This document shows positions 1-64,000 of a DNA stretch of 64,000 bases, piece by piece (the first letter of the stretch is position 1; the number at the start of each line of letters is the position of its first letter). The notes under the pieces were generated by a model that ran no database searches, was not told where the DNA came from, and worked only from the letters and a program-made list of their open reading frames with translations. The stretch spans positions 186,001 through 250,000 of the forward strand of contig NZ_CP047349.1 of NCBI RefSeq assembly GCF_011045835.1, read 5' to 3'. Both the position numbers and the translations under genes were made by a program. This stretch comes from Proteus terrae subsp. cibarius. Lineage in GTDB: Bacteria; Pseudomonadota; Gammaproteobacteria; Enterobacterales; Enterobacteriaceae.

Positions 1-630
1 TTAATTAACAATATTCAATTTACGCCTGCTGATGAGAAAAAATTAGTTAATGATCAACTGAAACTCATTGCGGAAACATCAAAAGAAGCGAGTCAATTAT
101 TAAATGAGTATATTGCTTTTGCTAATAAGAGAGCATCTGCTCATCTTAATGATGAAGTGATAACTGCTTGGGCAACTAGAACTCAATCAATGAAAGCACT
201 AGTTAAACGCCAAGAAATGGCGGCTCAATCTGCGTATCAACGACAAGTTAACTTATTAGAGCAATCAATCAAAGTAGCTGAGAAACAAGGTATTTCTCAA
301 AAACAAACATCGATTGCAATTGATGAGTTACCAGATTCTAAATTGTTTCTGTTAGGTGTTCCTCTGTTGCAATCACAGCTAGAAACTTTAGTGGCAACAG
401 GTGCTGATTTTGATAGTGATTATGATCAAAATACGGCAATGTTAGCGACCCTTGCTGTGGGCGCAAAATTACAAGATAACTTCCAAACTTACCGTTTTCT
501 ACGTACTCCTGAAGATCCTGTGAAACGTGATAGTCCTCGTCGTGCATTTATGATGGTACTTTGGGGCGCTATTGGTGTTTTAGCGGGTGCAGGTGTTGCA
601 TTAGTAAGACGCAGTTCATTAAAAAAATAA
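1..630 (+). CDS. wzzE: ECA polysaccharide chain-length regulator WzzE, 3' part
   Basis: The frame is open from base 1, so the N-terminal part lies outside the window. WzzE is an inner-membrane co-polymerase that works with WzyE to set the modal length of enterobacterial common antigen chains. The visible 209 residues are mostly helical and charged, as expected for the periplasmic coiled-coil domain. They end in a hydrophobic segment (about MVLWGAIGVLAGAGVALV) followed by a short basic tail, the usual C-terminal membrane helix and cytoplasmic end of Wzz proteins. Its place just before wecB is that of E. coli wzzE. The assignment rests on this architecture plus synteny. Confidence 0.9.
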   Translation, partial: LINNIQFTPADEKKLVNDQLKLIAETSKEASQLLNEYIAFANKRASAHLNDEVITAWATRTQSMKALVKRQEMAAQSAYQRQVNLLEQSIKVAEKQGISQKQTSIAIDELPDSKLFLLGVPLLQSQLETLVATGADFDSDYDQNTAMLATLAVGAKLQDNFQTYRFLRTPEDPVKRDSPRRAFMMVLWGAIGVLAGAGVALVRRSSLKK

Positions 631-640
631 TAATTAAATT

Positions 641-689
641 TTGTCATTAATGACAATAACGAGACATCAGGTGTTTCGGCACCTGATGT
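641..689 (+). other. Two inverted repeats between wzzE and wecB
   Basis: The 126-base gap holds a perfect 16-base palindrome (TTGTCATTAATGACAA, 641-656) and a hairpin with a 10-bp stem (664-673 paired with 680-689, loop TTTCGG). No T-tract follows, so neither looks like a normal intrinsic terminator. They sit inside what should be one ECA transcript and could be RNA stability or processing elements, an attenuator or protein sites. Only the base pairing is seen directly. Confidence 0.55.
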
Positions 690-756
690 ACTAAGTATAA
701 GGGCATATTGCTTTCCCAAAAATAAGCGATATAACAATGAAAAAAAGAGAGCCACT

Positions 757-1887
757 GTGAAAGTGTTGACTGTTTTTGGCACACGCCCTGAAGCGATAAA
801 AATGGCACCTTTAGTGCACGCTTTAGCAAATGATGATTCGTTTGAAGCGAAGGTATGTGTTACGGCCCAACATCGAGAAATGCTTGATCAGGTATTAAAT
901 CTTTTTGAGATCAAACCAGATTACGATCTCAATATTATGAAACCAGGACAAGATTTAACGGATATTACCTGTCGTATTTTAGAAGGGTTAAAACCAGTAT
1001 TAGCGTCATTTCAACCTGATGTTGTTTTGGTACATGGTGATACAACAACGACCATGGCAGCAAGTTTAGCCGCATTCTATCAACGAATTCCTGTTGGCCA
1101 TGTGGAAGCTGGGTTACGTACTGGCAATCTTTATTCCCCTTGGCCTGAAGAGGCAAACCGTACTATTGCAGGGCATCTTGCAATGTATCACTTTGCACCA
1201 ACAGAAACTGCAAAATTAAATTTGGTGCGAGAAGCGGTTGCGGATAAAAATATTTTTGTCACAGGAAATACGGTAATTGATGCGTTGTTTTGGGTAAGTG
1301 ACAGAGTGATGGGCAATCAAACACTCTTAAATGAGCTTGCTGTAAACTATCCATTTATTCAGCCTGATAAGAAAATGATCTTGGTAACAGGGCATCGTCG
1401 AGAAAGTTTTGGTGGTGGTTTTGAACGTATCTGCCAAGCTTTAGCTGAAATTGCATTAGCACACCCAGATGTAGAAGTTGTCTATCCTGTTCACTTAAAT
1501 CCTAATGTGAGTGAACCGGTTCAACGTATCCTTCATGGTATTGATAATATTAAATTAATACAGCCACAAGATTATCTCCCATTCGTTTATTTAATGAATC
1601 ATGCTTACCTTATTTTGACCGATTCTGGTGGAATTCAAGAAGAAGCCCCTTCATTAGGTAAGCCAGTTCTTGTAATGCGAGACACAACGGAGCGCCCAGA
1701 AGCTGTTGAAGCGGGCTCTGTTCGCTTAGTGGGAACAGATACTAAACGTATTGTTAGCGAAGTAACCTCTTTATTGACAGACGAAAACGCGTATCACCAA
1801 ATGAGTAAGGCGACAAACCCTTATGGTGATGGTCATGCCTGCCAACGTATTCTTGAAGCATTGAAAAAAAATCAGGTGACATTATGA
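757..1887 (+). CDS. wecB: UDP-N-acetylglucosamine 2-epimerase (non-hydrolysing)
   Basis: WecB interconverts UDP-GlcNAc and UDP-ManNAc, the first step towards the ManNAcA residue of ECA, in the cytoplasm. The 376-residue protein matches the family length and opens with the signature [19 protein letters not shown]. Further along are [25 protein letters not shown] and the C-terminal [17 protein letters not shown] nucleotide-binding segment. The start is GTG, as in E. coli, behind a weak AGAG. Its TGA overlaps the ATG of wecC by four bases, so the two are probably translationally coupled. Confidence 0.97.
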
Positions 1888-3146
1888 GTTTTGAAACTAT
1901 TTCTGTTATCGGCCTCGGCTACATTGGTTTACCTACAGCGGCAGCTTTTGCCTCTCGTAAAAAAAGCGTCATCGGTGTTGATGTTAATCAGCATGCAGTT
2001 GATACGATAAATAAAGGTCAAATTCACATTGTTGAGCCTGATCTTGATAAAGTCGTTAAACAAGCGGTTGAAGAAGGCCATTTAAAAGCCTATACCACGC
2101 CACAGCCAGCAGATGCTTACCTTATTGCTGTACCTACACCATTTAAAGGTGAGCATGAGCCTGATTTGGCTTATGTTGAAGCAGCAGCACGCTCTATCGC
2201 ACCTGTATTGAAAAAAGGTGATCTTATTATTCTAGAATCAACCTCACCAGTTGGCTCTACTGAAAAAATGGCTGAGTGGTTAGCGGAAGCTCGCCCAGAC
2301 TTAACATTCCCTCATCAACAAGGTGAAGATGCTGATATCGATGTAGCTTACTGTCCTGAGCGTGTATTACCGGGTCAAGTGATGATTGAACTTATCCGCA
2401 ATGACCGTGTTGTGGGTGGTATGAATCGTAAATCATCAGAGCGTGCAAGCGAGTTATACAAAATCTTCCTTGAAGGTGAATGTGTTATTACTAATGCACG
2501 TACCGCAGAAATGTGTAAGCTAACTGAAAATAGTTTCCGTGATGTTAATATTGCGTTTGCTAACGAATTATCACTGATTTGTGCTGACCAAGATATCAAT
2601 GTGTGGGAGCTAATTAGTTTGGCGAACCGCCATCCTCGCGTCAACATTTTACAACCAGGCCCAGGCGTTGGCGGGCATTGTATTGCCGTTGACCCTTGGT
2701 TTATCGTGTCACAAAATCCAAAACAATCTCGTTTAATTCACACTGCCCGTTTGGTCAATGATGGCAAACCAGTGTGGGTTATCGATCAAGTTAAAGCCGC
2801 TGTTGCTGATTGCCTTACTGAAACAGGTAAACGTGCAAACGAAATTAAGATTGCCTGCTTTGGTTTAGCTTTTAAGCCTAATATCGATGACTTACGTGAA
2901 AGCCCAGCAATGAATATCACTAAACAAGTCGCTGATTGGCACAGTGGTACGACATTCGCAGTTGAACCTAATATTCATGAATTACCAACAAAATTGAAAG
3001 GGATCACAGAATTAGTATCAATAGAGCAAGCATTGAAAGATGCGGATATTGTCTTAATGTTAGTTGATCATCAACAGTTTAAAGCGATCCCCGGTAGTAA
3101 AGTTACTCAAAAATGGATTGTAGATACTAAAGGAGTATGGCGTTGA
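1884..3146 (+). CDS. wecC: UDP-N-acetyl-D-mannosamine dehydrogenase
   Basis: WecC oxidises UDP-ManNAc twice with NAD+ to UDP-ManNAcA, the donor used by WecG. The 420-residue protein shows an N-terminal Rossmann motif ([13 protein letters not shown], residues 8-20), the central helical dimer region, and the catalytic cysteine in [14 protein letters not shown] (Cys266). A C-terminal UDP-binding domain includes [19 protein letters not shown]. It starts within wecB (ATGA overlap), and its stop overlaps the probable TTG start of rffG. Confidence 0.97.
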
Positions 3147-4210
3147 AACGCATTCTAGTTACAGGTGGAGCCGGTTTTATCGGCTCTGCTGTTGTTCGAC
3201 ATATTATTGATAACACCAATGATAGCGTTGTTGTGGTGGATAAACTGACTTATGCCGGTAATTTAGAGTCATTAGCAACCGTAGCTGACAGTGAACGCTA
3301 TGCCTTTGAGCAAGTCGATATCTGTGATAGAGCTGAGCTTGATCGCTTATTTGCTCAATATCAACCAGATGTTGTTATGCACTTAGCGGCAGAAAGCCAT
3401 GTTGACCGTTCTATCGATGGCCCCGCTGCATTTATTGAAACCAATATTGTGGGTACTTACACCTTATTGGAAGCAGCTCGCCATTTTTGGCAAGTGCTAC
3501 CTGAAGAGAAGAAAACGGCATTTCGTTTCCACCATATTTCAACAGATGAAGTGTATGGCGATTTAGAAGGTACAGATGATTTCTTTACTGAAACTACGCC
3601 TTATGCACCAAGTAGCCCATATTCTGCGTCTAAAGCTTCAAGTGACCATTTAGTTCGTGCTTGGTTGCGTACTTACGGTTTACCAACTGTGATCACGAAC
3701 TGCTCGAATAACTACGGCCCTTACCATTTTCCTGAAAAGTTAATCCCATTAATTATCTTAAATGCGATTTCAGGAAAACCATTACCTGTTTATGGTAAAG
3801 GTGAACAGATCCGTGATTGGCTCTATGTTGAAGATCATGCTCGTGCCCTCTATTTAGTCGCAACAACAGCAACACCGGGTAAAACTTACAATATTGGTGG
3901 ACACAATGAGCGTCGCAATATTGATGTTGTTAAAACGATTTGTGCGCTGTTAGAAGAGTTATATCCAGCAAAACCAGAAGGTGTTGCTCAGTATGTCGAT
4001 CTCATCACTTATGTGAAAGACAGACCAGGTCATGACCTGCGCTATGCAATTGATGCAGCGAAAATTGAAGCTGAATTAGGTTGGAAACCAGAAGAGACAT
4101 TTGAATCTGGCATTCGTAAAACTGTTTTGTGGTATTTAAATAACGAAACTTGGTGGAAACGAGTGTTAGATGGCTCTTATGCAGGTGAACGTCTAGGGCT
4201 TGGGAACTGA
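3143..4210 (+). CDS. rffG: dTDP-glucose 4,6-dehydratase
   Basis: RffG converts dTDP-glucose to dTDP-4-keto-6-deoxyglucose, the precursor of the dTDP-Fuc4NAc used for ECA. It is a short-chain dehydrogenase/reductase fold protein with an N-terminal TGGAGFIGS loop, the catalytic STDEVYG segment and YSASK (Tyr-x-x-x-Lys). I place the start at TTG 3143 instead of ATG 3137. The AGGAG at 3131-3135 is one base from the ATG but seven from the TTG, the TTG overlaps the wecC stop as TTGA, and the resulting 355 residues and MKRILVTGG start fit the family. The ATG cannot be excluded and adds only two residues. Confidence 0.95.
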
Positions 4211-4231
4211 TTAAGTAAAGAAGGATAAATG

Positions 4232-5113
4232 ATGAAAGGTATTATTTTAGCGGGTGGCTCGGGTACACGACTGCATCCGATAACCAAAGGGGTATCGAAG
4301 CAATTATTGCCTATCTATGATAAACCCATGATCTATTATCCGCTTTCAGTTCTGATGCTCGCTGGTATTCGAGATATTTTGATCATTACAACACCAGATG
4401 ATATGACCTCATTTCAGCGTTTATTGGGTGATGGTTCTGCATTTGGTGTTCATCTTCAATATAAAATTCAGCCATCTCCTGATGGCTTAGCCCAAGCCTT
4501 TATTTTGGGTGAGGAATTTATTGGTGATGATCATTGCTGTTTAGTTTTAGGCGATAATATCTATTTTGGTCAAGGGTTTAGTCCAAAACTGAAACAAGTT
4601 GCACAACGTGAACGTGGTGCAACAGTCTTTGGTTATCAAGTTATGGATCCTGAACGATTTGGTGTTGTTGAATTTGACGATGATTTTAAAGTGTTATCGA
4701 TTGAAGAAAAACCAGAACAACCTAAATCTAATTGGGCTGTCACGGGGCTGTATTTCTACGATAACCGAGTGGTTGATTTTGCCAAACGAGTCAAACCTTC
4801 GATTCGTGGTGAATTAGAAATTACGTCGATTAATCAGATGTATCTTGAATGTGGTGAGCTTAATGTTGAACTACTCGGGCGTGGTTTTGCATGGTTAGAT
4901 ACCGGAACTCACGATAGTTTAATTGAAGCCAGTACCTTTGTTCAAACTGTTGAAAAACGCCAAGGATTTAAAGTGGCGTGTCTTGAAGAGATTGCTTGGC
5001 GTAATGGTTGGCTCAGTGATGATCAAGTAAGAGAAAGCGCAAAATCACTGTCTAAAACCGGTTATGGTCGCTATTTATTGGATTTATTACATGTCCGTCC
5101 TCGCCAATATTAA
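4232..5113 (+). CDS. rffH: Glucose-1-phosphate thymidylyltransferase
   Basis: RffH makes dTDP-glucose from dTTP and glucose-1-phosphate, feeding RffG. The nucleotidyltransferase signature [11 protein letters not shown], then [17 protein letters not shown] and [11 protein letters not shown] (Mg2+ and sugar site), is complete; the protein has 293 residues. Two ATGs are adjacent (4229 and 4232); AAGGA at 4221-4225 is better spaced from the second, which gives the usual [11 protein letters not shown] start. The 3' end overlaps wecD by 23 bases. In other bacteria the paralogue is rmlA/rfbA; the ECA context favours rffH. Confidence 0.95.
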
Positions 5114-5804
5114 TTATCTTGAGTGGGAAAGTGAGTATTTTTCCCTCAAAACAGGGCGTCTTGAGTTTGATACACAAGCGCCCGTGTTAACAGACGAACA
5201 GCTTGATGTTTTTGCTGTGGTTCAAGCAAAAGTCGCATCTCATGAGCTTTCTCTCATCGATAAACTTAGCCAATTAGGTTTTCAATTTGCGGAAGGTGAA
5301 ATTGATTTTAAACTTTCAATTGGCACAGAAAATGCTTGTAAGAAAACGACGGAATATTGTTTTAGAAAAGCCAATGAAGATGATATCGATTTATTGATGG
5401 CAACGGCTTCAGAGGCTTTTGTACAAAGTCGTTTTAGAACACCTTGGTATCAAGAAGGTGATAGCAGTCGTTTTTATGCATTATGGGTTAAAAAAGCGGT
5501 GTTAGGCACATTCGATGATATTTGCTTACTGACTTATGATGCTGAAAATAATGTCAGTGGTTTTGTCACTTTACGCCGTCTATCTGAAAATGAAGCAAGA
5601 GTGGGATTACTAGCGGTAATGCCCAACAGAATAGGACAAGGCATTGGTAAACAACTGATGTCGGCCGCGAAGTTTTGGTGTCAACAACAAGGTGTTTCGA
5701 CCTTATATGTTGCAACACAGATCAGCAATATTGCAGCTTCGCGTTTATACACACACAGTGGGGGCCTAATAGAGAGCACCACTTATTGGTTATACAGGGG
5801 ATAA
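5091..5804 (+). CDS. wecD: dTDP-4-amino-4,6-dideoxygalactose N-acetyltransferase
   Basis: WecD (RffC) acetylates dTDP-4-amino-4,6-dideoxygalactose with acetyl-CoA to give dTDP-Fuc4NAc. It is a GNAT-family protein: the N-terminal half is divergent, while the C-terminal half has [20 protein letters not shown], an R/Q-x-x-G-x-G/A acetyl-CoA loop, and ends in STTYWLYRG as in the family. I use ATG 5091 (237 residues, [14 protein letters not shown]), which overlaps the rffH 3' end. A longer frame from 5064 would add residues lying wholly inside rffH with no family counterpart. Confidence 0.92.
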
Positions 5805-5805
5805 T

Positions 5806-6936
5806 ATGATTCCGTTTAATAAACCACCGGTTGTCGGCACAGAATTAGAATATATGAAACAAGCTATGGAAAGTGGCAAGCTCTGTGGTGATGGCAATTT
5901 CACAAAGAAATGTGAAAAGTGGTTAGAAGAACAATTTCATTGTCATAAAACGCTGTTAACACCATCTTGTACAGCATCGCTTGAAATGGCTGCTATCTTA
6001 TTAGATATCAAGCCTGGCGATGAAGTCATTATGCCAAGTTTTACCTTTGTTTCGACCTCTAATGCGTTTGTATTACGTGGCGCAACCATTGTTTTCGTCG
6101 ACATTCGTCCAGATACCATGAATATCGATGAAACAAAAATTGAAGCGGCAATCACAGATAAAACCCGCGCTATTGTTCCCGTTCATTACGCAGGTGTTGC
6201 GTGTGAAATGGATACGATTATGGCGATTGCGAAAAAACATAATCTGTTTGTTATTGAGGATGCTGCACAAGGTGTCATGTCAACTTACAAGGGTAAGGCT
6301 CTTGGCACAATTGGTCATATTGGATGCTATAGCTTCCATGAAACTAAAAACTACTCATCAGGCGGTGAGGGTGGTGCAACGCTGATTAACGATCCTGATT
6401 TAATCAATCGCGCAGAAGTTATCCGTGAAAAAGGTACCAATCGTAGCCAGTTTTTCCGTGGTCAGGTAGATAAATATACTTGGCGTGATATTGGTTCTAG
6501 TTACTTGATGTCAGACTTACAAGCAGCTTATTTATGGGCTCAACTTGAAGAAGCTGAAAAAATTAATGAGCGTCGTTTAGCATTTTGGCAGATTTACTAT
6601 GATGCATTGACTCCATTAGCGGAAAAAGGCTTATTAGCGCTTCCAGTCGTTCCTGAAGGTTTAGAACACAATGCGCACATGTTCTATATCAAACTGAAAG
6701 ATATCGAGCAACGTACCGCATTTAATGACTACATGAAAGAACACGGCGTTTTAACAGTGTTCCACTATGTGTCATTACATACCAGCCCAGCAGGTATGAA
6801 GTTTGGCCGCTTTGATGGTGAAGATATTTTCACAACGCAAGAAAGTGAGCGTTTAGTACGTTTACCTATGTTCTATAACATGACAGAAGAAGAACAGCAG
6901 ACTGTTATTGGCCATATCCGCGACTTCTTTGCTTAA
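5806..6936 (+). CDS. wecE: dTDP-4-amino-4,6-dideoxygalactose transaminase
   Basis: WecE (RffA) is a PLP-dependent sugar aminotransferase that moves an amino group from glutamate to dTDP-4-keto-6-deoxyglucose. The 376-residue protein is of DegT/DnrJ/EryC1 type. The PLP lysine is Lys181 in SFHETKNYSSGGEGG, preceded by EDAAQG, which holds the aspartate that contacts the PLP ring nitrogen. The start lies one base after wecD, behind GGGGAT. Confidence 0.97.
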   Translation: MIPFNKPPVVGTELEYMKQAMESGKLCGDGNFTKKCEKWLEEQFHCHKTLLTPSCTASLEMAAILLDIKPGDEVIMPSFTFVSTSNAFVLRGATIVFVDIRPDTMNIDETKIEAAITDKTRAIVPVHYAGVACEMDTIMAIAKKHNLFVIEDAAQGVMSTYKGKALGTIGHIGCYSFHETKNYSSGGEGGATLINDPDLINRAEVIREKGTNRSQFFRGQVDKYTWRDIGSSYLMSDLQAAYLWAQLEEAEKINERRLAFWQIYYDALTPLAEKGLLALPVVPEGLEHNAHMFYIKLKDIEQRTAFNDYMKEHGVLTVFHYVSLHTSPAGMKFGRFDGEDIFTTQESERLVRLPMFYNMTEEEQQTVIGHIRDFFA

Positions 6937-6938
6937 TT

Positions 6939-8195
6939 ATGTCGTTAGCCAAAGCATCAATTTGGACAGCCGGATCAACCCTGATAAAAATCGGGGCTGG
7001 TCTGCTTGTCGTCAAGTTACTTGCAGTCTCTTTTGGGCCAACAGGGGTCGGGTTAGCAGGTAACTTTCGTCAATTAATCACCGTACTAGGTGTCTTATCT
7101 GGTGCGGGTATTTTTAATGGTGTGACAAAATTAATCGCACAATATCAAGATGATGATATTCAACGCAAAAAAGTGTTGGGTACTTCATCATCCATGATTT
7201 TGCTGTTTTCTACACTATTAGCTATTTTATTTCTTCTTTTTTCTGCTCCCATTAGCCAAGTGCTATTTGGTGATGGTTATCATCAATATCAGGATATTGT
7301 AAGAGCCGTTGCTTTTATTCAAATGGGGATAGCATATAGCAACTATTTTCTTGCCATCTTAAAAGGTTATCGTGATGCGGCAGGTAATGCCTTATCAGTG
7401 ATTGCTGGTAGCATTATTGGTGTTGTTGCTTATTATTTGTGCTATTTATTTGCGGGTTATCACGGTGCATTAATTGGACTTGCATTAGTACCTGCACTTA
7501 TTTTATTTCCTGCTACATTTTTAGTAGCAAAGCGTAAGCGCTTCGCTTTAAGCGAGCTTAAACCTCATTGGGATAAGGCGATAGCAGGTCATCTTGGTAA
7601 GTTTACCATTATGGCGATATTAACATCGATTACATTACCCGTTGCTTATATCATGATGCGTAACTTACTTGCTGAGCACTATAGCTGGGAAGACGTAGGG
7701 ATTTGGCAAGGAGTGACCAGTATTTCAGATGCTTATTTGCAATTTATTACCGCATCTTTTTCTGTTTATTTATTGCCAACACTCTCTCGATTAACGCAAA
7801 AGAGTGATATTACCAAAGAGATCGTTAAATCACTGAAGTTTGTATTACCTGCAGTAGCCGTTGCGAGTTTTATGGTGTGGTTATTACGTGATTTTGCGAT
7901 TTGGTTACTGTTTTCAGATAAATTTGTCGCTATGCGTGATTTATTTGCATGGCAGCTTGTTGGCGATGTTTTAAAAGTAGGCGCTTATGTCTTTGGTTAT
8001 CTGGTCATCGCAAAAGCGGCATTACGTTTTTATATCCTTACAGAAGTAAGTCAGTTTGCCCTATTGACGCTATTTTCGCGTTGGCTTATTCCTGAGCATG
8101 GTGCATTAGGTGCCGCTCAAGCCTACATGGCAACGTATATTATTTACTTCCTTCTCTGTAGTTCTGTTTTCGTGATTTATTGCAGGCGCAAATGA
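6939..8195 (+). CDS. wzxE: ECA lipid III flippase
   Basis: WzxE translocates undecaprenyl-PP-GlcNAc-ManNAcA-Fuc4NAc (lipid III) across the inner membrane. The 418 residues are strongly hydrophobic throughout, with about twelve membrane segments and the MOP/MATE-like polysaccharide transporter composition. The start MSLAKASIWTAGSTLIKIGAGLL is typical. It follows wecE by two bases and has no clear SD, suggesting translation coupled to wecE. It overlaps wecF by ATGA. Confidence 0.95.
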   Translation: MSLAKASIWTAGSTLIKIGAGLLVVKLLAVSFGPTGVGLAGNFRQLITVLGVLSGAGIFNGVTKLIAQYQDDDIQRKKVLGTSSSMILLFSTLLAILFLLFSAPISQVLFGDGYHQYQDIVRAVAFIQMGIAYSNYFLAILKGYRDAAGNALSVIAGSIIGVVAYYLCYLFAGYHGALIGLALVPALILFPATFLVAKRKRFALSELKPHWDKAIAGHLGKFTIMAILTSITLPVAYIMMRNLLAEHYSWEDVGIWQGVTSISDAYLQFITASFSVYLLPTLSRLTQKSDITKEIVKSLKFVLPAVAVASFMVWLLRDFAIWLLFSDKFVAMRDLFAWQLVGDVLKVGAYVFGYLVIAKAALRFYILTEVSQFALLTLFSRWLIPEHGALGAAQAYMATYIIYFLLCSSVFVIYCRRK

Positions 8196-9277
8196 CAACT
8201 TTGATTTACGTACTAGGTTCAGACATTGTGCATCATAACAACACAATGTTACGGTTTTTTAACGACCACCTCGTGACTGAGGCGGGGTTAACGTATAAAC
8301 CTCGTTTTATCGTTGCCAGTAAAAATACTTCACTGCAAGAAAGCTACCCAGCTTTAGATATTGAGTGTTTAGCTGATAAAAAGCAGGTTGCACAGAGAGT
8401 GGTCACATTGGCCAAAGCCGATACTCACCAACGATTCCTTTTTTTAGGTCAGTTTAATGCGCCTATTTGGCTGGCATTATTAACTGGCAAGATCAAACGT
8501 CATCAATTTTGGTGGCATATTTGGGGTGCTGATTTATATCAGGATTCTAAACAGTTAAAATTTAAACTCTTCTATCTTCTTCGTAAACTCGCTCAAAAAC
8601 GTGTGGGTCGAGTATTTGGTACACGAGGGGATCTGAATTACTTCGCACAATTTAACGTTAATATTCCAGCCAATTTGCTCTATTTCCCAACAAGAATGGA
8701 TCCTGCGCTTACGGTGACAGAAAAAGCGCCTATTGATGAAAAACAGATCACCATTATTGTGGGTAATTCAGGGGATAGATCGAATCGCCATATTGAAGCT
8801 TTACAGGCAATTGCCGAGCAATATGGAACGCGAGCAAAAGTGATTATTCCAATGGGATATCCTGAAAATAATCACGTTTATATTAATGAAGTAGCCCAAG
8901 CAGCTAGCCAATTGCTTCCCTATAATCAGGTTGAAATATTACGTGACAAATTGGCATTTGATGATTATCTCGCGTTATTGAAAACATGTGACTTAGGCTA
9001 TTTTATTTTCCACCGTCAACAAGGTATTGGCACGCTTTGTCTGCTTATTCAATTTGCGATCCCTTTTGTTATTAGTCGTCAAAATCCATTTTGGCAGGAC
9101 TTAACTGAGCAAAGTGTTCCTGTTTTTTTCTCAGGGGACAAATTAGATGTTGCGCTGATTGAAGAGGCTAAACGTCAATTGCTGATGCTTGATCGTCAAA
9201 ATATTGCCTTCTTTGCGCCTAACTTCACGGATGGTTGGAAAGAGTTAATTGAGATGAGTACAGGAGAGCCGCAATGA
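8192..9277 (+). CDS. wecF: dTDP-Fuc4NAc:lipid II Fuc4NAc transferase
   Basis: WecF (RffT) adds the third sugar, Fuc4NAc, to lipid II at the cytoplasmic face of the membrane. The protein (361 residues) begins [23 protein letters not shown], as in this family, and carries [11 protein letters not shown] and a C-terminal [22 protein letters not shown] donor-site region. ATG 8192 overlaps the wzxE stop as ATGA and is preferred to an upstream in-frame TTG at 8180. Confidence 0.94.
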
Positions 9278-10641
9278 CATTGGCGGAACTGGGTGGCTTA
9301 GCACTTGTTTATTTTATCTCTTTAAGTTTTATTTTATTGCTGACTTATCAAGAGTTTCGTCGAGTTCGCTTTAATTTTAATGTTTTTTTCTCAATGCTCT
9401 ATCTGTTGACCTTTTATTTTGGTTTCCCGCTGACTTGTATGTTGGTATTCCAATTTGATGTCGCAGTTGTACCCGTTGATTCATTATTATACGCGCTATT
9501 AGCCTCTACCAGCTTCTATGCCATTTATTATGTAACCTATAAGGTAAGACTGAGAAAAGCGGTTGACGGCCCTTCTAGGTCTCTATTTACGATGAATAGA
9601 GTAGAAACCAACCTTACTTGGATTTTATTGGCATTAATTGCGTTTGTAACTGTGGGAATTTTCTTTCTACAAAATGGCTTTTTACTCTTTAAGCTTAAAA
9701 CGTATAGCCAAATTTTTTCAAGCCAAGTGTCAGGTGTTGCGCTTAAGCGCTTTTTCTATTTCTTTATCCCAGCAATGCTGGTGGTTTATTTCTTAAAACC
9801 CACTCAACAACGATGGATTTTCTTCCTTTGTGCAACGGTGGGTTTTGGGATCTTAACCTATATTATCGTGGGTGGAACCCGCGCTAATATCATCATCGCT
9901 TTTGCGCTGTTTTTGTTTATCGGTATTGTCCGTGGCTGGATAACCTTATGGATGCTGGTTGCCGCAGGGGTTATGAGTATTGTTGGAATGTTCTGGTTGG
10001 CATTAAAACGCTATGGCCTTGATGTGAGTGGTGCAGAGGCATTCTATACTTTCTTATACCTCACTCGTGATACGTTCTCTCCTTGGGAAAATCTAGCTTT
10101 ATTACTTAATAATTATGACAAGATTGAGTTTCAAGGACTTGCACCGATTATTCGTGATTTTTATGTCTTTATTCCTTCTTGGGTATGGCCAGAACGCCCA
10201 GATGTCGTGCTGAATTCAGCAAACTACTTTACATGGGAAGTGCTTAATTATCATGCGGGTCTTGCTATTTCGCCGACCTTAATAGGCTCTCTGGTTGTTA
10301 TGGGGGGCATTGCCTTCATCCCATTGGGCGCGATTGTTGTAGGACTGATTATTAAGTGGTTTGATTGGCTATATCAGCAAGGGCTCAATGAAAGCAATCG
10401 TTATAAATCGGCTATTTTGCAAGCTTTTTGCTTTGGGGCTATTTTTAATATGATTGTTTTGGCACGAGAAGGTGTTGATTCTTTCGTTTCTCGCGTTGTG
10501 TTTTTCTGTTTAATTTTTGGTTTATGTTTGGTGGTTGCCAAACTGCTTTATTGGTTATTTGAAAGCGCGGGATTAGTGCGTAATTACGTGACTCGTCAAA
10601 TACAAAGTGAACCTCGTTGTTTAGAGAAAAAGGAAAAGTAA
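9274..10641 (+). CDS. wzyE: ECA polymerase
   Basis: WzyE polymerises ECA trisaccharide repeats on the periplasmic side of the inner membrane together with WzzE. The 455-residue protein is very hydrophobic, with about ten or more membrane helices and a large periplasmic loop around [20 protein letters not shown], a region conserved in WzyE. It starts with an ATGA overlap with wecF and ends with a TAATG overlap with wecG. Polymerases diverge quickly, so the call leans on position, length and topology. Confidence 0.93.
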
Positions 10642-11378
10642 TGGGATCCAATTCAATTCCGAAGTATTCAATCCGCGGACATAATATCTGGGGATTTCGC
10701 GATATGGCTCATTTTCTGGATTATCTCTATGAAGGAGCACAAATAAAAAATGGCTCTCTGATTGCCATTAATGCAGAAAAAATTCTCACAGCAGAAACAG
10801 ACTCAGCACTTAATGAATTACTCAATGAAGCTGATTATCTTTATGCGGATGGTATTAGTGTGGTGCGAGGTATTCGTCGTAAATACCCTGATGCAGCGGT
10901 TTCTCGTATTGCTGGTGCGGATTTATGGGAAGCGTTGATGGAAAGAGCGGGTAAAGAGGGAACTCCTGTCTTTCTTGTTGGTGGTAAACCTGAAATTCTT
11001 TCTCAAACCGAAGATAAGCTTAAAGCACAGTGGAATGTAAATATTGTAGGTAGCCAGAACGGTTATTTTACGCCACAAGATAGAGAGGCGTTATTTGAGC
11101 GTATAAAGGCCTCTGGTGCGAAGATAGTAACTATTGCCATGGGATCACCTAAGCAAGAGTTATTTATTCGTGCATGTCGTGAAATTTACCCTGATGCTTT
11201 ATACATGGGTGTTGGTGGAACTTATGACGTATTTACAGGCCATGTTAAAAGAGCACCGAAAGCATGGCAAAATCTTGGATTAGAGTGGTTATATCGTTTG
11301 TTATCACAACCAAGCCGAATTAAGCGTCAATTTAAGCTGTTAAAATTCGTTGGGTATTACTATTCCAATAAATTGTAA
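10641..11378 (+). CDS. wecG: UDP-ManNAcA transferase (lipid II synthase)
   Basis: WecG (RffM) transfers ManNAcA from UDP-ManNAcA to lipid I. It belongs to the WecG/TagA/CpsF glycosyltransferase family: [39 protein letters not shown] and the C-terminal GSPKQELF and [18 protein letters not shown] are all visible. ATG 10641 (245 residues) shares its A with the wzyE stop and has AGGA seven bases upstream; the longer frame from 10617 lies in wzyE. It is the last ECA gene here. E. coli has yifK next; here the tRNA operon follows directly. Confidence 0.95.
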
Positions 11379-11470
11379 TAGGGATTGCCTCTTTTTTTGT
11401 TAGGTGTGACTGAGTAAATGATTTATTCACGCTTTTATCTAGCATCTTTATTGTTTAATTATTATACTGA

Positions 11471-11499
11471 TGGGGCGTTTAGCGTGTAAAAACGCTCCA
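11471..11499 (+). terminator. Possible ECA operon terminator
   Basis: TGGGGCGTTT (11471-11480) pairs with AAACGCTCCA (11490-11499), including one G-T pair. The tail is only TTTAT, so this is a weak intrinsic terminator at best. It lies 92 bases after wecG and before the tRNA promoter, a sensible place for the ECA transcript to end. Confidence 0.45.
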
Positions 11500-11555
11500 T
11501 TTATCGACGAAATGCACAAAGTATCGTCAAACAAACTTTTTTTTTCAAAAAGCAC

Positions 11556-11584
11556 TAGACAGACAGAGCGTAAATCCGTACTAT
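11556..11584 (+). promoter_or_regulatory. Promoter of the argX-hisR-leuT-proM tRNA operon
   Basis: TAGACA (-35, 11556-11561) and TACTAT (-10, 11579-11584) are separated by 17 bases. The following CCTCTCCCGC is a GC-rich discriminator typical of stable-RNA promoters under stringent (ppGpp) control. The first tRNA begins 21 bases after the -10. Confidence 0.8.
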
Positions 11585-11605
11585 CCTCTCCCGCAACGGC
11601 GTGAA

Positions 11606-11682
<77 letters not shown>

Positions 11683-11745
11683 TTAAAGCGTGCTAAGAGT
11701 TACGGTGAAGAACGTTGTTGTAAGAAGTAATAAGATAGCTGTTAT

Positions 11746-11822
11746 GGTGGCTATAGCTCAGTTGGTAGAGCCCTGGATTGTGATTCCAGTTGTCGTGGGT
11801 TCGAGTCCCATTAGCCACCCCA
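11746..11822 (+). tRNA. hisR: tRNA-His (GTG)
   Basis: 77 bases including the extra 5' G (G-1) that pairs with discriminator C and is the identity element for HisRS. The anticodon loop TTGTGAT reads GTG; the T arm is GGGTTCGAGTCCC and CCA is encoded. Second gene of the operon. Confidence 0.97.
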
Positions 11823-11844
11823 TCTTATCTTAGTTATTGTTTAT

Positions 11845-11931
11845 GCGAGGGTGGCGGAATTGGTAGACGCGCTAGCTTCAGGTGTTAGTGTCTTAACGGA
11901 CGTGGGGGTTCAAGTCCCCCCCTTCGCACCA
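11845..11931 (+). tRNA. leuT: tRNA-Leu (CAG)
   Basis: An 87-base class II tRNA with a long variable arm. The anticodon stem CTAGC/GTTAG encloses TTCAGGT (anticodon CAG). The T arm is GGGGGTTCAAGTCCCCC and the 3' end is GCACCA. Third gene of the operon. Confidence 0.97.
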
Positions 11932-11959
11932 ATAAACAAGATAAGAGCAGTAATGCAGA

Positions 11960-12036
11960 CGGCGAGTAGCGCAGCCTGGTAGCGCAACTGGTTTGGGACC
12001 AGTGGGTCGGAGGTTCGAATCCTCTCTCGCCGACCA
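11960..12036 (+). tRNA. proM: tRNA-Pro (TGG)
   Basis: 77 bases. The acceptor CGGCGAG pairs with CTCGCCG, the anticodon stem is CTGGT/ACCAG with loop TTTGGGA (anticodon TGG), the T arm contains GGTTCGAATCC, and CCA is encoded. Last gene of the operon. Confidence 0.97.
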
Positions 12037-12041
12037 ATAAG

Positions 12042-12070
12042 AAAAAGCCTCGATTATATCGAGGCTTTTT
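12042..12070 (+). terminator. Intrinsic terminator of the tRNA operon
   Basis: AAAAAGCCTCGA (12042-12053) pairs perfectly with TCGAGGCTTTTT (12059-12070) around a 5-base loop, and the T-run is part of the stem. It starts six bases after proM. Confidence 0.92.
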
Positions 12071-12109
12071 CGTATCTACGATTTGCCTTTTTAAAAGTCG
12101 TAACACCAT

Positions 12110-12222
12110 TTCTACTTCTACTTCTACTTCTACTTCTACTTCTACTTCTACTTCTACTTCTACTTCTACTTCTACTTCTACTTCTACTTCTACTTCTACT
12201 TCTACTTCTACTTCTACTTCTA
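12110..12222 (+). repeat. Tandem hexamer TTCTAC, about 18.8 copies
   Basis: An uninterrupted 113-base array of TTCTAC between the tRNA-operon terminator and the GlmZ control region. All copies read as identical. One strand is pure pyrimidine apart from one A per unit. Because the unit is six bases, copy-number change would not shift a reading frame but would change spacing. A minus-strand frame through it would encode an (Arg-Ser)n tract; I do not treat that as a gene. It is a likely hypervariable VNTR formed by slippage. Confidence 0.97.
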
Positions 12223-12432
12223 TAATTCGTTACTCTTTTCATATTTTTATTTATTGTTATGTGTTCCAGATAAGAAAGCCCAAATGACGTTTTTAACAAA
12301 AATGCCATCCTTGACACTTAAGGGCTATTAATAATTTAATTTATTGCCGAATTTTAATCTTCATAAAAAGATAGGTAAAATACGTAAAATAATTGGCCGT
12401 AATTATATGAAATATAAGGCTTTTATTTTGTT

Positions 12433-12546
12433 TGTCGGTAAATGCCAACACTCGTCATTTTTATTGTCTCCAATAGGAGACATTTAACCCATTGATTTTA
12501 AGTGGTTAAATAGTTGGTGTGTTTTTCTTGTCGTGAAAAAGAGACG
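12433..12546 (+). promoter_or_regulatory. Three candidate GlrR (QseF) activator sites upstream of glmZ
   Basis: The GlrR consensus as I recall it is TGTC-N10-GACA. It is found perfectly at 12465-12482 and with one mismatch at 12433-12450 (TGTC-N10-AACA) and 12529-12546 (TGTC-N10-GACG). All have the exact 10-base spacer. They lie about 195-310 bases upstream of the GlmZ start, the distance expected of enhancer sites for a sigma-54 promoter. The proteins GlrK/GlrR are not encoded here. Confidence 0.75.
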
Positions 12547-12653
12547 TATATCAGACCCTATATTTTCTTTTCTATTTAGCAATAGCATGATGAAAGCACA
12601 GGCTATAGATTTTTTATCATTGAAAATGAGTGAAGCGAGAAAGGAAAACTAAA

Positions 12654-12666
12654 ATTCAATAAGTTA
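12654..12666 (+). promoter_or_regulatory. Candidate IHF site between the GlrR sites and the glmZ promoter
   Basis: ATTCAATAAGTTA matches the IHF core WATCAANNNNTTR with one mismatch. IHF often bends DNA between enhancer sites and sigma-54 promoters, so the position makes sense, but a single imperfect match in AT-rich DNA is weak evidence. Confidence 0.4.
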
Positions 12667-12714
12667 CCTTATGCTTTTTTAGAGAGAGAATATTTTTCAT
12701 AAAAAATGAAAAAT

Positions 12715-12730
12715 TGGCATGCTTAATGCA
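12715..12730 (+). promoter_or_regulatory. Sigma-54 promoter of glmZ
   Basis: TGGCAT-N5-ATGCA matches the -24/-12 consensus TGGCAC-N5-TTGCW, with the invariant GG (12716-12717) and GC (12728-12729) spaced ten bases apart. The -12 GC lies 13 bases before the predicted GlmZ start at 12742. No clear sigma-70 -35/-10 pair stands out at the same place. Confidence 0.8.
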
Positions 12731-12741
12731 CTATCTATTTT

Positions 12742-12945
12742 GTAGATGCTCATTCCACTCCTTATGACAGCGTATGGCTTCATAAACCTAGGAATGATGC
12801 AGAGCCGATTATTCGGTGCCTACGTCCACGTTAACGATGAACATCATTCATCATCAACAGGACGAAACGTTGAGTGAGGCACCATCCGTCTGTAGACCTG
12901 ATTGTATATTTATACGCCTGTATAGTTTTATACAGGCGTTTTTTT
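12742..12945 (+). ncRNA. glmZ: Small regulatory RNA GlmZ
   Basis: In E. coli, GlmZ is an Hfq-dependent sRNA that base-pairs with the glmS leader to activate glucosamine-6-phosphate synthase. It is cleaved by RNase E guided by RapZ unless its decoy GlmY is abundant. The sequence here begins GTAGATGCTCATTCC and contains GAATGATGCAGAGCCG and CGTTGAGTGAGGCACC, segments I recall as conserved in GlmZ; the last covers the glmS-pairing region. It ends in a strong terminator: CGCCTGTATA (12915-12924) paired with TATACAGGCG (12929-12938), then T7. At 204 bases it is about the E. coli length. It is near hemY, as in E. coli. GlmY is a homologue; the hemY neighbourhood and pairing region favour GlmZ. Confidence 0.9.
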
Positions 12946-13029
12946 ATATACCAACCACACATCCATTTTGTATTCATCGCATTATCACGCTATTATCCAG
13001 CTCAAGGGTAGATTGGAGATAGCATCATT

Positions 13030-13347
13030 ATGATAAATAAACAAAAAGCATATCTTGCACAAGAAAAACTCTTTCTTATAGAGAAGTTTGGCCCACTATT
13101 ATTCTTTTTGATCCCTCTTATCGTGCTCATTATTGGTGGTAAATCATGGGCAAAATATGTGGCTTTTCTTTGTCAGGGGATCGCTCTGATTTATATTGTT
13201 GTGTTTTATCAGGCGAGAAAACATTACCTGTCATTTAAGCAAGAAAATGAGAAGGGAATACCCACTCGTTTTTATCGAATTGCTTGGGTGTATGTATTTT
13301 TGACTTTATGTGTAGAAGTGGTATTGCTATTTCAACATGGCTTTTAA
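13030..13347 (+). CDS. Hypothetical small inner-membrane protein
   Basis: I do not recognise this 105-residue protein. It has three likely membrane helices (about residues 20-38, 42-60 and 85-103), a basic cytoplasmic-looking loop around residues 61-82 and no catalytic motif. The ATG follows GGAGATAGC at a reasonable SD distance, and a terminator follows 12 bases after the stop. It stands alone between GlmZ and the convergent hemY. The good start and clean membrane pattern suggest a real gene. Confidence 0.7.
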   Translation: MINKQKAYLAQEKLFLIEKFGPLLFFLIPLIVLIIGGKSWAKYVAFLCQGIALIYIVVFYQARKHYLSFKQENEKGIPTRFYRIAWVYVFLTLCVEVVLLFQHGF

Positions 13348-13358
13348 ATCAAATAAAA

Positions 13359-13382
13359 AAACCCTCAATAAAGAGGGTTTTT
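13359..13382. terminator. Bidirectional terminator between the small membrane gene and hemY
   Basis: AAACCCTC (13359-13366) pairs with GAGGGTTT (13373-13380), with an A-run upstream and T-run downstream, so it can work on both strands. It serves the small membrane gene and, 48 bases after its stop, probably the hem operon. Confidence 0.8.
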
Positions 13383-13429
13383 AAATCAGTCGCTCAAACA
13401 ATTTATGATCACGTTCTTATCGAATGAGT

Positions 13430-14650
13430 TTATTTACTTTTTTTCGGCTCTTCAAAAATGACAGAATCTTTTTTCAGTGTCATTAATAAAGCATCTTTAC
13501 GTACTTTCGCAGACTCTTCAGATTTTTTCTGTTTATCTAATGCATCAGCAAGCCACGCAAAGTCATGGACATCAGGACGTTGCTTTAACGCATTACGGAA
13601 AGCTTCTTCAGCTTGAGCCCATTGTCCTTGTTGCATTGCAATCTGACCTAATGTGCTATTGAGTAATGGCGTTGGCCCATGTTGTTTAATTAATGAATTG
13701 AGTACTTTCAAAATAACATTGGCATCTGTATTTTTTAAACGAGGTAATAGTAAGATCAATCGTTCATCATACTGACGTTTAACGCCGTCTAAGATGATCG
13801 TTTGAGCAGTCTCTGGATCGTTGCACTCAATAAGGTGTTCAGCTAAAACGACACGTAATGCATTATCGTGATGTACTTTACGCGGTTGTGCTTTCCACCA
13901 ATTCTTCAACCCATCACAGCCATTTTCGGACATTTTCTGTCCCATAATACCGATATAGGCTTTTTGGCGTAATTGCTCTAGTTCATCATCCGTATGTAAT
14001 GCAATTTTTTGCATAGAAGGAATGATATCAAGCAATGCTTGCCAAGCTGCTGTTCGTGTATAAGCGACTTCTGCAAGACGTAACACTTCAGGATGGCGTG
14101 GTGCTTGATTTAATAATTCATCAACTCCAGTACGTGCTGCATGATTTTCGTTTTGTGCTAATAAAATACGCACTCGTGTGATATCAACAGGAAGCTGATT
14201 GGTATCGGCAAGTTCAGCTGCACGTTCAAGGTGTTGCTGAACTCGAAATTCATCACCACGTTGCTGTGCGGCTTCAGCGGCTAATAGGTAGTTTACAACG
14301 GGCTGTTCTGCATAATCTGCATTACGGCTCATCAGTTTTTCAACTTCTTTAAAATCACCTTCCGCTAATTTCATTAATGCCATGCTGGTTTGTTTACGTG
14401 CACGATTACGTTTACGGAAAGAAAACCAACTATATGCTTTTGACCCTGTACCAATAAAACGGCGATAGCTCCAACCAATGAGTAACAGTGCTAATTGCAA
14501 TAAAACAAACATAATAACAAGGCTGGTTACACTGGTTTCAATATCCCAATCATCAGTTTGTATAAGCACATAACCTTGGTGGCCTGCCAAGAGTGGACCA
14601 AAAATGATGCCGGCAATAAGCACCACAAAAAGGAGCAGTATTTTTAACAT
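13430..14650 (-). CDS. hemY: HemY, heme-biosynthesis-associated TPR membrane protein
   Basis: HemY is an inner-membrane protein of the hemCDXY operon with an ill-defined role linked to late protoheme synthesis. The 406 residues start MLKILLLFVVLIAGIIFGPLLAGHQGYVLIQ, with two N-terminal membrane helices, a short basic stretch (FRKRNRARKQ), then a long helical domain of TPR type (for example ALKQRPDVHDFAWLADALDKQ). It follows hemX after four bases. It is not the Bacillus-type protoporphyrinogen oxidase that shares the name. Confidence 0.92.
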   Translation of the reverse strand: MLKILLLFVVLIAGIIFGPLLAGHQGYVLIQTDDWDIETSVTSLVIMFVLLQLALLLIGWSYRRFIGTGSKAYSWFSFRKRNRARKQTSMALMKLAEGDFKEVEKLMSRNADYAEQPVVNYLLAAEAAQQRGDEFRVQQHLERAAELADTNQLPVDITRVRILLAQNENHAARTGVDELLNQAPRHPEVLRLAEVAYTRTAAWQALLDIIPSMQKIALHTDDELEQLRQKAYIGIMGQKMSENGCDGLKNWWKAQPRKVHHDNALRVVLAEHLIECNDPETAQTIILDGVKRQYDERLILLLPRLKNTDANVILKVLNSLIKQHGPTPLLNSTLGQIAMQQGQWAQAEEAFRNALKQRPDVHDFAWLADALDKQKKSEESAKVRKDALLMTLKKDSVIFEEPKKSK

Positions 14651-14654
14651 AAGC

Positions 14655-15923
14655 TTATTCTCCTTGTTGTGTTACTGGTGTATCAGTCGTTGCACTATCA
14701 GCCGCAGCATCTTGCACGTTCTCTGATGCATTATGCTCAGCCTCTACGGGTTGGGCATCTTGGGCTTCAACAGCTTGCGCTTCAGCCACTTGTGGCTCTG
14801 CATACTCATTTTGTGCCAGTAAATTGCGAATTTGCTTTTCTACACGTTTCTCTAGCAGTGTCGGGCTTTTCAATTCTGATGGCATTGCAAGCGTAATAGG
14901 TTGCTTCTCTAATTCAGATACCGTATCTAGAAATGCGGTTGTACTTGGATCAGAGGTATCAAAATAAGCTCGTACCCAAGTGGATACCGCTTCCAGAGAT
15001 TGCTGATAAGTTTCAGTTTGGTGACGAGGCACGGCTTGAGAAGCAATTAATAAACGTGAACGGATATTCTCACGTAAATAGACATCTTGATTAGGTGCTA
15101 ATAAAGGAACTGATGCGGTATCACGGCGACGAATGGTAATAAAATCATCCATAAAGCTTTTCCAGCTCTTACTTAGATTTTGTTTCCAATCAGAAAGTGA
15201 ACCTGAAATGGTTTCGTCGTTTTTATCCATTGGTGAGCCGTTACGCTCTAAACCGGCTAAACGGAGATTATCAATCTGATTCGCTAACTGGTTTAATTGT
15301 AAGATGATGCCATCATTATCAATTTTGGTGAGTGCGGCTAAACTGCTGATATCTTCATTAATAGCACGACGGATTTCAAGTAAACTCGGATCGTTCATTT
15401 CCGCTAAGCTACTGTCAGCACCTTTTAGTAGACTTACAGCGGTCACGACATCTTGATCATTCCATAACTTACGACCAGCCATTTTCACCATAAAATCGGC
15501 TTGAGCTAATAACCAGCTTTTGACGTCTGCACTGGAAATAGCAGCAAATCGTGTTTGTAGATCTTGAATTTGACGCTCTGTCGTTTGGCGCTCGTTTTGT
15601 AATTTATCGATAGTCTGTTTTTGTGAGTTAAACATGCTATCAATATTGTCAAAGCGTTGTTGATAAGTATTTTGGAGTTGTTGTAATTGGGCAAGCTCAG
15701 ATTTGAGTGATTGATTTTCTACACTCAGCTTTGATGCTTGTTGATTGGTGTAATAATAAAGGCTACCACCGATTGCTAAAATAACAAGGATAGCAACAGC
15801 ACTTCCAATTAGACCTGAGCGCTTGTTATTAACAGGTTTGACTTCCTGATAGCGGACATTCTCATCAGCTTTAGCTGCATCTTTTGGCAAGTCATTATCA
15901 TTCGTATTTTTCTGTTCCGTCAT
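14655..15923 (-). CDS. hemX: HemX, uroporphyrinogen-III C-methyltransferase-like membrane protein
   Basis: 422 residues: a short cytoplasmic N-terminus, one membrane helix (about residues 37-58, [23 protein letters not shown]), a coiled-coil of about 80 residues rich in Gln/Leu, a globular domain ([21 protein letters not shown]) and an Ala/Glu/Gln-rich low-complexity tail. The family is named for an old link to SAM:uroporphyrinogen methylation, but lacks the methyltransferase fold; its real role is unknown. It lies 20 bases after hemD and four before hemY. Confidence 0.92.
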
Positions 15924-15943
15924 ATCGGCGTCTCATTTAGGTT

Positions 15944-16681
15944 CTATATTAATGCATGAAATAAAGCATCATTATTGGCACTTTCAGCAACGGTGACGGT
16001 TTCCCACCCTAATGTTTTTGCTATTGTTGCTAATCGTTCACTGACCACAAGTAAATGGCAGTTTAACAGCCATGCTTTTTTAGATTCAGCGACCAGATCA
16101 AAGAGTTGTTGTAACATTTCACCGCTAGTGACAACAAGCGTATCAACCTGCGCTTTTTCCCATTGAAGCGCAAAGTCTTCAGGGGAATAATTAATAAATA
16201 GACGTTGGTAACATTCACATTCATCAACGATCGCACCTCGTTGACTCAATGTTGTTGCGAGTAAATCACGACCACCGTTACCTCTAAGCAGTAATATTCG
16301 TTTGTTTTTCACCTGATTAAGTGCAGGAAGTTGGAGAAGATCTTCACTGGTTTCTCCTTGCTCAGGGTAGCAAATTGGAAGACTGCTTAAATGTTGGAAA
16401 TCTTTCGCTGTGCTTTGGCCTATTCCATAATAGGATAGCGTATCTGGCCATGATTGTTGTAATTGATTTAGCTGCCAGTTTGCGTATGACACCGCATTTT
16501 TGGAAAGTAAAAATATACAATCACCCGCTCTTAATCCTTTTAGTTTAGCATCTAATAAAGGGAGTTCACGACCCGCAGTGATCTCGATTAAAGGTGCTTG
16601 AAAGGCTGTTTTCCCCGCATCAATTAAGCGCTGAGTTAATGCCTCTCCTGCTGGATTGGGGCGAGTGATTAAAATACTCAT
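15944..16681 (-). CDS. hemD: Uroporphyrinogen-III synthase
   Basis: HemD cyclises hydroxymethylbilane to uroporphyrinogen III with inversion of ring D. The 245-residue protein has the family pattern: [13 protein letters not shown] at the N-terminus, [20 protein letters not shown] in the first lobe and [15 protein letters not shown] in the second. The family is poorly conserved, but position after hemC with a 4-base ATGA overlap makes the call secure. Confidence 0.95.
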
Positions 16682-17619
16682 GCAGGTGTGCTACCTTGAT
16701 ACACGGCGGTTAAAATAGCTCGCGCACCTTTATCTAAAAGCTCTTCAGCCAATGAGATACCCGCAGTTTCTGCCTCTTCTGGGGTAACTAAACGTTCGCC
16801 ACGCAAAATAGTTTCACCATCAGGAGAACCGACTAAAGCACGTAACCAAATTTTGTCATCTTGCCAAATGGCATAGCTTCCAATAGGAACTTGGCAACCG
16901 CCTTCAAGACGAGTATTCATTGCACGCTCCGATTTAACGCAAACTGCGGTGCGTGTGTGATTGAGAGCATCTAATAGCTGGCGAGTTTCATTGTCATCTA
17001 AGCGACACTCAATACCAACAGCTCCTTGTCCAACCGCGGGTAAGGATTGCTCTGCAGATAATGGTGTACGAATACGCTCGTTAAGACCTAGGCGCTTTAA
17101 GCCAGCAACAGCAAGAATAATGGCATCGTAATCGCCATTATCTAATTTTCCTAAGCGAGTACCTACATTGCCTCGCAAATCACGAATAATTAGATCTGGG
17201 CGTTGTGCTTTTAATTGGCATTGGCGGCGTAAACTGGATGTACCTACAATGCTACCTGCTGGCAGTTCGTCTAAAGAATTATAATGATTAGAGACAAAAG
17301 CATCACGGGGATCTTCGCGTTCACAAATAGTAACTAACCCTAAACCTTCTGGAAAATCAATAGGAACATCTTTCATAGAGTGAACGGCAATATCTGCCCG
17401 CGATTCAAGTAGAGCAAGTTCTAATTCTTTTACGAATAGTCCTTTACCACCTACTTTAGCTAAAGGTGTATCTAGAATGATGTCACCTTTAGTGACCATC
17501 GGTACTAATTCGACGACTAAACCTGGATGAGTAAGTTGTAGTTGTTCTTTCACATAAAGTGCCTGCCACATAGCAAGAGGGCTTTGGCGGGTAGCAATAC
17601 GGATGGTACTTTTTGACAT
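16678..17619 (-). CDS. hemC: Porphobilinogen deaminase (hydroxymethylbilane synthase)
   Basis: HemC joins four porphobilinogen units into hydroxymethylbilane using a covalently bound dipyrromethane cofactor. The 313 residues show [18 protein letters not shown], the arginine-rich [11 protein letters not shown] and the cofactor cysteine in GGCQVPIG (Cys242). It is the first gene of hemCDXY, divergent from cyaA across about 1 kb of very AT-rich DNA. Confidence 0.98.
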
Positions 17620-17739
17620 AATAGTATTATCTCTTCCGAGCGATTAGCGATATTTTTGTTTAGAAATAAGGCATTGTTTTAACACTTTAAGGCCCAATTT
17701 TCCAGTTAAGGCGCTTTGTGTCGTGATTATAACGAAAGA

Positions 17740-18300
17740 AATGAGGTCATTATCGAAAAAGAAAAAAAGAAAAAGGAAATAGAAAATAAGTAAATTATCA
17801 ATGAATACTATTGAGTTTAGTTATTTTTAGAATTTTATTCTTCTTATATCTATATAAAAAGTGTGGTTATTTACAAAAATAAAACATTAGGTTAATTTTT
17901 TTAACATTCAGTAAGTAGAAGATGATGTAAATATCATATTTAATCTGAACATATTGATAAAACAACCATTATTTTAAATCCTCTTATCTTCCTTATTATT
18001 TTTTTATATATAAAAACACGATAAATTTTAACAAAAATATTATTAAATAAAAGAAGGAGAAATAATTAAAATAAAAAAAAGAATTTATTCTTGGATTAAA
18101 TAAATAATTAATAAAAATTAAATATTATTTTAAATATTATTATCGCAATATTAAAAATAGAATTCTTATTTTAATCGGAAATATAGAAAATAATCAAAAA
18201 ATAGAAATAATCTATTATTATCAATTGGTTGCTTTTATTTTTACTTTTTTATCTATTTTTTATGTTTTGTCAAAATTTATTTTTAGTTTCATCATCAAGT
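17740..18300. other. Extremely AT-rich intergenic stretch between hemC and cyaA
   Basis: No gene is supported in the hemC-cyaA gap (17620-18615). Hand counting lines 17761-18300 gives 86 G+C in 540 bases, about 16%, against clearly higher values in the genes. A/T runs are frequent, so the DNA is likely curved and a candidate for H-NS or IHF binding. It must contain the hemC promoter on the minus strand, which I could not place confidently. Confidence 0.8.
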
Positions 18301-18487
18301 AAACAGGGGTTTTTGTGGGGTAAAGGGAGGATTGAGAGATTTTTTTTATCATTTTTTTTATGGGTGGAATAATTTATCCTTATGATTATAAAGATATTTA
18401 TCTGTTGGCTTTACACGATTAAGCGCTTAAATATCACTTTTAGATCTTGGTGCTATATTTTGAGTTCCTCTTTACGCCTTGCGCTCA

Positions 18488-18509
18488 AGGTGTTAAATTG
18501 ATCACGTTT
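18488..18509 (+). promoter_or_regulatory. CRP-cAMP site in the cyaA promoter region
   Basis: TGTTA-N6-TCACG (18491-18506) matches TGTGA-N6-TCACA with two changes, and the flanking bases look the same as the E. coli cyaA P2 CRP site as I remember it. In E. coli CRP represses cyaA here, limiting cAMP. A candidate -10 (TATATT, 18454-18459) lies upstream. The site is 107 bases before the cyaA start. Confidence 0.8.
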
Positions 18510-18615
18510 CCGAGATTTTGTTAGTAAAGTTTTATCTATTAATATACCTAACTCAACCTTGGTCACTTATAAACTCAGATTCTACTATCTTCTTAGTATT
18601 GTTCAGGCGAAACTC

Positions 18616-21210
18616 TTGTATCTTTATATTGAAACACTGAAGCAACGGCTGGATGCGATTAATCAACTCAGACTGGAACGAGCATTTGCATCGATGTGTG
18701 ATGTTTTTAAACAGGTCTATGGTTTAATTCCTGTTTTATTACATTACCACCATCCTGAGTTGCCCGGCTACATACAAGGAAATGTTCCTCACGGTACATG
18801 TTTCTTTGAACCTGATGACATGCAACGTCAATGGGCGAATAAGCTGGTTAACGCATTATGTGATAATCCGATGGATGGATACGCCAATGGAGAGTTGCCA
18901 ATTACTGGTATCTATTCAATGGGGAGTACTTCTTCTATTGGTCAAAGTCACTGCTCTGATATTGATATTTGGGTCTGCCATCAATCATGGCTAGATCAAG
19001 GTGAACGTGCACTTTTACAACGCAAATGCCAATTAATTGAGCAATGGGCTGGCGAACTTGGTATTGATGTTACGTTTTTCTTAATTGATGAAAATAGATT
19101 TCGTCATCATGCAAGCGGTAGCTTAGGTGGAGAAGATTGTGGCTCTACCCAACATATTCTTTTACTTGATGAGTTTTATCGTACAGCGGTACGTCTAGCA
19201 GGCAAGCGCTTACTATGGACGATGGTGCCTATTGAAGAAGAGCATCATTATGACGAATATGTTAACTCCCTTTATGCTCAAGGTGTCTTAACGCCAAATG
19301 AATGGCTAGATCTAGGGGGGTTAGGTGAACTTTCTGCTGAAGAGTATTTTGGCGCAAGTTTATGGCAACTCTATAAAAGTGTCGATTCGCCTTATAAAGC
19401 GGTACTAAAAAGTATTTTATTAGAAGCCTATTCAGCGGATTATCCTAATGGAAAATTGCTGGCATTAGAAATGAAGCAACATCTACATCGTGGCGAAATC
19501 GTCAATTACGGTTTAGATGCTTATTGTATGATGCTTGAGCGTGTCACTCGCTATTTGGTTTCTATCAATGATTTAACTCGCCTTGATCTTATCCGTCGTT
19601 GCTTCTATCTGAAAGTGTGTGAAAAATTATCTAACGAAAAAACACAAAACGAGCCAGAAGGCTGGAGACGACAAGTCTTATCGCAATTGGTTACTCAATG
19701 GCAATGGGATAATGAACGCTTAACCGTACTTGATACGCGTGATAGTTGGAAAATCGAGCGAGTGCGCGATGCACACAATGAATTATTAGATACGATGATG
19801 CAAAGCTATCGTAATCTTATTCGTTTTGCACGTCGTAATAATTTAAGTGTTAGCGCAAGTCCACAAGATATTGGTGTCTTAACTCGCAAACTTTACGCTG
19901 CGTTTGAGGCATTACCCGGTAAAGTTACACTGGTTAATCCACAGATATCACCTGATTTATCAGAGTCACATTTAACCTTTATTTATGTGCCACAAGGTCG
20001 AGCAAATCGTAGCGGATGGTATCTATATAATCGTGCCCCTGATTTTGAAAATATCGTTGGACATCAACCATTAGAATATAACCGCTATTTAAATAAATTA
20101 GTGGCATGGTCTTACTTTAATGGGTTGTTAACGAAAGAGTCTCGAGTTTATATTCATCAAGGAGAATCCTCTTGTGATGAAATTAAACTGCATGAATTAG
20201 TTAGGGATATGTCGAGCCATTTCCCAATTCGTTTACCTGCACCAACACCGAAAGCACTGTATAGCCCTTGTGAAATTCGACATCTCGCGATTATTGTTAA
20301 TTTGGAAACTGACCCAACAGAGAGTTTTTCTGATCAAGTGGTTCACTTTGATTTTAGAAAACTCGATGTCTTTAGTTTCGGTGAAAAAGAGCAGTGTCTT
20401 ATTGGTAGCATTGATTTGTTGTATCGTAACTCTTGGAATGAGGTCAGAACTCTCCATTTCAGTGGTACACAATCTATGTTGGAATCGCTAAAAACGATTT
20501 TAGGTAAAATGCACCAAGATGCGGCTCCACCTGCTTCTGTTGAAGTATTTTGTTATAGCCAACATTTGCGGGGTTTAATTCGTACTCGTGTCCAGCAGTT
20601 AGTCTCGGAATGTATTGAATTGCGGTTATCAACAAATCGTTTAGAGCCAGGACGTTTTAAAGCTTTACGTATTGCTGGGCAAACGTGGGGATTGTTTTTT
20701 GAACGCCTCAATGTGTCGGTACAAAAATTAGAAAATGCGATCGAGTTTTATGGTGCAATTTCATATAACAAACTTCATGGATTGCCGGTTAAATTAGATA
20801 AAGATGCTCGCTATTTACCTGCGGTGATTGATGGTTTTGCTTGCGAAGGGATTATTCAATTTTTCTTTGAAACCACAGAAGATAATAATGTCTTTAATAT
20901 CTATATCTTAGATGAAGCAAATCGCGTTGAAATTTATTCCCATTGTGAGGGAAGTAAAGAAGAGTTAGTGAAAGATGTTAGCCGTTTCTACTCTTCATCT
21001 CATGACCGATTCACATACGGCTCAAGCTTTATTAATTTTAATCTGCCACAGTTTTATCAAATTGTGAAAGTGGAAGGATCAACACAAGTGTTACCTTTTG
21101 CGGGTGGATCCTTTGGTAAATTATCCGATCTGGGTAGTAAAGAAGCCCAACCTGAGATGAATGTTATTGCCCACGGATTTACAGATTACAAAGCGGTGCA
21201 ACACTCTTAA
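18616..21210 (+). CDS. cyaA: Class I adenylate cyclase
   Basis: CyaA makes cAMP from ATP; in enterobacteria its activity is raised by phosphorylated EIIA-Glc when glucose is absent. The 864-residue protein has the N-terminal catalytic domain, with [22 protein letters not shown] (nucleotidyltransferase GS and D-x-D), [22 protein letters not shown] and [18 protein letters not shown]-terminal regulatory half includes [14 protein letters not shown] and [24 protein letters not shown] start at TTG 18616 ([19 protein letters not shown]), matching the TTG start used by E. coli; the frame stays open upstream to a TTG at 18559 with no family similarity. TTG plus a weak SD implies low translation. Confidence 0.96.
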
Positions 21211-21233
21211 TTGAGTACAAATCAGTTAATACA

Positions 21234-21258
21234 AATGGGAGCCTTGATAGCTCCCATT
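21234..21258 (+). terminator. Probable cyaA terminator
   Basis: AATGGGAGC (21234-21242) pairs with GCTCCCATT (21250-21258) around a 7-base loop, followed by TATTGT rather than a clean T-run. It lies between the convergent cyaA and cyaY and may serve both strands. Confidence 0.65.
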
Positions 21259-21291
21259 ATTGTAGTTAACTGTTGTGGCTAACTGCGTTTC

Positions 21292-21609
21292 TTAGAAAGA
21301 AAACGCTTCCCCACTTTGTTCTGCTATCGCTTGCGCTAGCATGGTTAAAAATTCACCGCCACTTCTATCACAAATCCATTGTTCATCTTTCCAATCAAAG
21401 TGATATCCACCAGAGCGTGTCGCTAACCAAACTTGATGAAACGCTTCCTGACGATTAATAATAATTTTGCTATTATTTTCAAAGGTTAATGTCATTACAC
21501 CGCCATTGATTTCACAATCAATATCTGCGTCACCTTCATAATTATCAATAGTTTGTTCTATTTCTGACAAGAGTTCGTCAGCTAATTGGTGAAATTCACT
21601 GTCGTTCAT
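21292..21609 (-). CDS. cyaY: Bacterial frataxin CyaY
   Basis: CyaY is an iron-binding protein that tunes IscS-dependent Fe-S cluster assembly. The 105 residues carry an acidic first helix (with [18 protein letters not shown]) and the frataxin core [35 protein letters not shown] and WICDRSG. I start at the second of two close ATGs: AGGA lies directly against the first ATG and about seven bases from the second, giving [11 protein letters not shown] as in the family. Confidence 0.96.
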
Positions 21610-21688
21610 CTTCATTTCCTATTTGCTTTTCGAGATCTAACTGCGATTATAGAGGATATTAACCAAATAAATGACAGGCAGATTTCGA

Positions 21689-21856
21689 ATGAAAACGTAT
21701 TTACGTTGCACTCTTGCTATAATAACACTGATTTCTCTTTCTGGTTGTGGCTTGAAAGGCCCTCTTTATTTCCCTCCTGAAGATACTCAGGCAAAAATGA
21801 CACAGTCATCCCAGCCAACCCAGCAAGTTGAGAGCGTCTCAACTCAGACCAATTAG
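21689..21856 (+). CDS. lptM: LptM (YifL), LPS-assembly lipoprotein
   Basis: A 55-residue lipoprotein with a signal peptide ending in the lipobox LSGC (lipidated Cys20), followed by the family signature [10 protein letters not shown]. In E. coli LptM binds the LptDE translocon and helps LptD reach its native disulfide pattern in the outer membrane. ATG 21689 is chosen over an upstream in-frame ATG at 21671. It lies between divergent cyaY and downstream dapF, as in E. coli. Confidence 0.93.
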
Positions 21857-21897
21857 TCAATCTTAGAAACGGTAACTTCGTTTCAGGCAGGGGCAAG

Positions 21898-22722
21898 ATG
21901 CAATTTTCAAAAATGCATGGTCTTGGCAACGACTTTATGGTGGTCGATGCTGTGACTCAAAATGTTTATTTTTCACCAGAATTAATCTGTCGATTAGCAG
22001 ATCGCCATACTGGTGTTGGGTTTGATCAATTGTTGGTGGTTGAAGCACCTTATGATCCCGAACTCGATTTCCATTATCGCATTTTTAATGCAGATGGAAG
22101 TGAAGTTGCACAGTGCGGTAATGGTGCTCGTTGCTTTGCTCGATTTGTGAGATTAAAAGGCCTTACAAACAAAAGAGAGATAAAAGTCAGTACACAGTCT
22201 GGCAGAATGACTTTGAATGTTATGGACAATGACGATGTGTGCGTCAATATGGGCGAACCTGAGTTCGAACCTCAAAAAATCCCTTTCCGTGCACAAAAGG
22301 CAGAAAAGACCTATATTATCAGGGCAATGGAACGCACTGTATTGTGCGGTGTCGTTTCAATGGGAAATCCTCATTGCGTTATTCAGGTTGAGGATATTAA
22401 AACAGCAGAAGTTGAGTTGTTAGGGCCAGTGTTAGAGCAACATGAACGGTTCCCTGAACGTGCTAATATTGGTTTTATGCAAATCGTAGACAGAAGTAAC
22501 CTTCATTTACGGGTGTTTGAACGTGGTGCTGGCGAAACGAAAGCTTGTGGTAGCGGGGCTTGTGCAGCAGTTGCAATTGGTATTTCACAAGGTTTATTAG
22601 ATAAACGAGTGAAGGTAACTTTACCGGGTGGATCGTTGCTAATTGAATGGAAAGGAGAGGGTAACTCTCTTTATATGACTGGGCCTGCGACGCATATTTA
22701 TGATGGGATCATTCAGCTATAA
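21898..22722 (+). CDS. dapF: Diaminopimelate epimerase
   Basis: DapF converts LL-DAP to meso-DAP for lysine and peptidoglycan synthesis. The 274 residues show the two catalytic cysteines in QCGNGARCF (Cys73) and [10 protein letters not shown] (near residue 217), the N-terminal MHGLGNDF and MGNPHCV. It probably forms an operon with yigA-xerC-yigB; the gap to yigA is 25 bases. Confidence 0.98.
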
Positions 22723-22747
22723 TATTATTTTTTGAGAGGCTATCTGT

Positions 22748-23458
22748 ATGACGGATAAAAATGAGCAGTTCTGTTGCCCTGAAACAAACGAACTTAATGA
22801 TCAACAAGTGATCCGTTACCTCAGGGAGCATCCTGGCTTTTTTATCCGTAATGCAAGTTATATTGAGCAAATGCAAGTTCCTCATCCCGTCAGAGGAACC
22901 GTTTCTTTAGTCGAATGGATAATGTCGCGCCAGCGTAACCGCATCCATTATCTTGAAGAAGATATGCGTTTGTTGATAGAACAAGCCTCTGAAAATGAAG
23001 CACTGTTTAGCCAACTCTTATTATTAATTTCTGAACTATCCAACAGTGCTTCTCTTCACGAAATGCTAGAACGCTTAAACCTGTGGGCTAAGGGATTAGG
23101 GCTTTATTCAGTTCAATTACGCCTATTTACCGATCGCTGGCAATTACAGCCACCTTTGGATGCACAAGACCTACCATTATCTCGCCAAGCGTTTGAACAT
23201 TTTCGCATTCAGCGTATGGGCGATGATAATCACTATTTAGGTACATTAAACGGGCAAGAGATCATGTTATTGATGCCTAATGTACGACGCTCAGGTTCTG
23301 TTGCACTCTCATTGCTAGGGCATTATGGTGATTTGGGGGTGATTATTTTTAATAGCCGAGATAACCAACACTTTCAGGAAGGAATGGGAACTGTAATGCT
23401 TGATAAGCTCGCTCATATTTTACCAGAATTGTTACTTCGTTGGGTTGCAAGGCAATGA
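22748..23458 (+). CDS. yigA: DUF484 family protein YigA
   Basis: A 236-residue cytoplasmic protein of unknown function, found between dapF and xerC in many gammaproteobacteria. It begins with a helical region ([22 protein letters not shown]), then [22 protein letters not shown] and a GAF-like C-terminal domain. Its stop overlaps the xerC start as ATGA, implying co-translation with the recombinase. Confidence 0.92.
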
Positions 23459-24378
23459 ACCAGCCAATAGACATTCCAGAAACACTCTCTGTCTCTATCG
23501 AACAATTCCTGCGTTATATTCAAGTTGAACGCCGATTAAGTCCTGTCACCGTAGAAAATTATCATCGACAACTAACTGCATTAGCGCAAATGATGATAGC
23601 GATGAAAATCACACAATGGGTATCACTTGAAAGCCAACATGTACGTATGTTACTAGCGAAAAGTCATCGTAGTGGGTTACAACCGACTAGTCTTGCTTTG
23701 CGCTTTTCGGCGTTACGTAGCTTTCTTGATTGGCAAGTGGCACAGGGAATGTTAGAGGTTAATCCAGCAAAAGGTATTCGCACACCTAAATCTGGTCGTC
23801 ATCTTCCTAAAAATATGGATGTCGATGAAGTTAGCCAATTGATGAATATCGACTTAAAAGATCCTCTTTCTGTTAGAGATAGAACCATGCTGGAAGTGAT
23901 GTATGGTGCAGGATTGCGTCTATCAGAATTGACTAACTTAAACATGAGCGATATCGACATGAATGAAGGTGAGGTTCGTGTTTTAGGTAAAGGAAGTAAA
24001 GAACGAAAAGTACCGTTAGGAAGAAAAGCGATAGAGTGGTTACAGAATTGGTTTCCGATGCGAGAGCTCTATGCACCTGAGGATAAAGCTGTCTTTATCT
24101 CAACCCAAAGCGGTAAGCGTTTATCTGTGCGCAGTGTACAAAAACGGTTTGAACTTTGGGGTATTAAACAAGGACTAAGTAGCCATGTAAATCCTCATAA
24201 ATTACGTCACTCGTTTGCTACGCATTTATTGGAATCGAGTGGTGATTTACGTGCTGTACAAGAATTATTAGGGCACGCTAATTTATCGACCACGCAAGTC
24301 TATACCCACTTAGATTTTCAGCATTTAGCGAAAGTCTATGATGCTGCTCATCCGAGAGCTAAGAGAGAAAAATCATAA
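23455..24378 (+). CDS. xerC: Site-specific tyrosine recombinase XerC
   Basis: XerC acts with XerD at dif to resolve chromosome dimers under FtsK control. The 307-residue protein has an N-terminal SAM-like core-binding domain and a C-terminal catalytic domain with Arg in [12 protein letters not shown], Lys in [37 protein letters not shown] and the nucleophilic Tyr in that last motif. ATG 23455 gives [12 protein letters not shown] and the ATGA overlap with yigA. The stop shares an A with yigB (TAATG). Confidence 0.97.
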
Positions 24379-25094
24379 TGCGCTTTTACAGAACTCTGAC
24401 GCCAATTGCTGCGATGACTTTTGATTTAGACGACACACTGTATGACAATGTGCCAGTAATGGACAGAACTGAAAAAGAGACGATGGATTTTATTCGTCAA
24501 TATGATCTGCGTTTTAATCATTTCACAGAAAAAGATGTGAATGCCTATAAAAAGCCACTTATAGAAAACAATCCTGATATTTTTCATGATATTACGCAGT
24601 GGCGTTGGCTTGCGGCGAGAAATATGCTGTTAGATTACAACTACAGTGAAGCCAAAGCACAACAAGGTGCTGATGAAATTATGGCGCACTTTGCTTATTG
24701 GCGTAGTCGCATTAATGTACCTAAAAATACCCACCAAGTTCTCACAGAGTTGGCGCAGAAGATACCATTAATTGCGATTACAAATGGTAATGCAAACCCA
24801 TTAAGTTGTGGTCTAGGGCAGTATTTTTCACATATTTTAAAAGCTGGCCCGGATGGTCGCTCTAAGCCTTATCCTGATATGTTTGATAAAGCTGCTTCAC
24901 TGTTAAATCTTCCACATGAGAAAATCCTACATGTGGGTGATCACCTTGTAACAGATGTCGAGGGCGCCGTTAATAGTGGATTACAAGCGTGCTGGATTAA
25001 CCTTGATAACCGTAGTTTGTTTGAAGAAGGTGAAACCAGAGTAATGCCACATATTGAAATTACAGATTTAAGCAAACTGATAGAACTCGTTTAA
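24378..25094 (+). CDS. yigB: HAD-family flavin mononucleotide phosphatase YigB
   Basis: A 238-residue HAD hydrolase with motif I DLDDTLYDN, motif II ITNGN and motifs III/IV around GRSKPYPDMF and HVGDHLVTDVEGA. In E. coli YigB dephosphorylates FMN and the riboflavin precursor 5-amino-6-(5-phosphoribitylamino)uracil. It is the last gene of the dapF-yigA-xerC-yigB cluster. Confidence 0.94.
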   Translation: MRFYRTLTPIAAMTFDLDDTLYDNVPVMDRTEKETMDFIRQYDLRFNHFTEKDVNAYKKPLIENNPDIFHDITQWRWLAARNMLLDYNYSEAKAQQGADEIMAHFAYWRSRINVPKNTHQVLTELAQKIPLIAITNGNANPLSCGLGQYFSHILKAGPDGRSKPYPDMFDKAASLLNLPHEKILHVGDHLVTDVEGAVNSGLQACWINLDNRSLFEEGETRVMPHIEITDLSKLIELV

Positions 25095-25194
25095 TGTGAT
25101 ATTCGGTAAGAATGGCACAGATACACGTGGTTAAAAAAGGCTTTATTTTGCATAGCGCGTGAATTCCTGTTAGTTTGTTGCTTACTCTCTATTT

Positions 25195-25210
25195 CTGTAT
25201 ATATCCACAG
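25195..25210 (+). promoter_or_regulatory. LexA (SOS) box upstream of uvrD
   Basis: CTGTATATATCCACAG fits the SOS consensus CTG-N10-CAG with an AT-rich core. It ends 28 bases before the uvrD ATG, where E. coli uvrD also has its LexA box. uvrD is therefore expected to be DNA-damage inducible. Confidence 0.9.
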
Positions 25211-25238
25211 TATTTTCTTCACTAAATGATTGGTAATT

Positions 25239-27395
25239 ATGGACGTCTCATATCTGCTAGAAGGCCTTAACGATAAACAGCGCGAAGCAGTAGCCGCACC
25301 TCGTATTAATATGTTGGTGTTAGCTGGTGCAGGTAGTGGTAAAACACGGGTACTGGTACATCGTATTGCTTGGTTATTATCTGTTGAACAAGCTTCTCCT
25401 TTTTCGATTATGGCTGTGACGTTTACCAATAAAGCCGCCGCAGAGATGCGCCATCGTATTGAAGACTTAATTGGTACAAGTCAAGGCGGTATGTGGATTG
25501 GCACTTTCCATAGCCTTGCTCATCGTTTATTACGCGCACATTATCTTGATGCGAATTTACCACAAGACTTCCAAATTATTGACAGTGATGATCAATATCG
25601 CCTTATTCGTCGTATTGTTAAGTCAATGGATCTTGATGATAAACAATGGCCTGCACGTCAAGGTATGTGGTATATCAACGGTAAAAAAGATGAAGGTTTA
25701 CGACCACAACATATTCAAACCTATGGTAATCCCGTTGAAACAACGTGGTTGAAAGTATATCAAGCATATCAAGAAGCTTGTGATCGCGCAGGGCTGGTGG
25801 ATTTTGCTGAGCTTTTATTACGCGCTCATGAACTTTGGCTTAATAAACCTCAAATTTTAGAGCATTACCAAAATCGCTTTACCAATATCTTGGTTGATGA
25901 ATTCCAAGATACTAACCGCATTCAATATGCATGGATAAGAATGCTCGCAGGTCAAACGGGTAAAGTGATGATTGTTGGTGATGACGATCAATCTATTTAT
26001 GGCTGGCGTGGTGCGCAAGTTGAAAATATTCAAAATTTCTTAAATGAGTTTCCTGGCGCAGAGACTATCCGGTTAGAGCAAAATTATCGTTCTACAAGTA
26101 ACATTTTAAAAGCCGCGAATGCGCTTATTGCCAATAACAGTGACAGATTAGGTAAAAACTTGTGGACTGAAGGTGCAGAAGGTGAGCCTATTTCGCTGTA
26201 TTGCGCTTTTAATGATTTAGATGAAGCGCGTTATGTTGTTGGCCGAATTAAGCGCTGGCAAGAAGAAGGTGGTGCGCTAACAGACTGTGCCATTCTTTAT
26301 CGTAGCAATGCCCAATCTCGTATAATGGAAGAGGCGTTATTACAAGCCGCTATGCCATATCGTATCTATGGTGGTCAGCGTTTCTTTGAACGACAAGAAA
26401 TTAAAGATGCCCTCTCTTATATGCGATTAACGGCGAATCGCCATGATGATGCTTCTTTTGAACGTGTTGTGAATACACCAACACGGGGTATTGGTGATAG
26501 AACATTAGATATTGTTCGCCAAGTCGCGAGAGATAACCAAATTACCTTATGGGAAAGCGCATTACAGGTTATCGAACATAAAATGTTGGCAGGACGTGCA
26601 ACTGCTGCAATTCAACGATTCTTAGAACTGATTGAAACACTCGCCTCTGAAACAGCAGATATGCCATTACATGTGCAAACAGACCGAATTATTCGTGATT
26701 CAGGTTTAAAAGCGATGTATGAGCAAGAAAAGGGTGAAAAAGCACAAGCTCGTATTGAAAACTTAGAAGAGCTAGTCACCGCGACTCGCCAATTTAGTTA
26801 TCAAGATGAAGACGAAGATTTAATGCCTTTGCAAGCGTTTCTTTCACATGCCGCATTAGAATCAGGCGAAAGCCAAGCCGATGCATATCAAGATGCCGTG
26901 CAGTTAATGACACTTCACTCTGCTAAAGGGCTCGAATTTTCACAAGTCTTTATTGTGGGTGTCGAAGAAGGGATGTTCCCAAGTCAAATGTCGCTAGATG
27001 AGGGGGGGCGTTTGGAAGAAGAACGTCGCTTGGCTTATGTCGGTGTCACGCGAGCAATGAAAAAGTTAACACTTACTTACGCTGAAAACCGCCGTTTATA
27101 TGGAAAAGAAGTCAGCCATAGGCCTTCTCGTTTTATTGGTGAGTTACCTAAAGAGTGTGTCGAAGAAGTCCGTTTACGTGCGACAGTTTCACGTCCTGTT
27201 AATCATAGTCGTTTAGGCACTCCTATTATCAGCAATGATAGTGGCTATTCACTTGGGCAACGTGTGAAGCACCCTAAATTTGGTGATGGCACCATTATCA
27301 ATATTGAAGGTAGCGGTGAGCATTGCCGACTACAAATCGCTTTTAATGGTGAAGGGATTAAATGGCTGGTGGCAGCATTTGCTCGACTGGAATAA
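25239..27395 (+). CDS. uvrD: DNA helicase II
   Basis: UvrD is the superfamily 1A 3'-5' helicase that removes UvrC and the cut oligomer in nucleotide excision repair and unwinds DNA in MutHLS mismatch repair. The 718 residues contain Walker A AGAGSGKT (29-36), DEFQDT (motif II), GDDDQSIYGWRGA (III), QNYRS (IV), LMTLHSAKGLEF (V) and VGVTRA (VI). A C-terminal Tudor-like RNA polymerase-binding segment (GQRVKHPKFGDGTIINIEG) follows. ATG 25239 is preferred over TTG 25230. Confidence 0.98.
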   Translation: MDVSYLLEGLNDKQREAVAAPRINMLVLAGAGSGKTRVLVHRIAWLLSVEQASPFSIMAVTFTNKAAAEMRHRIEDLIGTSQGGMWIGTFHSLAHRLLRAHYLDANLPQDFQIIDSDDQYRLIRRIVKSMDLDDKQWPARQGMWYINGKKDEGLRPQHIQTYGNPVETTWLKVYQAYQEACDRAGLVDFAELLLRAHELWLNKPQILEHYQNRFTNILVDEFQDTNRIQYAWIRMLAGQTGKVMIVGDDDQSIYGWRGAQVENIQNFLNEFPGAETIRLEQNYRSTSNILKAANALIANNSDRLGKNLWTEGAEGEPISLYCAFNDLDEARYVVGRIKRWQEEGGALTDCAILYRSNAQSRIMEEALLQAAMPYRIYGGQRFFERQEIKDALSYMRLTANRHDDASFERVVNTPTRGIGDRTLDIVRQVARDNQITLWESALQVIEHKMLAGRATAAIQRFLELIETLASETADMPLHVQTDRIIRDSGLKAMYEQEKGEKAQARIENLEELVTATRQFSYQDEDEDLMPLQAFLSHAALESGESQADAYQDAVQLMTLHSAKGLEFSQVFIVGVEEGMFPSQMSLDEGGRLEEERRLAYVGVTRAMKKLTLTYAENRRLYGKEVSHRPSRFIGELPKECVEEVRLRATVSRPVNHSRLGTPIISNDSGYSLGQRVKHPKFGDGTIINIEGSGEHCRLQIAFNGEGIKWLVAAFARLE

Positions 27396-27431
27396 GCCTT
27401 GATTTAAAGTGAACTAGCATTATCCCAATAT

Positions 27432-27479
27432 AAAAAAACACCCTTGCTTATTTGATAGATAAGCTGAGGGTGTTTTTTT
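27432..27479. terminator. uvrD terminator
   Basis: AAAAACACCCTTGCTTAT pairs with ATAAGCTGAGGGTGTTTTT with one internal mismatch, ending in T7. The A-run at the 5' side would let it act on the minus strand too. Confidence 0.88.
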
Positions 27480-27543
27480 AAGGGAAGTTCACGTTGGTTA
27501 CTTAATAATCTCGTTATCTATTCTTGCTTAATGGGATTAATTG

Positions 27544-27954
27544 ATGAAGCTCTCTAGTGTCTTCTTTCATACCTACTCTTTTGCCATAACTTGCTCGCGA
27601 ACTTCGCCTGTCTCTTTTTCTAGTAATGAATTATTGATCGAAAATACTGAGGAAGTTCTTTGTGATACTTATCATCCCAGTAAACCTATCAATAAATCTG
27701 AAGAAGATTTGTACTGTAAATTATTGAGACATCAGCGTGATTTTATTCCCCGGTTCAATCTCTATTACAGTGCTGTCACTAACCATATTCAGTTGATTAA
27801 TAATGTAATATCTACGTTATTTAGGCGTTCTCATCGTTCTGTTGAGGAGATATCAAGGAGTGCTAATTCATTGAGGAAAAATAAGAAGAAAAAACTCTCT
27901 TCCGCTTTTATACAAATTAGTAATTTAACGGAAGAGCGTATTTTAGAAGGTTAG
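27544..27954 (+). CDS. Hypothetical protein of unknown function
   Basis: I do not recognise this 136-residue frame. It sits between uvrD and the convergent rarD and overlaps the end of rarD by 4 bases. The N-terminal 30 residues are Ser/Cys/Phe-rich, the middle is polar (LYCKLLRHQRDFIPRFNLYY), and the C-terminal half is basic (SLRKNKKKKLSS). There is no signal peptide or known motif and only a weak GGGAT upstream. E. coli has corA and small y-genes here. It could be a lineage-specific gene or a chance frame. Confidence 0.5.
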   Translation: MKLSSVFFHTYSFAITCSRTSPVSFSSNELLIENTEEVLCDTYHPSKPINKSEEDLYCKLLRHQRDFIPRFNLYYSAVTNHIQLINNVISTLFRRSHRSVEEISRSANSLRKNKKKKLSSAFIQISNLTEERILEG

Positions 27955-28844
27955 TTACGTCTTAATCGACGTTGTGTATAGAGCGCATCAAGCGTAAAGA
28001 GGATCAGCGCAATCCAAATAAAGCCAAAGGTGACTAATCGTTCCGCGTCAATTTTTTCGCCATATACCATTGTGGCAAGAATAAACATCAAAGTTGGGCC
28101 AATGTATTGGAAAAAGCCCAAGGTTGATAAACGCAGATGGTGAGCCGCTTCTGTAAAGAGCAATAGTGGTACTGTTGTAATAATACCGGCCGCAATTAAT
28201 AAAGTATTTAATGACCAACTATTTGCAAGCATATTGCTAGTCGGCGAATGTGTGAAAAATAAGATATAAACTAATGCGACAGGGAATAGCCATAATGTTT
28301 CTACCAGCATGCCTGTTTGTGCATCAACACCCAATTTTTTACGCAGTAAGCCATAAAGACCAAAAGTCACGGCGAGGCTTAATCCAATCACAGGTACTGA
28401 ACCAAAGTGCCAGAGTTGAATAAATACACCAGTAAATGCTAAACCTACTGCTACCCATTGCATACGACGGAAACGCTCACTTAAGAAAAGCATACCAAAC
28501 AGTACGTTAACCAGTGGGTTAATAAAGTAACCAAGACTGGCTTCTAGCATATAGCCGTGGTTAACCGCCCATATATAGGTAAGCCAGTTAGTTGCGATAA
28601 TGACGGCGGTCAGTGCTAAAAGAAGAATTTTTTTAGGTTGACGTATTAATTGGCGTAAATAAGGCCAATGACGGCTAATCGTCATTAAAATCAACATAAA
28701 AAAGAACGACCATAAAATACGGTGCGTTAAGATCTCTTCTGCAGGCACTTCTTGAATGCTTTTAAAATAAACAGGGGCAATACCCCAGATCAAATAGGCG
28801 CCTAAGGCACATAAAACGCCTTTCATCGTGTTTTTCTGGCTCAT
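27951..28844 (-). CDS. rarD: EamA/DMT-family transporter RarD
   Basis: RarD is an inner-membrane protein of the drug/metabolite transporter superfamily; a role linked to chloramphenicol sensitivity was described in Pseudomonas, but the substrate is unsettled. It has about ten membrane helices with hallmark segments AYLIWGIAPVYFK, ILTHRILWSFFFM, MLEASLGYFINPLVNVLFGMLFLSERF and LSTLGFFQYIGPTLMF. I start at ATG 28844 (297 residues, MSQKNTMKGVLC); the longer frame to 28925 adds 27 polar residues not seen in the family. The SD is weak. Confidence 0.92.
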   Translation of the reverse strand: MSQKNTMKGVLCALGAYLIWGIAPVYFKSIQEVPAEEILTHRILWSFFFMLILMTISRHWPYLRQLIRQPKKILLLALTAVIIATNWLTYIWAVNHGYMLEASLGYFINPLVNVLFGMLFLSERFRRMQWVAVGLAFTGVFIQLWHFGSVPVIGLSLAVTFGLYGLLRKKLGVDAQTGMLVETLWLFPVALVYILFFTHSPTSNMLANSWSLNTLLIAAGIITTVPLLLFTEAAHHLRLSTLGFFQYIGPTLMFILATMVYGEKIDAERLVTFGFIWIALILFTLDALYTQRRLRRN

Positions 28845-28989
28845 GCTATCTCTGGAATTGATGGAAAGGAAATGTGTGACGGGGTTATCATACCCAATGA
28901 CATTATCTACTGTGTCATTAGGCATGTATTTTTACAAGTAATTAATACTAATCCAAGTATCATCGTGCGCAATGGGTTTTAATAAAGGC

Positions 28990-29457
28990 TTAACCTACAA
29001 TATAGGTTGCTGTTCCACTGGCAATATGAACTTGTTTTTCATTATGTAATTCAACACGAGCAACAGACACTTTATTGCCACTGCGTAAAATATGGCTACT
29101 CGCTGTAAAACATTCTCCACGTCCTGGTCTTAAATAATCAACACGTAAGTCGATTGTGCCCATATTAGCGAGTTTTTGTTCGAGTTGCTCTTGGGATATT
29201 GGTGCCAAACGTGTTAATGCGTTACCGACACAAACTAGTCCTGCACTGACATCAAGTACAGAAGCAATGAGTCCACCATGTAAGATGCGTTGGGCAATAT
29301 TGCCAACAAGTTTATCTTGATACCGAAATTGAATTTCAGCGTAGTCTTGTTCAAAGCGAACTAGCTCTAAGCCAATTAATTGGTTAAAGGGCATCTTATA
29401 AACAAAAACATGACCAATTAGTGTTTGAGCCTCTTCTAATGTTAACTGTTTTTCCAT
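28990..29457 (-). CDS. yigI: YigI family acyl-CoA thioesterase (hotdog fold)
   Basis: A 155-residue single-hotdog protein (PaaI/YigI type), expected to hydrolyse medium-chain acyl-CoA. Visible features are [22 protein letters not shown], with the HGG and following acidic residue of the active site, and [18 protein letters not shown] 29457 gives the same length as E. coli YigI; a GTG at 29478 would add seven residues. Confidence 0.92.
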
Positions 29458-29689
29458 TTTTAGAACCCCTGATATCACGTCATTAAGTTAATGTTATGTT
29501 AATAATACATGACAAAATCGTAATTGCACATTCGTGCTATAAATATAATGGTGTGAAAATATACGAGATTTAATGGCGATTACGTGTAAAATATGGGCAC
29601 TAAAGTGTAATAAAGCATATATATAAGAACTAATTTTAAAGTAAGTACTAACTTTTATACTATTCAATAATGAAACAGGATAATTAACT

Positions 29690-30565
29690 ATGCGTTACAT
29701 CCGTTCTTTACTTGCGGTGACTTTATTCTATTCAGCATGGGGATTTGCATCCGAAATACAAGCATCATCATCTCCTGCACCGCTTGTTCAGGGCAGTATC
29801 ATTTCTGGTTTATTACAAGAGTACGATTCACCTTTTGTTCTTTATCCTTATGAATCCAATTATATTATTTACACTGATACCTCTGATATGAATAAAGAGG
29901 CTATTCAAAGCTATGATTGGGGGAATAAGGCTAAAAAAGATGAGGTGAAATTTCAGCTTAGTTTGGCTTTCCCGTTATGGCGAGGCATTGCGGGTGAAAA
30001 CTCTGTTTTAGCAGCATCTTATACTCAACGTTCTTGGTGGCAATTAAGTAATAAGAAAGAATCAGCCCCTTTTCGTGAGACAAACTACGAACCGCAACTT
30101 TTTCTAGGTTGGGCAACAGACTATAAATTTGCGGGATGGACTCTTCGTGAAATAGAAATGGGCTTTAACCACGAGTCGAATGGACGTTCTGATCCTACAT
30201 CTCGTAGTTGGAACCGTGCTTATGCACGTTTTATGGTACAAAAAGGTAATTTACAGCTTGATCTAAAACCTTGGTATCGCTTTAGTGAAAGTGCTCAACG
30301 TGATGATAATCCAGAGATTAATCGCTATATGGGTTATTACCGATTAAAAGCGGGCTATCGATTAGGTGAAAGTGTGATCACTGCGACCGGACGTTATAAC
30401 TGGAATAGTGGTTATGGTGCGGCTGAATTGGGTTGGAGCTACCCAATTACTAAGCATGTGCGCTTTTATACCCAAGTATTTAGTGGTTATGGCGAATCAA
30501 TGATTGATTATAACTTTCGTCAGACTCGGGTCGGTGTTGGTGTGATGCTTAATGATATGCTGTAA
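29690..30565 (+). CDS. pldA: Outer-membrane phospholipase A
   Basis: PldA (OMPLA) is a 12-stranded outer-membrane barrel that hydrolyses phospholipids mislocalised to the outer leaflet, as a Ca2+-dependent dimer. The 291-residue precursor starts with a signal peptide (cleavage probably near GFA-SE, residue 20). The active site lies in GFNHESNGRSDPTSRSWNR, with His161 and Ser163, and the last strand ends in a barrel-type C-terminus (VGVGVMLNDML). Confidence 0.97.
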   Translation: MRYIRSLLAVTLFYSAWGFASEIQASSSPAPLVQGSIISGLLQEYDSPFVLYPYESNYIIYTDTSDMNKEAIQSYDWGNKAKKDEVKFQLSLAFPLWRGIAGENSVLAASYTQRSWWQLSNKKESAPFRETNYEPQLFLGWATDYKFAGWTLREIEMGFNHESNGRSDPTSRSWNRAYARFMVQKGNLQLDLKPWYRFSESAQRDDNPEINRYMGYYRLKAGYRLGESVITATGRYNWNSGYGAAELGWSYPITKHVRFYTQVFSGYGESMIDYNFRQTRVGVGVMLNDML

Positions 30566-30606
30566 TTTTCCCCATTCTGAGGTAGCATAGCGCTATAAAT
30601 GATGAT

Positions 30607-30635
30607 GGCACCTTCATATTGGTGCCTTTTCTTTT
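30607..30635 (+). terminator. pldA terminator
   Basis: GGCACC (30607-30612) pairs with GGTGCC (30621-30626), followed by TTTTCTTTT. The stem is short but GC-rich, 41 bases after the pldA stop. Confidence 0.75.
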
Positions 30636-30679
30636 ACTCCTCATCATAGTTTTTATCAGCAGCTTTTCAGAGGAACGGT

Positions 30680-32509
30680 GTGTCCACAGCAGAAGTTCTT
30701 AATTCAATGCCATCGGCACAGGCTATTTTGCGAGAAACCTTTGGTTATCAGCAGTTTCGTCCTGGTCAGCAAGAAATCATCCATACCATTACCACTGGGA
30801 GAGATTGTCTAGTTGTGATGCCGACAGGGGGTGGAAAATCCCTTTGTTATCAAATCCCCGCATTATTACTCGATGGGTTGACCGTGGTTGTTTCGCCACT
30901 CATCTCACTGATGAAAGATCAGGTTGATCAACTTTGCCTTCATGGTATTGAAGCTGCTTATTTAAATTCAACCCAAACGCGTGAAGAGCAGTTTGATGTT
31001 CAAATACGTTGTCAAAAGGGTGAAATAAAACTGCTGTATATTGCCCCTGAGCGTTTAATGATGGAGAGTTTTCTTCATCAATTAGTGCAATGGAAACCCG
31101 TATTACTCGCTGTTGATGAAGCGCACTGTATTTCACAATGGGGACATGATTTTCGTCCTGAATATCGTGGCATAGGGTTATTAAGACAATATCTTCCTGA
31201 TGTTCCCATTATTGCTCTGACGGCAACTGCAGATAATACAACACGTTACGATATTATTAATCAGCTAGTGTTGCGTGATCCGTTAATCCATATCAGTAGT
31301 TTCGATAGACCGAATATCCGCTACACTTTAGTAGAGAAATATAAACCACTTGATCAGCTTTGGTTATTTATTCGTGGTCAGAAAGGAAAGTCAGGCATTA
31401 TTTACTGTAATAGTCGCAATAAAGTCGAAGAAACAGCAGAGCGCCTGAGTAAGCGAGGATTAAGCATCGCGGGTTATCATGCCGGAATGGAAATTGCACA
31501 ACGTGCTAAAGTACAAGACGCTTTTCAGCGTGATGATTTACAAATTGTGGTAGCGACTGTCGCGTTTGGTATGGGAATAAACAAGCCCAATGTCCGATTT
31601 GTTGTTCACTTTGATATTCCGCGAAATATTGAATCTTATTATCAAGAAACAGGGCGTGCAGGGCGAGATGGATTACCTGCAGAAGCTGTATTATTTTACG
31701 ATCCCGCCGATATGGCGTGGTTGCGTCGTTGTTTAGATGAAAAGCCAGAAAGCGATCAAAAAGCCATTGAAATGCATAAGCTTAATGCAATGGGAGCATT
31801 TGCTGAAGCTCAAACATGCCGACGCTTAGTGTTACTAAATTACTTCGATGAACATCGACAAAATGCTTGTGGTAACTGTGATATTTGCCTTGATCCTCCT
31901 AAGCAATATGATGGTTTAGTGGATGCACAAAAGGCACTGTCTTGTATTTATCGCACTGGTCAGCACTTTGGTATTGGTTATATTGTTGAAATTTTAAGAG
32001 GCGCGAATAATCAGCGTATTCGAGATTCAGGACACGATACATTACCTGTTTATGGTATTGGTAAAGCGCAAAGTCATGAACATTGGGTGAGTGTTATTCG
32101 TCAGCTTATTCACCTAGGTATGGTGACACAAAATATTGTTCATCGCTCAGCATTACAACTGACAGAGATGGCAAGGCCAATCTTACGTGGTGAAGTACCA
32201 TTACAATTAGCCGTACCGAGATTATTAAGCCCGACCAAAAGCCGTAATCAACAAACAAAAAATGCCCATAGACAGTACGATAGAAAATTATTTGCGAAAC
32301 TACGTAAATTACGTAAATCTATTGCTGATGAAGAAAACATTCCGCCATTTGTCGTCTTTAATGATGTCACATTGATTGAAATGGCAGAGCAGTGCCCCGT
32401 TTATCCAGATGAACTGTTATTAATAAACGGTGTTGGACAACGAAAATTAGAACGATTTGGACCCGCTTTTATGACACTCATTCGTGACCATATTGAGGGC
32501 TTCGAATAA
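30680..32509 (+). CDS. recQ: ATP-dependent DNA helicase RecQ
   Basis: RecQ is a 3'-5' superfamily 2 helicase acting in the RecF pathway, fork repair and suppression of illegitimate recombination. The 609-residue protein has PTGGGKSLCYQ (Walker A, residues 48-58), DEAHCISQWGHDFRP (motif II plus aromatic loop), TATAD, the RecQ-C-terminal zinc cysteines in CRRLVLLNYF and CGNCDICLDPP, a winged helix, and an HRDC domain at the end. The start is GTG with AGGAA four bases upstream. pldB follows after 18 bases; E. coli has rhtC-rhtB between them. Confidence 0.98.
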   Translation: MSTAEVLNSMPSAQAILRETFGYQQFRPGQQEIIHTITTGRDCLVVMPTGGGKSLCYQIPALLLDGLTVVVSPLISLMKDQVDQLCLHGIEAAYLNSTQTREEQFDVQIRCQKGEIKLLYIAPERLMMESFLHQLVQWKPVLLAVDEAHCISQWGHDFRPEYRGIGLLRQYLPDVPIIALTATADNTTRYDIINQLVLRDPLIHISSFDRPNIRYTLVEKYKPLDQLWLFIRGQKGKSGIIYCNSRNKVEETAERLSKRGLSIAGYHAGMEIAQRAKVQDAFQRDDLQIVVATVAFGMGINKPNVRFVVHFDIPRNIESYYQETGRAGRDGLPAEAVLFYDPADMAWLRRCLDEKPESDQKAIEMHKLNAMGAFAEAQTCRRLVLLNYFDEHRQNACGNCDICLDPPKQYDGLVDAQKALSCIYRTGQHFGIGYIVEILRGANNQRIRDSGHDTLPVYGIGKAQSHEHWVSVIRQLIHLGMVTQNIVHRSALQLTEMARPILRGEVPLQLAVPRLLSPTKSRNQQTKNAHRQYDRKLFAKLRKLRKSIADEENIPPFVVFNDVTLIEMAEQCPVYPDELLLINGVGQRKLERFGPAFMTLIRDHIEGFE

Positions 32510-32527
32510 CGCCAATAAGGAGAGCCA

Positions 32528-33532
32528 ATGACAACCACTCTGTTTAAATATTCGTGGTTATCGCGTGAAAAGCAGTTTTCTGCATTTACGAACGGTCTCT
32601 TATTGGATTTTTGGGGGCAACGTGAAGAAGGTGAATTTGTTGGTGTTGATAGGGCAAAAATTCGCTATGTTCATTGGCGCTCACCATCGCACAATAAAGC
32701 ACTGGTTATTGCTTCAGGCCGTAGTGAAAGCTATGTAAAGTACCCTGAAGTTGCATTTGATTTCTTTCACTCAGGCTATGATATTTTTCTTCTCGACCAT
32801 CGAGGACAAGGGCTTTCTGACAGACTATTAGAAGATACGCAAAAAGGGCATGTAGAGAAATTCAGTGATTATATCGATGATTTCTCGACATTCGTTGATA
32901 CGGTAGTGTTGCCTTTTCAATACCCACATTATTTTGCGTTAGCTCACTCAATGGGCGGTGCTATCTTAGCGGGGTATCTTCTAAAGCAACCTCATGTTTT
33001 TAAAGCCGCTGCATTAAGTGCGCCGATGTTTGGTATTAAATTACCTATACCTCGCTGGGTAGCTAATTTTTTAGTTAACCGAGCAGAACAAAGTCAATCT
33101 GAAAGAAATAACTACGCGGTATCAACAGGTAAATGGTTTCCACTGCCATTTATCCTTAATGTGTTAACACATAGCCATGAGCGATATCGTCGGTATTTAC
33201 GTTATTATGCTGATTTTCCAGAACTACGATTAGGCGGACCTACTTATCATTGGATGGGGGAAAGTCTAAAAATGGGAGATTGGTTAATTGAACATGCGGG
33301 AGAGATTAATACCCCTCTATTAGTGCTCGAAGCAGAGCTTGATAAAGTGGTAGATAATCAAGAGCTAAGGGCTTTCTGTGAACGTTATAGTCAGTCCAGA
33401 ACAAGAGAAGAAAAGCAAAAACTGCCACTGGTGATTGAGGGTGCGCATCATGAAATCTTGTTCGAAATAGATAAGCTACGCTCACAAGCATTAAATGAAA
33501 TCTGTGAGTTTTATGATAAGCATTTATTTTAA
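32528..33532 (+). CDS. pldB: Lysophospholipase L2
   Basis: PldB is a cytoplasmic-side alpha/beta-hydrolase that releases fatty acid from lysophospholipids and can transfer acyl groups to phosphatidylglycerol. The 334-residue protein shows the oxyanion region and nucleophile elbow AHSMGGAILAG, DHRGQGLSD, and a C-terminal GAHHEILFE holding the catalytic His. AAGGAG stands a few bases before the ATG. Confidence 0.95.
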   Translation: MTTTLFKYSWLSREKQFSAFTNGLLLDFWGQREEGEFVGVDRAKIRYVHWRSPSHNKALVIASGRSESYVKYPEVAFDFFHSGYDIFLLDHRGQGLSDRLLEDTQKGHVEKFSDYIDDFSTFVDTVVLPFQYPHYFALAHSMGGAILAGYLLKQPHVFKAAALSAPMFGIKLPIPRWVANFLVNRAEQSQSERNNYAVSTGKWFPLPFILNVLTHSHERYRRYLRYYADFPELRLGGPTYHWMGESLKMGDWLIEHAGEINTPLLVLEAELDKVVDNQELRAFCERYSQSRTREEKQKLPLVIEGAHHEILFEIDKLRSQALNEICEFYDKHLF

Positions 33533-33544
33533 TCAGGAATGTGT

Positions 33545-34345
33545 ATGTATTCGATAGTCGCTTCAGATCTTGATGGCACACTGTTATCACCTAATCATGT
33601 ATTAACTCCCTATACGCAAGAAACCCTGCATCTACTTATTAATAAAGGTGTGCATTTTGTATTTGCAACAGGTCGTCATCATGTTGATGTTGCTCAAATT
33701 CGTGATGGATTAGGCATTAACGCTTATATGATAACCTCTAATGGTGCGCGAGTGCATAACACGCATGGTGATCTTATTTTTAGCCAAGATCTTGAGCCTG
33801 AAATTGCGTATGACTTGGCTCTTATGGTTTTTGATCACCCTGAAATTGAAACTAATATCTATGCTGGTGACTACTGGTACGTTAATAAAGAGATGCCTGG
33901 GGCTTGTGAGTTTTTTCGAGAGTCAGACTTTGGCTATGAGTTATATTGCAAAACAGGATTTCCAACCACCAATGTGTGTAAGGTCTTCTTCACCTCTGAT
34001 GATCATGAACTATTACTGAAGCTAGAGAATGAAATTAATCAGCGCTGGGGTGATAAGGTCAATGTGAGTTTCTCACTGCGTAATTGCTTAGAGGTGATGG
34101 CTGGGGGCGTATCTAAAGGTGAGGCACTAGAGAAAGTGGCTGAACTGATGCAACACTCTGCAAAAGATGCTATCGCATTTGGTGATGGTATGAATGACAA
34201 AGAAATGCTACAGGTGGCAGGTAAAGGCTGCATTATGGAAAATGCACATCAGACATTAAAGGATCTACTACCTAATATGGAAGTGATTGGTACGAACGCT
34301 GATGAAGCCGTTCCTCATTATTTACGCAAACTATACCAAGTGTGA
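33545..34345 (+). CDS. yigL: HAD-superfamily (Cof-type) pyridoxal/sugar phosphatase YigL
   Basis: YigL is a Cof-type HAD phosphatase; in E. coli it dephosphorylates PLP and accumulated sugar-phosphates and is induced post-transcriptionally by the sRNA SgrS. The 266 residues show DLDGTLLSP (motif I), FATGRHH (II), SKGEAL (III) and AFGDGMNDKEML (IV). Two ATGs are in frame; CAGGA abuts the first (33539) and is six bases from the second (33545), which I use. In E. coli the SgrS site is in the upstream pldB region. Confidence 0.94.
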   Translation: MYSIVASDLDGTLLSPNHVLTPYTQETLHLLINKGVHFVFATGRHHVDVAQIRDGLGINAYMITSNGARVHNTHGDLIFSQDLEPEIAYDLALMVFDHPEIETNIYAGDYWYVNKEMPGACEFFRESDFGYELYCKTGFPTTNVCKVFFTSDDHELLLKLENEINQRWGDKVNVSFSLRNCLEVMAGGVSKGEALEKVAELMQHSAKDAIAFGDGMNDKEMLQVAGKGCIMENAHQTLKDLLPNMEVIGTNADEAVPHYLRKLYQV

Positions 34346-34358
34346 TTTTCTCTAAAGC

Positions 34359-34389
34359 AAAAGGCGAACAACATGTTGTTCGCCTTTTT
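34359..34389. terminator. Palindromic bidirectional terminator between yigL and mscM
   Basis: AAGGCGAACAAC (34361-34372) pairs with GTTGTTCGCCTT (34375-34386), with A-run before and T-run after. It can end both yigL and the opposing mscM transcript. Confidence 0.9.
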
Positions 34390-34416
34390 GTATTTTTACA
34401 TTCATTGAAGTGAAAC

Positions 34417-37400
34417 TTATAATCCGCCTACTTCTCTTGGTGTTGCTCGCATTGAGCTACGAATTGTATTACCCATCATATCCACTCTTGCTTGGAATGG
34501 CGGGAACGGTAATGGGATACCGTGCTCTGCAAAGGCTAAGAGAATATTTTGGTGGATCTCGTGTCTTGCTGGCATTCTATGCCCCATCTCTGCAGCATAA
34601 ACACGTAATTCGAAAATCTGAATACCTTGCTGTAAATCGACCAGATAAACTTCAGGTGCTGGGTTTTCTAAAATCATCGTAGAGCGTTTTGAGGCTTCTA
34701 ATAGCACATTGGTTACTTGTTCACTGTTGCAGTCAGCAGGCGCAGGGATCGTCATTACGATACGGGTGACGGAATCTGATAGCGACCAGTTAATAAATTG
34801 CTCTGTAATAAAGGCTTTATTCGGTACGATAATTTCTTTTCTATCCCAGTCGGTCAACGTAGTTGCCCGTGTGTTGATCTTAGAAATATTTCCGGTCAAA
34901 TTACGAATGGTAACGGTATCGCCAATACGGATTGGTTTTTCAAATAAGATCATTAAACCAGAAATGATGTTGGCAAAAATTTCTTGTAAACCAAAACCTA
35001 ACCCAACCCCCATTGCTGCTACTAGCCACTGTAATTTTGACCATTCAATCCCTAATAAAGAGAAGCCCACAATACTACCAATTAAAGTTATGGTGTATTT
35101 GGTCATGGTAGTAATGGCGTAACCTGTACCTGGTGTTAAATCAAGGTGCTGTAAAATAGCTAACTCAAGTAAAGCAGGAAGGTTTCGAACTAATTGGGTT
35201 GTGATGATAATGACGAGGATCGCCACTAAAATAGAGCCCATCGTGATAGGTTGCACTGTGTTAACACCATTCACCGATGAGGTGACGTCCCAAAGTCGAA
35301 TATTATCGACGAAAGAGAACGCAGTGTTTAATTCGGACCACAATAAGATCATCGAAACTAATGCAATCATTGTCAGAATTGAGCGAACTAAACCAATAGA
35401 TTGGGCACTGATAGCATCAAGGTCTATTTCTTGCGCTTCAATTTCAAGCCCTACTGTGCTTTCACCACTGCTCCCAATAATCGTATTTTCATCTTCACCT
35501 TTTGCACGCTGAGCCAGAATTTCTGCACGTTTTTGTTTAGCGCGTTCAAAGGCTAATTTCCGGCGCTGAATAAGCATCCATCGCTGAATAATGTGATAAA
35601 TAATCAGTAGAGCAAACCAAATGGCGACAGACATTTCTAAACGACCGAGTAAGACAATCGATGTAGAAAGATAACCTAACACCGCGGCTAAACCCGCAAT
35701 TACCGGGGCAAGCAGCAAGAACCACCATAAAATGGTGTTGATCAGGTTATCCCCAGATCCATGTTTATCAAGATAAAGCGGAACGTGGGCTTTTTTAAGG
35801 CTAGACGTAATAAAGCTTAGAGCGATACAGAGCAATAAGAAGCAGAAGCGACCAACTGTCGGTGCAAACTCTCTATCGCTATAATATTCAAAGGTAATTA
35901 ATGACATCATTAATGGAACGATGACAAAAATAGAAAGCTGGTAAAAGCGCATCGCTTTTTTAACACGGCTCTCTTTCCATTTAAATTGAGCAATAAATAG
36001 ACCGTTATGACGTGCAAAGGTTGCACTGATCATAAATAACCACAGCACCGGTGCCGCGGCTGTTACCCCATATCCAATCGCTCCTGCCATTGGATAACGC
36101 CATTCAACACTTTGTAAGCCATAACCTACAGCAGACCATAACAGAGGTAATGGTAACGCAATTAAAATAGACCAAAAGACAGTGCGTATCGTCAGTGAAA
36201 AGTGATCTTGTGTGACTTTACCAATACGGTTACTGACTCTTTCAAGAAATGCGTTGTAATGTTTTCGAGTACGCAGACTAAAGCCCACAATCGATAAAGT
36301 GACAAATAAGAATAGGAATGTATCCTGATTTTTAAGCATGCTGACCGCTGCATGACCTAATTGTGAAAAGGTATCTAGCGAAAGCAGTCGAGTGATATCT
36401 TTGACTAATAAAACCGGATAATTAAATTTAATAGGGCTGATATCAGCAACCCAGAACATATAACGGTTTGTTGCATCTTTTGTTTCTTTTAAAGCATCCG
36501 CTAATTGTGTTGTTGCAACTTTTAGTTTTGTTAATTCAAGAATTTGAGAATCATAACCGGATAGTAATGAATTCAATAATTCATGACGTGCTTGGATAAG
36601 AGAATCAAAAATATATTGTTGAGCTTCAGGCAATTTAGAGCCATCGGCAGTTTCTGGTGGCTGGATCTTACTTAGGTTTTCCAGCATATCCTCATAACCT
36701 AAACGCTCAACACGTAACTGAATGATATCTCTATCAAGCTCTTGTGAACGAGGCATTTCCGGTAAGCGAGAAAGCTGTGTTCTTAATGCTTCACCTAATG
36801 CAGTAGAACCACTTAGCCACTGTGCTTGTTCTCGTATAGTGGTGAGGGTTTGACGAACTTGTTGTGTCTGTTGTGTAGTAATACGCTGTTTTTCTGATAG
36901 CTCGCTCATTTCTTGAGTTTGTCTATTCAGGATCTGAGAGAGTTCACGGTTAGTTTGGATTTGCTTTGTCAGAAACTCAGGAAGCTCGCCCCCTTTCTCC
37001 GCTAACATTTCTGTTTTTTCTAATGCGAGATCAGCCACTTCTTGGCGCTTTATATTTAATAAACTGCGCAATTGTTGTAGTTGTACATCAAGACGCTGAT
37101 AGCGTTTTTTAAATAATTCTAAGCGAAGGCGAGCGATTTCTTGGCGGTTATTAGCGGAAAGCTGTGCCATTTCAAGCTCATTAACCATCGCTTTACGTGC
37201 GGTGACTTCAGCTTGTGTGAGCTTATTTTGTGCTTCTGTTAACGGTGTTGTTGATGCACTGACAGAGGCAAGTCTTGCTGTTGCATCACTTAATAAACGA
37301 CGTGCTTCAGAGAGTTGTTGAGGCAATAAATTTAAAGACTCGCTGATTTCACGGCTTTTATCTTGTTCTTGTTGTTGAAGCCTCGCTTGTTCCATTAATT

Positions 37401-37752
37401 GGCTGCTGATTTGAATAATTTTCTGTTCTAAATCAGGGATGCTAATTTTTTCAGGAATAGTAGGAACAGCGTGGCTTTCTTCAAGAAGCTTGGTTCTTAA
37501 CTCTTGCGTAATTTGAGGATAATCATCAATGGTTTTTTGATAGCTATCTGCGTTTGTTTGCGCTTTTTCACCATCATTAATCCAGTTGATAGTACCTTGT
37601 AGCGCCTGAATTGCCTCAATATCTTGAGGATTGGTGCTTCCTTCAAGTTGTTTAATGTCTTGACGTAATTTCTCCACATCCGCAGATATTGCAGATGTGC
37701 TTAACGAAAGTGTCAAAAAGAGCGAGAAGAAAAGACTGATTATCAGGCGCAC
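34417..37752 (-). CDS. mscM: Miniconductance mechanosensitive channel MscM
   Basis: MscM (YjeP) is a large MscS-superfamily channel of the inner membrane that opens on hypo-osmotic shock. The 1111-residue protein has a signal peptide (first about 24 residues), a long periplasmic Gln/Leu-rich coiled-coil to about residue 470, several membrane helices, and a C-terminal MscS core (VAAMGVGLGFGLQEIFANIISGLMILFEKPIRIGDTVTI). It differs from its paralogue MscK (KefA) by neighbourhood: psd is 22 bases upstream, as for E. coli yjeP. Confidence 0.94.
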   Translation of the reverse strand: MRLIISLFFSLFLTLSLSTSAISADVEKLRQDIKQLEGSTNPQDIEAIQALQGTINWINDGEKAQTNADSYQKTIDDYPQITQELRTKLLEESHAVPTIPEKISIPDLEQKIIQISSQLMEQARLQQQEQDKSREISESLNLLPQQLSEARRLLSDATARLASVSASTTPLTEAQNKLTQAEVTARKAMVNELEMAQLSANNRQEIARLRLELFKKRYQRLDVQLQQLRSLLNIKRQEVADLALEKTEMLAEKGGELPEFLTKQIQTNRELSQILNRQTQEMSELSEKQRITTQQTQQVRQTLTTIREQAQWLSGSTALGEALRTQLSRLPEMPRSQELDRDIIQLRVERLGYEDMLENLSKIQPPETADGSKLPEAQQYIFDSLIQARHELLNSLLSGYDSQILELTKLKVATTQLADALKETKDATNRYMFWVADISPIKFNYPVLLVKDITRLLSLDTFSQLGHAAVSMLKNQDTFLFLFVTLSIVGFSLRTRKHYNAFLERVSNRIGKVTQDHFSLTIRTVFWSILIALPLPLLWSAVGYGLQSVEWRYPMAGAIGYGVTAAAPVLWLFMISATFARHNGLFIAQFKWKESRVKKAMRFYQLSIFVIVPLMMSLITFEYYSDREFAPTVGRFCFLLLCIALSFITSSLKKAHVPLYLDKHGSGDNLINTILWWFLLLAPVIAGLAAVLGYLSTSIVLLGRLEMSVAIWFALLIIYHIIQRWMLIQRRKLAFERAKQKRAEILAQRAKGEDENTIIGSSGESTVGLEIEAQEIDLDAISAQSIGLVRSILTMIALVSMILLWSELNTAFSFVDNIRLWDVTSSVNGVNTVQPITMGSILVAILVIIITTQLVRNLPALLELAILQHLDLTPGTGYAITTMTKYTITLIGSIVGFSLLGIEWSKLQWLVAAMGVGLGFGLQEIFANIISGLMILFEKPIRIGDTVTIRNLTGNISKINTRATTLTDWDRKEIIVPNKAFITEQFINWSLSDSVTRIVMTIPAPADCNSEQVTNVLLEASKRSTMILENPAPEVYLVDLQQGIQIFELRVYAAEMGHRMPARHEIHQNILLAFAEHGIPLPFPPFQARVDMMGNTIRSSMRATPREVGGL

Positions 37753-37774
37753 AAAGGTTACTCCGAATTACGTG

Positions 37775-38671
37775 TTATTCACTGATGGCATTATTGTCAT
37801 TACCAGCGACATTAATGATGGAACCCAGCTGTTCCCCCATTAATGTAACGGAGCCATTCATAAGATCTTTATTCAATTGAACAGTATTTTCTGGGAAAAG
37901 GTTGATGACTGTTGAGCCTAACTTAAATCGGCCCATTTCTTCACCTTTTTTCAAGAATATCGCTCCTGCTTTATCTGCCTGAGGATATGTCCAACGTTTA
38001 ATAATACCTTCACGAGGTGGGGTTACCATGCCACACCAAACTGTTTCAATACTGCCGACAATTGTTGCACCAACCAGAATTTGTATCATTGGGCCAAATT
38101 GAGTTTCAAAGAGGCAGATAATACGTTCATTACGTGCAAATAGATTAGGGACATTGGCGGCTGTTAATGGATTAACAGAGAAGAGATCGCCTGGAACATA
38201 AATCATCTCTTTTAATAAACCATCACAAGGCATATGAACACGGTGGTAATCACGAGGAGAAAGATATGTTGTAATAAACTGACCATTACGGAACTGATCT
38301 GCCAACATAAAATTACCAGCAAGTAATGCTTCAAGGGTGTAGTGATGCCCTTTGGCTTGCAAGATTTGATCATCTTGAATTAGACCAAGTTGGCTTACTG
38401 CACCATCAGCTGGTAATGCTAGTTTGTCATCACCTTCAACGATAGGGCGAACACCGTCTTTTAAAGCACGAATAAAAAAATCGTTGAATGTAGAATAAGC
38501 TTGGAACTGGCTGTCTTTTGCTTCATTCATATCGACTTTATACGCTTTCGCAAAAGTCTTGATAACAAACTGGGTGATGGCACCCGCTTTTTTATTTGCG
38601 AACCAACCTGCTAACTGTGTCAGCCATAATTTAGGCAATAAATACTGTAGTTTAATTTTTAGCTTGTCCAA
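37775..38671 (-). CDS. psd: Phosphatidylserine decarboxylase proenzyme
   Basis: Psd makes phosphatidylethanolamine from phosphatidylserine at the inner membrane. It self-cleaves at Gly-Ser of the LGST motif (here [13 protein letters not shown]), the serine becoming the pyruvoyl prosthetic group of the alpha chain. [15 protein letters not shown] and the FARNERI region are also conserved. The start is probably TTG 38671 (298 residues, [23 protein letters not shown]), which has AGAGG at SD distance; E. coli psd uses TTG too. The frame runs on to ATG 38710 without family similarity. Confidence 0.94.
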
Positions 38672-38759
38672 AATGGCAACCTCTGGGATTAAACGATAAA
38701 AAATAGACAAAAGGGGTCTATTGTACCCACCCTTAATAGGGTTGTCAGTGAATCAATTA

Positions 38760-39818
38760 TTAAGAGTCTAAATTAATGTTCTTACGAACTTTCACCTGGC
38801 TCATACTTTCTAGAATTCGATGGTAGTTTTCAAATCGCGTTTCTGCGATTTCGTTGTTTCTTACCGCTTCACTAATTAAGCAACCCGGATCATCTAAGTG
38901 CTTACAATCACGGAATTTACAACCACCAAGGTATGGTCTAAATTCAATAAAACCTTTTGTTACTTGCTCTGGCGTTAAGTGCCATAAACCAAACTCACGT
39001 ACTCCTGGAGAGTCAATCACATCTCCGCCTTGTGGGAAATGGTAAAGCCGTGATGCGGTTGTGGTATGTTGGCCTAAACCTGAGTTGTCAGAGACTTGAT
39101 TAACAACAATGCTTTCTTCCATTGGAGGTAACAGCGTGTTAAGTAAGCTTGATTTACCGACACCAGATTGCCCTGCAAAAATAGAGATACGGCCGATAAG
39201 CTCTTGAGTCAGCGCGTCTAATCCTTCTTTGGTATAGCTAGAAACTTCAAGAACACGATAACCAATATCTTTATAAGTCTGCATCCATTCACTAACTGTC
39301 TTACGGCTTTCTTCATCTAACATATCGATTTTATTGAGCACAATTAGAGGCTCAACATTTAAGGTTTCACATGCAACAAGGTAACGATCGATAATATTTA
39401 AAGAAAGTTCAGGTAATATAGCCGAAACGATAATAATTTGATCAATATTAGCGGCAATAGGCTTAATACCATCATAATAGTCAGGACGAGTAAGTACGGA
39501 AGTTCGTTCGTGCACAGCTTCTACAATACCATTTATGCGGACATTTTCTTGTGTTTGTAGCGCAGGACGCCAAACAACTTTATCACCTGTGATCAGTGAT
39601 GAAATTGTGCGTCGAATATTGCAGCGTGTAATTGTGCCATCAGCAGCTTCGATATCTGCATGTTGACCAAAACGGCTGATCACTAAACCTTCGGTCGCTT
39701 CGCCTAATTGCGTATCGTCTAATTCAACGTGGTTTTTTTTCTCTTTGCTCTGCAAACGCTTTTTATGATTTTCTTGTACTCGGCGTTGCTGGCCTTTAGA
39801 TAATTTACGTTTTGTCAC
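38760..39818 (-). CDS. rsgA: Ribosome small-subunit GTPase RsgA
   Basis: RsgA (YjeQ) is a circularly permuted GTPase that helps late 30S maturation. The 352-residue protein has a basic N-terminus, an OB-fold, and GTPase motifs in permuted order: LNKID (G4), [12 protein letters not shown] (G1), DSPGVREFG (G3). A C-terminal zinc finger includes [14 protein letters not shown]. The start is GTG with GAGGAT just upstream. It is divergent from orn. Confidence 0.97.
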
Positions 39819-39933
39819 CGATCCTCACTTGTATTATTCGGTTAGATGTTCTTCTGTCGTGCTTATTGAGTAAACGCGCTATGATAAACGCTAAAATATC
39901 ATGTCTCACACTTAGAAACAGCTAGGATATATT

Positions 39934-40479
39934 ATGTCAAAAAGCGAGAATAATCTGATCTGGATAGATCTGGAAATGACCGGTCTTGATCCTGAATGTG
40001 ACCGTATCATCGAAATTGCCACTATCGTGACAGATCCTCAACTTAATATTTTAGCCGAAGGCCCCGTAATTGCAGTACATCAATCAGATGAACAATTAAG
40101 TTTAATGGATGAATGGAATACACGCACCCACACTGGTAGCGGCTTAGTTGAGCGGGTAAAAGCCAGTTCGTATGATGATAATTCAGCACAAAAAGCGACA
40201 ATTGAATTCCTAGAAAAATGGGTACCAAAAGGTGTATCACCTATCTGTGGTAATAGTGTGGGGCAAGATAGACGTTTTCTATACCGTTATATGCCAGAGC
40301 TAGAGCAATATTTTCACTACCGTTATCTTGATGTGAGCACATTAAAAGAATTAGCTCGTCGTTGGAAACCTGAAATTTTAGAAGGTTTTGAGAAAAAGAA
40401 TACGCATCAGGCATTAGATGATATTCGTGAATCTATTGCAGAGCTTGCTTATTATCGTAAAACCTTTATTAAAGAGTAA
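39934..40479 (+). CDS. orn: Oligoribonuclease
   Basis: Orn is the essential DEDDh 3'-5' exoribonuclease that degrades RNA dinucleotides (including pGpG) to mononucleotides. The 181 residues show [12 protein letters not shown] (Asp and Glu of Exo I), [11 protein letters not shown] (Exo II) and [12 protein letters not shown] (Exo III His/Asp). It is followed by the glyVXY tRNA genes, as in E. coli. Confidence 0.98.
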
Positions 40480-40567
40480 AAAGCGTGCATTGATGATTGA
40501 TATTGCATCACTATGATGATTTTATCGACATGTAATCAAAAAAACGTATTTTTTTGTTGATAAGGGC

Positions 40568-40595
40568 TTGCGGTTAAGCATTTTTCTCGTATAAT
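40568..40595 (+). promoter_or_regulatory. Promoter of the tRNA-Gly operon
   Basis: TTGCGG (-35, 40568-40573) and a perfect TATAAT (-10, 40590-40595) are 16 bases apart, followed by GCGCTTCCCG, a GC-rich discriminator typical of growth-rate and ppGpp-controlled promoters. The first tRNA starts 51 bases downstream of the -10. Confidence 0.85.
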
Positions 40596-40645
40596 GCGCT
40601 TCCCGTACCGATGAAGAATTTTGTTTATACGGGTGTAAGAAAGAC

Positions 40646-40721
<76 letters not shown>

Positions 40722-40757
40722 ATCTTTCTTAGACAATTATTAGTAGTATTATGCGAC

Positions 40758-40833
<76 letters not shown>

Positions 40834-40868
40834 AATCTTTCACTTATAATTGTCAAAACTTACCAAAT

Positions 40869-40944
<76 letters not shown>

Positions 40945-41661
40945 AGTTTTTTCTCTTCTGCTTCATAAAATCTCATTTTTTAATCTCCATAAAGAAAATT
41001 TTAATTTTTTCTCTCGCTTTTTTAAATATCGACTACACTGTTTTAGGGTGCAGGTTAAGGAATTTTACTTAATACGCGCAAAGAGAGTGTGTAGGATTTT
41101 TGCTCAAAAAAGAAAATGGCATTACTGCATGTAAGATCAAGCTATTTTTTTGTGATCTATCTTTGATCTTTGCTTGCATTTCTATTTTGACAGCACTAGA
41201 ATGTGCGCCTTTCCTCATTTAGGGGGAAACGAGAGGTAAGATCATTTTTTAGGATTTAGGCCTTTATTCTGTTAAACATGCATTGAATAGTATTTTAGAA
41301 AAAGAAAAGGGTTTTTCAGGCTTTTCTTTAAAAAAACGTGATATATATTCTACTATTCTTTAAATCTTCCCAAACCGATTTATCCACAGTGAGATGCTGA
41401 TAACCATCGCATCTAAGCACTATTTATTTTTTTACTGCACAGAGTTATCCACAAGCACGTATCATTAAGTGATTAGGATATTATTCTCTTCAATAAAATG
41501 ATTGTATTTTATATCTAATTGATAACTAAGTTTATTTTAATTTTTTAAATTTTGAGTCTTAGTTCGCTTGAATTTTTTGTTCATGTTGATAGGCAAGGGA
41601 TTTTTATTTTATTCACAGAGGAAATTAATGGTTACTCGTAATGCGTTTATTCTGTTAAAAA
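40945..41661. other. datA: datA-like locus with DnaA-box cluster (gene-free)
   Basis: This 717-base gap between the tRNA-Gly genes and queG has no supported gene. It holds three perfect matches to the DnaA box TTATNCACA, all on the plus strand: TTATCCACA at 41380-41388 and 41445-41453, and TTATTCACA at 41609-41617. A weaker box-like TACTGCACA (41433-41441) sits three bases before the second. A one-mismatch IHF site is at 41512-41524 (minus). GATC occurs at 41135, 41154, 41165 and 41240. In E. coli, datA, which with IHF promotes hydrolysis of DnaA-bound ATP, lies in this same glyVXY-queG neighbourhood. The boxes are seen; function is inferred. Confidence 0.75.
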
Positions 41662-42816
41662 TTAAGCGTCACGAGGTAAGCCTTTAGTTATCGCCCTTAC
41701 TAAGCGTTTTTGTTGTGAAGTCTGTATTTTTACTTCTTTCTCATTTCTCTTTGCTGTCTGTTGTGCAATCGCCCAGTTTAAATGTTCATCTAAAACATCA
41801 CTCAATCCAAAGCGTTCTTGCAAGGCAAGTATAATTTTATCTTGATAAGGTGCATTTCCTAACGCCACGCTAATATTTCTAAGCCAACGTAAATAGCCAA
41901 TACGGCGGATCGGTGAACCCTCTGTAATACGCAGAAATTTATCTTCATTCCATTGGAAAAGATCGAGTAATTCTGGGGTATGAAGCGCTCTTCTTGGAGA
42001 GAAATCTTCTTCGTCAGTCAGTGATGAAAAACGATTCCAAGGGCAGATAAGCTGGCAATCATCACAGCCATAAATACGATTACCCATCAGAGGACGAAAT
42101 TCTTCAGGAATAGCGCCATCGAGTTCGATAGTGAGATAAGAAATACAGCGACGAGCATCAATAGTATAAGGTTCAACAATGGCACCTGTCGGGCAGGTTG
42201 TCATACAGGCGACACATTTACCGCATTGCTCTTCAACTGGGTTATCCGTAGGTAAAGGTAAATCAATCAGTAATTCACCAAGGAAAAACCAAGAGCCTGC
42301 TTGATTGTTAATAACAAGTGAGTGTTTACCAACCCAACCAAGACCTGCCTTAACGGCTAATGGTCTCTCCATAATAGGTGCTGAATCAACGAAAGGACGA
42401 AAGTTGACTACCCCTTGATATTCGAATTGCTGACAATATTGTGAAATTCTTTCACCGAGTTTTTTAAGACGTTGTCTTAATACTTTGTGATAATCCCGAC
42501 CAAGTGCATAACGGCTGATATAACCTTGTTCTGGATTATTTAGGGTTCGTGCAAAAGCAGCATCCGTAGGAAGATAATTCATTCTCACACTGATAATACG
42601 TAATGTACCCGGAACCAGTTCATGAGGTCTGGCTCGTGTCATTCCATACTTTTCCATCCACGCCATTTCACCGTGATATTGCTTATCTAACCACGCTTGC
42701 AGGCGAGGTTCTTCAGGTGATAAGTCAGTATCACATATCCCTGTTTGTTGAAAACCTAGCTCAGAACCCCATAATTTAATGTTTTGAGCGAGAAGATTAA
42801 GATCGAGTGATGACAT
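41662..42816 (-). CDS. queG: Epoxyqueuosine reductase
   Basis: QueG carries out the last step of queuosine synthesis in tRNA (epoxyqueuosine to queuosine) using cobalamin and two 4Fe-4S clusters. The 384-residue protein has CGKCVACMTTCPTGA and CDDCQLICPWNR as cluster ligands, plus YALGRDYHKVLRQRLKKL and RPFVDSAPIMERPLA of the cobalamin domain. It is convergent with the tRNA-Gly operon. In E. coli nnr lies between queG and tsaE; it is absent here. Confidence 0.97.
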   Translation of the reverse strand: MSSLDLNLLAQNIKLWGSELGFQQTGICDTDLSPEEPRLQAWLDKQYHGEMAWMEKYGMTRARPHELVPGTLRIISVRMNYLPTDAAFARTLNNPEQGYISRYALGRDYHKVLRQRLKKLGERISQYCQQFEYQGVVNFRPFVDSAPIMERPLAVKAGLGWVGKHSLVINNQAGSWFFLGELLIDLPLPTDNPVEEQCGKCVACMTTCPTGAIVEPYTIDARRCISYLTIELDGAIPEEFRPLMGNRIYGCDDCQLICPWNRFSSLTDEEDFSPRRALHTPELLDLFQWNEDKFLRITEGSPIRRIGYLRWLRNISVALGNAPYQDKIILALQERFGLSDVLDEHLNWAIAQQTAKRNEKEVKIQTSQQKRLVRAITKGLPRDA

Positions 42817-43041
42817 GAATAAACCGAATCAATAGGTAAGAGGTGAGTCCTAAGAGCGCGCAGTGTATCATAGTGAGGCAGTAGGAAAAATCCTCGCAAT
42901 AAATAGATTTATGGTATGGTTATTTGATAGTGATTTCGATAACTATTTGCCTTAAGAAAACATATAAAGCTTAGTATTTGATGTTCTCCAATGATCTCTC
43001 TTTATTAAGCCGTTATAACTTAACAATAGATTATATTAAAT

Positions 43042-43509
43042 ATGAAAGAATGGGTTGTTACATTAGAAGATGAAGCGGCGACAGTTGAACTCGGGCGTGC
43101 TGTTGCAATGGCGACTAATCATAGCGGATTGATCATTTATTTATATGGCGATCTTGGTGCTGGAAAAACAACCTTTAGCCGAGGCTTTTTGCAAGCGCTT
43201 GGTCATCAAGGGCATGTTAAAAGCCCAACATATACATTAGTTGAGCCCTATATGCTTTCGCCAAATCCTGTTTATCATTTTGATCTTTATCGTTTAGCTT
43301 CTGCTGAAGAGTTGGAGTTTATGGGAATACGCGACTATTTTGAGCAAGACGCGTTATGCCTTATTGAATGGCCATCGCAAGGCGAAGGCTTTTTACCAAA
43401 CGCTGATTTAGAACTTCATTTAAGTTACGAAGATGAAGGTCGAAAAGCGCGTTTTGTTGCCCTTTCACAAAGAGGGAATACTGTTTTATCCCGTATTCAG
43501 TCTGCATAA
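43042..43509 (+). CDS. tsaE: tRNA threonylcarbamoyladenosine biosynthesis ATPase TsaE
   Basis: TsaE is the ATPase that drives the TsaBD complex in making t6A37 on ANN-decoding tRNAs. The 155 residues carry Walker [10 protein letters not shown] (36-44), [10 protein letters not shown] and the Walker B-like CLIEWPSQ. It is first of the probable tsaE-amiB-mutL-miaA-hfq-hflX-hflK-hflC cluster. The SD is weak, and no nnr precedes it. Confidence 0.95.
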
Positions 43510-43522
43510 AGGAATATTGATT

Positions 43523-44851
43523 ATGTCGAGTCTCATCACCATTGTGAGTCAAAGTCAGCGCTATGTTGTTGCCTTTCTGTTGGTTGTTTTGTCTTTATTT
43601 TTTGTGCAAATAGCACAAGCCGCGACTGTGACAGAAGTAAAAGCAGAAAACGGTATTTCAGCAACAACTCTCACGTTCACTTTTAGTGATGGGAAGCCGA
43701 GTTATCGATATTACTCATTAAAAAGCCCTGACCGTTTGGTGATGGATTTTAAACAGAACACAAAAATTACAGGATTACCTGCAACATTAGGTAACGGCCT
43801 ATTAGTTCATAAAATTCGTACAACGCAATCAAAAGATAGCCAATACCAAAGTATAGTACTGGAGCTTGCCCAGCCTGTTGTCGTAACTGAGAGTTTAATG
43901 AATGTAAGTGGTGGCTATAAGTTAGTGCTTACTATCAAAACTATAAATAATCGACAAAATAGCAATGCTCAATCGGCAGTCAGTGTTGTTACGTTATCAC
44001 CGACAGCAACCACAACTACATCAACTGCAAATACAAATAGGGAAATGGCGCCTTTAATGACCAAGCCGACAGCAGAAGTCACACCTGTTGTTCCTATTGT
44101 AAAGCCACCACGTAATGCACCATCAAAACCACAAGCGGGCTCTCGCCAAATTATTATTGCGATAGACGCGGGTCATGGTGGGCAAGATCCGGGAGCAATT
44201 GGTCAGAAAGGTAATCGTGAAAAAGACGTAACGCTAAGTGTGGCAAGGAAGTTGGAAGCGCGCTTACGTAATGATCCTATGTTTAAACCTGTTCTAACAC
44301 GTAGTGGCGATTATTTTATCTCAGTTGCCGGGCGCTCTGAAGTTGCCCGTAAGCAAAGTGCGAATATGTTAGTGTCTATTCATGCAGACTCAGCGCCAAA
44401 TCGCAGCGCAAGGGGTGCTTCTGTATGGGTGCTTTCTAATCGTCGTGCAAACAGTGAGTTAGGTAAGTGGCTTGAACAAAGCGAGAAACAGTCTGAATTA
44501 CTCGGTGGTGCCGGCGACGCATTGGATGGTGCTGATCCTTATTTAAGTCAAACAGTGCTTGATTTGCAGTTTGGTAATTCGCAGCGAGTAGGTTATGACG
44601 TTGCTGTTGCTGTATTGTCTGAACTAAGAAAAGTGGGTTCACTACATAAGAAAACACCAGAACATGCGAGCTTAGGTGTGTTACGTTCACCTGATATCCC
44701 TTCAATTTTAGTTGAAACAGGCTTTATCAGCAACGCAGCAGAAGAGCAATTACTGATATCTGATGCTTATCAAGAGAAACTTGCGACATCTATTCACGCG
44801 GGTTTAAGAAATTATTTTCTGGCTCATCCTTTACAAAACGCGCCTAATTGA
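43523..44851 (+). CDS. amiB: N-acetylmuramoyl-L-alanine amidase AmiB
   Basis: AmiB is a periplasmic zinc amidase that splits septal peptidoglycan and is activated by EnvC. The 442-residue precursor has a signal peptide (ending near AQA-AT), an AMIN domain for septal targeting, a Thr/Pro-rich linker, and an Amidase_3 domain with AIDAGHGGQDPGAIG and SIHADSAPN (zinc His and Glu ligands), ending in SILVETGFISN. I use ATG 43523, about nine bases after AAGGA; the longer frame from 43433 lies inside tsaE. Confidence 0.94.
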   Translation: MSSLITIVSQSQRYVVAFLLVVLSLFFVQIAQAATVTEVKAENGISATTLTFTFSDGKPSYRYYSLKSPDRLVMDFKQNTKITGLPATLGNGLLVHKIRTTQSKDSQYQSIVLELAQPVVVTESLMNVSGGYKLVLTIKTINNRQNSNAQSAVSVVTLSPTATTTTSTANTNREMAPLMTKPTAEVTPVVPIVKPPRNAPSKPQAGSRQIIIAIDAGHGGQDPGAIGQKGNREKDVTLSVARKLEARLRNDPMFKPVLTRSGDYFISVAGRSEVARKQSANMLVSIHADSAPNRSARGASVWVLSNRRANSELGKWLEQSEKQSELLGGAGDALDGADPYLSQTVLDLQFGNSQRVGYDVAVAVLSELRKVGSLHKKTPEHASLGVLRSPDIPSILVETGFISNAAEEQLLISDAYQEKLATSIHAGLRNYFLAHPLQNAPN

Positions 44852-44874
44852 TTGAGTAAAATGGAATAAAGGTA

Positions 44875-46887
44875 ATGGCGATAAATTTATTACCTCCTCA
44901 GCTTGCAAACCAAATTGCCGCAGGGGAAGTTGTTGAAAGACCAGCCTCTGTCGTTAAAGAGTTACTGGAAAATAGTTTAGACGCAGGCGCGACCTCAATT
45001 GATATTGATATCGATAAAGGTGGCGCCAAGCTTATTCGTATTCGTGATAATGGATGTGGTATCAATCGTGATGATTTGAAGTTAGCACTTGCTCGCCATG
45101 CAACCAGCAAAATATCAAGTCTTGACGATCTCGAAGCCATAATGAGTATGGGTTTTCGTGGTGAAGCATTAGCGAGTATTAGCTCAGTTTCCCGTTTAAC
45201 ACTGACATCACGTACTCAAGATCAAGAAGAAGCATGGCAAGCTTACGCTGAAGGCAGAGATATGGCGGTGACTGTTAAACCTGCCGCTCATCCTGTCGGA
45301 AGTACAGTTGAAGTGCTTGATCTCTTTTATAACACGCCAGCAAGACGTAAATTCTTACGTACTGAAAAAACAGAGTTTGCACATATTGATGAAGTGGTAC
45401 GCCGCATTGCATTATCGCGTTTTGATATCTCTATAAACCTTACCCATAACGGTAAGCGAGTTCGGCAATACCGTGCAGTGAAGGATGAAAGTCAGCAAAA
45501 TCGCCGTTTGAGTGCGATTTGTGGTAATAATTTTGTCAATCAATCAATGCATTTATCGTGGGAACATGGTGATTTAGCAATAAAGGGTTGGGTAGAACAC
45601 CCTTTATCACCAGTGCAAAGTAGTGAAATTCAGTATTGCTATGTGAATGGACGAATGATGCGTGATAGGTTGATTAATCATGCTATTCGTCAAGCTTACG
45701 AAGGTTATTTGCAAGGAGAGCAGCAACCTTCTTACATCTTGTACTTAAGTGTTGATCCTCACCAAGTCGATGTAAACGTGCATCCTGCGAAACATGAAGT
45801 TCGTTTTCATGAATCTCGTTTGGTTCATGATTTTATTTATCAAGGTGTATTGAGTGTTTTACGACAAGCAACGCAAGAGCCTTTATCACTGACGTCAGAT
45901 GACGAAGAAGAACACGAAATAGCGTTAAATTTTCCTGAAAACCGTCAAGTTGCAGGCGAAAACGTATTTTCTCAGCCTTATCAAGTACCTGTGGCTCAAA
46001 CTCCACCAAATACATCATCACACAACGCCAATGAACGAGAGAACAACAATAACCTTCATCAAAAAAAACAGGGCTCTCAATTTGGAGATCATCGTCAATT
46101 TGGTGAAAGTTACCAACGGACACAAGGTGCGCTTTATCAAAAAATGATGCAAGAAAGTGTATCCACATCAAAAGATAAAGAAAAAATACCACTATTTCCT
46201 GATCGTGCCCCATTGAATTTAGGTGAAATCGTTCATACAACTAATAATATCGAAGAAAATGTTATTTCGGTGATGCCTCGTTCCGTCAATGCGAAAGATG
46301 GACAAACTGATTATACTTTTGGGCGAGTATTGGCAATTTATCAGCACAAATATGCGTTAATAGAATCTTCACAAGGTCTTGGGCTGTTATCATTGGAAGA
46401 AGCTGATTTTCTGTTAAAATGTGCGCAATTACTGCCTAAAGATGAAATATTGAAGCCACAACCTTTGTTAGTGCCTTTAAAATTGGTATTGAACAAAGAA
46501 GAAATTAGTGTATTCAATCAGTTTCAATCGCTAATTAGTCATTTCGGGATCGTTATCGAAATTTCTCACGGTAAAGCAACAATACATGCGGTGTCGTTAC
46601 CTTTGCGCCAGCAAAATTTACCTGTGTTGCTGACCGAATTATTAGCCTATTTGTCAGCAGAAAAATCTTGTACTGAGCAACAACTTGGACAATGGTTTGC
46701 AAAACAATTAGGGGCAGAGCAGGCGCAATGGTCGCAAGCTCAAGCAGTAGGATTATTGGCTGATATTGAAAGACTCTGCCCTCAATATGTCAGACAGCCA
46801 GCAAAAAACTTATTACAATTAATTGATTTACAACCGGTGGTAGTGGCATTAAATAATGAGCGATGTGAACACGCAAATAAAACCTAA
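44875..46887 (+). CDS. mutL: DNA mismatch repair protein MutL
   Basis: MutL links MutS mismatch recognition to MutH and UvrD. The 670-residue protein has the GHKL ATPase motifs [18 protein letters not shown] and [23 protein letters not shown], then a long Asn/Gln/Ser-rich linker (about residues 350-450) and the dimerisation domain. As in other MutH-containing bacteria I see no endonuclease motif (DQHAAHER-type). The linker explains the extra length over E. coli (about 615 residues). Its 3' end overlaps miaA by 32 bases. Confidence 0.97.
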
Positions 46888-47797
46888 AGCAATTTCTCTA
46901 ATGGGACCTACAGCGTCAGGTAAAACAGCATTAGCAATTGCACTGAGACAGAAACTGCCTGTAGATATTATTAGCGTGGATTCAGCTCTTATCTATCGTG
47001 GTATGGATATCGGTACAGCGAAGCCGGATGCGAATGAGCAATCGCTTGCTCCACATCGATTAATTGATATTCTAGATCCCGCATTTCCCTATTCAGCTGC
47101 AGATTTTCGACGTGATGCACTAAATGCAATGGAAGAAATTACTGCGGCTGGGCGAATTCCACTATTAGTGGGTGGGACTATGCTATATTTTAAAGCGTTA
47201 CTTGAAGGTCTATCGCCTTTACCCAGTGCCAATTCGGATGTTCGTGCTGAAATAGAAAAAAAAGCAGCAGAACAAGGGTGGGAGGCAATACATAAAGAGT
47301 TAGCATTGGTTGATCCCGTAGCAGCACAACGGATCCACCCTAATGATCCTCAACGACTTTCTCGCGCGCTAGAAGTTTACCTGATTTCAGGTAAGACAAT
47401 GACGGAATTGACAAAAATATCAGGCGAGTCTTTGCCCTATGATGTTTATCAGTTTGCGATTGCTCCGAAAGATAGAAATGTTCTTCACCAACGCATTGAA
47501 GCCCGTTTTAAACAGATGTTAACGTGTGGATTTGAAGATGAAGTAAAATCATTATATGAACGGGGCGATCTGCATGAAGATCTACCTTCTGTACGTTGTG
47601 TCGGTTATCGCCAGATGTGGTCATATTTATCAGGCGAAATAGATTATGATGAGATGGTTTATCGAGGGATCTGCGCTACCCGGCAATTAGCGAAGCGACA
47701 AATCACCTGGTTAAGAGGCTGGAATGACATTCACTGGCTTGATAGTGAAGATCCAAAACAATCTCTTGACACTGTTTTGCAGGTAGTTAGTGCATAG
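46856..47797 (+). CDS. miaA: tRNA dimethylallyltransferase
   Basis: MiaA adds a dimethylallyl group to A37 of tRNAs reading UNN codons, giving i6A. The 313 residues show the P-loop GPTASGKT (17-24), [29 protein letters not shown] and the C-terminal [11 protein letters not shown] and [12 protein letters not shown]. It starts inside mutL, so translation is probably coupled. Confidence 0.97.
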
Positions 47798-47906
47798 ATG
47801 GTAGGTTTGTGTAAAATTGATAGTTGCCAAAGTGCAATTTTTGAGTAGTTCATTTTTCGAACCAATTGGGTTCTAATATAAAACAACAAAATAAGGAAAA
47901 CATAGA

Positions 47907-48194
47907 ATGGCTAAGGGGCAATCTTTGCAAGATCCTTTCCTGAACGCATTACGTCGTGAAAGGGTTCCCGTTTCTATCTATTTGGTAAACGGCATTAAAT
48001 TGCAGGGTCAGATCGAATCTTTTGACCAATTTGTTATTTTGCTGAAAAACACAGTAAGTCAGATGGTATACAAACATGCTATCTCTACCGTGGTACCTTC
48101 GCGTCCTGTTTCTCATCATAGCAACACAGGCACGAACCAAACTGGTACAGGCTACAATGGTGGCGCTGCTCAGCAGGATGATGTTGCAGAATAA
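47907..48194 (+). CDS. hfq: RNA chaperone Hfq
   Basis: Hfq is the hexameric Sm-like protein that pairs sRNAs, GlmZ among them, with target mRNAs. The 95-residue protein has the Sm1 and Sm2 motifs ([48 protein letters not shown]) and a Gly/Asn/Gln-rich flexible tail. AAGGA precedes the ATG. Confidence 0.98.
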
Positions 48195-48220
48195 TAATCT
48201 AATATTATTCTAGATATAAG

Positions 48221-48257
48221 AAAAACATAGGTAGGGAGACTTTACCTATGTTTTTTC
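48221..48257 (+). terminator. Terminator or attenuator between hfq and hflX
   Basis: AAAAACATAGGTA (48221-48233) pairs with TACCTATGTTTTT (48243-48255) around a 9-base loop, with the T-run in the stem. It should end much of the hfq transcript, with read-through into hflX. Confidence 0.85.
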
Positions 48258-48288
48258 CTGTTTTTATAAAGTCCAAGAGGTTTCGCCT

Positions 48289-49572
48289 TTGTTTGATCGT
48301 TATGAAGGTGGCGAATTAGCCGTTTTAGTGCACGTCTTCTTTTCTCAAGAAAAGAACGTTGATGATTTGCAAGAATTTGAATCTTTGGTGACATCTGCGG
48401 GTGTTAAACCAGTTCAGATTATTACAGGAAATCGCAAAGCGCCTCATCCTAAATATTATGTGGGTGAAGGTAAGGCAGAAGAAATTGCCGAAGCTGTAAA
48501 AGCAAGTGGTGCAGATGTTGTTTTATTTAATCATGCACTAACACCTGCACAAGAACGAAATCTGGAAAGACTTTGTGAATGCCGTGTGGTTGATCGCACG
48601 GGAGTTATCCTTGATATTTTTGCTCAAAGAGCAAGAACCCATGAAGGAAAGCTACAGGTAGAACTCGCCCAGTTACGTCACTTATCAACTCGCTTAGTCA
48701 GAGGGTGGACTCACCTAGAAAGACAAAAAGGGGGGATTGGGTTACGAGGACCAGGTGAAACTCAGCTAGAAACAGACCGTCGCTTACTCCGAGGTAAAAT
48801 TAGTCAAATTCTAATGCGATTGGGTAGGGTTGAGCGTCAGCGCGAACAAGGACGGCAAGCGCGGAGTAAAGCTGATATTCCAACATTATCCCTTGTTGGT
48901 TACACAAATGCAGGGAAGTCGAGTTTATTTAATCATATTACCTGTTCTGATGTGTATGCAGCAGATCAGCTCTTTGCAACACTAGATCCGACATTAAGAC
49001 GTATTCAGGTCGATGATGTGGGAACCGTTGTATTAGCTGATACGGTTGGATTTATTCGACATTTACCTCATGATCTTGTTGCTGCTTTTAAAGCCACTTT
49101 GCAAGAAACACGAGAAGCTACCCTACTTCTTCATGTGATTGATGCAGCAGATAGTCGTTTTGAGGAAAATATTCATGCAGTTGAAAGTGTATTAGAAGAG
49201 ATTGATGCTCAAGAAATACCAACACTGCATATTATGAACAAAATTGATCTTCTTGAAGACTTCACCCCAAGAATTGATCGAAATGAAGAAAACTTACCCG
49301 TTAGGGTTTGGGTTTCTGCACAAACAGGCGAAGGTATTCCTCTGTTGTATCAGGCGTTGACAGAACGTCTTTCAGGTGAGATCGCACACTTTGAATTACG
49401 TTTACCGCCAGAAAATACAGGGCGCTTACGTAGTCGTTTTTATCAATTACAGTCAATAGAACGTGAATGGATTGAAAAAGACGGTAAAGTTGGGCTAATC
49501 ATACGTATGCCTATGGTAGACTGGCGCCGCCTTTGCAAGCAGGAACCAAATTTATTGGATTACGTGGTCTGA
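48289..49572 (+). CDS. hflX: Ribosome-splitting GTPase HflX
   Basis: HflX is an Obg-related GTPase that binds 50S and splits stalled ribosomes, for example under heat stress. The 427 residues show the N-terminal HflX domain ([19 protein letters not shown]), [15 protein letters not shown], and the G-domain [22 protein letters not shown] and NKID. The start is TTG, with AAGAGG eight bases before it, giving MFDRYEGGE as in the family. Confidence 0.96.
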
Positions 49573-49664
49573 TATTCGGCCATAATAATGAACATTAACT
49601 GAGAGCTGGCGACGAAATCGGCTCTTAAGCCTGATAAATCTAATCATAATAATGGAGCTAGAAC

Positions 49665-50939
49665 ATGGCGTGGAATCAGCCCGGTAACAACGGACAAGAC
49701 CGCGACCCGTGGGGTAACCGAAACAGCGGCAATAATAATGGCGATGGCAACGGTAACTCCAACGGCAATCAAGGAGGTCGGAATCGTGGAGCATCAGATC
49801 TCGATGATATGTTCCGTAAACTGAGTGAAAAGCTTGGTGGTTTCGGCGGTAAAAAAGGTGGAAACTCCTCTTCTGGGCAAAATGGCGGTCCTCGTGGCAA
49901 TGCTGGAAATCTTTTGATTTCTCTTGCATTAGGTGCGGTTGTCGTGGTTTGGGCTGCAAGTGGTTTTTATACCATCAAAGAGGCAGAACAAGGCGTTGTG
50001 ACTCGTTTTGGTAAATTTTACCAAATCGTTGAACCTGGTCTGAACTGGAAACCGACTTTTATTGATGAAGTTCAGCCTGTTAACGTAAAAACTATCCGTG
50101 ATTTAACCACGGGTGGCATGATGTTAACGTCAGATGAAAATATGGTTCAAGTCGAGATAAACGTGCAGTATGTTGTCTCTGATCCAGAAACATTCCTATT
50201 TAACCTGACAACACCAATTAACAGCTTAGGTCAGGCAACTGACAGCGCAGTACGTGGCGTTATTGGTCGTTCAGAAATGGAAAAAATTCTGACTTCTAAC
50301 CGTTCAGAAATTCGTGACCAAACACGTCAAGAATTAGAAGAGACTATCCGCCCTTATAACATGGGTATCTCGATTGTGGACGTCAACTTCCAAGTGGCTC
50401 GTCCACCAGAAGCGGTAAAAGCGGCATTCGATGACGTAATTGCTGCTCGTGAAGAAGAACAAAAAACAATTCGTCAAGCTGAAGCTTATAAAAACGAAGT
50501 GTTACCGTTAGCAAAAGGTAACGCGCAACGTATGATTGAAGAAGCAACCGCTTATAAAACCAGTGTGGTGATGAAAGCAGAAGGTGAGGTAGCGAGCTTT
50601 GCTAAAATCTTACCTGAATATCGTGCTGCTCCTGAAATTACTCGTGAGCGTCTTTACATTGAAACGATGGAACAAGTGTTATCAAAAACACGTAAAGTCA
50701 TCGCTAATGATAAAGGCAATAGCATGTTAGTGCTGCCTTTAGAGCAAATGTTACGTCAGCAATCTCAATCTGCACCATCAAATACATTTGAGGCACCTGC
50801 TCGTATCAACACACCCGCTCCAACTGTAAATCCAGCACCGGCACAAAAACCAGCAACAACGACTTATGGTAATGGTGGATATGGTAGTAATAATGGCGGT
50901 TATGGTCAGCCTTATGGCAATAATCAAGGAGGACAATAA
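49665..50939 (+). CDS. hflK: FtsH regulator HflK
   Basis: HflK and HflC form a large SPFH/prohibitin cage in the inner membrane around FtsH and modulate its proteolysis. The 424-residue protein has a Gly/Asn/Gln-rich cytoplasmic N-terminus, one membrane helix (LLISLALGAVVVVWAASGFY, about residues 83-102), the SPFH domain with EQGVVTRFGKF, a coiled-coil, and a Gly/Tyr/Asn-rich tail. hflC starts two bases after its stop. Confidence 0.96.
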   Translation: MAWNQPGNNGQDRDPWGNRNSGNNNGDGNGNSNGNQGGRNRGASDLDDMFRKLSEKLGGFGGKKGGNSSSGQNGGPRGNAGNLLISLALGAVVVVWAASGFYTIKEAEQGVVTRFGKFYQIVEPGLNWKPTFIDEVQPVNVKTIRDLTTGGMMLTSDENMVQVEINVQYVVSDPETFLFNLTTPINSLGQATDSAVRGVIGRSEMEKILTSNRSEIRDQTRQELEETIRPYNMGISIVDVNFQVARPPEAVKAAFDDVIAAREEEQKTIRQAEAYKNEVLPLAKGNAQRMIEEATAYKTSVVMKAEGEVASFAKILPEYRAAPEITRERLYIETMEQVLSKTRKVIANDKGNSMLVLPLEQMLRQQSQSAPSNTFEAPARINTPAPTVNPAPAQKPATTTYGNGGYGSNNGGYGQPYGNNQGGQ

Positions 50940-50941
50940 TC

Positions 50942-51946
50942 ATGCGTAAAGTTATCGCTGTTGTTGCAGTTATTATTTTAGCGTTGTTGTACTCCTCTGT
51001 ATTTGTCGTTCAACAATATGAGCGTGGTATCATTTTACGCTTTGCGAAAGTTGTGCGTGATGCTGAAAATAAACCTGTTGTTTATGAACCAGGTCTTCAT
51101 TTTAAAATTCCATTCATTGAGAATGTGAAAAAACTGGATGCGCGTATTCAAACTATGAATATCCAGCAAGACCGTTTCTTATCAGGTGAGAACAAAGACT
51201 TATTAGTCGATTCTTATCTAAAATGGCGTATCAGTGATTTCAGTACTTACTATCTGGCAACAGGTGGTGGTAATACAACGCAAGCTGAAACTTTACTACG
51301 TCGTAAGTTCAGTGACCGTTTACGTTCTGAGATTGGTCGTATGAGCGTAAACCAAATTATTACGGATTCTCGTGGTCGTTTAACCATTGATGTTCGTAAT
51401 GCACTGAATGAAGGTACTCCTTCTCGTGATTCAAGCGCTGCTGATGATGCAATTGCGATTGCAGCTAAAAAAGTGGCCGAAGAAACTAAAGGCCAAGCTC
51501 CAGCTATCAATATGAACAGTATGGCGGCTTTAGGTATTGAAGTGATTGACGTTCGAATCAAACAAATCAACTTACCTATGGAAGTTTCTGAAGCGATTTA
51601 CCAGCGTATGCGTGCAGAGCGTGAGGCCGTTGCTCGTCGTCACCGTTCACAAGGTCAAGAGCAAGCGGTGAAAATTCGTGCAGCTGCTGATAAGACTGTA
51701 ACAGAGACACTGGCTGAGTCTGAGCGTGAATCATTACGTCTTCGCGGTGAAGGTGATGCACAAGCAACTAAACTATTTGCTGATGCATTCAACCAAGATC
51801 CAGACTTCTATGCCTTCATTCGTAGCTTACGTGCTTATGAGAAGAGCTTTAACCAAGACGGCAATGACGTCATGGTGTTAAGCCCTGATAGCGACTTCTT
51901 ACGCTATATGAAAGCACCAACAAAAGCGCGAGCGATTGAAGAGTAA
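50942..51946 (+). CDS. hflC: FtsH regulator HflC
   Basis: Partner of HflK in the SPFH complex around FtsH. The 334 residues begin with a membrane anchor (MRKVIAVVAVIILALLYSSVFVV), then QQYERGIILRFAKV of the SPFH domain, and an Arg/Glu-rich coiled-coil (MRAEREAVARRHRSQGQEQA). It ends the cluster; a terminator follows 36 bases later. Confidence 0.96.
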   Translation: MRKVIAVVAVIILALLYSSVFVVQQYERGIILRFAKVVRDAENKPVVYEPGLHFKIPFIENVKKLDARIQTMNIQQDRFLSGENKDLLVDSYLKWRISDFSTYYLATGGGNTTQAETLLRRKFSDRLRSEIGRMSVNQIITDSRGRLTIDVRNALNEGTPSRDSSAADDAIAIAAKKVAEETKGQAPAINMNSMAALGIEVIDVRIKQINLPMEVSEAIYQRMRAEREAVARRHRSQGQEQAVKIRAAADKTVTETLAESERESLRLRGEGDAQATKLFADAFNQDPDFYAFIRSLRAYEKSFNQDGNDVMVLSPDSDFLRYMKAPTKARAIEE

Positions 51947-51981
51947 TTTCTAAACGTGTTAAACCGTTTGAGTAAATAATA

Positions 51982-52016
51982 AAATCCTCCACCTTAAAAA
52001 GTGGGGGATTTTTTTT
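51982..52016 (+). terminator. hflC terminator
   Basis: AAATCCTCCAC (51982-51992) pairs with GTGGGGGATTT (52001-52011) with one T-G pair, then a T-run to 52016. Confidence 0.85.
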
Positions 52017-53701
<1,685 letters not shown>

Positions 53702-53723
53702 TCTGCATTAAATTGGTTTGATG

Positions 53724-53760
53724 TGAAAATCGTCCCTGAAAATGACAGGGGCGATTTTTT
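53724..53760 (+). terminator. purA terminator
   Basis: AAAATCGTCCCTG pairs with CAGGGGCGATTTT around a short loop, with one T-G pair and T6 at the end. Confidence 0.88.
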
Positions 53761-54129
53761 CGTATCTGTTTGTTGGTTAAATTGAGATAAAAATACGTGT
53801 TACACATACAAGATAAGACAGCTTTACACTCGGTTTTGCTTCTGTTTTATCGGTAACGCGTAAAAAACAATAAGACAATGTTATTGTTGTAGAGTCAGAA
53901 ATAGAAAAGCGATCTGTTGAAAATCGACAGTATCGCTTTTTCTTTGCCTGCGATGTCGCTATTATTTTGCTAATAGTCAAGTGAGATATGGAAATAACCC
54001 ACTTTTGAGCATATCTTTGCTAAATGTCCAAAAATTAAACATAATATTGCTTAATAAAATGATATTCTCATTAATAATTACTTATCCCTTAACGACTTTA
54101 ATAGGGAAAACCACTTTTCAGAGGTCATT
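53761..54129 (+). other. purA-nsrR intergenic region
   Basis: 369 bases in which I see no credible gene or RNA. It must contain the nsrR-rnr-rlmB promoter. A minus-strand 67-codon frame (53777-53980) has no SD and looks like chance. Confidence 0.5.
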
Positions 54130-54558
54130 GTGCAATTAACCAGTTTTACAGATTATGGATTGCGGGCATTGATATATATGGCTTCATTGCCAGAAGGCAA
54201 GATGACAAGTATCACTGAAGTGACACAAGTCTATGGCGTCTCACGTAACCATATGGTGAAAATTATTAATCAACTTAGCCATTTAGGTTTTGTTGAGGCT
54301 ATTCGCGGTAAAAATGGAGGGATCCGTTTAGGCAAGCCTGCAACAGATATCATTGTGGGTGAGGTTGTTCGTGCTTTAGAGCCACTTTCATTAGTAAACT
54401 GTAGTGCTGAGTTTTGCCACATTACCCCAGCTTGTCGACTAAAACTGGTGTTGAATCAGGCAATCGAGCAGTTTTTGAAAGAGTTAGACCGTCACACACT
54501 CGCAGAGCTAGTTGAGAATAATAGCTCCTTATATAAATTGTTATTAGAAGATGTTTGA
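54130..54558 (+). CDS. nsrR: Nitric-oxide-sensing repressor NsrR
   Basis: NsrR is an Rrf2-family repressor whose Fe-S cluster reacts with NO, releasing genes such as hmp. The 142-residue protein has the winged helix ([25 protein letters not shown]) and the cluster cysteines Cys91, Cys96 and Cys102 in [15 protein letters not shown]. The start is GTG behind AGAGG. rnr follows 39 bases later. Confidence 0.97.
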
Positions 54559-54597
54559 GTCTACTATTTCATCAAATCTGATAGCTTGGAGGTCATA

Positions 54598-57093
54598 ATG
54601 TCAAAAGATCCTTTTCAGGATAGAGAAGCAGAAAAATACGCCTCTCCAATTGCTAGTCGCGAATATATCTTAGAAGAAATGAAAAAACGCACGGCACCAA
54701 TGAGCCGTGACGATTTAGCACAGGCGTTAAAAATTTCAGGTGAAGAAGACTTAGAAGCGTTACGTCGCCGTTTAAGGGCGATGGAGCGTGATGGTCAATT
54801 AGTTTTTACCCGTCGCCAGTGCTATGCATTACCTGAACGTCTTGATTTATGGAAAGGTAAGGTAATCGGTCACCGCGATGGTTATGGTTTTTTACGTGCA
54901 GAAGGTCAAAAAGATGACCTTTATCTTTCACAAGATGAAATGAAAAAAACCATGCATGGTGATGTTATCCTTGCCCAACCTTTAGGTATGGATAGAAAAG
55001 GTCGTCGTGAAGGTCGTGTTGTTCGTGTTATTGAACCAAGAAATAACCAAATTGTAGGTCGTTATTTTATTGAGTCAGGTATGGGATTTGTTGTACCTGA
55101 TGATAGTCGTTTAAGCTTTGATATTCTTATCCCTAAAGAGGATATCATGGGCGCGCGTATGGGAAATGTGGTGGTGGTTGAGATCACGACAAGACCAACT
55201 CGACGCACGCAAGCAGTAGGTCGTATTGTTGAGATCTTAGGTGAAACCATGGGAACAGGTATTGCGGTAGAAATCGCATTACGTACTCATGAGATCCCGT
55301 ATACCTGGCCTGCAAAAGTGACAAAAGAAGTTGCTGATTTAAAAGAGGAAGTGCCTGAATCAGCTAAAGAAGGGCGAGTTGATTTACGTGGCTTACCTTT
55401 AATTACTATTGACGGTGAAGATGCGCGAGACTTTGATGACGCCGTTTATTGTCAACGTAAAAAAGGTGGTGGTTGGCGTTTATGGGTTGCGATTGCAGAT
55501 GTTAGTTATTATGTGCGTCCACAAACCGCGTTAGATACAGAAGCACGTAGCCGAGGAAATTCTGTTTATTTCCCTTCTCAAGTAGTGCCAATGTTACCAG
55601 AAGTTCTGTCTAATGGCTTGTGCTCATTAAACCCACAAGTTGACCGTTTATGTATGGTCTGTGAGATGACCGTTTCTGAGCAAGGGCGTCTTTCCTCTTA
55701 CAAATTCTATGAAGCGGTGATGAGTTCTCATGCTCGAATGACCTACACCAAAGTGTGGAAAATCATTCAAGGTGATGAAGAACTGCGTGAGCACTATAAG
55801 CCCATCGTTAAAGATATTGAGCATCTGTATGAGCTATACCAAGTATTAGATAAAGCACGCGAACAGCGCGGTGCAATTGGTTTTGAATCAGAAGAAGCGA
55901 AGTTTATCTTTAATGCCGAGCGTCGCATTGAGCGTATTGAGCCCGTTGTTCGTAATGATGCACACAAATTGATTGAAGAGTGCATGATCCTTGCTAATAT
56001 CGCAGCCGCTCGTTTTGTTGAGAAAAACGAAGAACCTGCACTTTACCGTATTCATGATAAACCCAAAGAAGATAGCGTCTTGAATCTACGCTCTGTCTTT
56101 AATGAATTAGGTTTAACGCTGCCTGGCGGATTAACACCAGAGCCAGCAGATTATGCACGTGTCATGAAAGAGGTTGAAGACAGACCTGATCGTGAAATGC
56201 TACAAACCATGATTTTGCGCTCAATGAAACAGGCAATTTATGATCCTGAAAATCGTGGGCACTTTGGTTTAGCATTAAAATCTTATGCGCACTTTACCTC
56301 GCCAATTCGTCGTTACCCTGATTTAGCCTTGCACCGAGCAATTAAATATCAAATTGCCAAACAAGAGGGTCATGGCTCACAACGTTGGACCCCAACGGGT
56401 GGCTACCATAGTGATATGGACACCATGTTGCAATTAGGCGAGCACTGTTCTTTAACTGAGCGCCGTGCTGATGAAGCAACACGAGATGTTGCTGATTGGC
56501 TAAAATGTGACTTTATGCTGGATCAAATTGGTCAACAATTTACCGGTATTATCACCAGCGTAACGGGCTTTGGTTTCTTTGTTCGTTTAAATGATCTGTT
56601 TATTGATGGTCTGGTGCATGTTTCTACATTAAATAATGATTATTATCAGTATGATAATGTAGGGCAACGCTTAATTGGTGAGTCTTCAGGACAAGTCTAT
56701 CGCCTTGGTGATGAAGTTGAAGTGAAAGTTGAAGCAGTGAGTATGGATGAACGCACTATCGACTTCTCTTTAATTTCAACAACACGCACCGCGCGTAATC
56801 CGGGTAAAACAGCCCGTGTTCGTGGTTTAAAAGGTGAAAAAGACAAGAAAAACGCAAGTTCTAGTAAGTCTCGCCGTCGTGATGTAAGCAAAGATAAAAA
56901 CTTTGAGCCAGATAGTGCCTTCAAAAAAGGTAAATCATCATCAGGTCGAGGTAATGCGAGCAAAGACAAAGCCGTAAAAGACCAAGTTGCGAAAGATAAA
57001 GCAAGTAGCAAACGTAAGAAAGCATCATCACAAACCAAAAAGATAGAGGCAAAACTTAAAGCTAAACGCGCAGCCAAACGCGATAACGCATAA
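54598..57093 (+). CDS. rnr: Ribonuclease R
   Basis: RNase R is a processive 3'-5' exoribonuclease (RNB family) that degrades structured RNA and acts with tmRNA in trans-translation. The 831 residues include an N-terminal helix-turn-helix, two cold-shock domains, the RNB active site ([14 protein letters not shown]), an S1 domain ([27 protein letters not shown]) and a Lys/Ser-rich basic tail with SKDK-like repeats. ATG 54598 has TTGGAGGT upstream; the longer frame starts at a TTG overlapping this SD. Confidence 0.98.
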
Positions 57094-57116
57094 CGTTTTA
57101 TTCTTCTGATCCTTTT

Positions 57117-57140
57117 TAAAAGGCGGAGACTCCGCCTTTT
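57117..57140 (+). terminator. Hairpin between rnr and rlmB
   Basis: AAAAGGCGGA pairs with TCCGCCTTTT around a 3-base loop. It is a compact intrinsic terminator or attenuator 23 bases after rnr, within a cluster that is otherwise likely co-transcribed. Confidence 0.8.
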
Positions 57141-57182
57141 ATCTGTTTTGTGCCTTTTATTTTTTAATGAGTAAGCACCGCT

Positions 57183-57926
57183 ATGAGCGAAGAAATTATT
57201 TATGGTATTCACGCAGTAACCGCATTACTTGAGCGTGATCCTGCACGTTTTAAAGAAGTTTATGTATTAAAAGGGCGTGAAGATCGCCGTTTAACACCGG
57301 TTATTCATGAATTAGAAGCACAAGGCATTCTGGTTCAAGTCGCTAATCGTCAATGGTTAGATAGCCAAACAGAAGGTGCTGTTCACCAAGGTATTATTGC
57401 TAAAGTAAAACCAGGTCGTCAGTATCAAGAACAAGATTTACCTGACTTATTAGCTAAAGTTGGGACGCCTTTCTTATTAGTGTTAGATGGTGTCACAGAT
57501 CCTCATAATTTAGGGGCATGTTTACGTAGCGCTGACGCGGCGGGTGTGCATGCTGTTATCGTTCCTAAAGATCGCTCTGCACAATTAAATGCAACAGCCA
57601 AAAAAGTGGCTTGTGGTGCGGCGGAAAGTGTGCCGTTGATCCGAGTAACAAATCTGGCACGCACTTTGCGCTTATTGCAAGAAGAGAACATTTGGATTGT
57701 TGGCACAGCAGGTGAAGCAGATCACACTTTATATCAAAGCAAACTTACAGGCCCAATGGCATTAGTAATGGGCGCTGAAGGTGAAGGTATGCGTCGCTTA
57801 ACGCGAGAGCATTGTGATGAGCTGATTAGTATCCCAATGGCGGGTACGGTATCATCACTTAACGTTTCTGTGGCAACCGGCGTTTGCTTATTTGAAGCGA
57901 TGCGCCAGCGTATTATGGTGAAATAA
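57183..57926 (+). CDS. rlmB: 23S rRNA 2'-O-methyltransferase RlmB
   Basis: RlmB methylates the 2'-OH of G2251 in 23S rRNA. It is a SpoU (trefoil-knot) enzyme of 247 residues with an N-terminal L30e-like domain and the three motifs [31 protein letters not shown] and [19 protein letters not shown]. The SD is weak. Confidence 0.97.
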
Positions 57927-58018
57927 TCGCTTAGTTTATTTTATTATCTATACTCCCTTGAGTTTTATTGGTCGCGGGGGTATAGTTACGCGTCAATTTT
58001 TTCAGTCACAACTTAAAC

Positions 58019-58089
58019 AAGTTCCTTGCCTCCATGGGTGGTGACTGACCCTGACAGGAGGCTGATAAATCCGTAAGGAGCAATATCAA
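58019..58089 (+). promoter_or_regulatory. rpsF leader with S6:S18-binding-type structure
   Basis: GCCTCC (58028-58033) pairs with GGAGGC (58057-58062), and a CCG (58071-58073) sits just before AAGGAG and the rpsF ATG. This fits the S6:S18 autoregulatory leader known from E. coli rpsF, in which the protein complex binds CCG and blocks translation. The sequence match to E. coli is from memory. Confidence 0.65.
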
Positions 58090-58488
58090 ATGCGTCATTA
58101 CGAAATCGTTTTTATGGTTCATCCTGACCAGAGCGAACAAGTTCCGGGCATGATCGAGCGTTATAAAACCGCTATCACTAATGCAAATGGTCAGATCCAC
58201 CGTCTAGAAGACTGGGGTCGTCGTCAATTAGCTTATCCAATCAACAAACTGCACAAAGCACACTACGTTCTGATGAACGTTGAAGCTCCGCAGGAAGTGA
58301 TTGATGAACTGGAAACTACTTTCCGTTTCAACGATGCCGTTCTCCGCAACATGATTATGCGTACTAAACACGCAGTAACTGAAGCTTCTCCAATGGTTAA
58401 AGCAAAAGACGAACGCCGTCGTGATATCGCTGATGACCTAGGTGATGAAGATGAAGTTGATGATGTAGCAGAGGATTCTGAAGAGTAA
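58090..58488 (+). CDS. rpsF: 30S ribosomal protein S6
   Basis: 132-residue S6 ([26 protein letters not shown]), ending in the acidic tail [17 protein letters not shown]. In E. coli the C-terminus of S6 is extended by RimK-added glutamates. AAGGAG precedes the ATG. First gene of rpsF-priB-rpsR-rplI. Confidence 0.98.
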
Positions 58489-58496
58489 TTAGTGCT

Positions 58497-59049
<553 letters not shown>

Positions 59050-59089
59050 TAGGTATATAGTCCATTAATGACTTGTAGAGGATAAGGTA

Positions 59090-59539
59090 ATGCAAATTAT
59101 TCTGCTTGATAAAGTAGCGAATCTGGGTAGCCTGGGTGATCAGGTTAACGTAAAATCGGGCTATGCTCGTAACTATTTAATCCCACAGGGTAAAGCTGTT
59201 TCTGCGACTAAGAAAAACATCGAGTTTTTCGAAGCGCGTCGTGCTGAGTTAGAAGCTAAATTAGCTGAAACTTTAGCAGCAGCTGAAGCTCGTGCAGCGA
59301 AGATCAATGCACTGGGTTCTGTCACTATCAGCTCTAAAGCGGGTGACGAAGGTAAACTGTTTGGTTCAATCGGTACTCGTGACATCGCTGATGCAGTAAC
59401 TGCTGCTGGCGTTGAAATGTGTAAGAGCGAAGTTCGCCTGCCAAATGGCGTTCTGCGTACTACTGGTGACCACGAAGTTCACTTCCAAGTTCACAGTGAC
59501 GTATTCGCTGAACTGAATGTTATCATCGTTGCTGAATAA
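59090..59539 (+). CDS. rplI: 50S ribosomal protein L9
   Basis: 149-residue L9: the N-terminal rRNA-binding domain ([32 protein letters not shown]), a long connecting helix and a C-terminal domain ([16 protein letters not shown]). AGAGGATAAGG precedes the ATG. It ends the operon. Confidence 0.98.
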
Positions 59540-59570
59540 TCTCTGATTAAACAGTTAATGTTGATAAAGA

Positions 59571-59599
59571 AAAACGCCAGCTTAGCTGGCGTTTTTTTT
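59571..59599 (+). terminator. rpsF-rplI operon terminator
   Basis: AAAACGCCAGC (59571-59581) pairs with GCTGGCGTTTT (59585-59595) around TTA and is followed by more T (T8 in all). Confidence 0.92.
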
Positions 59600-59621
59600 G
59601 GATAAATTAAATCTCTTCTTA

Positions 59622-60290
59622 CTATGGTGTACGGTAATAACTTCCATCACTCAAACGAGTGTAAGTGATAACAGTACCGGCGCTATTTGTCACTTCTAGC
59701 ATACTGACATCACCTTGTGGATTACGCTGTAAACGAATAGCTTGCCCTGTGCGTAATTGGCTTAATGATTTCTGTTGGTCTTCTGATTTCGCCATAGAGA
59801 ATGCATCATTGACAGGAAGTTGATTGTCTCTAAACAGTTGCGCTAAGGTTTGCCCCTCTTTAATGGTATAAGTTTGCCATGTTTGCGCTGGTGTTGATTG
59901 AGTGTCTTGTTGTGGTGTTGTTTGAGCAACATTTTCCTCTGGATCATTTGCCGTTGGAGCCTCTATTGATGGAGAAACAGCGGGATCGGCATTTAAGCTA
60001 TCTTGCGCTTGAGAGGTCGAGGTTTGATAAATCGGATCATTTGTTGATACTGATGGTGAAATAGGCACAGGAAGGTCATGTGTCGATGATGACGGTTGAG
60101 GTGGTTCACCATTATTTTCACTGGTTGGCCAAAAAAATATGACCAATAAAACAATAGCAATAACCAGTATTGCCCGACGATGTAAGCCAGGGAATTTGCC
60201 CATATTCACCTCATTATTGATCTGTGAATCAGTATTATGAATTGCTGTAACATCTTTTTTATTCCTTGTAGCCATACTAGCACGAACCAT
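59622..60290 (-). CDS. ytfB: OapA-family cell-envelope protein YtfB
   Basis: 222 residues: a basic cytoplasmic N-terminus, one membrane helix (RRAILVIAIVLLVIFFW, about residues 38-54), a long Ser/Pro/Thr/Gln-rich periplasmic linker, and a C-terminal LysM-like/OapA domain (YTIKEGQTLAQLFRDNQLP, LRTGQAIRLQRN). In E. coli YtfB localises to the division site and binds glycan; in Haemophilus OapA affects colony opacity and adherence. rplI is convergent, as in E. coli. Confidence 0.92.
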   Translation of the reverse strand: MVRASMATRNKKDVTAIHNTDSQINNEVNMGKFPGLHRRAILVIAIVLLVIFFWPTSENNGEPPQPSSSTHDLPVPISPSVSTNDPIYQTSTSQAQDSLNADPAVSPSIEAPTANDPEENVAQTTPQQDTQSTPAQTWQTYTIKEGQTLAQLFRDNQLPVNDAFSMAKSEDQQKSLSQLRTGQAIRLQRNPQGDVSMLEVTNSAGTVITYTRLSDGSYYRTP

Positions 60291-60343
60291 GATCCTAACC
60301 TGCTCCCTGAATTCTTTTCAGAATTATCTATTCGCTCTAACCG

Positions 60344-62038
60344 TTAATGTTCTTTATTTCCTTGATGGTTAACTAAAAATAGTTTCATGCGTTGATACAC
60401 ATTTTTATCAGTTTCTATGGTTAAAGCCTGCGCTAATTCACCATAAAGATCATGAGGCAATAATGTGTCAGACCATGTTGAAAGAACATTCAGCGCCATA
60501 TTTCTATCACGCAATGTCGGACTACGTAATTGCCTTTTGATAAGTGACCAGCCGATACCGGGAAAACCACCAAGATCTTGCATAATATATTCAACGGCAT
60601 GATGGGGCTGATATTCAGAGTGGGTAGTTATTAATGGATCATCTGTGCTATCTAATGCTGTTAATTCAATTTGTTGTTCTGCAAGTTTAACTACTCTTTC
60701 TATTTTGTGAGAGGCATCCGTTTGCATTAATTGGTGCCACCAATCTGCATTGGGATTATCTTTTTGTAGTGAGAAGAGTAACTCCCAAATATCAAGGCGA
60801 AGAGATTTAGCAACAAGACTTGCTTGGTAATTTTTTGAGCGAGAAGGGCTTTGTAATGCTTCAATAATAAGTGTTGACCATTCTGGTTTTTGAATAATAT
60901 TTTGCGAAGCAGAAATAATTTGTTGTTGGCAATGATCGTTCCAGCCGAGAGACTCAAGCAATAACCAATCTTCACCACTGTTTTGCACAAAGTCAGCAAT
61001 TTCACAGACACAATAAAGGAGCTTTAATTCTTTTGGAGGTAAAGTATCAACTTGTGAAATAAAAGCGTTGCATGCTTGGGTGCCCTCTACATAATCATAA
61101 ATATCTTTTGCGGGACCGCCATTAAGCAGTGCACGTAAAAGATCGCTACAACCAAGCAATAGCTCATTATCTAAAGGATGCGTATTCAGCATCTCTAATA
61201 GTGTCCCTTTTGTGACACAGTCATAGGCGACATACTCTGTCATTACATTATTTCTATACCCTTCAGTCAGTAGCCAATAGCGATTATTAACAGACAGTGT
61301 TGAAGGCAAATGCTCGATAAACTGGATGCGTCCCCAGCCTTTGGTTCGTTGACCTAGGGAGTGTAAAAAAGGCTCAAACTCTTCACAAGAAAGGCGCTGT
61401 TTTAGCGAACGAATAGCATAAAGGGTAAATTCAGGATGCAGGGCAAACAATAAGAGTAAACGCTGAGAAGTACTATCATTAAACGATCCTAATAGCCCTA
61501 AAGCTATTTTGATAGGATTCTTATCAGGACTTAACTTTAAGATCCACAAGATCAATTGAAAATAGGTCTCATGATTAATCAGTGCTTCATCTTGTTCTAT
61601 TTTATCTATCAAATGCGAAAGATAGGTAATAGGAGCGAGTTTATCTTGGCAGGCAAGTGAATAAAAAGAAGTGGCATGTTCTTTATCAGGTAAAAGAACG
61701 ACATGCTTTATTGCATGGTAGAGGGATAGCGCAAATTCTTCACATGTTTTTTGAGAAGGCTGTTGTTCAATTGCTCGACCTATTCGTTGGTGCAAAATAA
61801 TACCTTCACGAGCTCCTGCCGACCAACTAAAAGGTATTGAATCATCATCAGGTTTTGTTTTTAAGTGAACGTCTGATAATAGATTTAATTCATCAGGTAA
61901 AGGTGTATCACCTATTTCATAAGGTGCTAACAGCGAAAGAATTGAAGGAACAGAAGAAGGACAAACGTTAGGAAAGTCTATTGTGAGGTCGATAGACAGA
62001 GGTGACTTACTGAAAAGCTTATCGCGCCAATTAGTCAT
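60344..62038 (-). CDS. Hypothetical helical-repeat protein, 564 residues
   Basis: I do not recognise this protein. It has no signal peptide or membrane helix and looks like an all-helical cytoplasmic protein with HEAT/ARM-like stretches of Leu-rich amphipathic helices (for example LLLLFALHPEFTLYAIRSLKQRL, LRSPTLRDRNMALNVLSTW). No catalytic motif is seen. The start MTNWRDKLF has AGGAT-like sequence upstream. Its stop lies 53 bases before the ytfB start on the same strand, so the two may be co-transcribed. E. coli has no counterpart here as I recall. Its length and codon use like its neighbours argue that it is real. Confidence 0.85.
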   Translation of the reverse strand: MTNWRDKLFSKSPLSIDLTIDFPNVCPSSVPSILSLLAPYEIGDTPLPDELNLLSDVHLKTKPDDDSIPFSWSAGAREGIILHQRIGRAIEQQPSQKTCEEFALSLYHAIKHVVLLPDKEHATSFYSLACQDKLAPITYLSHLIDKIEQDEALINHETYFQLILWILKLSPDKNPIKIALGLLGSFNDSTSQRLLLLFALHPEFTLYAIRSLKQRLSCEEFEPFLHSLGQRTKGWGRIQFIEHLPSTLSVNNRYWLLTEGYRNNVMTEYVAYDCVTKGTLLEMLNTHPLDNELLLGCSDLLRALLNGGPAKDIYDYVEGTQACNAFISQVDTLPPKELKLLYCVCEIADFVQNSGEDWLLLESLGWNDHCQQQIISASQNIIQKPEWSTLIIEALQSPSRSKNYQASLVAKSLRLDIWELLFSLQKDNPNADWWHQLMQTDASHKIERVVKLAEQQIELTALDSTDDPLITTHSEYQPHHAVEYIMQDLGGFPGIGWSLIKRQLRSPTLRDRNMALNVLSTWSDTLLPHDLYGELAQALTIETDKNVYQRMKLFLVNHQGNKEH

Positions 62039-62236
62039 AATAAATCCTATTTGTTTTGCCGTCTTAGTATAACTTTAGCGGAAAATAGGAAAGCTGGACA
62101 AAAAAAGCCAGAAAATCCACTTATATCACTTAAAAGAGACTTATCCCAAACACAATTCCTCTCTTGAGATAGAAAAACAAATCAAAAAAAACTGGTCAAT
62201 AAAATTAAAAAGCGTTACATTAACGCAATTCTAAAT

Positions 62237-62251
62237 TGTTACATTATAACA
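62237..62251 (+). promoter_or_regulatory. Zur operator of rpmE2-rpmJ2-zinT
   Basis: TGTTACATTATAACA matches the Zur core TGTTATANTATAACA at all but one position. It ends 23 bases before the rpmE2 ATG, where a repressor would block transcription when zinc is plentiful. All three downstream genes belong to known zinc-limitation families, which supports the site. Confidence 0.88.
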
Positions 62252-62274
62252 TTACAAATAAAGCGAGGTTTGTT

Positions 62275-62523
62275 ATGAAACTAGGTATTCATCCTCAATA
62301 TCGAACAGTGATTTTCCATGACACAAGTGCAGATGCTTATTTTAAAGTGGGTTCAACCATCCAAACGGAAAAAAAGATAGAGTATGAAGGGCAAACATAC
62401 CCTTATGTGACATTAGATGTCTCCTCTCAATCACACCCATTTTATACCGGTAAGCAAAAGACACATTCTCAAGAAGGTAATGTGGCACGCTTTAATAAAC
62501 GTTTTGGTCAATTTATTAAGTAA
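62275..62523 (+). CDS. rpmE2: 50S ribosomal protein L31 type B (zinc-free paralogue)
   Basis: 82-residue L31B (YkgM): [47 protein letters not shown] and [12 protein letters not shown]. It contains no cysteine, so it cannot bind zinc through the CxxC motif of ordinary L31; under zinc starvation it replaces the zinc form on the ribosome. ATG 62275 is preferred to the longer frame from 62236, whose start overlaps the Zur site. The ATG lacks a strong SD apart from GCGAGG. Confidence 0.96.
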
Positions 62524-62533
62524 GGAAGAGACA

Positions 62534-62659
62534 ATGCAGGTATTAAGTTCATTGAAAAGTGCAAAACAACGCCATCCAGATTGTAAAGTGGTGCGTCGCC
62601 GTGGTCGCCTTTACGTGATTTGTAAGTCAAACCCACGTTTTAAAGCTGTTCAGGGGTAA
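62534..62659 (+). CDS. rpmJ2: 50S ribosomal protein L36 type B (zinc-free paralogue)
   Basis: 41-residue L36B (YkgO): [20 protein letters not shown], then [21 protein letters not shown]. It keeps two cysteines but lacks the full CCCH zinc set of ordinary L36. It ends after VQG, without the basic GRKKKR-type tail of the E. coli protein. AAGGAAGAG precedes the ATG, ten bases after rpmE2. Confidence 0.95.
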
Positions 62660-62663
62660 GATT

Positions 62664-63311
62664 ATGCAAAAGCCAGTTCTTTCTTGTATTTTTATTATGG
62701 GACTATTGGGTAGTGCAATGTCTGTTTTAGCACATGGCCACCATCATGAAAAAGTACAAACACAAGCTCAACGAGATGCCGCTAATGGGATTTTTGAGGA
62801 CAAGGATGTTCTTGATCGCCAACTCAGTGATTGGGATGGTGTATGGCAATCTGTAGAGCCTTATCTTCTTAGTGGCGAGTTAGATGAGGTTTTACAAAAG
62901 AAAGCGGAAGCAAAAAAAGATAAAACAGTCGAAGAGTACCGAACTTACTATACACAAGGTTATAAAACTGATGTGGATATGATTGGTATTGAAAATAATA
63001 TCATCGAGTTCCATCGTGGAGAGAAAGTCGATAGCTGTGAATATCATTATGATGGTTATCGTATTCTACATTATGAGTCTGGTAAAAAAGGGGTACGCTA
63101 TCTTTTCCGCTGCGATGATGCCAAAAGCCAAGCACCTAAGTTTATTCAATTTAGCGACCACATTATTGCACCAGAGAAAGCAGGGCACTTCCATTTATAT
63201 ATGGGCAATACATCGCAAGATGAGTTACTTAAAGAATTAAGTAATTGGCCAACATATTATCCTTATTCAATGAAAGCAGATGATATTGTTCACGAAATGC
63301 TTTATCACTGA
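62664..63311 (+). CDS. zinT: Periplasmic metal-binding protein ZinT
   Basis: ZinT (YodA) is a periplasmic zinc/cadmium-binding protein that helps ZnuA deliver zinc to ZnuBC. The 215-residue precursor has a signal peptide (cleavage near VLA-HG), a His-rich mature N-terminus (HGHHHEK), LSDWDGVWQSV, GKKGVRYLF, and the metal-site IIAPEKAGHFHLYMGN. It follows rpmJ2 by four bases in one Zur-controlled operon. Confidence 0.96.
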   Translation: MQKPVLSCIFIMGLLGSAMSVLAHGHHHEKVQTQAQRDAANGIFEDKDVLDRQLSDWDGVWQSVEPYLLSGELDEVLQKKAEAKKDKTVEEYRTYYTQGYKTDVDMIGIENNIIEFHRGEKVDSCEYHYDGYRILHYESGKKGVRYLFRCDDAKSQAPKFIQFSDHIIAPEKAGHFHLYMGNTSQDELLKELSNWPTYYPYSMKADDIVHEMLYH

Positions 63312-63343
63312 TTTAAGTAACATAAAGAGAAAATAAAATAATA

Positions 63344-63376
63344 AAAATCTTTAGCAAAGGAATGCTAAGGATTTTT
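63344..63376 (+). terminator. zinT operon terminator
   Basis: AATCTTTAGCA (63346-63356) pairs with TGCTAAGGATT (63363-63373) with one T-G pair; the T-run reaches 63376. Confidence 0.82.
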
Positions 63377-63474
63377 CATAAAAAGTTAGCTTAAAGAATA
63401 AAGGAATATTAGTTATATATCTCCTTTGAGATAACATATTAAATATTTCCTTTCCCTTTTAATAAAAAAGTCAC

Positions 63475-63502
63475 AAAAAAGCAGTAGCATCCATGCTGAC
63501 TT
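63475..63502 (-). terminator. Possible gabD terminator
   Basis: Read on the minus strand, AGTCAGCAT and ATGCTACT pair with one bulged C, then GCTTTTTT follows. It lies 27 bases after the gabD stop. Confidence 0.6.
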
Positions 63503-63529
63503 ACTTTTATAAGTTGGGTTAAAGGTTAT

Positions 63530-64000
63530 TTATAACCCTTGGCAGAGATATTTCATCTCCATATAGTCTTCAATGCCGTGTTCAGAGCCCTCACGACCTA
63601 AACCTGATTGTTTAATACCACCAAATGGTGCAACTTCATTGGAAATTAAACCGGTGTTAATACCCACCATGCCGTATTCTAAATTTTCCGCAACACGCCA
63701 AATACGTTGTGAGTTCTCACTATAAAAATAAGCGGCTAAACCATAAATGGTGTTATTTGCTAAATGCACCACTTCATCTTCATTTTCAAAAATAACTAAA
63801 GGTGCAACAGGGCCAAATATTTCTTCTTCAAGGATATGGCTATCAGCGGGAACATTGCCAACAACAGTAGGCTGGAAAAAATTTTCACCTGCTTGATCAC
63901 TTTCTCCACCACAAAGCAGTGTTGCACCGCGTTTTAGTGTGTCATCAAGCAATGATTGTGATTTCTCAACCGCTTTACGGTTAATAAGAGGCCCAATAGT
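63530..64000 (-). CDS. gabD: Succinate-semialdehyde dehydrogenase (NADP+), C-terminal part
   Basis: The frame is open to the window edge; 156 C-terminal residues are visible. They carry aldehyde-dehydrogenase motifs: GPLINRKAV, FFQPTVVGNVP, EEIFGPVAPLVIFENEDEVV, NNTIYGLAAYFYS and the C-terminal GMVGINTGLISNEVAPFGGIKQSGLGREGS, ending in EDYMEMKYLCQGL, a close fit to GabD. GabD oxidises succinate semialdehyde to succinate in GABA degradation. The catalytic Cys lies outside the window, so a related aldehyde dehydrogenase cannot be fully excluded. Confidence 0.85.
   Translation of the reverse strand, partial: TIGPLINRKAVEKSQSLLDDTLKRGATLLCGGESDQAGENFFQPTVVGNVPADSHILEEEIFGPVAPLVIFENEDEVVHLANNTIYGLAAYFYSENSQRIWRVAENLEYGMVGINTGLISNEVAPFGGIKQSGLGREGSEHGIEDYMEMKYLCQGL

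Follow-up and report, generated by a model that had tools for sequence, protein, structure and literature searches.

In E. coli, datA is the DNA site that switches off DnaA, the protein that starts replication. In strain K-12 it lies at 94.7 min, in the gap between glyV-glyX-glyY and queG, and its essential elements are the DnaA boxes 2, 3 and 7 together with an IHF-binding site; a further box, box 4, is stimulatory without being essential. The DnaA residues R281, R285 and R334 are needed for DDAH in E. coli (PMC5742627). Read-through from the tRNA-Gly promoter reduces the binding of IHF at datA, and IHF binding there largely coincides with the duplication of datA; that work calls for a timing factor beyond read-through, and its main text makes no mention of SeqA or GATC (PMC10950094). 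Comparative studies have covered datA in 59 E. coli genomes (PMC4585315) and DARS2 across the gamma-proteobacteria (PMC8682772).

The locus considered here lies in a 64-kb stretch of Proteus DNA (the window, meaning the whole stretch that was analysed) and has the same neighbours and the same orientation as datA of E. coli K-12. It is explained here as a datA orthologue, with a promoter-like element of its clade that points toward datA and with a hypothesised gating of that element by SeqA; the probability of this explanation is put at about 0.85, and that of the SeqA part lower, at somewhat below even.

The box cluster between the tRNA-Gly genes and queG

A gap of 717 bp (40945-41661) separates three tRNA-Gly(GCC) genes, which end at 40944, from queG on the minus strand, and an orn-like open reading frame is present at 39934-40479. 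The gene order orn, glyV, glyX, glyY, queG is the same in E. coli MG1655, which bears out the placement claimed in an earlier interpretation of this DNA (the sequence-only reading). The gap and its borders contain the following features.

40646-40721, 40758-40833 and 40869-40944, plus strand: three tRNA-Gly(GCC) genes found by ARAGORN, equivalent to glyV-glyX-glyY, in an order that matches E. coli MG1655
41380-41388, plus strand: DnaA box 1, TTATCCACA, an exact match, invariant in 20 Proteus genomes
41433-41441, plus strand: DnaA box 7, TACTGCACA, with two misfits, a 9-mer 12 bp upstream of box 2
41445-41453, plus strand: DnaA box 2, TTATCCACA, an exact match, invariant in 20 Proteus genomes
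41512-41524, plus strand: predicted binding site for IHF (IBS), TATCTAATTGATA, which differs from YAANNNNTTGATW at one position and lies 97 bp before box 3
41609-41617, plus strand: DnaA box 3, TTATTCACA, an exact match, 164 bp from box 2
41662-42816, minus strand: queG (epoxyqueuosine reductase), an open reading frame with a 99% identical relative in Proteus columbae; this gene borders datA in E. coli

The sequence-only reading had listed three exact TTATNCACA boxes in one orientation, a half-match touching the second box and an IHF site with one mismatch. The three boxes were confirmed at 41380, 41445 and 41609, all on the plus strand, the half-match was found as TACTGCACA at 41433-41441, and the IHF site was confirmed as TATCTAATTGATA at 41512-41524. 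Its chance expectation needed revision, since the figure of 0.02 assumed equal base use; scaled from shuffles, the expectation is 0.042 per 717 bp, and the Poisson probability of at least three boxes in 717 bp is then 1.2e-5. The whole window holds five exact TTATNCACA matches in 64 kb, three of them in the gap, compared with a shuffle mean of 3.76. Genome-wide, no clear enrichment of single boxes was seen (223 vs 209 for the reversed pattern), so that what calls for an explanation is their arrangement. A looser box-pair pattern has one match in the same genome, the present locus, but the reversed control also has one. An alternative IHF site with one mismatch at 41491 was dropped, being poorly conserved among the 20 Proteus genomes.

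The spacing of the core is close to that of E. coli. The distances from box 1 to box 2 (65 bp in Proteus, 67 in E. coli), from box 2 to the IHF site (67 and 65) and from box 2 to box 3 on the same strand (164 and 162) differ by two bases, and the distance from the IHF site to box 3 is 97 bp in both species. Both also have a two-misfit box 12 bp before box 2, TACTGCACA in Proteus and TTGTAAACA in E. coli, the latter 9-mer being, as the published text implies, box 7. The Proteus IHF site is one mismatch off the consensus, unlike that of E. coli datA, and Proteus lacks the reverse-strand box 4 that follows box 3 in E. coli; the best reverse site in the window has three misfits. All essential datA elements (boxes 2, 3 and 7 and the IHF site) are thus predicted in the window, with only box 4 missing. 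The datA-like interpretation of the sequence-only reading is largely upheld by the shared neighbours, the site content and the near-unchanged core spacing. It was right to expect fewer boxes than in E. coli, insofar as box 4 is absent, and wrong to suggest a different spacing as far as the core is concerned, box 1 and box 3 being 229 bp apart in both species; the change lies between the last tRNA and box 1, which are 18 bp apart in E. coli and 435 bp apart in the window.

Judged by its place, site content and spacing, the cluster in the gap is a datA orthologue. That it also functions as datA we infer from the biochemistry of E. coli and from the conserved sites and DnaA residues. The DnaA encoded in the same genome (G000:C1:1-1700) is 88.7% identical to that of E. 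coli, its domain IV (residues 374-467) is 100% identical, and R281, R285 and R334 are kept. The dnaA gene and datA are 227 kb apart on contig C1.

The promoter-like element and the GATC trio

The 435 bp between the last tRNA gene and box 1 contain a GATC trio and a promoter-like element, and a terminator-like hairpin follows box 1. Neither the trio nor the promoter-like element was named in the sequence-only reading.

41135-41168: GATC trio, at 41135, 41154 and 41165 (intervals of 19 and 11 bp), shortly before the -35 element
41174-41209, plus strand: stable-RNA-type promoter-like element, of a pattern present in 61 of 61 clade loci
41388-41432, plus strand: terminator-like hairpin (41388-41421) with T tract, -10.9 kcal/mol, z -3.1, 7 T in 8

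The promoter-like element consists of a -35 sequence TTGCAT (41174-41179, 3/6 consensus bases), a 17-bp spacer, a -10 sequence TAGAAT (41197-41202, 5/6 consensus bases) and the G+C-rich discriminator GTGCGCC (41203-41209), and transcription would start near 41209. A scan for consensus promoters did not list the element at 41174-41209. The stretch 41130-41215 is nearly invariant across the 20 Proteus genomes, and the pattern TTGCNN-17-[TC]A[TAG]AAT is found 60-360 bp before box 2 in 61/61 loci of the Morganellaceae clade compared with 58/12200 shuffles (0.5%), a pattern that was written after the sequences had been seen and a set of loci that includes a few duplicates. On the opposite strand it occurs in none of the 61. 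These loci comprise 20 from Proteus, 23 from genus g162 (probably Providencia, by kinship), six from g165 and 12 from Xenorhabdus, Photorhabdus, Morganella psychrotolerans and relatives; g165 is taken as Morganella because the 400 bp that precede queG in the M. psychrotolerans locus are contained in its locus L227. The promoter and GATC counts do not include one g162 locus (L212), whose fetched piece lacks the box 2 unit. In seven loci of the Xenorhabdus or Photorhabdus type, the promoter-like element stays beside datA and no tRNA was found in the sequence covered.

An origin of the extra stretch from a pseudo-tRNA was considered and rejected, as local alignments of the 61 post-promoter segments with tRNA-Gly were within the shuffle range in all cases but one, the Photorhabdus locus L038 (22 vs a shuffle maximum of 20). 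A match of 10-11 bases to the tRNA 3' end is found in four loci of the Photorhabdus type (G345, G435, L037 and L038).

The GATC sites stand at -39, -20 and -9 from the start of the -35 sequence in 20/20 Proteus loci, and at -49, -31 and -20 in g162, where they are intact in 20, 22 and 22 of 23 loci, respectively; the exceptions are a locus in which the whole trio is displaced by one base, a second with its first site at -39 and not -49, and a third that lacks the first site. Base shuffling yields three GATC about 0.1% of the time. In the genome of the window, four sites have the exact trio spacing, and only the one at datA is followed by TTGC; G297 and G345 each have one further site of this combination elsewhere than at datA. 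The idea that GATC arrays generally accompany the tRNA-Gly promoter was rejected: the 150 bp before the first tRNA contain no GATC in E. coli or the window, and, of the other loci in which a first tRNA can be recognised and 150 bp of upstream sequence is available, five have a single GATC.

In the proposed mechanism, IHF would bend the DNA between box 7/box 2 and box 3, and the bend would let ATP-DnaA assemble across the loop and its ATP hydrolysis be stimulated, which would lower the level of initiation-competent DnaA after replication has started. RNA polymerase starting at the promoter-like element would travel toward datA; part of this transcription would end, in the window, at the hairpin that separates box 1 from box 7. 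From the conservation of the element and the work in E. coli, we propose that the clade promoter supplies the transcription that clears datA; it would replace the tRNA-Gly read-through of E. coli and keep IHF off datA until needed. In Proteus and g162, passage of the fork would leave the GATC trio hemimethylated and SeqA would silence the promoter, transcription would then stop sweeping IHF off, and IHF would bind the newly copied datA, leading to the inactivation of DnaA.

The clade promoter and its gating by SeqA are proposed because of three things: the read-through in E. coli, the silencing of promoters by SeqA and the phasing of the GATC sites by about three turns. The dnaA and gidA promoters are made inactive by SeqA for part of the cycle (PMC8488378), and efficient binding of SeqA in vitro calls for pairs of GATC sites with a phasing of two to three helical turns (PMC5145175). 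The outer sites of the trio span 19+11 = 30 bp (2.9 turns) in Proteus and 18+11 = 29 bp (2.8 turns) in g162, and SeqA is encoded in 10/10 genomes searched. The idea that, in Proteus and its sister genus, datA has a promoter of its own whose three GATC sites sense fork passage through SeqA is tentative, and its chances are put at somewhat below even. Such gating cannot be general, because the trio is absent from the loci of g165 (Morganella), Xenorhabdus and Photorhabdus; G335 has three GATC at a different spacing.

Clustered GATC sites are also a mark of promoters under methylation-dependent phase variation. Such variation is described for the gtr genes of Salmonella (PMC2909390), and the trio might be a switch of this type, or the operator of another regulator, GATC itself being palindromic, rather than a SeqA site. 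This is unlikely, though it deserves some weight. In the upstream DNA of g162, where 21/23 sequences are distinct, the GATC columns stand out with a mean major-base frequency of 0.93 vs 0.60 elsewhere, and the spacings of 11 and 29-30 bp correspond to about one and three helical turns. Besides GATC, only short T runs are kept in this DNA, which leaves little room for a longer operator in g162.

Conservation of the core and its reach

The conservation analysis covered 123 family loci, namely 80 taken from 154 genomes with queG (mainly one per genus, several with queG near a contig end being left out), 41 of 80 named loci assigned to the family by name, the window and E. coli. The counts include related and partly overlapping genomes, with six locus pairs identical over the last 250 bp, L036 and L189 identical over 400 bp, and the last 400 bp of L045 contained in L227; because some loci overlap or duplicate, not all represent independent genomes. 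The 123 rows used for the hairpin and box 7 offsets include the Photobacterium locus L097, which fits the looser spacing allowed there and was removed from the pair counts.

A box pair beside queG, that is, TTATCCACA followed 157-165 bp on by box 3 with at most one misfit, was found in 122/123 family loci. Lack of the boxes in related genomes, which the sequence-only reading had named as grounds for its refutation, was looked for and did not refute it. The distance from box 2 to box 3 is exactly 161 in 79 of the 122 loci, and box 3 is exact in 116/122. An IHF match with at most one misfit lies at -95 to -99 from box 3 in 87/122 loci, compared with 0-9 in 18 control windows. Box 7 with at most two misfits is present 12 bp before box 2 in 104/122, while at other offsets from -40 to -9 two misfits are reached by 0-5% of loci, except for 19% at -10. 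Box 1 (78/122) and box 4 (only 41/122) were found less often with at most one misfit. The alignments show that selection keeps box 2, box 7, the IHF distance and box 3, and that boxes 1 and 4 vary more. In the one exception, G277 (L144), no tRNA-Gly is present beside queG, and no pair was found beside queG or elsewhere in the genome.

All 20 Proteus genomes have identical boxes 1, 7 and 2, while the spacer from box 2 to the IBS reaches only 0.83. Since the sequence of L020 ends 37 bp after box 2, it is uninformative on the IHF site and box 3; in the 19 loci whose DNA reaches box 3, this box is exact in all and lies 164-165 bp from box 2, and the IHF site is also kept in all, with one mismatch in the 16 loci that place it exactly 97 bp ahead of box 3, and one base further off in the remaining three. 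Genome-wide, the pattern TTATCCACA, 148..158, TTATNCACA was found in 91/149 family genomes, irrespective of adjacency to queG, and its reversed control had one match in all 149. The pattern is present in 87/95 genomes of at least 2.5 Mb, and 50/58 genomes without it are smaller than 2.5 Mb (as read from the table); of the eight larger genomes without the exact pattern, three (G283, G291 and G351) have a pair whose box 3 contains one misfit. G269, G328 and G352 have more than one match.

This fixed spacing bears on the idea that the locus is a passive sink that titrates DnaA without stimulating ATP hydrolysis. Three exact boxes would indeed bind DnaA, datA itself was first seen as a titration site (PMC5835720), and box 4 is absent; the spacing of a sink would be free to vary, however, whereas that of box 7, the IHF site and box 3 is kept across the family, which makes a sink improbable.

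Even less probable is that the boxes and the hairpin mainly control an unannotated small RNA or stop tRNA read-through, with replication control secondary. The conserved promoter-like element and the terminator-like hairpin in the window would suit such a role, as would the attenuation of transcription by DnaA bound at box 2, known from E. coli (PMC10950094). E. coli datA and the window both have a hairpin between boxes 1 and 7, although a scan for terminators did not list the one at 41388-41421. A terminator in this position across the family was rejected, since a hairpin of -5 kcal/mol or lower with a T tract is present in only 40/123 loci (mean z -0.51), and it is claimed for the window alone. 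The sole site listed by the scan in the gap, at 41073-41093 (0.8 expected from shuffles), was also rejected, as by eye it is not kept in L018, L019 and L020. A structured small RNA was rejected as well, the would-be RNA being no more structured than shuffles (z -0.43), and in Rfam only tRNAs scored above the gathering score in the gap region; YrlA at 40783-40915, which overlaps two tRNAs, scored 35.8 vs a gathering score of 69. Because the RNA is without structure beyond that of shuffles, selection would seem to act on transcription and not on the transcript. Family loci beyond the Proteus clade, most of them with a gap shorter than 350 bp, moreover keep the box-IHF core.

A chance cluster in an AT-rich gap, to which single boxes near chance frequency in the genome and the control match of the looser pair pattern might point, is already refuted by the conservation in 122/123 family loci and disfavoured by the probability of 1.2e-5 for three boxes.

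Several further variants were observed. In four Proteus genomes (G005, G009, G010 and G016, with loci L016, L015, L017 and L020), about 640-960 bp of extra DNA lies between the last tRNA-Gly and datA, possibly marking an insertion hot spot, and the promoter-like element and box 2 are intact in these genomes. Two other Proteus loci have five (L007, G013) and six (L008, G014) tRNA-Gly copies instead of the usual three. In L144 (G277), the reading frame adjoining queG resembles ygfZ by eye. Tandem 20-bp repeats, each with TTATCCACA, are found near a contig start in a 0.9-Mb genome (G328:C4:10-198), and in G352 (C3:77491 and 85069) the box pair is present in two inverted copies of apparently one sequence, apart from datA.

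Beyond the family, the comparison took in 40 queG-side gaps, drawn from 20 further families in the order and corresponding to 40 of 126 genomes with queG (family f18, which has queG, was not sampled). The box pair is found beside queG in f5 (1/1, L247 = G039) at 161 bp and in f11 (2/2, L257/L258 = G045/G070) at 165 bp, and a different box cluster is found there in f21 (3/3 loci, L271-L273). The other 34/40 have no TTATNCACA within 900 bp on the queG side, orthology of the gap being shown for a minority of them at most; one has a single TTTTTCACA. Likewise, no TTATNCACA was seen within 800 bp in 18 named loci out of 80, which belong to Alteromonas, Shewanella, Aeromonas and others, L074 being covered over 95 bp only, which brings the queG-side loci outside the clade without TTATNCACA to 52 (34 + 18).

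The cluster of f21 matches one of the Vibrionaceae, and the two together were found on the queG 3' side in 24/24 loci (21 among L075-L109 plus L271-L273). In all 24, a box 2-like TTA[TC]CCACA is preceded by ACAGA[CG] and followed by an inverted box with at most one misfit 18-19 bp on and, at a distance of 262-281 bp, by TTTTCCACA or TTGTCCACA. In 22/24 loci, TGTGNTTAA follows at 214-233 bp; of the other two, one has it at 261 and one lacks it. At +120 to +125, the best IHF match has at most one misfit in 16/24. The tRNA-Gly genes were found beyond the cluster in 9/9 loci scanned. By these features, the Vibrionaceae cluster is a candidate for a divergent datA. A Vibrionaceae datA was not met in the literature searched, which is weak evidence because 'datA' is indistinguishable from 'data' in searches, and an account outside E. 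coli may exist in older datA papers.

Relation to known systems

Like DARS1 and DARS2, the Proteus locus is a non-coding cluster of DnaA boxes, and DARS2 also uses IHF. The DARS cores, however, contain three uniquely arranged boxes, of which I and II are opposed (PMC8682772), whereas the boxes found in Proteus are all unidirectional around one IHF site.

The dnaA and gidA promoters of E. coli, which are sequestered by SeqA and Dam, have clustered GATC by the promoter, as has the Proteus element in genomes that encode SeqA. The predicted SeqA site of Proteus differs from them in that it has three GATC only and would control a DNA element, not a protein gene. A separate promoter with a GATC array beside datA makes the explanation by fork passage and SeqA directly testable.

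A close counterpart of the clade element is PglyVXY of E. coli, a stable-RNA-type promoter that also points toward datA and is described with TTGC.., a spacer of 16-17 bp, TA.AAT and a G+C-rich discriminator (PMC10950094). E. coli reads datA from this tRNA-Gly promoter, whereas the clade element lies downstream of the tRNA genes and has no tRNA after it, and the clade would in this way have separated the tRNA promoter from the need to transcribe datA. If the proposal is true, the GATC/SeqA sensor would supply, for the clade, the timing factor that is missing in the E. coli work, and two lineages would have wired one DNA device to different transcription inputs.
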